From a virus, in the IMG/VR virus record IMGVR_UViG_3300045454_000148, positions 1 to 29,464 of that record: a DNA stretch of 29,464 bases, one strand, 5' to 3'. Within the stretch, counting starts at the first letter, position 1. Every line of letters starts with the position of its first letter. Of the stretch, positions 1-29,464 are shown in pieces. The notes beneath the pieces were generated by a model, which saw nothing but the letters and a program-made list of their open reading frames with translations, had not been told where the DNA came from and made no database searches. The position numbers and the translations under genes are program-made.

Positions 1-87
1 GGCGCCGAAGCGCGGGTGGTCCAGCCAGTGGTCGGGGATCTCCACCACTGCTCCGTCCCGCTTGCGGTACGCGGTGATCAGCGGCAT
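1..87 (-). CDS. Small conserved-type phage protein, partial
   Basis: The gene runs off the left edge of the window, so only the first 29 residues are visible (MPLITAYRKRDG, then a stretch rich in charged and aromatic residues including DHWLDHP). The start is an ATG at 87 preceded by a good Shine-Dalgarno sequence (GAGGAGG, about 6 nt upstream). It is the last visible gene of the late operon, after the tail-terminator and the 109-aa protein. Small proteins with this kind of opening are common near the head-tail junction genes of actinophages, but I cannot assign a function. Its full length is unknown. Confidence 0.6.
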   Translation of the reverse strand, partial: MPLITAYRKRDGAVVEIPDHWLDHPRFGA

Positions 88-161
88 GACGTTGCCTCCT
101 CAGGCGGGGGTCGAGATGAGACGGAAGGGCTCAACCCGGTAGGCGGGGTGGCGGTTCGGTG

Positions 162-491
162 TCAGACCGCGAGGACCGCGACCGTGACCGATGCGACCGC
201 CGAGTACGAGATCGCGGCCAGGCCGTCGCTGACGGATCGGTACTCCTCGGACAGGGGCACGATCACGTCGGAAGCGGCGGGCACCGAGACGGCGGTGTCC
301 GGGACCCCTGCGCCGTTGAAGACGGTGCCGGTCGCGTCGAGGGTGACCGTCACCGTCCCGGCAGACGCGTTGCGGACCGCCAGCAGGACGTTGGAGCCGA
401 CGGGGGCCCGGTCACCGCCGGCGGAGGCGGGGGAGTAGGTGACCGTCCGGCCGGTGGCGGCGCGGACGTTCTGGGAGGCGAGTGTCGCCAT
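162..491 (-). CDS. Small beta-rich virion-type protein, function unknown
   Basis: A 109-aa protein with an ATG start at 491 and an AGGAG-type ribosome site just upstream. It is rich in Thr, Val, Ala and Ser, with alternating hydrophobic residues (for example VTVTLDATGTV and ASVTVAVLAV). This suggests a single small beta-sandwich domain, as in decoration, tail-tube or neck accessory proteins. There are no Cys, no membrane helix and no signal peptide. It follows the putative tail-terminator gene, where siphophages often encode the major tail protein, but it is short for that role. The structural role is inferred from position and composition only. Confidence 0.6.
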   Translation of the reverse strand: MATLASQNVRAATGRTVTYSPASAGGDRAPVGSNVLLAVRNASAGTVTVTLDATGTVFNGAGVPDTAVSVPAASDVIVPLSEEYRSVSDGLAAISYSAVASVTVAVLAV

Positions 492-528
492 GGCAGGGCT
501 CCTGGGGGTGGCGTCGGGGTGGGGTGTG

Positions 529-945
529 TCAGGTGGTCTGGCAGCGGAACGTGAGCGGCACGTACACCCGCGCAGGTGTCACATCCCGGTCGGTGCCGAC
601 GGGGGGTGTGCCCTCGACCTCCCGCAACGGCCCCGCGCCGGGCGTGAGGTGGTGACCCTCGAGGGCTGTGCGGATCAGGTGCACCGCCTGCAGGCACCAC
701 GTGGTGGTCCCGGCGGCGACGGTGAGTGGCGCCCGCCACTCCAGGGCCCCGTGAGCGTCACCGTCGAGGCGACGCAGCTCTTCCGCTACCCACCCGGGAG
801 CGCCCCAGGCGACGACGTAGGGGTAGACGCGGCCGGCCGCGTCGGCGGGGAGGGCGTCTGGCACCGTGCCGTCGAAGACGCTCACCGACGTCAAGGTGCG
901 CAGATGCGCGACGAGCGCGTCGTGGAGCACGGCGGGATCGCCCAT
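529..945 (-). CDS. Putative tail terminator / tail completion protein
   Basis: 138 aa. The ATG at 945 shares its A with the TGA of the preceding gp10-like gene, so the two are translationally coupled. The N-terminal part (DPAVLHDALVAHLRTL) looks like the helical opening of minor tail/tail-terminator proteins. The middle and C-terminal parts are beta-rich (YPYVVAWGAPGW, ARVYVPLTFRCQTT). The order capsid, connector, stopper-like protein, gp10-like protein, this gene is the usual siphophage head-to-tail order, which places the tail terminator here. The assignment rests mainly on position and size. Confidence 0.6.
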   Translation of the reverse strand: MGDPAVLHDALVAHLRTLTSVSVFDGTVPDALPADAAGRVYPYVVAWGAPGWVAEELRRLDGDAHGALEWRAPLTVAAGTTTWCLQAVHLIRTALEGHHLTPGAGPLREVEGTPPVGTDRDVTPARVYVPLTFRCQTT

Positions 946-1304
946 CAGAGGATCTCCCCTCCCAGTTGCTCGATCGCCCGTGCGAACGGTCCGGAGTGCC
1001 GGTCCAGGGCCGGACCCATGTACGCGTGCGGTGCCATGCGCGAGGTGCCGTACTCGACGAAGCGCCCGTAGTTCGCTGCCGGGCCGGTCTGCCCGCCGAG
1101 CCCATCGGGGTCGGTGTCGATCCCGATGCTCGAGCGCAGAAAGCCGGTGTCGACGGGTGCGAAGGCCTTCGCGTCGCGCTCGACGTCGAGGAGGGTCTTG
1201 GCGACGAGCCGCCGCGCGCGGGGTGCCGCGGTCTCGCCGGCGGCCGTCAGGTCCGCGGAGAGCCGGTTGAGGTCGTCCGCGCCGTCGAACCACACGCTGC
1301 CCAT
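945..1304 (-). CDS. HK97 gp10-like neck / tail-completion protein
   Basis: 119 aa, ATG at 1304. The sequence has the hallmarks of the HK97-gp10-like family: an N-terminal helix, then the 'APVDTGFLRSSI' segment around residues 49-60, then 'YGRFVEYGTSRMAPHAYMGP' near residues 79-98, and a closing helix. These are the PVDTGxLR and VEYGT...PxPYxxPA signatures of proteins at the head-tail interface. It lies between the DUF6093-like protein and the tail terminator, the expected slot. It probably helps complete the connector or dock the tail. Family recognition is good; the exact structural role varies among phages. Confidence 0.8.
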   Translation of the reverse strand: MGSVWFDGADDLNRLSADLTAAGETAAPRARRLVAKTLLDVERDAKAFAPVDTGFLRSSIGIDTDPDGLGGQTGPAANYGRFVEYGTSRMAPHAYMGPALDRHSGPFARAIEQLGGEIL

Positions 1305-1314
1305 CCCGGCCCCC

Positions 1315-1743
1315 TCAGCTCTGGTTGGTGAGGTCCAGGTCGCACAGCAGGTCCCGGTCGAACCGCAGCGACCCGAACTTCGGGTCCGCGACGGTGAGGG
1401 TCTTGCCGACGAGGCGGGCGTCGTCCGGGCAGGAGTCGATGCGGACGCGCGCGCCGACGGGGATGTCGGGGGCGTCGTCGGCGATCGTGACGAGGTAGGG
1501 GCGGCGTACGACGATCTGCCCGGCTGCGTCCGCGGCGTTCGCCCCGGAGTTCAGGGCCTGCACCCGGCACGTGCCGGTGTGGATGACGGTGGGGGTGCCC
1601 GTGGTCGGCCCCGTGGTGGGGGACCAGTCCCCGGAGCCTCCGGTGCTGATCGTGCACGTCGCGGTCCGCGCGCCCGCGGTGGTGGGACGGTGGTGCCCGG
1701 ACCAGCGGGGGTGCACCACGCGGGTGCCGGGCAGGGGGCTCAC
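1315..1743 (-). CDS. Head-closure / stopper-type protein (DUF6093-like)
   Basis: 142 aa from a GTG at 1743 that overlaps the stop of the upstream connector gene by 4 bp (GTGA). A GTG two codons upstream (1749) is also possible, but the overlap pattern used throughout this prophage favours 1743. The N-terminal half is Thr/Gly-rich (TATCTISTGG). The C-terminal half forms a compact beta domain (RPYLVTIADDAPDIPVGARV, KTLTVADPKFGSLR) typical of small actinophage head-closure proteins. Two C-terminal Cys residues are present. Its position directly after the connector and before the gp10-like gene supports a stopper or head-completion role. Confidence 0.65.
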   Translation of the reverse strand: MSPLPGTRVVHPRWSGHHRPTTAGARTATCTISTGGSGDWSPTTGPTTGTPTVIHTGTCRVQALNSGANAADAAGQIVVRRPYLVTIADDAPDIPVGARVRIDSCPDDARLVGKTLTVADPKFGSLRFDRDLLCDLDLTNQS

Positions 1744-2120
1744 GGCCACACCCCACGCGGGTGGGGTGCGAACTCGAGCACCGTCACCGGGTCGACGACG
1801 TCGTCGTCCGCGGTGTCGGCGAGGACCCGCAGCTGAGCGGCGTGAGCGCGCAGTGCGGCGGCGACGGCCGGCCCGTCGGTGCTGAGGTCCTGGGAGCGGA
1901 TCTTCTTCGACACCAGCGCCTCGGAGGACGCGATGGTGTCCAGGGCGTCCGCGGCCGCGCGTTGAACCGCCGCGACGGGCGCGTCCACGGCGCCGTTGGG
2001 CACCCCGTGCATGGCGAGGAGCCCGCGCACCTGATGGTCGTCGAGGAGGAGTGCGGTCTCGTCGACGTCGGCGATGAGGAGCCGCACCTTCCCGGTCGGG
2101 GTGGTGTAGTCGATCGGCAC
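1740..2120 (-). CDS. Head-tail connector (adaptor) protein
   Basis: 126 aa from a GTG at 2120 with a clear GGAGG ribosome site. The opening 'DYTTPTGKVRLLIADVDE' followed by 'LLDDHQVRGLLAM' and an Ala-rich helical middle is typical of gp6/gp15-type head-tail connector proteins, which build the ring under the portal. The pattern R-LL-I-D near residues 13-20 and the helical bundle composition fit this family. It is the first gene after the major capsid gene and a 10-bp hairpin, so it may be expressed at a lower level than capsid. Confidence 0.75.
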   Translation of the reverse strand: MPIDYTTPTGKVRLLIADVDETALLLDDHQVRGLLAMHGVPNGAVDAPVAAVQRAAADALDTIASSEALVSKKIRSQDLSTDGPAVAAALRAHAAQLRVLADTADDDVVDPVTVLEFAPHPRGVWP

Positions 2121-2259
2121 GGTGACCTCCGGGTGTCGGGGGCGCAGGACGCGTTCATGGCACGGGGGAAGTCACCGGCGTGGACCCCGCGAACGGCCTT
2201 CGTCCGAGGTGAGTGCTGTGCCGGCGGGCGTTGACGCCCTCGACACCGGGAGGGGTTGG

Positions 2260-2299
2260 GGCTGGGCCGCAGCAGTTGTCTCTCCGCTACGGCCCAGCC
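2260..2299 (-). terminator. Hairpin directly after the major capsid gene
   Basis: A perfect 10-bp inverted repeat: GGCTGGGCCG at 2260-2269 and CGGCCCAGCC at 2290-2299, with a 20-nt loop. It begins 5 bp past the capsid stop codon in the direction of transcription. It has no U-run, which is common in very GC-rich genomes. The 184-bp gap it sits in (2121-2304) holds no convincing gene on either strand. It may be a partial terminator or a 3' RNA stabiliser that sets the capsid-to-connector ratio. Confidence 0.55.
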
Positions 2300-2304
2300 G
2301 CAGG

Positions 2305-3366
2305 TCAGGACCCGGTGGAGACGTACGTCTCGGTCGGGATGACCGTCGCCGCGCCCGTGACGTGCCGGACCCGGTACTGGACGGTGTCGTCGTCGAACGA
2401 CCCGTCACGGGGGTCGATCGCACCGCCGCCGACCTGGGAGCCGGTGTCGGCCTTGACCCGCAGGTCGGGGGTCTCGTACCCGCGCAGGAACCCGGTGACG
2501 ACCGCCGGGCGGGCGCCGTTGGGGTCCGGGAGCACGAACCAGGTCGTCGCGACCTTGTTGAACCCGGCGGCCACCACCGGCAGCCACGGGTTCACGACCA
2601 GCCGGACGACGCCGCGCAGGTAGTTCGGCTCGATCGACGTCACGCCGCCCTCGGTGCGGCGGATCTCCGACGCCTCGACGATCCGGCGTGCGGTCATCTC
2701 CAGCTGCGGCGGCACCATGAGCACCGTGCCGCGCAGCACGACCGGCCGGCCGTCGCTGTCCTTCTTCGAGGAGATCCCGAGCAGCGCCGCCTCGAGGTTC
2801 TCCGCCGTGAGCGGCACTGCCGCGGGGGCGTTGCCGTTCGCGGACTTGAAGAACGCCGTGTTCACGCCGGTCCCGCCGGTGTTGAACAGGGCCGCCGCGG
2901 ACACGATGTCCTCGGTCTCCCGGGCCGCGGTCGCGAGCCGGGTGGGGGCGTCGCGGAACGCGTCGAGGTCGTCGTTGACGAGCATCTCCCACGTCAGCGG
3001 GAGACGGTTCCCGTACTTCTCGACCTTGAACTCGTGCTCGGCCTCGGCCAGCTTGCGGGCCTTGTACTCCGCGGCCTGCCCGACCTTGTCCAGGCCCGCC
3101 CGGCCGCCGAGGAGCTCGACGAGCTTCTTCGGCCGGAAGTCCGGGACGGTCGACCGGCGGGCGAACCCGGCCCACACCGGGGCGATCGCCTGGTACTCGG
3201 CCAGGAGCTCCCGGCCGTAGGCGGCGCCGAGCAGGATCGGGAAGTCCGACGTGGTCATGGTCTCCATGAGCGTCGCCTTCGCGCGCAGGTCGCCGTCCAG
3301 GACCTGCTGGAACAGGCGGCGGGCCTCCACGATGCGCCGGTTGCGCGGGAGGGTGGTGGTGTTCAT
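2305..3366 (-). CDS. Major capsid protein
   Basis: 353 aa, ATG at 3366. It is the largest gene after the protease-scaffold and cement genes. The N-terminal region is helical and charged (RRIVEARRLFQQVLDGD). It is followed by a long region with 'EYKARKLAEAEHEFKVEKYGNRLPLTWEMLVNDDLDAF', resembling the HK97-fold E-loop and spine helix found in the Mu gpT-like and related capsid families. The C-terminal half contains 'LVVNPWLPVVAAGFNKVATTWFVLPDP' and 'GGAIDPRDGSFDDDTVQYRVRHVTGA', typical of the capsid A-domain. Order (protease/scaffold, cement, capsid, connector) supports the call. There is no long N-terminal delta domain, consistent with the separate scaffold. Confidence 0.85.
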   Translation of the reverse strand: MNTTTLPRNRRIVEARRLFQQVLDGDLRAKATLMETMTTSDFPILLGAAYGRELLAEYQAIAPVWAGFARRSTVPDFRPKKLVELLGGRAGLDKVGQAAEYKARKLAEAEHEFKVEKYGNRLPLTWEMLVNDDLDAFRDAPTRLATAARETEDIVSAAALFNTGGTGVNTAFFKSANGNAPAAVPLTAENLEAALLGISSKKDSDGRPVVLRGTVLMVPPQLEMTARRIVEASEIRRTEGGVTSIEPNYLRGVVRLVVNPWLPVVAAGFNKVATTWFVLPDPNGARPAVVTGFLRGYETPDLRVKADTGSQVGGGAIDPRDGSFDDDTVQYRVRHVTGAATVIPTETYVSTGS

Positions 3367-3380
3367 CTCGTTGGCCCTCC

Positions 3381-3722
3381 TCAGACCTGGGCGATGACGA
3401 CGGTGAGCGGACCGGAGGTCGCGCCCTTGGTGGCGAGGGCGTACCCGAAGAGGGTGTTGCTCGTCGCGGTGGTGGTGAGCGCGGTGATGCGGCTGGTGCC
3501 GTCACCGGCGACGTACAGCGGCGTGCCGACGGCGGTGACCGCGTCGGACACCGTCAGGTCGTACGCGCCCTTGCGCCACACCGTGGCGTTGCCGTCCGCG
3601 TCGCGGCTGGTCTGGGCGACGCCGACGAGCGACCCGACCTTGACCGGGTCGCCGGCGACGGTGCCGGACGGGACGGGCAGGGTGATGTGGTCCGCGTTGC
3701 GGAAGACCTCGTTGGTGGCCAT
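3381..3722 (-). CDS. Capsid cement / decoration protein (DUF2190-like)
   Basis: 113 aa, ATG at 3722 with a GGAGGCG ribosome site that overlaps the end of the scaffold gene. The sequence is a single beta-rich domain: 'ITLPVPSGTVAGDPVKVGSLVGVAQTS' near the start, then 'GTPLYVAGDGTSRIT' and a closing 'GPLTVVIAQV'. The pattern V-AGDPV-VG---GVA followed by an LFGYAL segment is characteristic of the DUF2190 group of small capsid-stabilising proteins encoded next to the major capsid gene. It probably binds the outer capsid surface. Confidence 0.75.
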   Translation of the reverse strand: MATNEVFRNADHITLPVPSGTVAGDPVKVGSLVGVAQTSRDADGNATVWRKGAYDLTVSDAVTAVGTPLYVAGDGTSRITALTTTATSNTLFGYALATKGATSGPLTVVIAQV

Positions 3723-3725
3723 CGG

Positions 3726-4181
3726 TCACGCCTCCTTGACGGTGCGGCCGCTGATGCGGGCGATCTCGGCGTCGAGCTCCGCCTCGGACAGGTCGTCCGT
3801 GCCGCCCTGCTCGTCCAGGCGGGTGGGGGTGCCGAACCCGCGGACGCGGCCGGCGCCCTGGGCCTCGGCGAGCTCTGCTGCGGACTCCTCCGCGGCGGTC
3901 TTGAGCGCGGCCTCGTCGACGTCGCCGGACTCGGTCAGCGGGGCGCTGGCCGCGAGGCGGGTGATCGTCTTGGGGGCGGTGACGCGGGCGGCGTCGAACG
4001 CCTCCCGCACGACGCGCTCGGCGACGGCGGCGTTCGCCTTCTTGCGGGCCTCGGCGAGCTTCGCCTCGGCCTCCTCGGCGCGCTGCACGGCGGCGGCGCG
4101 CTCCGACTCGAGCGCGGTGGCCCGGCCGGCGTCCTTCTCGAGCTGAGCCAGGCGGCTCTCCTCGATCTGGGTCGTTGCCAT
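3726..4181 (-). CDS. Nested internal start: scaffold protein alone
   Basis: Inside the protease-scaffold gene, in the same frame, an ATG at 4181 (Met277 of the long product) is preceded by AGGAGG with a 5-nt spacer, as good a ribosome site as any in the operon. Translation from it gives a 151-aa protein: a coiled coil (residues about 5-55) and a C-terminal helical domain, with the protease removed. The ATG falls exactly at the boundary between the disordered linker and the coiled coil. This is the arrangement of phage lambda C and Nu3. Expression is inferred from the ribosome site and the domain boundary. Confidence 0.6.
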   Translation of the reverse strand: MATTQIEESRLAQLEKDAGRATALESERAAAVQRAEEAEAKLAEARKKANAAVAERVVREAFDAARVTAPKTITRLAASAPLTESGDVDEAALKTAAEESAAELAEAQGAGRVRGFGTPTRLDEQGGTDDLSEAELDAEIARISGRTVKEA

Positions 4182-5009
4182 GGTGTCCTCCTGGGACTCG
4201 GTGGCGGTGGACTGCCCGGCCGGACGGCTCGGGACACTGGTGGGGCCGCTCTCGACGGCGTCGGACGTGCCCGCGGTGGGCGGCTCGTCCCAGATGTCGC
4301 GCTCGTACAGCCCGGGCGCGTCGGCCTCGATGCGCGCGACGAACGCGGCCAGGGCGTCGCCAATCCCGCCGGAGAGGGTGATCCGCTCGTCGCGGGTGAG
4401 GCGCCCGTCGCCGAACATCTCGTCGGCCAGGACGGTGAAGTCGCGGTGGATGCGGGACTCGACCCACTGGCCGACGTTGCGGGCCTCCTGGGTGGTGGTG
4501 CGTGCGGACTCCAGGATCTGCAGGACCCGGCCGCCGCGACCGGCCTTGGTCACGAAGTCGACGGAGGTGCCCTCGACGAGGCGGGTGAACACGCGGCCGG
4601 TGCGCCCGTCGACCTCGCCGAGGTCGCCCTCGGCGGCGCCGCGGATGGACACCCCGATCGCGTCGAGCATCTCCGCGAGGGGCTGCCGCCACCGGGAGAA
4701 CACCCGCGCCTCGGCGACGAGCGCGCCTCGCGTCGGGTCCCAGCGGGCGTCCTCCTCGAGCACCGCGACGAGGTCGCGCACGGACCGCTCGGGGCGCTCC
4801 CACGTCTCGGACTCGGTCGGGTGGTCCAGGTACATGTGGGTGCCCGCGGGCCAGATGCGGTCCCGGGCGGCCGACTCCAGGACGTCCTGGGCGTAGTACC
4901 CGGACGAGCCCCACCCGGGAGTGATGAGCTGGACGAGGAAGCGTCCGGGTCCGTCGGCCGGGGTGAGGGCCTCGGCGACGGGACGGCTTTCCACAAGGGC
5001 TACCGACAC
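3726..5009 (-). CDS. Capsid maturation protease fused to scaffold
   Basis: 427 aa from a GTG at 5009 with a GGAGG site 5-6 nt upstream. Residues about 20-170 form the protease domain seen in many actinophages. Candidate catalytic residues are His63 in the DHP motif and Ser121 in GVSIRG (inferred from family pattern, not proven). Residues about 180-276 are a linker with an acidic, Pro/Ser-rich tail. Residues 277-427 are a scaffold region: a strong coiled coil (ESRLAQLEKDAGRATALE onwards, Ala/Glu/Lys-rich) and a C-terminal domain ending ELDAEIARISGRTVKEA. The gene lies between the MuF-like and cement genes. An internal start for the scaffold part is annotated separately. Confidence 0.8.
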   Translation of the reverse strand: MSVALVESRPVAEALTPADGPGRFLVQLITPGWGSSGYYAQDVLESAARDRIWPAGTHMYLDHPTESETWERPERSVRDLVAVLEEDARWDPTRGALVAEARVFSRWRQPLAEMLDAIGVSIRGAAEGDLGEVDGRTGRVFTRLVEGTSVDFVTKAGRGGRVLQILESARTTTQEARNVGQWVESRIHRDFTVLADEMFGDGRLTRDERITLSGGIGDALAAFVARIEADAPGLYERDIWDEPPTAGTSDAVESGPTSVPSRPAGQSTATESQEDTMATTQIEESRLAQLEKDAGRATALESERAAAVQRAEEAEAKLAEARKKANAAVAERVVREAFDAARVTAPKTITRLAASAPLTESGDVDEAALKTAAEESAAELAEAQGAGRVRGFGTPTRLDEQGGTDDLSEAELDAEIARISGRTVKEA

Positions 5010-5035
5010 GGCTGCCTCCAAGGGATGCTGGGCGG

Positions 5036-5188
5036 ATGGATCGGGTCGACGAGGAGCCGCTGCACATGTGGCGGCTCGTCGGGATGCGCATGGGCGACGT
5101 CCCCGAACCCGGGACGCTGTACCGGTGCGAGCTGTGCGGTGAGGACCTGCTCGTCCCGCCGCGGGGTGTGCACCCGGAGGAGTGCTAG
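5036..5188 (+). CDS. Small CxxC protein on the opposite strand
   Basis: A 50-aa ORF on the + strand in the only sizeable gap (5010-5184) between the MuF-like and protease genes, which are both on the - strand. It begins ATG at 5036 and ends TAG at 5186-5188. The middle reads TLYRCELCGEDLLVPPRGVH and it ends EEC, so Cys31, Cys34, the His and the terminal Cys could bind a metal. Codons are strongly G/C-ending, as in the real genes nearby. Its stop and the MuF-like stop share the palindrome CTAG, so the two genes overlap tail to tail by 4 bp. The ribosome site is weak. Function unknown; perhaps a moron. Confidence 0.5.
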   Translation: MDRVDEEPLHMWRLVGMRMGDVPEPGTLYRCELCGEDLLVPPRGVHPEEC

Positions 5189-6249
5189 CCGGCCCGCCGC
5201 AGGAGGTCCCGCGCGGGGGTCGGCGCCCACGAGTCCCGCCACCCGGGCGTGGACCGCCGCTGCGCCATGTCCAGCAGGTCCACGGCCCCGTCGTCCAGGG
5301 CCTGCAGCCGCGCCGGCCCGAGGATCGCGACCCGGTCCGCCGCCGGGAGGGCGTCGAACACGGCCCGGGCGTCCGGGACGACGTCGGCGGGCTCGTCGAT
5401 GTCGAACCCGAGCTCGCGCCACGTCTTCGTCTTCGGCAGGCGTGCGCACCGGCCCTGCTGGTGATCCTGCGGTCCCTGCTCGGCGATGTCGTGCTCGGTG
5501 CCGTGCATGCCCCAGCACGACGGGCAGGTGCGGGTGTCGAGCTTCGCGAGCCACACCCACCCGGCGACGACGTCCTCGTTCGCGATCTCCACCCCGCGGG
5601 CGGCGTCACGGTGCGCGTCGAGCATCTCCGTCCGGGCGATCGTGACCGCCCGGGTCAGGCCACCGTTGAACGCGCCCTCGACACGACGGAGCATCTCCCG
5701 GGCGGCCTTGCGGGGGTTGTCCCCGACGGCGACCCCGCGGATGAGGGTGCGGCGCATCGCGTCCTGCGCGGCGACCTCCAGGCGCAGCCGGGCGGAGGTG
5801 ATCTGCCCGGTGGTGCGCTCGACGATGTTCGCCAGGGCGAGGTCGTCGAGCCGGTTGAACGACGCGACCAGGTCGAGCCGGTTCCCGGCGGCCGCGGGGA
5901 ACTGGGACGCGATGATCTCCAGCTCGGCGGCCGTCGTGAGGTCCACGATCCGGCCCACCCCGTCGATGACGGTCACCCCGGTCAGCTGCGACAGCTCCCG
6001 GATCTGGTCGGTCGCGGCGAACAGCGCCGCGGTGGCGCGCTCGGACCGGGCGATGAGGAACGGCGCCGGCCACGCCCCGTCGACGGACGCCGCGGCGAGA
6101 TCGGTGAGCGCGTCGGCCCAGTCGGTGCGCAGCTCGTCCCACGCCCGCGCCCACGCCCGGACGACCTGCCGGACGGCGGCGTCGACCTCGGCGTCGATGC
6201 GGATCCGCAGGGCGTTGGCGAGGCGCAGGGTCTCGTCGTCGATCGCCAC
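5185..6249 (-). CDS. MuF-like minor capsid / head morphogenesis protein
   Basis: 354 aa from a GTG at 6249, one base after the portal TGA. The N-terminal two thirds are helical. A MuF-type segment lies around residues 195-280: 'GLTRAVTIARTEMLDAHRDA' followed by 'DTRTCPSCWGMHGTEH' and 'GPQDHQQGRCARLP'. The TRxE helix, the CPSC motif and the 'H..GRC' closing motif are the typical signature of SPP1 gp7/Mu gpF proteins. These enter the capsid in few copies next to the portal and influence DNA ejection or assembly. The C-terminal ~80 residues are a variable helical tail. No separate toxin domain is visible. Confidence 0.8.
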   Translation of the reverse strand: MAIDDETLRLANALRIRIDAEVDAAVRQVVRAWARAWDELRTDWADALTDLAAASVDGAWPAPFLIARSERATAALFAATDQIRELSQLTGVTVIDGVGRIVDLTTAAELEIIASQFPAAAGNRLDLVASFNRLDDLALANIVERTTGQITSARLRLEVAAQDAMRRTLIRGVAVGDNPRKAAREMLRRVEGAFNGGLTRAVTIARTEMLDAHRDAARGVEIANEDVVAGWVWLAKLDTRTCPSCWGMHGTEHDIAEQGPQDHQQGRCARLPKTKTWRELGFDIDEPADVVPDARAVFDALPAADRVAILGPARLQALDDGAVDLLDMAQRRSTPGWRDSWAPTPARDLLRRAG

Positions 6250-6250
6250 G

Positions 6251-7822
6251 TCACACCACCGCCGCCGGGTCCTCGCCGCGGCGGAACGCGTCGACGGCGG
6301 CCTGCGCGGCGGTCGTGTACGGGTCGACGAACCGACCCTCCTCGTCGAGGAAGTCCGCGAGGACCTCGTCGACGTCCGGCACGCCCAGCGCCTGCAGGAG
6401 CAGCTTCACGGTCTGCTCCGGTGGCATCTTCCCGGTGCCGTCGGCCGCGACGATCGCGTCGACGACGGCCTGCACGTCGACCTCGTCCAGCGGCGGCCAG
6501 TCGACCTCGATGGTGGTGTCCGTGTCCCCGGCCAGGGTCAGCACCTCCCGGCCGGTGAACGCGTCCCGCTGGATCGTGCCGCGCAGCGGGCCCTGCGGCG
6601 CCTTCGCCGCCTGCAGGATCACGTACCCGAGGATCGCCCGGTACGTGTTCGCCCACAGCGACCGCCGCTGCTGGAACGTCAGCCGGGTCGGCAGGTTCAG
6701 GGTCTCCGCGACCGCACGCGCCCCGGTCTGCCCAGGGTCGGACAGCAGCGTCGTGACGGGCACCTCGAGGGCGGCGGCGATCATCGCGGCCAGGGGCCGG
6801 CCGGACTCGGAGTCGATCGTTGCGCCGGTCTTCGGGATCGCCTCGAGCGTGGTGTCCGGACCGAGCACCGCGGTCGCGCCGACGGTGTTCTCGTTCCCCG
6901 CCGGGGCCGCCGCGGCGGGGCGGCGGGCGAGGTTCTCCCGCAGCCGCTGAGCCTTCGAGCCCTTCGACGACGCCCGGAACGCGAACTGCGACAGGGCCTT
7001 CACCAGCACGGCCCAGTCGGCGAGGAAGTCCCGGTACGCGCGCGCCCACGACAGGGCCGCGTACGCGTCGCCGATCCCGAACGCCCACCCGTCCAGGCGG
7101 TTCACCCCGATGTGCTTGATCGGGGCGTCCCACAGCACCTCGTGCCCGTCCAGGGTCCGGGGGCGGGTCGCGGGCCGGTACGTGATCGCCGGGTGGTAGG
7201 CGGTGCGGGCGACGTCGACGACCCGGCCCTCACGAGTGATCTGCCGCTCGGTCCACTGCCGCCGGTAGTACCAGGGGTCGTCCCGGTCGTCAGGGTTCGT
7301 GATGACGTCGACGACCTCGTCGAACGGCACCGACCGCACCTGCACGAACCCGGTGCGGGGGTTCGTGAAGCACGCGATGAACACGTTCCCGTCGGTGCCC
7401 AGGGCCCGCTCAAGCTCCTCCTGCGCCTGGTCACCCCACAGGGCGTCCCGGTTGCCCTGGTCGTCCATGTGGGCCTGGACGACGGCGTTGACGTCCTGGG
7501 CGCCGTCGTCGCCGTTCGCGCGGGCGACGATCTGCACGCCCTGCCCGAACACGTACGCCTGCCGCAGGTTCAGGCCGCGCTTGATGAGGGGGTGCGCGAC
7601 GGCCATGACGCGGGCGAGGGTCGCGGCCTTCCCGAGGCCGGCGCGGGAGAACCGCTGGTCGGCGTCGGCGCCGAGGCGCTGCCACCCGGAGTCCTCCAGG
7701 GCGAGCTCGAGGTCGACGAACGACTCGCGGAGGAGCTCGTTCTCGTGCTCGGCGGCCGCGGCCCGGGCTGCGAGGTCGGTGCCGGTGGACTCGCGCAGGC
7801 CCAGCCACGTCAGGACGCCCAT
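6251..7822 (-). CDS. Portal protein
   Basis: 523 aa, ATG at 7822 with an AAGGAGG ribosome site. It follows the large terminase and precedes the MuF-like gene, the usual order. Family features include 'HPLIKRGLNLRQAYVFGQGVQI' (wing/clip entry), 'SVPFDEVVDVITNPDDRDDPWYYRR', 'IKHIGVNRLDGWAFGIGDAYAALSWARAYRDFL' and the 'LEVPVTTLLSDPGQTGA' segment of the crown/stem region. A C-terminal helical crown region ends in an acidic tail. It forms the dodecameric ring through which DNA is packaged. The N-terminal ~60 residues contain a charged helix. Confidence 0.88.
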   Translation of the reverse strand: MGVLTWLGLRESTGTDLAARAAAAEHENELLRESFVDLELALEDSGWQRLGADADQRFSRAGLGKAATLARVMAVAHPLIKRGLNLRQAYVFGQGVQIVARANGDDGAQDVNAVVQAHMDDQGNRDALWGDQAQEELERALGTDGNVFIACFTNPRTGFVQVRSVPFDEVVDVITNPDDRDDPWYYRRQWTERQITREGRVVDVARTAYHPAITYRPATRPRTLDGHEVLWDAPIKHIGVNRLDGWAFGIGDAYAALSWARAYRDFLADWAVLVKALSQFAFRASSKGSKAQRLRENLARRPAAAAPAGNENTVGATAVLGPDTTLEAIPKTGATIDSESGRPLAAMIAAALEVPVTTLLSDPGQTGARAVAETLNLPTRLTFQQRRSLWANTYRAILGYVILQAAKAPQGPLRGTIQRDAFTGREVLTLAGDTDTTIEVDWPPLDEVDVQAVVDAIVAADGTGKMPPEQTVKLLLQALGVPDVDEVLADFLDEEGRFVDPYTTAAQAAVDAFRRGEDPAAVV

Positions 7823-7840
7823 GCGGTGCCTCCTTCGTGG

Positions 7841-9328
7841 TCAGTACCCGCCGAGGTAGGTGTGCGCGTCCTCGTCGACGAAGTCCTGCTCGTCGACGAC
7901 GTCGCCGCCGGCGAGGGGCATGAGCAGGAGCCGGTTGAGGGCCTGGGAGAGGGCGTCGATGGTGTCGTCGTGCGCGCCGTTCGGGAACGCCCGCGCCTCC
8001 TCGAGGAGGTCCTTGACGTTCGGCAGGAGCTCCGCCGAGGGGAGGTGCACGTTCCGGGAGTGGACGAACGGGGACACCGCGGCCGCCCGCGCGTACTTCG
8101 ACCCCTCCGGCTCGACCGGGATGAGCCCGGGGATCTGCCGGGCGAGGGCGTTGATGACCGCGGGCCCGTTGGCCTTGTCCTCGACGAACTTCGCGGCGGC
8201 CTGCGGCCACCGGGCGGTCATCGCGCGGATCGCGTCGAGGGTCTTGGTGAACGACAGGCGGGCGCGGGTCTGGTCGACGAGGTAGGCGTCGGCGCCGATG
8301 CGCAGCCACACCTGCCCGACGACGTAGTCCGAGCCCTTCGTGTCCTTGAACGCCAGGTCCCAGGACTGCACGAGCTCGAACCCGGTGCCGGGGATCCACC
8401 GGGTGCCGTCGGCGCGTTCGACCCACAGGGGCTGCTCGTAGCGGTCCCACTCGGCCGGGAAGAGGTCCCCGGCGTCGGGGGAGGGGCGGCCCTGGTAGAG
8501 GCTGGCCCAGGTGCGGGGGCCGGCGGTGACCTTCCGCGCCTGCCACTGGGCGGTGGTGCGCCCCCGTGCGGAGAGCATGAACTCCCCGGGCTGCCGGCCG
8601 AGGGGGTCGGTCTCGCCGCGCTCGGGCCGGTGGTCGGCCTGGGCGGGGATGTTCACGACCCGCCACAGGTGTCCGTCCTCGGCGGCGAGGAGTCGCCCGG
8701 CGAGGTCGTCGTGGTGCCACCGGGTGAGGATGAGGATCACGGGTGCGCCGGGGGCGAGGCGGGCGGAGCCGACGTCGGTCCACCAGTCCCAGGCGCGTTC
8801 GCGGTAGACCTCGGAGTCGGCCTGCTCCCGGTCCTTGATCGGGTCGTCGATGATCATCAGGTCGACGGGGCGGCCCGTGAGGGCGCCGGCGATGCCCGCG
8901 GCGTACACGCCGCCGTCGTGGCCGGCGAGCTGCCACTCGTGCTGCGCCGCCAGGTCCTCGCGGACGGCGAGGCCGAGGTCGTGGCGGTGGGTGGTGATGT
9001 CGTCGCGGATGACCCGACCCCACCGGCGTGCCGCGCCGAGCTCGTACGACACGATCGCGATGCGCGTGTCCGGCCGCTGGGTGAGCAGCCACAGGGGGAA
9101 CCGGCGGGACGCCCGCTGCGACTTCCCCTCCTGCGGGGGCATCGAGATGATCAGCCGCGCGTCCGGGGTCGACGCGGCACGCACCAGCTCGGCGTCGATC
9201 AGGTCCAGCGCCGGCGTCTGCACCGTCTTCGCGTCCAGGAACCGAGCCAGGTCACCGGGAGTGGCCCAGCGGGGCGGGGCGGGGGGCTCGAAGGCGCGGG
9301 CGGCGTGTTCGAGCCAGGCGAGCGGCAC
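7841..9328 (-). CDS. terL: Terminase large subunit
   Basis: 495 aa from a GTG at 9328, preceded by GGAGGTGA with about 6 nt spacing. ATPase: a Walker A-like motif at residues 63-70 (MPPQEGKS), Walker B at 157-162 (LMIIDD) and a coupling motif LTRWH at 201-205. Nuclease: 'SWDLAFKDT' with Asp324, 'VEDKANG' with Glu383/Asp384, and 'GAHDDTIDAL' with Asp454/Asp455, the three acidic positions of the RNase H-like fold. The protein packages DNA into the prohead together with a small subunit, for which the best candidate is at 11234-11920. The gene is separated from that candidate by a terminator and a probable moron, which is unusual. Confidence 0.93.
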   Translation of the reverse strand: MPLAWLEHAARAFEPPAPPRWATPGDLARFLDAKTVQTPALDLIDAELVRAASTPDARLIISMPPQEGKSQRASRRFPLWLLTQRPDTRIAIVSYELGAARRWGRVIRDDITTHRHDLGLAVREDLAAQHEWQLAGHDGGVYAAGIAGALTGRPVDLMIIDDPIKDREQADSEVYRERAWDWWTDVGSARLAPGAPVILILTRWHHDDLAGRLLAAEDGHLWRVVNIPAQADHRPERGETDPLGRQPGEFMLSARGRTTAQWQARKVTAGPRTWASLYQGRPSPDAGDLFPAEWDRYEQPLWVERADGTRWIPGTGFELVQSWDLAFKDTKGSDYVVGQVWLRIGADAYLVDQTRARLSFTKTLDAIRAMTARWPQAAAKFVEDKANGPAVINALARQIPGLIPVEPEGSKYARAAAVSPFVHSRNVHLPSAELLPNVKDLLEEARAFPNGAHDDTIDALSQALNRLLLMPLAGGDVVDEQDFVDEDAHTYLGGY

Positions 9329-9349
9329 CAGCGCTCACCTCCGCTCGGG

Positions 9350-10018
9350 TCAGCCTGTGTCGGCGCCAGCTCGAACGAGTCGGCGCCGGAGTTCTTCGCC
9401 GAACGGCGTTGCCGAGTAGAAGGACCTTGCGCGGAGCCGGTCAAAGGCTGCCTCCGGATCGAGGTCACGCTCCACGGCGCCGAGGCGCTCGAGCGTTGCC
9501 AGGATTGGCGCGAGAGCCGCTCCGTAGCGGTGGAGTTCTAGCCGGAGGAAGGTGTCCTCGGTCCTGTGCGGGCCAAGTCGCGCCAGCGCGGCGACGTGTG
9601 GTCGTTCGATCTCGGCAAGGGCGTCGACTACGAATTGCTCGACGTCGAGTTCAACATCGTTCTCAGCGACGAGGCCGCTGCCGAGTGCGCGCCCGAGCGC
9701 AACAATCCGGGCTGAGAATCGGGCCGTGGAGGCAGCATCCCCGGCCGTAAAGGCGAGGTGCTTCTTGGCGGGGTCGTTGGACGCTGCGTTCAGGAGCCTC
9801 TCGGGGTCGACCTGGGCGTGCACGCTCGCATGCGTCCACATCGCCATGACGCGGTCATTGCGGTTCGTGAGCTCCTCGTGAGAGAGACGCAGCATGCGCG
9901 ATAGCAGCGGCGCCACTGCCCCGATCACCGCCGCCGACGGTGTGCCCGCCAGAAGGCCAAGAGCGCCATTCGCGACCATGTCATGCACCACGCCACGGAA
10001 GGGCTGGATGTCGTTCAC
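9350..10018 (-). CDS. Unknown protein, possible moron
   Basis: 222 aa from a GTG at 10018. The start is uncertain because the ribosome site is weak. Codon use is visibly less G/C-biased than in the flanking phage genes. Residues about 15-42 are hydrophobic (GALGLLAGTPSAAVIGAVAPLLS) and could be a membrane segment or buried helix. The centre holds an acidic helix (VVDALAEIERPHVAALARLG). The C-terminus (ATLERLGAVERD, YSATPFGEELRRRLVRAG) reads like a winged-helix or four-helix domain. It sits between a strong terminator hairpin and terL, where no conserved packaging gene is expected. I do not recognise the family; superinfection exclusion or host-benefit functions are guesses. Confidence 0.7.
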   Translation of the reverse strand: MNDIQPFRGVVHDMVANGALGLLAGTPSAAVIGAVAPLLSRMLRLSHEELTNRNDRVMAMWTHASVHAQVDPERLLNAASNDPAKKHLAFTAGDAASTARFSARIVALGRALGSGLVAENDVELDVEQFVVDALAEIERPHVAALARLGPHRTEDTFLRLELHRYGAALAPILATLERLGAVERDLDPEAAFDRLRARSFYSATPFGEELRRRLVRAGADTG

Positions 10019-10035
10019 CCGGCGACCCTATGACT

Positions 10036-10073
10036 AAGGCCCGGTCGCTGCAGGGGGCTGGCGACCGGGCCTT
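10036..10073 (-). terminator. Strong hairpin terminator between early and late blocks
   Basis: A perfect 13-bp inverted repeat: AAGGCCCGGTCGC at 10036-10048 and GCGACCGGGCCTT at 10061-10073, with a 12-nt loop. It lies in the 113-bp gap between the zinc-ribbon/HTH gene (ends 10132) and the 222-aa gene (starts 10018). Either strand could use it because both ends carry AA/TT. There is no long U-run. It probably ends the early operon, which implies that the late genes need their own promoter or antitermination. Confidence 0.75.
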
Positions 10074-10131
10074 CGCGTCTGTGTGCGGGGTCGACGAACA
10101 CCCCGAGCGGTGACAGTGTACCGCGCCGACG

Positions 10132-11073
10132 TCAGGAAGCCGCGGCACCCTGTGTCGCGCGCGCCGCGATGTCCCCGAGCCGGTACAGGACCGCCCCGCG
10201 CACGTCTCGCCGCGCTCGCCCCTGCTCGTCAACGGCCGGCCGGACGAGGCCGCGCGCGAGCCACTGGTTCAGCGTGTTCCGCTTCACCGCCGGCAGCACC
10301 CGGCGGGCCTCGTCCATGGTGACGAGCGCGTCGGGGTGTGTGGCGGGCAACTCGCGGAGGGTGTGGAGGTTCGCGTAGTCCAGGTGCCCGCGGTCCCGCC
10401 AGGTGAGCCCGCACCCGGTGCACCGGTGCACGTCGTCCAGGCCTCGTTCGGTCCAGTCCTGCACGATGCGGCCGCCGCAGTGGACACAGGGGACGGGGTC
10501 GCGTTCGGGATCGAGGCCGAGGAGCCGGCGGACGGTGGCGCGGACCTGCCGTGCCTCGGTGAGGTACTCGACCCACCCGGAGGCGTCGGGGTTCTGCGCG
10601 GCCCACAGGGTGTGGTCGACCAGGTAGGTCGACCACGAGGTGGTTGGGGTGTCGCCGAGGGTGTCGGCCCACGCCGCGGCCCAGCCGACCAGGACGGCGA
10701 CGGCGCTGCTGGGGTGCTTGGCGGCGGCGATGCGGGTGTCCTCGGGGTCCTCGACGACCCGGTCGAGGCCGAAGGGGAGCCGCTCGTCGTCGGTGGAGGT
10801 GGTGATGCGGTCGCGGTCGTAGCGGACGGCGCGCAGGCCCATGATCTCGGCGTGGTGGAACGGGACGGTGTCGATGGCGTCGACGACGTCGGTGACGATC
10901 CGCTTCGCCCGGGTCAGGCACCGGTCGCAGATGGTGGAGCTCGTCGCGAGGGGCTGGTCGCACTCGGAGCACCCGCGGGTGGTCGCCGCGCACTCCCGGC
11001 ACACGTACGTCGACACGGGGTCGGCGAGGGTGCGCTCGGTGATCCAGTGGTGGGTGTGGTCGGTGGCGTTCAC
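10132..11073 (-). CDS. Zinc-ribbon and helix-turn-helix protein
   Basis: 313 aa from a GTG at 11073, overlapping the upstream stop by 4 bp. N-terminal metal-binding region: CxxC pairs at Cys25/28, 35/38 and 49/52. The middle (residues about 60-190) is helical without motifs. A second zinc ribbon follows near residues 200-235 (PCVHCGG ... HRCTGCG). The C-terminal ~70 residues contain 'MDEARRVLPAVKRNTLNQWLARGLVRP', a MerR/excisionase-like helix-turn-helix. This suggests a DNA-binding regulator or recombination-directionality protein. It is the last gene of the early operon before the terminator, so a role in switching to late transcription is possible but unproven. Confidence 0.75.
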   Translation of the reverse strand: MNATDHTHHWITERTLADPVSTYVCRECAATTRGCSECDQPLATSSTICDRCLTRAKRIVTDVVDAIDTVPFHHAEIMGLRAVRYDRDRITTSTDDERLPFGLDRVVEDPEDTRIAAAKHPSSAVAVLVGWAAAWADTLGDTPTTSWSTYLVDHTLWAAQNPDASGWVEYLTEARQVRATVRRLLGLDPERDPVPCVHCGGRIVQDWTERGLDDVHRCTGCGLTWRDRGHLDYANLHTLRELPATHPDALVTMDEARRVLPAVKRNTLNQWLARGLVRPAVDEQGRARRDVRGAVLYRLGDIAARATQGAAAS

Positions 11074-11237
11074 AGGCCGGTGATCCTCTCGGTGCCGGGG
11101 GCTGGGGGCTCGGGCCGGCGGCGACCGGCGGGCGTCGTGTGGCACGGACAGGAGCACGTCGTAGGGCGGTCGTGCTCGTCGTCCCAGGCGTCGCCGGCGC
11201 ACGCGTGGTGCTTGCCGGCCTTGCAGTCGGGGTTCAC
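11070..11237 (-). CDS. Zinc-binding microprotein, copy 1
   Basis: 55 aa from a GTG at 11237 with an excellent AGGAGGAG ribosome site; the GTG overlaps the stop of the small-terminase candidate (GTGA). The motif is NPDC-x2-GKH-x2-AC-x-G-x-AWDDE, then a Cys-x-Cys-x-Cys-His cluster, giving five Cys and three His within the first 40 residues. The rest is Pro/Arg-rich tail. A paralogue at 14335-14574 carries the same motif, and the two DNA regions are about three-quarters identical over 98 bp. Likely a metal-binding protein; target unknown. Confidence 0.75.
   Translation of the reverse strand: MNPDCKAGKHHACAGDAWDDEHDRPTTCSCPCHTTPAGRRRPEPPAPGTERITGL
11140..11237 (-). repeat. Diverged duplication, copy 1 of the zinc-microprotein core
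   Basis: This 98-bp stretch aligns without gaps to 14381-14478. By hand I count about 74 identical positions of 98. The most conserved parts are the GCTCGTCGTCCCA and GGTGCTTGCCG blocks and the CAGTCGGGGTTCA end. Both copies code for the Cys/His core in the same frame. Confidence 0.75.
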
Positions 11238-11920
11238 TCGGCTCCTCCTGCGATCAGGCGCAGCTGCGCGGGCACCACGGTCGGCACCAGCTGCTGCTGT
11301 TCGGGGGTCAGGTTGAGGGCGTCGAGGATCCGCCGGATGGCCGTCGCGACGAGGTCGCCCTGCTGCTCGGCGAGGCGCACGCGGCGTTCCTCGACGCCGG
11401 CCTTGAGGGCGGCCGCGCACACGGTGACGAGGTGCTTGCGCTCGTTCTCGTACAGCACGTACCAGATCGACGGCTTGGCCTCCTGGGTGGTGCCGGCGTC
11501 GTCCCCGCCGGTCTTGACCTTCGTGGTGCCCCAGGCGAGGGAGCCGTGTCCGTCGGGGTTGCCGTAGCCGGCGTCGCTGCCGTCAGCCAGGTCGGTGATG
11601 GTGTGCGTCGGCGCGGCCTGCAGCTCCTGCACCTGTCGGCGGAGCCACTGCACGTGCCCGGCGGTCCACCGGACCTCCTCGAGGAGGGCCTCGGTGGGGG
11701 AGATGTCGACCGGGAGGCCCAGGGTCGCGACGGCGCGGGCGGCGGCGGCTTCCTGCTCGCGGCGGGCCCGGGCGGCGCGGACCTGGGGTGCGGCGCCGCC
11801 GTGGACGATGCAGATCTCCCCGGGCTTGCAGGGGCGCCGGCACGGGGCACCGGTGCCCTTGGCGTGCCCGGTGCACCCGGGGTGGGGTTGCCCGCAGCGG
11901 GGGCAGGGGTCAGCGCTCAT
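11234..11920 (-). CDS. terS: Probable terminase small subunit
   Basis: 228 aa, ATG at 11920. The N-terminus has two metal-ligand quartets: Cys6/Cys9/Cys16/His19 and Cys27/Cys31/Cys37/His40, the latter ending CIVHGG. The C..HGGxAPQVRxxA pattern is typical of actinophage small-terminase-like proteins. A helix follows (residues about 44-66), then 'ISPTEALLEEVRWTAGHVQWLRRQVQEL' and a C-terminal region 'PSIWYVLYENERKHLVTVCAAALKAGVEERRVRLAEQQG'. It would recognise the packaging site and load TerL. It is separated from terL by three other genes (55-aa zinc microprotein, zinc-ribbon/HTH, 222-aa) and a terminator. An alternative is a general DNA-binding protein of the same fold. Confidence 0.6.
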   Translation of the reverse strand: MSADPCPRCGQPHPGCTGHAKGTGAPCRRPCKPGEICIVHGGAAPQVRAARARREQEAAAARAVATLGLPVDISPTEALLEEVRWTAGHVQWLRRQVQELQAAPTHTITDLADGSDAGYGNPDGHGSLAWGTTKVKTGGDDAGTTQEAKPSIWYVLYENERKHLVTVCAAALKAGVEERRVRLAEQQGDLVATAIRRILDALNLTPEQQQLVPTVVPAQLRLIAGGAE

Positions 11921-11949
11921 GGCGGGCTCCAGTCGGTCGATCGCACGGC

Positions 11950-12423
11950 GTGGACATCTGGATCGCGGTCATCGGTCTAGTCGGAGTGCTCGGGGCGGCC
12001 GCGCTCGGGCGGTGGCCTATCCCGAGCGCCGACGCTCGCCGGCGGCAGTCGGTGGTCGACGACGTCGCGCTGCTCAAGGAGCTGCCGGCGGAGTCGGCGG
12101 CCCGTGCCGAGTGGTCCGAGCACGTGGACGCGCGGCTGCGGGAGCTGATCGAGACGCGCAAGGGCGCACCGGACCTCACCGCCTTCGGCCTCGGCGTCCT
12201 CGCCCTGTTGGTCGGGGGCTGGCTGGTGAGCCTCGCGGGCCTCGCGCTGCAGGGGTCGACGGAGTGGGTGTCGTCGATCGCGACGATGCTCGTGGTGATC
12301 GGAACATCGGCAGTCGTGGCGGGATCCGCGGTCGCAGCGATCGTGTGGAGTGTGACCGCCGTGCGGGCGTGCCAGCGCGCCTGGCAGTGGTTCAAGGCGC
12401 GACGGGCAGCGGCGCCTGCCTGA
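11950..12423 (+). CDS. Three-helix membrane protein on the + strand (moron-like)
   Basis: 157 aa from a GTG at 11950. Three hydrophobic segments are visible: residues about 3-19 (IWIAVIGLVGVLGAAAL), about 79-101 (FGLGVLALLVGGWLVSLAGL) and about 108-138 (VSSIATMLVVIGTSAVVAG onwards). Between the first two lies a charged region (DARRRQSVVDDVALLKELP..ESAARAEWSEHVDARLRELIE), resembling helical linkers of actinobacterial host membrane proteins. The gene fills the only large gap in the - strand early operon. The - strand reading of the same stretch is low-complexity (Ser/Thr/Ala/Arg) and not protein-like. The start is 29 bp from that of terS, divergently. The ribosome site is weak. Confidence 0.7.
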   Translation: MDIWIAVIGLVGVLGAAALGRWPIPSADARRRQSVVDDVALLKELPAESAARAEWSEHVDARLRELIETRKGAPDLTAFGLGVLALLVGGWLVSLAGLALQGSTEWVSSIATMLVVIGTSAVVAGSAVAAIVWSVTAVRACQRAWQWFKARRAAAPA

Positions 12424-12433
12424 GGTTGGTCGG

Positions 12434-12649
12434 TCATGGGCGTGGCTCCTCCGGGTCGAGGCCGACTTCGAGGCGGATGACGTCGTCGGGGACGCCGCGG
12501 GCGGTCGCGGCCATGCGGACGAGCCGGTCGATCTGGTCGTCGTGGGCGGTGAGCAGCGGTTCGAGCCGGTCGGCGTGCACGAACCGCGCCCGGTCGTGCT
12601 TGGGGAGCCGGTCGAGCTCGTGGCGCAGGGCGGTCGCGAGGTCGGTCAT
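12434..12649 (-). CDS. Small helical protein, unknown
   Basis: 71 aa, ATG at 12649 overlapping the previous stop (ATGA). It is mostly helical and charged (ALRHELDRLPKHDRARFVHADRLEPLLTAHDDQIDRLVRMA) with an acidic/Pro tail, and has no Cys or membrane segment. It is the last - strand gene before the + strand membrane-protein gene, with which it is convergent (stops 10 bp apart). Small proteins of this type are abundant in phage early operons. No function can be assigned. Confidence 0.65.
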   Translation of the reverse strand: MTDLATALRHELDRLPKHDRARFVHADRLEPLLTAHDDQIDRLVRMAATARGVPDDVIRLEVGLDPEEPRP

Positions 12650-12894
12650 CGGTCGGCCTCCCGCCAAGGGCCGGTGAACGTCACGACGACGCGGCTGACG
12701 GGCTCGACCATGACCGGCCCGCCGGGGTAGAACGCGCCGTCGTAGCACCTGGCGGCCTGCTCGCTCGGTGCGGGTCGGACGGTGCCCTTCGGCCCGACGA
12801 GGAAGTTGTCCCGGATGGAGCGCTGACCCCACTCGACGCGCTCCGTGCGCTTGCCCTCGACCTCGACGGGGAGATCGAACAGCCCCCCGCTCAC
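12646..12894 (-). CDS. Small phage protein, unknown
   Basis: 82 aa from a GTG at 12894 (GTGA overlap with the preceding gene). The sequence starts SGGLFDLPVEVEGKRTERVEWG, with a central 'RDNFLVGPKGTVRPAP' and a C-terminal beta-like segment 'VMVEPVSRVVVTFTGPW'. It looks like one small beta-rich domain. It is coupled on both sides to unknown genes in the early operon. No motif is recognised. Confidence 0.65.
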   Translation of the reverse strand: MSGGLFDLPVEVEGKRTERVEWGQRSIRDNFLVGPKGTVRPAPSEQAARCYDGAFYPGGPVMVEPVSRVVVTFTGPWREADR

Positions 12895-13856
12895 CGCCCC
12901 TCCCCGCCCGTCTCCACCGGCACCCCTCGAAGGTCGCGCAGCAGTTCCTCGCGGAGCGCGTCGGCTTCCGCCCGGATGTCCACCTCGGGGTGGTCGGCCA
13001 GCCATTCGCGGAGCGGCTTGGACGGGAGGTCGTAGGAGGCCCACTCGCCACCCGGGGGCGGGTCGATGACGTTGCAGCCTGTGGTGATGGCCTGTCCTCC
13101 GATGCCTCCATGCCACCCGGCGGTGCTGCCGTAGGTCGGGTGGGCGTCGTGGAGCATCAGCAGCAGGGCCGCCGCTAGGCGCGTCTCCGCCTTCGCCTCC
13201 TCCTCGCCCTCCTGCGCCACGGGCTGCCCGGACAGGGCGGCGTCGAGACGGTCCAGGAAGATCACCAGCCCCGGCTCCGTGTCGGTCGGCCCATCTGCAC
13301 GCCAGCCCGCCGCCAGCCCCCGCACGGCTTCGACCACGGCCCGCAGCGCTTCGCCCTCCCGGCGCTCCACCGCGAATGCGGCCTCCGCAGCCTCAGCGCG
13401 GGCAAGGGCGGCGTCACGCTCGGCCACCAGGGTGCGCGCCTTCTCCGCTGCCGACTCCCCGGTGATGCGCTCCCCGAGGCCCACGCCGAGGGCGCGACCG
13501 AGGCCCTGCAGCCCGGCGATGACGGGCAGCACCTCGGCCTTCCATCGCCGCAGCCTCTCGACCTCCTGCGCCTCGACCGGGCGGGCAGGCAGGGCGGCGA
13601 GGACCGAGTCCGTTAGCGCGTCGATCTGCTCCACGGTCAGCGGGCGCCCGATCGGCGTCCCGAAGATGGCCTGCCCGACGCGCTCCCGCGCCACCCGTTC
13701 CACGCCCTTCCCGGCGGGAGACGACACAGGGGCGGGGGTGGTCGGTCCGCAAGCGTCGAAGTCGCTGTGGACGCACCCGCAGTACGAGCACCCCACCTGC
13801 ACCGCGTCCTCATGGCCCTGCGCCACCGCAGCGGCGAGACGGTCGGGGGTAGTCAT
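12891..13856 (-). CDS. Early-operon protein with N-terminal Cys cluster and coiled coil
   Basis: 321 aa, ATG at 13856 overlapping the upstream stop. The N-terminus has Cys23, Cys26, Cys28 and Cys36 (VGCSYCGCVHSDFDACG), a likely metal site. Residues about 50-95 are helical (VGQAIFGTPIGRPLTVEQIDALTDSVL). Residues about 100-180 form a long Ala/Glu/Arg coiled coil (EKARTLVAERDAALARAEAAEAAF). The C-terminal third carries 'AALLLMLHDAHPTYG' and 'ASYDLPSKPLREWLADHPEVDIRAEADALREELLRDLRG'. Mosaic proteins like this, with an AVxxG zinc-like start and internal heptads, are frequent in actinophage early regions. The function is unknown. Confidence 0.7.
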   Translation of the reverse strand: MTTPDRLAAAVAQGHEDAVQVGCSYCGCVHSDFDACGPTTPAPVSSPAGKGVERVARERVGQAIFGTPIGRPLTVEQIDALTDSVLAALPARPVEAQEVERLRRWKAEVLPVIAGLQGLGRALGVGLGERITGESAAEKARTLVAERDAALARAEAAEAAFAVERREGEALRAVVEAVRGLAAGWRADGPTDTEPGLVIFLDRLDAALSGQPVAQEGEEEAKAETRLAAALLLMLHDAHPTYGSTAGWHGGIGGQAITTGCNVIDPPPGGEWASYDLPSKPLREWLADHPEVDIRAEADALREELLRDLRGVPVETGGEGR

Positions 13857-14338
13857 GACTCCTCCTCGGCGAGTGCGCGGTCGATGAGCCGCTTGCCCTG
13901 TGGCGTCAGGTGCCCCTCAGCGACCAGGAGCCGGGCCAGCGCCGCGACCCGCTGAGCCCTGGCGAACTCCACCGGGGCGACGGACTCGATGAGCTGCCCG
14001 GCCAGGTGCGCACGGTGTGCGCCGACCTGACGCGGGCTGTTCCACCCGCACGTGCAGCCCTGACGGATCGCGTACCCGCCCTCGTCCTGGCGCGCGACCG
14101 GTTGGTGTGCGGCGAGAACCGACTCGATCGTCGCCGTGGTGTCGCACAGGGCGGCGTGCGCAGTCTCGGTGTCCATCGTGGGCCCCTTGGTCATCGCGGC
14201 GGTGAGCGTCGCGCGGATCGACCCGCCGACGTCCTCGGTGACTCCGTTGCCGTGGCTGACGAACACGCCGTCGAAGTGGCCGGCGAGGCTCTGCATGGCG
14301 GTCACGACGGGGTGCTCGGTGGTGGTGGTCTCACTCAT
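13853..14338 (-). CDS. Unknown protein with CxC...HxxH motif
   Basis: 161 aa, ATG at 14338 overlapping the preceding stop (ATGA). The start is Thr-rich (MSETTTTEHP), as in several genes of this prophage. Around residues 95-111 is 'CTCGWNSPRQVGAHRAH', a Cys-x-Cys-x10-His-x2-His arrangement compatible with a small zinc site. The C-terminal ~45 residues are helical (FARAQRVAALARLLVAEGHLTPQGKRLIDRAL). It lies between two Cys-rich proteins in the early operon. No enzymatic motif is seen. A nucleic-acid-binding accessory role is a guess from the motif. Confidence 0.65.
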   Translation of the reverse strand: MSETTTTEHPVVTAMQSLAGHFDGVFVSHGNGVTEDVGGSIRATLTAAMTKGPTMDTETAHAALCDTTATIESVLAAHQPVARQDEGGYAIRQGCTCGWNSPRQVGAHRAHLAGQLIESVAPVEFARAQRVAALARLLVAEGHLTPQGKRLIDRALAEEES

Positions 14339-14574
14339 GAGCAGGGCTCCTGTTCGGTGCGGGCCTGGGTGGTGGCGGAGTGGCACGAGCACGGGCACGC
14401 GGCCAGCTCGTCGCGCTCGTCGTCCCATGCGGTCCCGGAGCACGCGCGGTGCTTGCCGTCTCGGCAGTCGGGGTTCATGGCCGCGGGCGAACCCTGAGGT
14501 CCGCCCGCCGGCGCCCCAACGGTGAGGTCCCGCGCGCGGGCGGGCGGGGGAACGTTCCGGTCGGTGGTGCTCAT
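14335..14574 (-). CDS. Zinc-binding microprotein, copy 2
   Basis: 79 aa from an ATG at 14574, whose A is shared with the helicase stop TGA. Residues 1-32 are a Pro/Ala/Arg-rich leader absent from the paralogue at 11070-11237. From Met33 the shared core begins: NPDC, GKH, AC-x-G-x-AWDDE and a closing Cys-x-Cys-x-Cys-His. An internal ATG at Met33 corresponds exactly to the GTG start of the paralogue, so a short form is possible. The metal-binding role is inferred from the Cys/His spacing. Confidence 0.7.
   Translation of the reverse strand: MSTTDRNVPPPARARDLTVGAPAGGPQGSPAAMNPDCRDGKHRACSGTAWDDERDELAACPCSCHSATTQARTEQEPCS
14381..14478 (-). repeat. Diverged duplication, copy 2 of the zinc-microprotein core
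   Basis: Partner of 11140-11237: same length (98 bp), no gaps, about three-quarters identity by hand alignment. The conserved unit ends precisely at the start codon of copy 1 and at an in-frame ATG here. The duplication therefore covered the conserved core of the microprotein, and copy 2 has gained an extra N-terminal segment or copy 1 has lost it. Confidence 0.75.
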
Positions 14575-15815
14575 CAGGCGGTCCTTCCCATGGAGGTCGA
14601 GGGGGTCCATTCGCCGGGGCGGCGTCCGGCGGTGCGTGCGTCGGTCCAGGGCCAGTCGCCGCCGCGTCGGATGGCGCGGGGCCAGTCGCGTTCGTCGCGG
14701 TCGCCGCGCCAGCGGACGAGGTGGGCGAGGTCGGTGTCTTCGTGGTCCAGGGCGATGCCGAGGCCGAACTCGGGCCAGCCCATGAGCGCGGAGGACCCGC
14801 GGGGGCGCAGGTCCCGGTCTCCGCCGCGGGTGACGGCGTGGCCGGCGTGCGCTTCCATCACGAGCGCGAGGCCGCGGTCGCGCAGGGTGTCGAGGGCTGC
14901 CAGGAGCGGTGCGGCGTCGTCGTCGCTGTTGATGGCTCGCGGGATGAGCCGGTACAGCGGGCCGATGAGCAGCAGGTCGGGGGTGTGCTCGTCGACGAGC
15001 CGGTGCACTTCGCCGAGGTCGCGGTCCGTGGTGATGTCCAGGCGCTTGGCGTTCCACACGTGCATGGCCTGCGCGGGGTCGATCTGGCCGTGCATCCGGG
15101 CCTTGACGGTGAGCGGCCGGGCCTTGCGCCGCCACTGCTTCTCGGTGTTCTCGGCGTCGACGACGAGGGTTCGGACGGGTTCGATCGTGCGGAAGGTGAT
15201 CGGGTGCAGGCCGGCGGCGGCGAGGATCGCGATCTGGCGGGTGAACGTGGACTTCCCGGCGCCTTCGCCTCCGGTGAGGATGAGCCGGTCCTGGCGCTCG
15301 AGGAGCTGGGGGATCAGCCAGTCGTACTCGTCGGAGCCGTCGAGGATCTCGGCCAGGGTCTTGGCGTGGGCGTGGCCTGCCTGGCGGTTGGTGCTGCGGA
15401 CGTGCTCCCACTCGTCGCGGGCGTGGGTCATGACGGTCGCGAAGTCCTCGGCGGCGTCGGCGAGCTGCATGGCGCGCATGCCGAACTGCGCGAGCCGGCG
15501 GCGCCCGGCGGCCTCGGCGACCTTGCGGGCGTAGAACGCGACGTTGGAGGCGGTGGGCGTCTCGGCCATGAGGCCGTGCAGGGCGGGCCCGTCGACGTGG
15601 TTCATGCCGCGCTCTCGGGCGGCGGTCATGACGGAGATCGGGTCCACGGGCAGCGCGGCGGAGCGCAGGCCGATGATGAGCTCCCACAGCCGGGCGAGGG
15701 CCTGGTTCTGGAAGTCGTCGGGGGTGCAGTGGTCGAGGGCGAAGCGGACGGACTCGGGATCCAGGAGGGCGGCGCCGACGACGGCGCGCTCGTTGGCGTC
15801 TGCGGGGGTGCTCAC
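14574..15815 (-). CDS. DnaB-like replicative helicase
   Basis: 413 aa. The start at GTG 15815 is chosen because it overlaps the initiator stop by 4 bp and has GGAGG with a 5-nt spacer; a GTG at 15827 would hide that ribosome site. Residues 8-100 match the DnaB N-terminal helical domain (ERAVVGAALLDPESV, a 'LWELIIGLRSAALPVDPISV' segment). The RecA-like core has Walker A at 182-190 (GGEGAGKST) and a hydrophobic Walker B-like strand PDLLLIGPLY at 279-288. The layout matches phage RepA/DnaB-type helicases that unwind DNA ahead of the fork. It is immediately downstream of the initiator, the usual initiator-helicase pair. Confidence 0.8.
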   Translation of the reverse strand: MSTPADANERAVVGAALLDPESVRFALDHCTPDDFQNQALARLWELIIGLRSAALPVDPISVMTAARERGMNHVDGPALHGLMAETPTASNVAFYARKVAEAAGRRRLAQFGMRAMQLADAAEDFATVMTHARDEWEHVRSTNRQAGHAHAKTLAEILDGSDEYDWLIPQLLERQDRLILTGGEGAGKSTFTRQIAILAAAGLHPITFRTIEPVRTLVVDAENTEKQWRRKARPLTVKARMHGQIDPAQAMHVWNAKRLDITTDRDLGEVHRLVDEHTPDLLLIGPLYRLIPRAINSDDDAAPLLAALDTLRDRGLALVMEAHAGHAVTRGGDRDLRPRGSSALMGWPEFGLGIALDHEDTDLAHLVRWRGDRDERDWPRAIRRGGDWPWTDARTAGRRPGEWTPSTSMGRTA

Positions 15816-16591
15816 CGGGTCCTCCACTGGTCGATGACTGGTCGTCGACCGAGAGCGGCGGCACCGGTGGCCGCGTCACGCGGCGGCAGCGGCTCGTCCT
15901 CCCAGCCGCCGCGTCCGAGCCAGGTGGCCGGGTGAGGGATGAACTGCTTCTCGGGGAGGTTCGGGTCGGCGGCGAAGCGCTTGGCGCCGAGGATCACCGG
16001 CTCGGCTCCGACGCGGCGGGCGGCCTTGTCGAATGCGCGGCGCGCAGCGTCCTTCCCGACCTTGCGTGGGTAGTGCTCCCAGAAGGCGTCGAACGCTCGC
16101 GCCGTCGCCCGCGGAGCGGGTGACGAAGAGTCTTTCTCCCCTGTTCCCCTGTTCCCCTGTTCCCCTGTTCCAGGCGCGAGGGCTCGCGAGGGCTCGCGAG
16201 GGCTCGCGACACTCTCGCGAATGACGGACTCCTTGTAGTTCATCGTGCCGTCTGGCCTGGGGAAACGTCCCGCCTGGGGCTTGTCCACGCGCTGGATGGA
16301 GTCCCACGACGAGACGTAGAGCAACGGCTGCCCATCGACCTCGTAGCGCCACACCAGTCCGGCCTGGAGGAGGCTTCCGATGGCTTCGGACACCCTCGCG
16401 AGGACTCGCGAGCCCTCGCGAGCGAGGTCCCTGGGGAACAGGTCGGAGACGATCAGCTCGACGTCGTCCTTCCCGACGCCGTTGTCGTCCACGTAGGACT
16501 CGAGCCCCTTGAGCACCAGCCGGGCATCCCAGTCGACGGAGGCGACCGTGCGGGAGCGCCAGAACTCGGGCTTCGTGGATCGGATGCGCAC
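15812..16591 (-). CDS. Replication initiator / replisome organiser
   Basis: 259 aa from a GTG at 16591. Residues 1-105 form a winged-helix domain (RIRSTKPEFWRSRTVASVDWD at the start, then an EAIGSLLQAGLVWRYE segment), known from phage replisome organisers. Residues about 120-165 are low complexity (SPREPSRALAPGTGEQGNRG) and are encoded by the DNA repeats annotated as the origin. The C-terminal part has 'AFDAFWEHYPRKVGKDAARRAFDKAAR' and 'IPHPATWLGRGGWEDE', the DnaT/helicase-loader-binding type of module. The protein probably binds iterons in its own gene and recruits the helicase encoded next. This parallels lambda O. Its N-terminal and C-terminal domains are well recognised; the DNA target is inferred. 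Confidence 0.8.
   Translation of the reverse strand: MRIRSTKPEFWRSRTVASVDWDARLVLKGLESYVDDNGVGKDDVELIVSDLFPRDLAREGSRVLARVSEAIGSLLQAGLVWRYEVDGQPLLYVSSWDSIQRVDKPQAGRFPRPDGTMNYKESVIRESVASPREPSRALAPGTGEQGNRGTGEKDSSSPAPRATARAFDAFWEHYPRKVGKDAARRAFDKAARRVGAEPVILGAKRFAADPNLPEKQFIPHPATWLGRGGWEDEPLPPRDAATGAAALGRRPVIDQWRTR
16141..16422. other. Candidate replication origin (iterons inside the initiator gene)
   Basis: Four elements lie within the initiator gene. First, an 8-bp unit CTGTTCCC repeated four times (16141-16172; last copy one mismatch). Second, cluster A: TCGCGA at 16184, 16194 and 16204, exactly 10 bp apart, as GGCTCGCGAG repeats, plus one at 16215. Third, TTGTCCACG at 16281-16289, one base from the actinobacterial DnaA box TTGTCCACA. 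Fourth, cluster B: CTCGCGAG palindromes at 16395, 16405 and 16415, again 10 bp apart. In cluster B the three copies are read in three different frames, so the repetition is kept at DNA level, not protein level. One-turn spacing suits cooperative binding of an initiator. Confidence 0.6.
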
Positions 16592-16594
16592 GGT

Positions 16595-17095
16595 TCAGAC
16601 CTCCCGTGGTGGTCGGGTGTCGGCGGCGTACACGGCGAGGGCGTAGGCCTGCCAGATGTCAGCGTGGAAGCCGTGGAACCAGCCGGGCGCGGCCTTGGTG
16701 CCCTTGCCGTGGTTCCGGCCGCCGGGTGCGAAGCGGTCGACGAGGGCCTGGCGGACGTTGGAGTCGGACGCCTTCGCGCAGTGGCAGTGGTGCACCTTGA
16801 CCGGGAGCCGCTTGACGAGCTCGACGTCGTCGACGGGCGCCGCCTCGAGGAACCGGCCGATCCACACGCACGTCTCGAAGACCTCGGCGCCGACGGCCAT
16901 GCCGTAGGAGGCGACCATCTCGATCACGAGCCGGTCGGCAGTGATGAAGCGGTCGAAGCCGTAGTCGCCGCGCAGGAGCCCGAGGAGCTCCTCGTTGGGG
17001 GTCTTCCCGAACCGCAGCGGTCGGCACGTCTCGGTGTCGATGAGGACCCAGCCGGACTCGGCGTTGCCGGGGTCGATCGCAAGGATCGTGCTCAC
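16595..17095 (-). CDS. RuvC-like Holliday-junction resolvase
   Basis: 166 aa from a GTG at 17095 (GTGA overlap with whiB-like). It has the RNase H-like resolvase fold: Asp8 in 'ILAIDPGNAESGW', Glu59 in 'LVIEMVASYGM', Asp111 in 'ASDSNVRQALVDRF', and Asp146 in 'GFHADIWQAYALAVYA'. These acidic positions correspond to the DPG, E, D...D catalytic set of phage RuvC-like proteins. The length is close to bacterial RuvC. It would cut branched DNA formed by recombination or replication before packaging. It is coupled to the initiator gene downstream (3-bp gap). Confidence 0.78.
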   Translation of the reverse strand: MSTILAIDPGNAESGWVLIDTETCRPLRFGKTPNEELLGLLRGDYGFDRFITADRLVIEMVASYGMAVGAEVFETCVWIGRFLEAAPVDDVELVKRLPVKVHHCHCAKASDSNVRQALVDRFAPGGRNHGKGTKAAPGWFHGFHADIWQAYALAVYAADTRPPREV

Positions 17096-17490
17096 GCGCT
17101 CGCCCCCTGTCGGTCGGCGAGGTACTCCTCGACGTGGCGCAGCATCGGCACGCCTTTGGTCCGTCCCCAGGCGCGCACGTCGGCGGCAGTGATCCCCGCA
17201 GCTTCCATGCGCGCCTTGACGATCGCGGCGCCCCTGAGGGCGGGTGCAGCGGGGGCGGTGCGGTTGGCCTGCCGTCCGCGGCGCCGGCGGATCTTCTCGC
17301 GCTCGGCGGTCGTCGTGCCGCCCCAGATGCCTTCGGCTCGGTGGCCGAGTGCGACCTCGAGGCAGTCGGTCGCGAGCGGGCAGCGCGCGCAGACGGCCTT
17401 GGCCCGCGCGACGTCGGCGGCCTGGGACTCGAAGGGGAAGAAGACCTCCGGGTCGACGCCGATGCAGGCTGGTCGCGGCTGGTCGCTCAT
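17092..17490 (-). CDS. WhiB-family iron-sulfur regulator
   Basis: 132 aa, ATG at 17490 overlapping the methyltransferase stop (ATGA). The four cluster ligands are Cys9, Cys34, Cys37 and Cys43 (ACIGVDPEVFF, VCARCPLATDCL). The turn 'EGIWGGTTTAERE' follows at residues 53-65, then a basic stretch KIRRRRGRQ. These are the defining features of Wbl proteins, which bind sigma factor or promoter DNA. After that comes a 55-residue extension with 'ITAADVRAWGRTKGVP', resembling the small DNA-binding motif of Lsr2-type proteins (inference). It is embedded between the methyltransferase and RuvC genes. It probably regulates phage or host transcription. Wbl proteins occur only in actinobacteria and their phages. 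Confidence 0.88.
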   Translation of the reverse strand: MSDQPRPACIGVDPEVFFPFESQAADVARAKAVCARCPLATDCLEVALGHRAEGIWGGTTTAEREKIRRRRGRQANRTAPAAPALRGAAIVKARMEAAGITAADVRAWGRTKGVPMLRHVEEYLADRQGASA

Positions 17491-19181
17491 GCCGCCTCCT
17501 GCTCGAGGTCCAGCGGCGTGCCGGTGATGCACTCCACGAGCGCGGCGACGAGGACCTCCGCGGAGGGCGGGGTGACCGCGTTGCCGAGCTGCTTGACCTT
17601 CTGCCGCTTGGACCCGAGCACGACGTAGTCGGGGACGAACGCCATCCCGGCGTGGATCTCGTGAGGCTCCAGCATCCGGAACAGGCAGTCGTCGACGACG
17701 GCATCCCACTCGGCGGCGGTCAGGAGCGCGTCGCCCTGGATGGTCGTCTGCGTGGGCATCGGCCGGGCGAGGTCGCGCACGCCGGCGTCGTGGGCGTACA
17801 GGGCGCCCCACGTGAGCAGGGACTGGTGGCCCGCGGTGGTGATGGTGCGCATCGCCTCGGCGGCCGGCGTGGACATCTGCCCCTGGTCGCCTCGCGCGGT
17901 GTTGTTCCGCATGACCAGCGGCGGGATGACCAGGCCGTGGTGGTTACCCGACGCGGTGACGGTCGCGAGCGCCTCGTCGGTGGTGTGCGCGACCGAGCCG
18001 CCGCCGCGCAGCTCGCTGACGAACGAGGGGATGACGACGCCGGTCTCGTTGCGCGCGGTCTGGGTGCGCATCGGTGCGTGCACGTCGGACGCCTGCTTGC
18101 CGACCCGACCCTCGACGGGGATCAGGAGCGGCGGGATCGCGACCGCCTTGGTCAGGGCGGTGTGCAGGGTCTTGAGCGGCTCGGTGTCGGCGGGCCAGAC
18201 CCGGGAGTAGGCGTCCGGGTTGCCGTGCTGCTTGTGCTTCGGGTCGTGGGAGTCGTACTGGTTGCCCCCGGCCTCCAGCACGACGGGCCGCGCGTACCGG
18301 CGGGCCCCGGCGGCGATGCGCGCACGGGTCTTCGTCGCCAGAGGCCGCGCGCGGTCTCCGATCCGGGTCCCGGGCAGGCTCCAGTCGATCGCGGCGGCCG
18401 CCGGGACGAACGTCGGCTCGACGAGCTGGCCTCGGCAGGAGACCTTCGGGCAGCGGTAGTCGTACTGCTGGCCGTAGCGGCCCATGTCGTTGCCGGGCCG
18501 ACGCCACACCTGGACGGCCGCGATCGTCTGCTCGCAGGACGGGCACCACGCGCTCGGGCGCAGCCAGCGGTCCCAGTCGGGGTCCCGGCCGATGGACTCG
18601 TGCCAGTAGGCGAGGTACAGCCGGTCGCGGGACTGCGGGGCCCGCGGGGTGCGCACGGCCTGGGCGTGCATCGAGTTCAGCGCGATCAGGCGCGTGCGGT
18701 AGCCGAGCCGCTCGATGCGGCCGCGCCAGGTCAGCCAGTGCTCCCACTTGCGGATGTCCACGACGTTCTCGACGACCCCGGCGAGGACGGGCCGCTGCCG
18801 CAGGTGCATGCCCTCCAGGTAGCGGATGACGTCCTGCATGAGGGCCCGGGACCGGGCGACGTCGTCGGCGATCTCCGGGTCTCCGAAGAGGCCCGGCTGG
18901 GCGTCGAAGTCGACCGGCTTGCCCTTGGCCTGGGACCAGTTCGTGCACTCCGGCGAGGCCCAGAAGATCTCCGCGTAGGGGTGGCGGGCGACGTCCAGGT
19001 CGCGGATGTCGCCGCGGAAGTGCTCGACGTCGGGGAAGTTCGTGGAGTGCGTCTCGATGGCGAGCTGGTCGTGGTTGGCCGCCAGCACGGGGACGATGCC
19101 GGGCACGGCGTGCGCGCCCTGGGTCGCGCCGCCGGCGCCGCAGAACCAGTCGTTCAGGCGCAGGGTGTCGCCGCGCGCCAT
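17487..19181 (-). CDS. DNA cytosine-5 methyltransferase
   Basis: 564 aa. Start ATG 19181, with an alternative GTG at 19184. Motif I is FCGAGG (13-18). Motif IV, normally PPC, is SPEC here with Cys79 as nucleophile. Motif VI is ENV (138-140), motif VIII QSRDR (183-187), motif X QLGNAV (531-536). A zinc-like site Cys213/216 and Cys244/249 lies at the start of the target-recognition region. Residues about 278-490 contain six degenerate copies of a P-[LM]-x-T-x-T module followed by a hydrophobic strand. No restriction endonuclease is nearby, so this looks like an orphan methyltransferase protecting phage DNA or marking regulatory sites. The large recognition region is longer than in typical 330-400-aa enzymes. 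Confidence 0.9.
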   Translation of the reverse strand: MARGDTLRLNDWFCGAGGATQGAHAVPGIVPVLAANHDQLAIETHSTNFPDVEHFRGDIRDLDVARHPYAEIFWASPECTNWSQAKGKPVDFDAQPGLFGDPEIADDVARSRALMQDVIRYLEGMHLRQRPVLAGVVENVVDIRKWEHWLTWRGRIERLGYRTRLIALNSMHAQAVRTPRAPQSRDRLYLAYWHESIGRDPDWDRWLRPSAWCPSCEQTIAAVQVWRRPGNDMGRYGQQYDYRCPKVSCRGQLVEPTFVPAAAAIDWSLPGTRIGDRARPLATKTRARIAAGARRYARPVVLEAGGNQYDSHDPKHKQHGNPDAYSRVWPADTEPLKTLHTALTKAVAIPPLLIPVEGRVGKQASDVHAPMRTQTARNETGVVIPSFVSELRGGGSVAHTTDEALATVTASGNHHGLVIPPLVMRNNTARGDQGQMSTPAAEAMRTITTAGHQSLLTWGALYAHDAGVRDLARPMPTQTTIQGDALLTAAEWDAVVDDCLFRMLEPHEIHAGMAFVPDYVVLGSKRQKVKQLGNAVTPPSAEVLVAALVECITGTPLDLEQEAA

Positions 19182-19354
19182 CACCAGTCGCCCCCGTCCG
19201 CTGGTGGGCCGGCGTGGAGTTCCACGTGCGACGGGGCGCTGGTGTCCACGCGCTCCACGTCGGCGTCGCGGTCGTCGATGACGAGGTGCAGCGGCACGTC
19301 GTCGTGCACCCCGTCGAGCTCTCGGCGCAGGTCGCCGACCGTCCTGGCCCTCAC
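19181..19354 (-). CDS. Small acidic protein, unknown
   Basis: 57 aa from a GTG at 19354 (GTGA overlap). It contains 'VGDLRRELDGVHDDVPLHLVIDDRDADVERVD', a short helix followed by a beta strand and a charged turn, and ends in a Gly/Pro/Asp tail. Its last base is shared with the methyltransferase start (TGATG), so the two are coupled. Small acidic proteins in phage early operons can act as partners or inhibitors of host enzymes, but nothing here identifies a target. Confidence 0.6.
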   Translation of the reverse strand: MRARTVGDLRRELDGVHDDVPLHLVIDDRDADVERVDTSAPSHVELHAGPPADGGDW

Positions 19355-19590
19355 GAGGCCTCCTCCTGTGCGTGTTCGTGGGCGACGAGCACGGGCTCGC
19401 CGTAGGCGATCTGCACCAGCTCCGCACGGCGCAGGCGCCACGAGGGGTTGCCCGTTGCGCCGGTCGAGCGGCGGCGGTGGATCTCGATGACCCGGGTGAG
19501 CGCGTCCTCGCGGGAGGTGGCGGCCACGGTGACGCTGCCGCCCTTGGTGCCCGGCGCGGTGTACGGCACCGCCCATCGCTGGCCGCTCAC
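19351..19590 (-). CDS. Small protein, unknown
   Basis: 79 aa from a GTG at 19590, overlapping the clamp gene stop by 4 bp. The N-terminal half is beta-like (RWAVPYTAPGTKGGSVTVAATS), then a helix (REDALTRVIEIHRRRS), and the C-terminal half is 'WRLRRAELVQIAYGEPVLVAHEHAQEEAS'. The protein is compact, mixed alpha/beta, without Cys. It is encoded directly after the sliding clamp, which makes a replication accessory role possible, but no family is recognised. Confidence 0.65.
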   Translation of the reverse strand: MSGQRWAVPYTAPGTKGGSVTVAATSREDALTRVIEIHRRRSTGATGNPSWRLRRAELVQIAYGEPVLVAHEHAQEEAS

Positions 19591-20717
19591 CGCGATCCCT
19601 CCGCCATGCGGATCGGCACGAGGACGAAGTCGACGCCGTCGATCACGGCGCCGTCCGCGTCGGCTGGTCGGGCCCGGAACGGCAGCTGCGGGCGGGTGCC
19701 GGGCTCGATCTGCACCTGCGGCCCCGGCAGGGCGCCGAGCAGGTCCGAGAGGTACTCGCCGCTGACGGCGATGCGCGTGTCGGCGTCCCCGTCGGCGTCC
19801 AGCACGGCGGAGGCGTCCCCGGAGTCGCCGCCGCCGCTGACCTCGACCTGGCCGGGCGTGAAGTCCAGCCAGATCGGCTGCGCGCGGTCCAGGGTCAGCC
19901 GCGCGGCCGCGACGGCCTCGGTGAGGTCGGCGCGTGAGACGCGCGCGCTGGTCCCGGCGAGCTTCGTGGCGTCGATGACCCGCTCGACCTGCGGGTACTG
20001 CCCGGCGATCTGCACGAGGGTGCTGGAGCGGTCTGCCGACGCGATGGTGACGTGCGAGTCGTCGGCGCCGATCTCCACCGGGCCGCTCATTCCGCGCAGC
20101 GCGCCGGTGATCGCGGACGAGGCGACGAGGGCGGTGAAGTCCTCGCCCGCCCACGGCCTGGACATCCTCGCGGCGAGGTAGCGGTTCGTCGCCACAGCCT
20201 TGAGCACGCCGCCGGAGGCTGACAGGTGCACCGCGTAGAGGTTGAACTCGCCCTTCGTGTCCCGCGCGGCCGCGACGCTCACCCGGCTGAGGAGGTCGGC
20301 CAGGTCGTCGGCGTCGAGCGTGCCGGCCGAGGGTGCAGCGGGCGGGACGTCGGGGTACTGGTCGGACTCCAGGCGGCGCAGGCGGAACACCTGGCGTCCG
20401 GCGGACAGGGTGACGACGGTGTCGTCCACGGTCATGGTCACCCGCCCGGTGAGGCGGCCGACGGCGTCGGCGAACGTCCGGCCGTGGACGAGCACCGGGC
20501 CGTCGAACTCCGACGGAGCGGTGACCCCGGCGATCGTGTACGCCTCGAAGTCGAACGCGGACATCGACAGCAGCCCGTCGCTGGCCCGCAGGGCCATCCC
20601 GGCCAGGATCGGCACGACCGGGCGGGTCGGGATCGTCCGGGCGACCCACTGCGCGGCTGCCTTGAGCTCGCTCGCCGTGATCGCGACGGTGGCCGGTGCG
20701 GTAGTCGTGGTGCTCAC
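19587..20717 (-). CDS. dnaN: DnaN-like sliding clamp (DNA polymerase III beta)
   Basis: 376 aa from a GTG at 20717, coupled to the exonuclease stop (GTGA). The full three-domain length of bacterial beta clamps is present. Recognisable segments are 'ELKAAAQWVARTIPTRPVVPILAGMAL' at the start (compare host DnaN 'A..W....LP.RP..PVLAGLLL'), 'TGRVTMTVDDTVVTLSAGRQVFRLRRLESDQYP' in domain 1, 'TKGEFNLYAVHLSASGG.LKAVATNRYLAA' in domain 2, and 'GEYLSDLLGAL' plus a terminal 'PIRMAEGSR' in domain 3. It encircles DNA and tethers polymerases. A phage copy means the virus can supply its own clamp to a host polymerase. No phage polymerase or clamp loader is visible in this window. Confidence 0.88.
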   Translation of the reverse strand: MSTTTTAPATVAITASELKAAAQWVARTIPTRPVVPILAGMALRASDGLLSMSAFDFEAYTIAGVTAPSEFDGPVLVHGRTFADAVGRLTGRVTMTVDDTVVTLSAGRQVFRLRRLESDQYPDVPPAAPSAGTLDADDLADLLSRVSVAAARDTKGEFNLYAVHLSASGGVLKAVATNRYLAARMSRPWAGEDFTALVASSAITGALRGMSGPVEIGADDSHVTIASADRSSTLVQIAGQYPQVERVIDATKLAGTSARVSRADLTEAVAAARLTLDRAQPIWLDFTPGQVEVSGGGDSGDASAVLDADGDADTRIAVSGEYLSDLLGALPGPQVQIEPGTRPQLPFRARPADADGAVIDGVDFVLVPIRMAEGSR

Positions 20718-21424
20718 CAGGTCGCTCCTGTCTCACTGGTCTCGAGTACGGGCAGAACGGGCCATTCGCCGCGCACGTCCTGGGGCTTGCCCTGGCGGGC
20801 GAAGTAGTCGGCGAGGTACGCGCACTGCTCGGCGCGCCACCCGATCTGGGCGGCGTGGAGGCGCTCGGCGGGCGGGAACGGCGCTCGGGCGCCCATGGCG
20901 CGCACGACGTGCACGGCGGCGATCGCGTCGGCGGACGCCTCGTGCGCGTCGTCGAGGGTGACGCCGTACACCTCGCAGCAGGCGGCGAGGGTGCGCTTGC
21001 CCTTGCGGTACCGGTCCAGCTGCTTGTCCAACACGAACGGGTCGACGACGACGGCCGGGACGAAGCGGTCCAGGCCGTACCGGGTGCACTCCCGGTCCAG
21101 GACGGTGAAGTCGTAGTAGGCGTTGAACGCGACGAGCGGGATCCCCTGGTCCTGCCAGGCACCGAGTGCCCGAGCGACCATCGCGACGCCGTCCGCGGCC
21201 GGCACCCCCTCAGCGCGGGCGCGCTCGGTCGTGACGCCGTGCACCGCGGTGGCACCGGCAGGGATCTGCACGCCGGGGTCGACGAGCAGGTCCAGGCGGT
21301 CCTCGGCGGTGCCGTCCGCCTCGACGAGCGAGGCGTGCGCGGTGACGATCCGCGCGTCCTCCGGATCCGGGCCCGTGGTCTCCAGGTCGAAGGCGACCAG
21401 CGGGCCCTCCCACCAGGCCGTCAC
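20714..21424 (-). CDS. DnaQ-like 3'-5' exonuclease (DEDDh)
   Basis: 236 aa from a GTG at 21424 (GTGA overlap with recT). Exo I: 'AFDLETTG' with Asp13 and Glu15. Exo II: 'AFNAYYDFTVL' with Asn101 and Asp105. Exo III: 'HEASADAIAA' with His161 and Asp166. This is the DEDDh set of the proofreading epsilon family. The length suits a stand-alone exonuclease domain with a ~60-residue C-terminal extension. The gene precedes the clamp gene, so a proofreading or end-processing role at the fork or in recombination is plausible. I see no canonical clamp-binding QLxLF peptide; the closest is QLDRY at 135-139. Confidence 0.88.
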   Translation of the reverse strand: MTAWWEGPLVAFDLETTGPDPEDARIVTAHASLVEADGTAEDRLDLLVDPGVQIPAGATAVHGVTTERARAEGVPAADGVAMVARALGAWQDQGIPLVAFNAYYDFTVLDRECTRYGLDRFVPAVVVDPFVLDKQLDRYRKGKRTLAACCEVYGVTLDDAHEASADAIAAVHVVRAMGARAPFPPAERLHAAQIGWRAEQCAYLADYFARQGKPQDVRGEWPVLPVLETSETGATW

Positions 21425-22281
21425 CGCGCCGCCTCCTGCCCGGCAAGCCACGCCGCGTCGGCCTCGGGGTCGAGGAGCTCACCCGTGGCCGTGTCGACGT
21501 CGCCGTGCTCGGTCTCCTCGGTCGGGTGGACCTCGATGAAGTTCGGGGTGATGTCGTCCAGGTCGCGGGTGACGTCCTCCCCGGTCCGGGTGGACTCGTC
21601 CAGCGCGGCCGCGGTCGCGAGGTTGTGCAGCTCGGAGGACAGCGGCAGCCACCGGATGAGCTGACGGACCGCGGTCTTGCGGGCCATCGCGTCCCAGTCG
21701 GTCTTCCACGGGCCGTTGTTCGACGCCCGGGAGCGGGTGCGGATCTTCTCGATGTCTTCCTTCGAGAGCACCACGAACGCGGACCCGCCGTCCTTGAGCA
21801 CGGCAGCGGCGTACACGGCGATGACGTCGCCGCGGCCGGTCAGCGCCGGCTTGTGGCGCAGGACGGGCTCCAGGCCGTAGGCGTAGTCGAACTCGTCGTG
21901 CTCGTGCACGGTGTGCGCGGCGATCGACTTCATCTGCCCGGACTGCCACGCGAGCTTCACCAGCCCGCGGTACCCGGGGATGAACGTGACCTCCTGGCCG
22001 TAGGGCACGAAGTACGCCTCCCCGAGCGGCCCGGGCTCCAGGCCCAGCTGCGCGGAGGTCATGAGCGCCCCGAGGAACGACTGGGGGTTGCAGCGGGACA
22101 GCTGCGGGGTCTGCCGCAGCACCGTCAGGGCGATCCGTGCGAGCCGGTCGGGGTCCATGTGCTTGGGCAGCGCGCGGGCCATCTGCGGCTTCATCTGCTC
22201 GATGAGCCCGGCCAGGGACTGCGGCTGCTCGGTCTGGGCGACCGCGTTGTCCTGCACGCGGCGGCTGAGGTCTCGTCCCAT
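21421..22281 (-). CDS. recT: RecT-family single-strand annealing recombinase
   Basis: 286 aa, ATG at 22281 with AAGGAGAAG just upstream, one base after the exonuclease stop. The family core is clear: 'MARALPKHMDPDRLARIALTVL', 'TPQLSRCNPQSFLGALMTSAQLGLEPG', 'EAYFVPYGQEVTFIPGYRGLVKLAWQSGQ' and 'WDAMARKTAVRQLIRWLPLSSEL'. The C-terminus is acidic. It anneals complementary single strands at resected ends. It pairs with the YqaJ-type nuclease encoded immediately upstream, forming the usual phage recombination duo for concatemer formation or circularisation. Confidence 0.93.
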   Translation of the reverse strand: MGRDLSRRVQDNAVAQTEQPQSLAGLIEQMKPQMARALPKHMDPDRLARIALTVLRQTPQLSRCNPQSFLGALMTSAQLGLEPGPLGEAYFVPYGQEVTFIPGYRGLVKLAWQSGQMKSIAAHTVHEHDEFDYAYGLEPVLRHKPALTGRGDVIAVYAAAVLKDGGSAFVVLSKEDIEKIRTRSRASNNGPWKTDWDAMARKTAVRQLIRWLPLSSELHNLATAAALDESTRTGEDVTRDLDDITPNFIEVHPTEETEHGDVDTATGELLDPEADAAWLAGQEAAR

Positions 22282-22282
22282 G

Positions 22283-23254
22283 TCACTTCTCCTTCACGAT
22301 GTGGAGCCGGCGGTACGGCGCGGGGCGCGTGTACTGCTCGACCAGGTCGGGGTGGTCTGCCGCGAGGGCCTTGCCGTTGAGGCGGTGTGCGGTGATCTGC
22401 TTGCGGGTCGCGACCGGGTGGCCGTCGACGGTGAGCGCTTCCGCGGCGCCGATGAGCGCGACGAGCTCGGCCTCGGCGGTCGCGGCCTGCTGCTGCCCCG
22501 CCTTCTCCATGGCCTTGCCCGCGGCGCGGCGGGCGAGGATGTCGCGGACCCTCGCGGCGTCGGTGGCCTCGACGGCGTCGAGCTCGACCGTCCGGTACTG
22601 GTCCTTGACCACCTCGAGCGCGTTGGGCTCCATCGGTGGGGCGACGTCTGCGAGGACGTGCTCGGTCCAGAACCGCTCCTCCATGCCGGTGAGCACGAGG
22701 ATCAGGTGCTCGTCGCGCTCCACGCGGCGGAACTCGAAGCGCCGCCCGTCGATGAGGACCGCGACCCAGGCGTGCGACCGGCCGGTCACCGCGAGGGCGT
22801 GCTGCACCTGGACCTCGGCGTGGTCGGCGACCTGGTCGTCGTCCCACTCCTCGGCCATGCGCCAGTTCGTGGTCTTCGCCTCGAACAGGCCACCGTCCGC
22901 AGTCAGGCCGTCGACGGACACTCGCTGCCACGGGTGGGTGCGGGAGACCATCAGCCCGGCGCGGCGCACCGGGATGCCGGTCTCCTCGGTGAACAGCTCC
23001 CGCACGACCGGCTCCAAGACCCGGCCCATGCGCATCTCGACCGTCTCCGGTCGCTCCGGGAGACGCCCGGTCTTGTCCAGCCACAGCTCGTACCGGGAGG
23101 ACCACCGGTTGACGCCGGCGATGGTGGAGGCGTCGGACCCGCCGATGCCTCGGCGGCGCTCGGCGAGCCACGCGTCGCGTGGGGCGTCGGCGGGGAGGGT
23201 CTGGACGGCGTCGGGGCAGGCCCACGCGCCGCGGCGTGTCGTGGTGGTGCTCAC
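22283..23254 (-). CDS. YqaJ-family 5'-3' exonuclease
   Basis: 323 aa from a GTG at 23254 overlapping the stop of the 27-aa peptide. The N-terminal motif 'WLAERRRGIGGSDAS' (29-43) is the family signature. Catalytic residues fit Glu81 in 'GRVLEP', Asp115 in 'VSVDGL', Glu125-x-Lys127 in 'FEAKTT', and Gln149/151 in 'EVQVQHAL'. It resects double-strand ends to produce single strands for RecT. A helical region follows (residues about 225-290, Ala/Glu-rich) and the last 35 residues are basic. The order nuclease then annealase is the classical recE/recT layout. Confidence 0.9.
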   Translation of the reverse strand: MSTTTTRRGAWACPDAVQTLPADAPRDAWLAERRRGIGGSDASTIAGVNRWSSRYELWLDKTGRLPERPETVEMRMGRVLEPVVRELFTEETGIPVRRAGLMVSRTHPWQRVSVDGLTADGGLFEAKTTNWRMAEEWDDDQVADHAEVQVQHALAVTGRSHAWVAVLIDGRRFEFRRVERDEHLILVLTGMEERFWTEHVLADVAPPMEPNALEVVKDQYRTVELDAVEATDAARVRDILARRAAGKAMEKAGQQQAATAEAELVALIGAAEALTVDGHPVATRKQITAHRLNGKALAADHPDLVEQYTRPAPYRRLHIVKEK

Positions 23255-23334
23255 GGGCGGTGTCCCTTCCGGTGGTGGTCGCACGCCCACGCGATGAGCG
23301 CGGCGGCGAGGAGGCAGAGGAGGAGGTCGGTCAC
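23251..23334 (-). CDS. 27-aa single-span membrane peptide
   Basis: A very small gene below usual gene-finder limits. It starts at GTG 23334 (overlapping the stop of the previous gene, GTGA) and ends by overlapping the start of the YqaJ gene (GTGA). The product reads TDLLLCLLAAALIAWAC followed by a basic DHHRKGHRP tail: one hydrophobic segment of about 16 residues, then positive charges. This is the architecture of small inner-membrane regulatory peptides. The double 4-bp coupling is the main evidence that it is real. Confidence 0.6.
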   Translation of the reverse strand: MTDLLLCLLAAALIAWACDHHRKGHRP

Positions 23335-23561
23335 GGGTGGCCGCCGGGGAGGTCGAGGTCGCCGGTGGTGACGGTGGCGTCGTCGCGGACGTCGCCGGAC
23401 CGGCCGCCGATCCACAGGCGGGTGCGGTGGCGGTCGGGGTGCTGCTGGACGTCGGACAGGCCGCCGGTGACGGTGCCGCGGTCGGTGGTGACGGTGAGGC
23501 GGGTGCCGATGTGCTGGGGGCCGAGGTCCCCGGCGCGCAGGTGCTGCAGGCGGGCGGTCAT
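23331..23561 (-). CDS. Small beta-rich protein, unknown
   Basis: 76 aa, ATG at 23561 overlapping the J-domain protein stop (ATGA). It opens 'MTARLQHLRAGDLGPQHIGTRLTV', then 'TTDRGTVTGGLSDVQQHP' and 'TRLWIGGRSGDV', which suggests an Sm-like or SH3-like small barrel (inference from strand pattern and Gly spacing). Proteins with this opening are frequent in actinophage early operons beside recombination genes. The role is unknown. Confidence 0.65.
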   Translation of the reverse strand: MTARLQHLRAGDLGPQHIGTRLTVTTDRGTVTGGLSDVQQHPDRHRTRLWIGGRSGDVRDDATVTTGDLDLPGGHP

Positions 23562-24217
23562 CGCGCACCCCGCAGGACGGCGATCGCGCGCTGGACTTGG
23601 TCGAAGAGCTCGGCGTTGCCGCCGGTGTCCGGGTGGGCGTTCCGCTGGGCACGGCGGGCGACGACGTCGAGGTCGAGTCGTCCCGTGAGCAGCGCGTCGA
23701 CGTCGTGGGCGACGGTGCGGTCGCTCGCGGTGACGCCTGCGGCGCGGAGCACGACCTCGGCGGCGCGCTCTCGCGTCATGGGGGCGTCGGGCACGACCGC
23801 TGCCCCGCCGCCGATCTGCCGCCAGCCGGTGTACTGCTCGGCGCGGCGGGTGATGCCGTACCGGTCGACGGCACGCAACGCCTCCAGGCCGAGGGCGATC
23901 GAGCGGACGTTCTCCCGCCACCCGTCGACGGAGTCGCACTGGTAGACGAGGTCGCCGTGCTTGGACCCGAACGCCAGGCGGATGCCCGGGTCCTGCGGCT
24001 CGCGGGCGTTCGAGCGGGGCAGCCCGTCGAGGCGGAGGTCCTGCTCGCGGAAGTCAGCCTCGAGCACGACGTCCCGGGCGTCCAGGTGCTCGAGCTCGCG
24101 CTCGAGGAGGTCGAGCGTGGACTGCCAGCCGGCGCGGAACGCCCACCGGGACCGCCGCTGGTGCGCGGGGGTGCGGGGGCCGTCCCAGCCGGACAGGGGG
24201 CGGGTCGTGTACCTCAC
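23558..24217 (-). CDS. J-domain-containing protein
   Basis: 219 aa from a GTG at 24217 (GTGA overlap). Residues 1-130 are a unique N-terminal region with helices and a 'VVLEADFREQDLRLDGLPR' stretch. The C-terminus (about 145-219) is a J domain: a helix, a basic second helix 'LDLDVVARRAQRNAHPDTGG' with the invariant His195-Pro196-Asp197, and a third helix 'NAELFDQVQRAIAVLRGAR'. The HPD motif stimulates Hsp70 (DnaK) ATPase. The phage may recruit host DnaK, as lambda does through DnaJ to free its helicase. The J domain is C-terminal rather than N-terminal, common in actinophage versions. Confidence 0.8.
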   Translation of the reverse strand: MRYTTRPLSGWDGPRTPAHQRRSRWAFRAGWQSTLDLLERELEHLDARDVVLEADFREQDLRLDGLPRSNAREPQDPGIRLAFGSKHGDLVYQCDSVDGWRENVRSIALGLEALRAVDRYGITRRAEQYTGWRQIGGGAAVVPDAPMTRERAAEVVLRAAGVTASDRTVAHDVDALLTGRLDLDVVARRAQRNAHPDTGGNAELFDQVQRAIAVLRGAR

Positions 24218-24471
24218 GACGTCACCGCCGTGAGCTCGTCGAGCACGACGCGGCGGGCGTGGACGACGTGGGAGCCGCCGACGTAGAGCCGGTCGCGCTC
24301 GGCCCGCTCCTTCTCGCGGAGGTTGCCGACACGGTCCTCGATGCCGTGGCGGTCGTCGGTGCACAGGCACACGAGCCAGCCCTCGACCTCGGTCAGGCCG
24401 ACGTCGTGCAGGGTGGCGATGCCTGCGACCTGGTCGCGCCAGGTGCGCTCGGTGGTGGTGGCGGGGCTCAT
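24214..24471 (-). CDS. Small charged protein, unknown
   Basis: 85 aa, ATG at 24471 overlapping the upstream stop (ATGA). It starts MSPATTTERTW, then 'VAGIATLHDVGLTEVEGWLVCLCTDD', a 'HGIEDRVGNLREKERAERDRLYVGG' charged helix and a closing 'VVHARRVVLDEL'. There is one CLC pair but no complete metal site. The Thr-run opening matches other genes of this phage. No family is recognised. Confidence 0.65.
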   Translation of the reverse strand: MSPATTTERTWRDQVAGIATLHDVGLTEVEGWLVCLCTDDRHGIEDRVGNLREKERAERDRLYVGGSHVVHARRVVLDELTAVTS

Positions 24472-24695
24472 GCGGCCTCCTTCGCCGGGCACCCGTGGAC
24501 ACGGGCGCAGGTCGGGCAGTCGTGCGCGAGGCACGGCTCGTCGGGGCTGCAGGTGCAGTCCGCGGGCGGGCCCCACGGGTCCGCGTCGAAGCCGACGCAC
24601 GCGGGCTGGGTGGGCGGCTCGTAGTCCGCCCACGACGTCCCGGCCGGGAGGGGGCGGGTGAGGGTGAGGCGGGCGGCGGGGGAGAGGTCAGCCAC
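24468..24695 (-). CDS. Cys-rich small protein, unknown
   Basis: 75 aa from a GTG at 24695, overlapping the upstream gene by 8 bp. The N-terminal 35 residues are Pro/Leu/Thr-rich. The C-terminal half holds seven Cys (33, 47, 49, 55, 60, 63, 69) and two His (58, 67), including CTCSPDEPCLAHDCPTCAR. The spacing suggests one or two zinc sites. It is one of at least five Cys/His-rich small proteins in this operon. Nucleic-acid or partner-protein binding is a guess. Confidence 0.65.
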   Translation of the reverse strand: MADLSPAARLTLTRPLPAGTSWADYEPPTQPACVGFDADPWGPPADCTCSPDEPCLAHDCPTCARVHGCPAKEAA

Positions 24696-25029
24696 GGGGA
24701 CCACCGCCCTCGACGATCGCCTTGGCCTCAGCCGCCTCGGCGGCTGCCGCCTCGCGGAGGAACCGCTGGTACTCCTCGAAGTGCTCAGCGATGAGCCGTT
24801 CGGTCGCCACCTTCCGGATGCGCCCTGAGATGGAGAAGTTCGGCTCCTCCCGGACGTCGCGCGCCGCGTGATTGGCGCACAGCGGCTGGACGACGGTGCG
24901 CGGGGCACGGCGCAGCTGCTCCATGGTGATGACCCGGCTCTTCACCGGCTGGCCGCAAGGGATCGCGGCACGCTTGGCGAACTGGCACGTGATGCCGTCG
25001 CCCGGGCGCCAATCGCGAAGCGTGCTCAC
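24688..25029 (-). CDS. Small protein with Cys/His zinc-like motif
   Basis: 113 aa from a GTG at 25029, with a 4-bp overlap with the preceding gene. Possible ligands are Cys15, Cys25, Cys51 and His54 ('ITCQFAKRAAIPCGQPV' and 'PLCANHA'), the C...CGxP...LCxxHA pattern seen in small actinobacterial zinc proteins. The C-terminal part is a helix, 'ERLIAEHFEEYQRFLREAAAAEAAEAKAIVEGG'. It lies in the leftward early operon. No enzymatic role is visible. Confidence 0.7.
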   Translation of the reverse strand: MSTLRDWRPGDGITCQFAKRAAIPCGQPVKSRVITMEQLRRAPRTVVQPLCANHAARDVREEPNFSISGRIRKVATERLIAEHFEEYQRFLREAAAAEAAEAKAIVEGGGPRG

Positions 25030-25391
25030 GAGGCCACCGCCGCGTCCCGCTCGGCGTCGTGGTGCTGCTCGGCGATCGTGGAGCGCAGGGCGTCCAGGTC
25101 CCCGGCCTCGCCGGTCGGCAGGTCGTCCTCGTCCAGCTGCAGCAGCGGCCAGTCGGCGGGCGCGCGGTGCGCGGGGCCGTCCTCGCGGGTGGAGGAGGTG
25201 TACGCGGCGTCGTCGTCGAAGGACCTCTGCTCCAGCGCCTCGGCGCGGGGGTCCCAGTCGCCGCACGGGCGGCGGGCGTCGCGACGACGACGAGGGGCGA
25301 AGAACGCGTCGCGCTCGGCCGGGGTCATCGCGGCGTACTGCGCGGCGGCCGGCGGGAAGAGGCGGGGGTGCGTGGTGGTGATCGGGTCCAT
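25026..25391 (-). CDS. Acidic early protein, unknown
   Basis: 121 aa, ATG at 25391 with CAGGAGT a few bases upstream. It opens MDPITTTHPRLFPPAAAQYAAMTPAERDAFFAPRRRRDARR, then an acidic, Asp/Glu-rich second half (QLDEDDLPTGEAGDLDAL). It is probably intrinsically flexible and has no Cys pairs. It follows a 75-bp gap containing a 9-bp hairpin and is the first gene of the long run of overlapping genes. The function is unknown. Confidence 0.65.
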   Translation of the reverse strand: MDPITTTHPRLFPPAAAQYAAMTPAERDAFFAPRRRRDARRPCGDWDPRAEALEQRSFDDDAAYTSSTREDGPAHRAPADWPLLQLDEDDLPTGEAGDLDALRSTIAEQHHDAERDAAVAS

Positions 25392-25416
25392 CGGTAGACT
25401 CCTGTCGTTGTTCGGT

Positions 25417-25452
25417 GAAGCCCGGTTCTGCTTGGCGGTGGGGCCGGGCTTC
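25417..25452 (-). terminator. Hairpin in the early-operon leader (possible attenuator)
   Basis: A perfect 9-bp inverted repeat: GAAGCCCGG at 25417-25425 and CCGGGCTTC at 25444-25452, loop 18 nt. It sits in the 75-bp gap between the excisionase-like gene (ends 25467) and the 121-aa gene (starts 25391). Because the operon continues on the other side, it may be a partial terminator or antitermination target that separates the two regulatory genes from the replication genes. Confidence 0.55.
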
Positions 25453-25466
25453 GTCGTGCGTGGGGG

Positions 25467-25697
25467 TCAGGCGCGCTTGGCGGCCTGGCGCTGTGCGGAC
25501 AGCGGTGTCATGGACAGCGGGTCCGCGGTGCGGTGGCGGTTCTCGTACCGCTCGATGTCGGCGAGGTCGAAGCGCCACAGGCGGCCGACCTTGAGGCCGG
25601 GGATGCGCCCGGCGTTCGCGGAGCGGGTGACCCAGTCGCGGGAGCGGCGCAGTCGCTGAGCCACCTCGTCGGGGGTGAGGCGCGTCGGGGTGTCCAC
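25467..25697 (-). CDS. Excisionase-like / MerR-type HTH protein
   Basis: 76 aa from a GTG at 25697, one base after the stop of the preceding gene; no strong ribosome site, so coupling is likely. 'LTPDEVAQRLRRSRDWVTRSANAGRIPGLKVGRLWRFDLADIERYEN' is the helix-turn-helix plus wing of the HTH_17/AlpA-excisionase family. The basic 20-residue tail (RQAAKRA) could add DNA contact. It may be the recombination-directionality factor for the att site at the tRNA-His end, or an early regulator. The family match is good; the specific role is inferred. Confidence 0.75.
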   Translation of the reverse strand: MDTPTRLTPDEVAQRLRRSRDWVTRSANAGRIPGLKVGRLWRFDLADIERYENRHRTADPLSMTPLSAQRQAAKRA

Positions 25698-25698
25698 G

Positions 25699-25947
25699 TC
25701 AGGCCGGGACCTTCTCGTCGGCCGGCAGCACCTCGAACAGGTCGTCGAGGGTGACGTCGGCGAAGGCGAAGGTCGCGACAAGCGCCGCGATGAACTTCCC
25801 GCCGGGGGCCTGCAGGCCCCGCAGAACGCGGGAGACGGTGGCGGGGTCGACGCCCATGCGCCTGGCGAGCTCGTCGTCGGTCGTGATCTGGGCGAGCTTC
25901 CGGTACTTCGCGAGCTCGTCGCTGCGGAGTCGGAGCGTGGCGACCAT
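25699..25947 (-). CDS. Cro-like HTH (XRE) regulator, first early gene
   Basis: 82 aa, ATG at 25947 with a near-perfect ribosome site (GGAAGGAGGACGG before ATG). An upstream ATG would add a 67-residue non-protein-like stretch that covers the promoter, so it is rejected. A lambda-repressor-type HTH spans about residues 19-52: 'ITTDDELARRMGVDPATVSRVLRG'. The C-terminal third (VTLDDLFEVLPADEK) is acidic. Being first in the early operon and divergent from the repressor gene, it occupies the position of Cro. It is short, as expected for Cro-like proteins. Confidence 0.8.
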   Translation of the reverse strand: MVATLRLRSDELAKYRKLAQITTDDELARRMGVDPATVSRVLRGLQAPGGKFIAALVATFAFADVTLDDLFEVLPADEKVPA

Positions 25948-26005
25948 CCGTCCTCCTTCCTGGGCTTCATGGCCGCTGACCTCGTGTCTTGCGGCGATAC
26001 CTAGG

Positions 26006-26034
26006 AATGTACCCATGCACATGCAAGCGTGCAA
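26006..26034 (-). promoter_or_regulatory. Candidate early promoter (leftward)
   Basis: On the - strand, TTGCAC (26034-26029) and TACATT (26011-26006) are separated by exactly 17 bp; each matches four of six consensus bases. Transcription would start about 26000, leaving a ~50-nt leader before the Cro-like gene at 25947. The -35 element overlaps the operator-like repeats. It is the only good match on this strand in the divergent gap. Confidence 0.5.
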
Positions 26035-26038
26035 GCAC
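26021..26038. promoter_or_regulatory. Operator-like repeats over the early promoter
   Basis: Adjacent 8-bp direct repeats ATGCAAGC (26021-26028) and GTGCAAGC (26029-26036). The second is part of a 10-bp palindrome GTGCAAGCAC (26029-26038, centre AA). A third related copy, ATGCAAGG, lies at 26143-26150 near the repressor start. These are candidate binding sites for the HTH repressor or the Cro-like protein. The copies overlap the -35 of the leftward promoter. Confidence 0.45.
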
Positions 26039-26089
26039 GGCTCGTCACGATTTGGTAACGCACCACCGCTTGGGTGAACGCAAGGTGTG

Positions 26090-26118
26090 CTGACCTGCGG
26101 AAAGACAGACGGTGTAAC
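26090..26118 (+). promoter_or_regulatory. Candidate repressor promoter (rightward)
   Basis: CTGACC (26090-26095) and TGTAAC (26113-26118) are spaced by 17 bp, four of six matches each. Transcription would start near 26125, about 50 nt before the repressor ATG at 26178. It faces away from the leftward promoter, about 60 bp apart, the layout of a divergent lysis-lysogeny switch. The match is modest. Confidence 0.35.
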
Positions 26119-26177
26119 TTGGCGGCGCGAACAGTTGCGCGGATGCAAGGCCGCATGAGCCCCGCCTGGAGCCGTTG

Positions 26178-26801
26178 ATGAGCACCTACCGTTCGGGCAT
26201 GACCTGGACCGAGTACGTCAAGGCGACGGCCGGAGCTGACCTCCAGAACGAGATCGCTCGGAAGATGGGCGTTGACCAGTCGACTGCCTCGCGGTGGCTC
26301 AGGGGCGCACCTGCCGGCAAGCCGTCGAACGTGGCGGCCTTCGCGAAGGCCTACGGGCGCCCCGTGCTCGAGGCCTTCGTCGCGGCCGGCTTCCTGACTG
26401 ACGACGACGCGCACACCCAGGTCACGATCACCCGGCACGAGGACCCGAGCGACGAAGAGCTGCTCGACCTACTACGGCGCCGGCTCGACCGCGACCAGAG
26501 GAGCAGTGATGGACCCCAGTCCGCCCCCATGACCGAGCATGAACGGGTCGCGCTCGAGCTCCTGCGTGAGCTCGGCGACGACGTGACCCTCGGCGAGCTC
26601 CGTGCGACCGCCGCAGGCCTCACCCAGCCCATCCCGCGCCCGGGTGTTGACGTCGCCGACCTCGACCAGCGACGGCAACAGGCCACCCGGCCCGTCCCCG
26701 ACGTGACGAAGCACGCCGCCCGGCGCGGGAAGCTCGAGCAGACCGAGCCGGGGACGGAGCAGGGGGAGTCGCTGGACCCGGATGGGCACGACCCGGCATG
26801 A
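26178..26801 (+). CDS. HTH (XRE) repressor, probable prophage immunity repressor
   Basis: 207 aa, ATG at 26178 with GGAG 6-7 nt upstream; a TTG at 26175 is less likely. The helix-turn-helix lies at about residues 20-45 ('LQNEIARKMGVDQSTASRWLRG'). The remainder has a helical region (NVAAFAKAYGRPVLEAFVAAGFL) and a long charged C-terminus with Gln/Arg/Glu-rich stretches. There is no LexA-type self-cleavage (Ser/Lys) domain that I can see, which fits regulation by the ImmA-like protease at 27714. It diverges from the early operon and heads the + strand lysogeny cassette; its stop overlaps the next start (ATGA). Confidence 0.75.
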   Translation: MSTYRSGMTWTEYVKATAGADLQNEIARKMGVDQSTASRWLRGAPAGKPSNVAAFAKAYGRPVLEAFVAAGFLTDDDAHTQVTITRHEDPSDEELLDLLRRRLDRDQRSSDGPQSAPMTEHERVALELLRELGDDVTLGELRATAAGLTQPIPRPGVDVADLDQRRQQATRPVPDVTKHAARRGKLEQTEPGTEQGESLDPDGHDPA

Positions 26802-27226
26802 GGGACACCTTCTACAGCGGGTCCTACAAGAGTGGTTACGAGGGGGACGGACCGCCGATACCCGACGGAGCGGTCCTCACGCAGTACGGGTCCGCGGCGG
26901 TACCAGACGGCCAGGTGTTCCGATCCAAGCCGCGCCACCCTCGGGAGTTCGAGCTGTCCATGCTCCTGGGTGACGTAGGTCTCGACGCCGCGGTCAAGTA
27001 CGTGCGGAAGCGGGCGGTTGAGCCGAACGACCGCATCCGCACTACGACCGCTGGAAAGCTGCGAGAGTTGGGCTTCCGCGTCATCCACACGCCGAGCGTC
27101 AGGATCCCGATCCACGTCTCGGTGACCGTTCCAACAGGTCACGTCGAGTGGGATGATGCTCAGGAGTTCGCGTTCTCCAGCGCGTTTCCGCCGATGGACG
27201 AGGGAGGTGCCCCGTGGCCACGATGA
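26798..27226 (+). CDS. Unknown protein coupled to the repressor
   Basis: 142 aa, ATG at 26798 sharing ATGA with the repressor stop, so it is probably cotranslated in the lysogen. Segments: a Tyr/Gly-rich start (TFYSGSYKSGYEGDG), then 'SKPRHPREFELSMLLGDVGLDAAVKYVRKRAVEP', 'TAGKLRELGFRVIHTPSVRIPIHVSVTVP' and an acidic end. It looks like a compact alpha/beta domain, with no catalytic motif recognised. Codon use is less G/C-biased than in the lytic genes. Position suggests lysogenic conversion or superinfection immunity. Confidence 0.7.
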   Translation: MRDTFYSGSYKSGYEGDGPPIPDGAVLTQYGSAAVPDGQVFRSKPRHPREFELSMLLGDVGLDAAVKYVRKRAVEPNDRIRTTTAGKLRELGFRVIHTPSVRIPIHVSVTVPTGHVEWDDAQEFAFSSAFPPMDEGGAPWPR

Positions 27227-27642
27227 CGGACCGATACGTGCTTGACACGTGGAATGGGCGACCCACCGAGTGGATGTCGGTCGAGGACGGCGAGCCATAC
27301 CTGCACTGGCTGATCCTCGGGCAGGCCGAGCCGTTCGACGTCTGGGTGAAGATCCACCTCCCCTGGGCGCTGGCTGACAGCATCTACAACGACGAGCCGG
27401 CCGGGCAGATCACTCCAGAGCAGGTGCTGGAGTCGCTGCCGGGCGAGCGCGCGGTCTTCGCGCTGCAGGACGATGCCGGCACGAACATCGTGGGCGGCGT
27501 GACCAACCCCGGCGGCGAGGACGCCCTGAGGGTCCTCCTGCACGAGTTCATCGGCATCATCGTGGCGTCGACTTCTCCCAGCACCCGCGAGACGACGGCG
27601 CTGGCGCAGCGGCGCATCCAGGACATCATCGACGTTGCCTAG
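27214..27642 (+). CDS. Unknown protein, partner of the preceding gene
   Basis: 142 aa from a GTG at 27214 with GGAGG 6 nt upstream, overlapping the previous gene by 13 bp; an ATG at 27223 would give an ATGA overlap and is the alternative. It contains 'YLHWLILGQAEPFDVWVKIHLPWALADSIYND', then 'LPGERAVFALQDDAGTNIVGGV' and a C-terminal helix (EFIGIIVASTSPSTRETTALAQRRIQDII). The tight overlap with 26798-27226 suggests the two products act together. The family is not recognised. Confidence 0.7.
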   Translation: MATMTDRYVLDTWNGRPTEWMSVEDGEPYLHWLILGQAEPFDVWVKIHLPWALADSIYNDEPAGQITPEQVLESLPGERAVFALQDDAGTNIVGGVTNPGGEDALRVLLHEFIGIIVASTSPSTRETTALAQRRIQDIIDVA

Positions 27643-27713
27643 CTTCCTGGCGCTCGCTCGCCTCAGGCTGGTGCGCCCCTGTGTCAGTGCCGCCACCTAC
27701 GGTCGGCCGCACC

Positions 27714-28127
27714 ATGACGTACCACCCCTGGCGCGAGCTGCGCACGATGCCGCACCTCACCATCGAGTGGGCGGAGCTGCCTGACGGGTACCTCGCCGTC
27801 TCCGACGAGGACACGATCTGGATGGAGCGCCGGCAGCGTCAGGCGCAGCGGCGGGCGACACTCACGCACGAGCTCGTGCACCGCGCTCACGGCGATGTCG
27901 GCTGCCAGCCGCCCGCCGTCGAGGCGCAGGTGGAGGAGATCGCCGCGCGCAAGCTCATCCCGCTCGCCGCGCTCGCCGAGGCGATCGTGTGGGCGATGAG
28001 CGAGGAGGAGCTCGCCCTGGACCTGTGGGTTGACCTCGGCATGGTCCGCACCCGCCTGGCGACCCTCACCGACGAGGAGACCGCCTACATCGACGACGTC
28101 ATCACCCGCAGAGAGGCAGCCCTGTGA
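27714..28127 (+). CDS. immA: ImmA/IrrE-type metalloprotease
   Basis: 137 aa from ATG 27714; a GTG at 27681 adds 11 residues without a ribosome site. The zinc-protease motif is 'TLTHELVHRAHGD': His52-Glu53-x-x-His56, with Glu74 or Glu75 ('VEEIAARKLIP') as probable third ligand. The N-terminus 'YHPWRELR' and 'LPDGYLAVSDEDTIWM' are typical of small phage ImmA proteins. ICEBs1 ImmA cleaves its repressor after DNA damage; this one would be expected to act on the HTH repressor at 26178. A TACGGT sequence about 10 bp before the ATG could serve as a -10 for a leaderless message (weak). Confidence 0.82.
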   Translation: MTYHPWRELRTMPHLTIEWAELPDGYLAVSDEDTIWMERRQRQAQRRATLTHELVHRAHGDVGCQPPAVEAQVEEIAARKLIPLAALAEAIVWAMSEEELALDLWVDLGMVRTRLATLTDEETAYIDDVITRREAAL

Positions 28128-28342
28128 CCGCACCACCGCCCACCATCGACGAGGTCCGCGCCCGCATGGACGAGTTGCGTCCGCGGGTGATGCGCGCCGG
28201 CGCCGCCCGCCAGGACGTGCTCGAGTACCAGGCGCTCGAGGACGAGCTCGACGCGCGCGGCGGGGACCGTCTGGCCGGCGCGATCGTCTGCCAGCTGGGC
28301 GGCGAGGGCCCCGTGGACCCGTTCCCGGAGGAGCCGTGCTGA
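28124..28342 (+). CDS. Small charged protein, unknown
   Basis: 72 aa from a GTG at 28124 that overlaps the ImmA-like stop by 4 bp (GTGA). A helix-rich, acidic sequence: 'TIDEVRARMDELRPRVMRAGAARQDVLEYQALEDELDARGGD', ending 'PVDPFPEEPC'. It probably forms a helical hairpin or coiled coil. Its 3' end overlaps the start of the DUF3263 gene. No function is known. Confidence 0.65.
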   Translation: MTAPPPTIDEVRARMDELRPRVMRAGAARQDVLEYQALEDELDARGGDRLAGAIVCQLGGEGPVDPFPEEPC

Positions 28343-28578
28343 GCGAGCGGGACCGCGCGGTGCTGGACATCGAGCGCGCGTTCTGGCGGCACGCCGGGGC
28401 GAAGGAGGCCGCGGTGCGCGAGCGCCTAGGGCTGTCGCCGGCGCGCTACTACCAGGTCGTGAACCGGCTGGCGGACGACCCGGCGGCGGTCGCGGCGGAG
28501 CCTGCCGTGACCGCGCGGCTACGGCGGTTGCGGACGCCGAGAGGCCGTTACCCAGGTAACACATGGGCCGACATCTGA
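28336..28578 (+). CDS. DUF3263-family DNA-binding-type protein
   Basis: 80 aa from a GTG at 28336 with GGAGGAG 2-9 nt upstream, overlapping the previous stop by 7 bp. 'LSERDRAVLDIERAFWRHAGAKEAAVRERLGLSPARYYQVVNRLADDP' is the characteristic DUF3263 sequence, a sigma-70 region 4-like helix-turn-helix. The C-terminal ~30 residues are Arg-rich. It is the last phage gene before the att site. Host DUF3263 genes are widespread in actinobacteria, so this copy may act on host or phage transcription. Confidence 0.75.
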   Translation: MLSERDRAVLDIERAFWRHAGAKEAAVRERLGLSPARYYQVVNRLADDPAAVAAEPAVTARLRRLRTPRGRYPGNTWADI

Positions 28579-28642
28579 GCACAAACGCCGACGCGACGGA
28601 TCGGCCTCGGGAGCACGTCAGAGGGCTATTCTGAGCACGAAA
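28574..28642. repeat. Possible integrase arm-type repeats
   Basis: TCTGAGCACAAA at 28574-28585 and TCTGAGCACGAA at 28630-28641 differ at one base in 12; a shorter related GAGCAC lies at 28611-28616. They flank the left side of the att core by about 20-85 bp, a position typical of arm sites for tyrosine integrases. The gap 28579-28657 contains no gene and no 5' half of a tRNA. Confidence 0.4.
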
Positions 28643-28658
28643 TGACGTTACCGGCCCT

Positions 28659-28685
28659 CGGGTTCAAGTCCCGTTAGCCACCCCA
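28659..28685 (+). other. Prophage attachment site: 3' end of tRNA-His
   Basis: The sequence from CGGG at 28659 through TTCAAGT (T loop, 28663-28669) and CCCG to TAGCCAC (acceptor strand, 28675-28681), then C (discriminator, 28682) and CCA (28683-28685) is the 3' end of a tRNA. A C at position 73 with a TAGCCAC acceptor indicates tRNA-His. No anticodon arm or 5' half precedes it, so the complete tRNA must be restored at the other prophage end. The T at 28658 does not pair with the T at 28674, suggesting the shared core begins at 28659. The hosts' orn gene lies next to it. Confidence 0.75.
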
Positions 28686-28695
28686 CAGCAGCGCG

Positions 28696-28736
28696 ACGGC
28701 CCGGTCCGGTACGAGTTCCTCGTCCGGCCGGGCCGT
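28696..28736. terminator. Bidirectional hairpin between tRNA-His end and orn
   Basis: A perfect 9-bp inverted repeat: ACGGCCCGG at 28696-28704 and CCGGGCCGT at 28728-28736. It lies 10 bp after the tRNA 3' end and about 95 bp beyond the convergent orn stop, so it can end both transcripts. The remaining 28737-28831 shows nothing further. Confidence 0.6.
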
Positions 28737-28831
28737 TGTCGTGAGGGGGCAGGGGCGACGCCGTCGGCCGTCCTCGGCGCAGCGGGTGAGTGCGCCCGGG
28801 CACCGGGACCTCGTGCGGTGCGGCCGAGGTG

Positions 28832-29464
28832 TCAGCGGGGCACGCGCACCGAGGTCGCGACGACCTGGGCGGCGATCTCCCTGGCGGCGGACGAGTCCGG
28901 TCCCGGCTGGGGGACGAGCATGGCGGCGCGGTAGTAGCGCAGCTCGTCGATGCTCTCCAGGATGTCGGCGAGGGCGCGGTGCCCGCCCGTCTTCTCGGGC
29001 GAGGCGAAGTAGATGCGCGGGTACCAGCGGCGGGCGAGCTCCTTGATGGAGGAGACGTCGATGACCCGGTAGTGCAGGTGGCCGACGAGCCCCGGCATGT
29101 CCCGGTCGAGGAAGGCCTTGTCGGTGCCCACCGAGTTGCCCGCCAGCGGTGCCTTCCCGGCCTCCGGCACCCACTCGCGCAGGTACGCCATGACCTGGTC
29201 CTGGGCGTCCGCCAGCGTGGTGCCGCCGGGCAGGGCGTCGAGGAGGCCGGACGTGGTGTGCATGTCCCGCACGAAGGGGTCCATCTGCTCCAGGGCCGCC
29301 GCCGGCGGGGCGATGACGACGTCGACGCCCTCGCCCAGGACGGTGAGCTCGGAGTCGGTGACGACCGCGGCGACCTCCACGAGCGCGTCGCGGGACAGGT
29401 CCAGCCCCGTCATCTCGCAGTCGATCCACACGATCTTGTCGTTGGGTTGGCTCACGGGGCTCAC
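28832..29464 (-). CDS. orn: Oligoribonuclease (host)
   Basis: 210 aa as read from a GTG at the window edge (29464); a GTG at 29455 is equally possible and the true start could lie outside. It degrades 2-5-nt RNA fragments. DEDDh residues: Asp15 and Glu17 in 'WIDCEMTGLD', Asp115 in 'GTDKAFLDRDMP', and His162 with Asp167 in 'GGHRALADIL'. The spacing matches E. coli Orn. 'RYYRAAMLVPQP' near the end is family-typical. It is the host gene flanking the prophage, convergent with tRNA-His. Confidence 0.93.
   Translation of the reverse strand: MSPVSQPNDKIVWIDCEMTGLDLSRDALVEVAAVVTDSELTVLGEGVDVVIAPPAAALEQMDPFVRDMHTTSGLLDALPGGTTLADAQDQVMAYLREWVPEAGKAPLAGNSVGTDKAFLDRDMPGLVGHLHYRVIDVSSIKELARRWYPRIYFASPEKTGGHRALADILESIDELRYYRAAMLVPQPGPDSSAAREIAAQVVATSVRVPR

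Follow-up and report, generated by a model that had tools for sequence, protein, structure and literature searches.

Where does this phage begin to copy its DNA, and could the starting point lie inside the gene for its own initiator? The question is raised by a virus record of 29,464 nucleotides (the window), which is of actinobacterial type as judged from its relatives and in which a predicted replication initiator gene is studded with short repeats. A preliminary description, made from the sequence letters, proposed an in-gene origin marked by helically phased iterons and a DnaA-box-like site. Comparison with relatives strongly supports the iterons and gives no support to the DnaA box; origin activity is what we infer from the former.

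The initiator gene and its repeat arrays

The features on which the argument turns are listed below, in window coordinates.

14574-15827, minus strand: DnaB-like replicative helicase gene, downstream of the initiator gene and overlapping its 3' end
15812-16591, minus strand: replication initiator gene, 259 amino acids (PHROG 2149, "replication initiation protein", E 4.9e-77)
16395-16422, minus strand: array B, three CTCGCGAG palindromes in 10-bp steps, encoding residues 57-66
16283-16285, minus strand: codon of D103 in the motif QRVDKP (QR[IV]D-KP), residue 103 being predictive of the iteron core among relatives
16281-16289, plus strand: TTGTCCACG, proposed as a DnaA box and rejected here
16174-16220, minus strand: array A in linker codons, TCGCGA at 16215, 16204, 16194 and 16184 and a degenerate GCGCGA at 16174
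16141-16171, minus strand: array C, a run of four GGAACAG(R) 8-mers in tandem (plus-strand reading CTGTTCC), directly after array A

The PHROG 2149 profile match spans residues 2-242, so that the initiator is a full-length member of this family. The protein consists of a winged helix-turn-helix (wHTH) domain (residues 1-118), a disordered linker (about 122-160) and a helical C-terminal domain (161-230). An AlphaFold2 model (mean pLDDT 86) is confident for the wHTH domain, helical in the C-terminal domain and below a pLDDT of 50 at linker residues 127-143 and 150-156. The protein matched no Pfam family at E <= 1 and no NCBIfam family, a PDB sequence search with the domain profile returned nothing meaningful, and Foldseek found nothing at E <= 0.001. 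Eight of 95 relatives match the Pfam DnaT DNA-binding domain, hinting that the C-terminal domain may be a helicase-loader or primosomal module. The neighboring helicase gene carries a DnaB N-terminal domain (E 7e-15) and AAA_25 and matches PHROG 19 (E 2e-22). No Rfam match was found anywhere in the window. An excisionase gene at 25467-25970 suggests that the phage is temperate, and genes for a WhiB-like regulator (17092-17490, minus strand) and a RecT annealing protein (21421-22281, minus strand) lie in the same early region as the initiator.

All the array sequences named in the preliminary description were found at the positions it gave. The five copies of CTCGCGAG in 29.5 kb all fall inside arrays A and B (16183, 16193, 16395, 16405 and 16415), and the shorter TCGCGA is found at 16184, 16194, 16204 and 16215 in A and at 16396, 16406 and 16416 in B. 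A count of the palindrome across the whole window, which had been suggested as a check, is ordinary (5 against 2.8 expected); what is unusual is the clustering and phasing. From 16215 down to the degenerate fifth copy (GCGCGA, 16174-16179), the steps of array A are 11, 10, 10 and 10 bp. The 11-bp step had been called slightly off phase; it is present and normal, as steps of 10 and of 11 bp are similarly common in relatives. The four tandem 8-mers described beside array A, three CTGTTCCC and one CTGTTCC, are also there, and they prove to be more than neighbors, namely a conserved third array. A C-5 cytosine methylase gene (17487-19427, minus strand) lies near the proposed origin, and since the iterons contain CpG sites, methylation could influence the predicted binding of the initiator.

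It had been argued that repeat copies in all three reading frames point to a DNA-level feature, and the cores occupy all three frames in array A as well as in array B. To put a number on this, the initiator gene was recoded 4000 times with synonymous codons while the protein was held fixed, using either the codon usage of the window or the gene's own codons in shuffled order. The seven TCGCGA observed compare with means of 0.30 and 0.62, respectively, and were reached in 0 of 4000 recodings under either scheme; five pairs at 10 or 11 bp compare with 0.004 and 0.015, and four GGAACAG with 0.03 and 0.24 (0 of 4000). The repeats are thus real and lie far above chance once the protein is held fixed.

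Conservation of the arrays in relatives

The comparison drew loci related to the initiator gene from viral contigs, bacterial genomes and named phages. The initiator family comprises at least 441 phage records, often annotated merely as hypothetical or HTH proteins; a plasmid search gave few, partial and distant matches, and one viral scan with the L120 protein as query gave no relatives. The alignment of homologous initiators had been set beforehand as a test, and in it the arrays persist while residues change. In the relatives carried by actinophages and actinobacterial prophages, the gene retains three arrays, each in a constant place, with B in codons of the DNA-binding domain (in the window, within the long helix 53-76), A in codons of the disordered linker and C, as tandem GGAACAGR, right after A. 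Spacings between copies of the same core are 10 (99 cases), 11 (125), 21-22 (30), 32 (5) and other (5) bp, so that 254 of 264 equal 10, 11 or 21-22 bp. The gap from B to A ranges from 147 to 276 bp, and its helical phase is kept (resultant length 0.77, n=68, partly through shared ancestry). The density of TCGCGA is 7.2 per kb within the gene, compared with 0.63 per kb in the flanks. Of the outcomes named beforehand as refuting, those examined did not occur: the arrays are retained in relatives, and phased pairs hardly exist outside them. In 20 relative records, the matches listed include two single phased pairs that lie outside the initiator-gene arrays (G779:2166 and G777:41142). The repeats are therefore repeated, helically phased and conserved together with the initiator gene, as is expected of an iteron-type in-gene origin.

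Arrays A and B are also tied to each other, since within a lineage they largely use one and the same core. Of 74 initiators in which a core is repeated in B, 67 have two or more copies of it in A, and A holds on average 2.76 copies of B's core, compared with 0.40 in codon-shuffled genes (74 loci). The seven loci that break strict agreement mostly have degenerate cores. Comparison thus strongly supports A and B as helically phased iterons, which the gene's own initiator is predicted to bind: their location, their phase and the match between A and B are maintained, although the sites themselves and the residues encoded there differ between relatives.

In 111 of 144 initiator genes, GGAACAGR is repeated in tandem three or more times. 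Phase 7 of the 8-mer varies (G 72%, A 26%) whichever of the three codon positions it occupies, and third-codon sites at other phases hardly change, for example with A in 201 of 201 at phase 2. This pattern shows that array C is under selection at the DNA level. The array is constant across actinophages whose iterons differ. It is conserved and adjacent to A, as a DNA unwinding element would be, but it is not AT-rich. A G-quadruplex was considered as its common property and rejected, since the frequent A at phase 7 leaves just 40 of 111 arrays with four G3+ tracts. In proteobacterial relatives, array A is often followed by short tandem repeats rich in purines, most of them with a period of 5 or 10; several of these exceed the codon-shuffled maximum and several do not.

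Some individual loci merit mention. A 24-kb contig of a betaproteobacterial assembly (Rugamonas rubra, NZ_FOTW01000043.1) encodes an actinobacterial-type initiator with TCGCGA and GGAACAGR arrays, reflecting either contamination or a host jump. Private iterons common to A and B (CTTCCGCC, TGCGCCGA and TGCGCCGACA) were found in three distant relatives, Gordonia phages Matteo and Attis and Mycobacterium phage Jamie19 (L310, L312 and L313), the last of these sequences being the site of the distant actinophage Attis; array C is standard in Matteo and Jamie19 and degenerate in Attis. Arthrobacter phage Juno112 (L315:598-1377) has a different, distant initiator, whose linker holds repeats too, namely AACGGGGTGCCACGCTGGACC-like units with a spacing of 22 bp and AACCGTCCTTG repeats of 11 bp.

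Lineage-specific cores and residue 103

Cores differ by lineage. Most actinobacterial members use TCGCGA, while others use TCCGGA or TCCCGGA, TCACTGA, or TCAAGA; the core of proteobacterial relatives is TCGACGA or TCGCCGA. Among actinobacterial-type members, the use of TCGCGA follows one residue of the initiator. In a discovery set of 75 actinobacterial-type members, D103 occurs with TCGCGA in 61 of 61 and N, E, Q or S occurs without it in 14 of 14. Residue 103 is the best of 118 alignment columns (MI/H 1.00), followed by residue 65 (0.93); the best remaining column outside array B reaches 0.57. Residue 65 was discarded as an independent predictor, as its codon lies inside array B and the link is trivial.

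The rule was first spotted in three sequences of the same data, so that loci added later constitute the fairer test. Ten named phages fit it: PFR1, Butters, BoyNamedSue, Bipper, Donovan and Bernal13 combine D103 with TCGCGA, Mcklovin combines Q103 with TCCGGA, Ididsumtinwong combines N103 with TCACTGA, and Hegedechwinu and Kersh combine N103 with TCAAGA among their sites, as does a Bifidobacterium prophage sharing their VNHP motif. Five further newly fetched loci fit as well. Altogether, 90 of 90 actinobacterial-type initiators are concordant, with TCGCGA accompanying D in 69 of 69 and any other residue never. On the tree, residue and core switch at least eight times; the well-supported independent pairs agree in five of five, giving a sign-test p of 0.06, the lowest value that five pairs can reach. 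The rule stops at the proteobacterial branch, in which other cores accompany D103. Residue 103 may be a main determinant of core specificity or a marker of it, perhaps without contacting the DNA. On the best explanation of these patterns, the arrays co-evolve with the DNA-binding domain, so that every phage lineage would have an initiator-origin specificity of its own.

The predicted origin, its rivals and its counterparts

Taken together, the arrays very probably form part of a replication origin that belongs to the phage itself and is embedded in the initiator gene; membership in the PHROG 2149 family and the DnaB-like helicase next door count in favor. The composition profile and GC skew, also named beforehand as a check, have no clear switch at the arrays, which counts against this reading. 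In the mechanism that we infer, the N-terminal winged-helix domain would bind the TC-core-GA palindromes of arrays B and A, one per helical turn, and the bound initiators would align on one face of the helix to form a nucleoprotein complex. The DNA beside array A, at the short tandem array C, would then be opened or used as a landing site, and the C-terminal domain would pass a strand to the helicase encoded next door, which would place the start of replication here.

Phased palindromes inside the gene of a wHTH protein would also fit autoregulation, and replication initiators often autoregulate. The arrays could thus be operators through which the initiator or another regulator represses or blocks transcription of the gene, with replication starting elsewhere. 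Yet the sites lie 170-420 nt inside the gene and not at a promoter, A is followed by a third conserved array that differs in sequence, and the anatomy fits known in-gene origins; a purely regulatory role is accordingly unlikely, although a double role as operator and origin is possible. A partition (parS-like) or packaging site is a still less likely reading and would be quite surprising. The parS loci of RedRock are likewise tandem 8-bp repeats (PMC7157519), but their unit is TCGAGTAG-like, so that identity with these loci was rejected, and the RedRock region has no GGAACAG array. Moreover, no parA or parB was found among the window genes scanned (part of the open reading frames), and the A and B cores track the initiator's own residue 103.

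An actinobacterial DnaA box with one mismatch does lie between the arrays, as TTGTCCACG, and could mark a host-DnaA-dependent origin. Allowing at most one mismatch, however, the window contains one match where 2.1 are expected by chance. The site consists of codons of the conserved QRVDKP motif; TTGTCCAC is found in 2 of 95 relatives, and intact VDK motifs mostly use the commoner GTCGACAAG, which breaks the box. Conserved DnaA boxes, the mark of a DnaA-dependent origin, were thus not found among these relatives, and we give this reading hardly any credence. Finally, the codons of A and C encode a disordered linker, and the repeats might reflect low complexity of the protein or codon bias in the linker. 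The synonymous null rejects this explanation, as do cores in all frames, the location of B in a folded helix and the variation of C at one phase of the 8-mer regardless of codon position, leaving it with virtually no probability.

The in-gene origin is of a known kind. As the preliminary description noted, lambda has an in-gene origin. Its initiator gene O contains, in its central part, iterons with an unwinding tract beside them, and lies next to the gene for a helicase-loading partner (PMC7466680). In the pSK41 RepA_N system, a wHTH N-terminal domain binds Rep boxes central in rep, the origin encodes the Rep linker, and the C-terminal domain is separate (PMC5703833). The initiator described here likewise has a wHTH domain, in-gene boxes and a separate C-terminal domain, and its arrays A and C fall within the codons of the linker, a placement shared with lambda O and pSK41 rep, the iteron-encoded stretch falling between the DNA-binding and C-terminal parts in lambda O as well (PMC7466680; PMC5703833). 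The differences are equally clear. The iterons of lambda are four imperfect inverted repeats of 19 bp, grouped in a single cluster and accompanied by an AT-rich tract (PMC7466680). Such iterons were not found in the phage, which has 6-8-bp palindromes every 10-11 bp in two arrays, separated across relatives by about 150-280 bp, and an adjacent tandem 8-mer that is not AT-rich. The pSK41 origin has four Rep boxes with AT-rich tracts, and its review describes no second array (PMC5703833). At the Pfam threshold given above, the window protein matched neither phage replication protein O nor RepA_N (PF06970). Solved RepA_N initiators rank first and third in a list of similar folds (4pql, Z 7.3; 4pt7, Z 6.7; also 5kbj, Z 6.4), a weak similarity in a range shared with unrelated wHTH chains. 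The system thus appears to work like the lambda O and pSK41 origins and is by sequence a member of neither.

In the extrachromosomal cluster A mycobacteriophages Miko and Jeeves, repA is sufficient for replication and the origin is presumed to lie within or next to it (PMC7157519). This resembles the arrangement proposed here, of a phage initiator gene with an origin in or beside it; however, that RepA belongs to a different family (pMSC262-like, 320-350 amino acids), serves prophage maintenance, and had no repeats identified (PMC7157519). Among open-access papers, none was found that locates an origin of the PHROG 2149 family or contains its repeats. What is new is the layout of short phased sites in two arrays, together with array C and the rule linking a residue to its site. 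It is possible, if somewhat doubtful, that the origin is modular with two independent specificities: A and B would be read by the winged helix, with a single residue after the wing largely setting the code, and the separate C, constant across actinophages and replaced in proteobacterial relatives, would serve for unwinding or helicase landing as an element of a new type, recognized by a host-lineage factor or by a conserved domain of the initiator.

If the proposed origin is correct, the likely origin of many laboratory actinophages (e.g., Butters, Donovan and PFR1) could be read from sequence alone. Array C raises the sharp question of how origins open in GC-rich genomes. The natural joint swaps of core and residue 103 offer a rare and directly testable set on how initiator-origin specificity evolves, a specificity that, if real, would keep phage lineages from cross-replicating.
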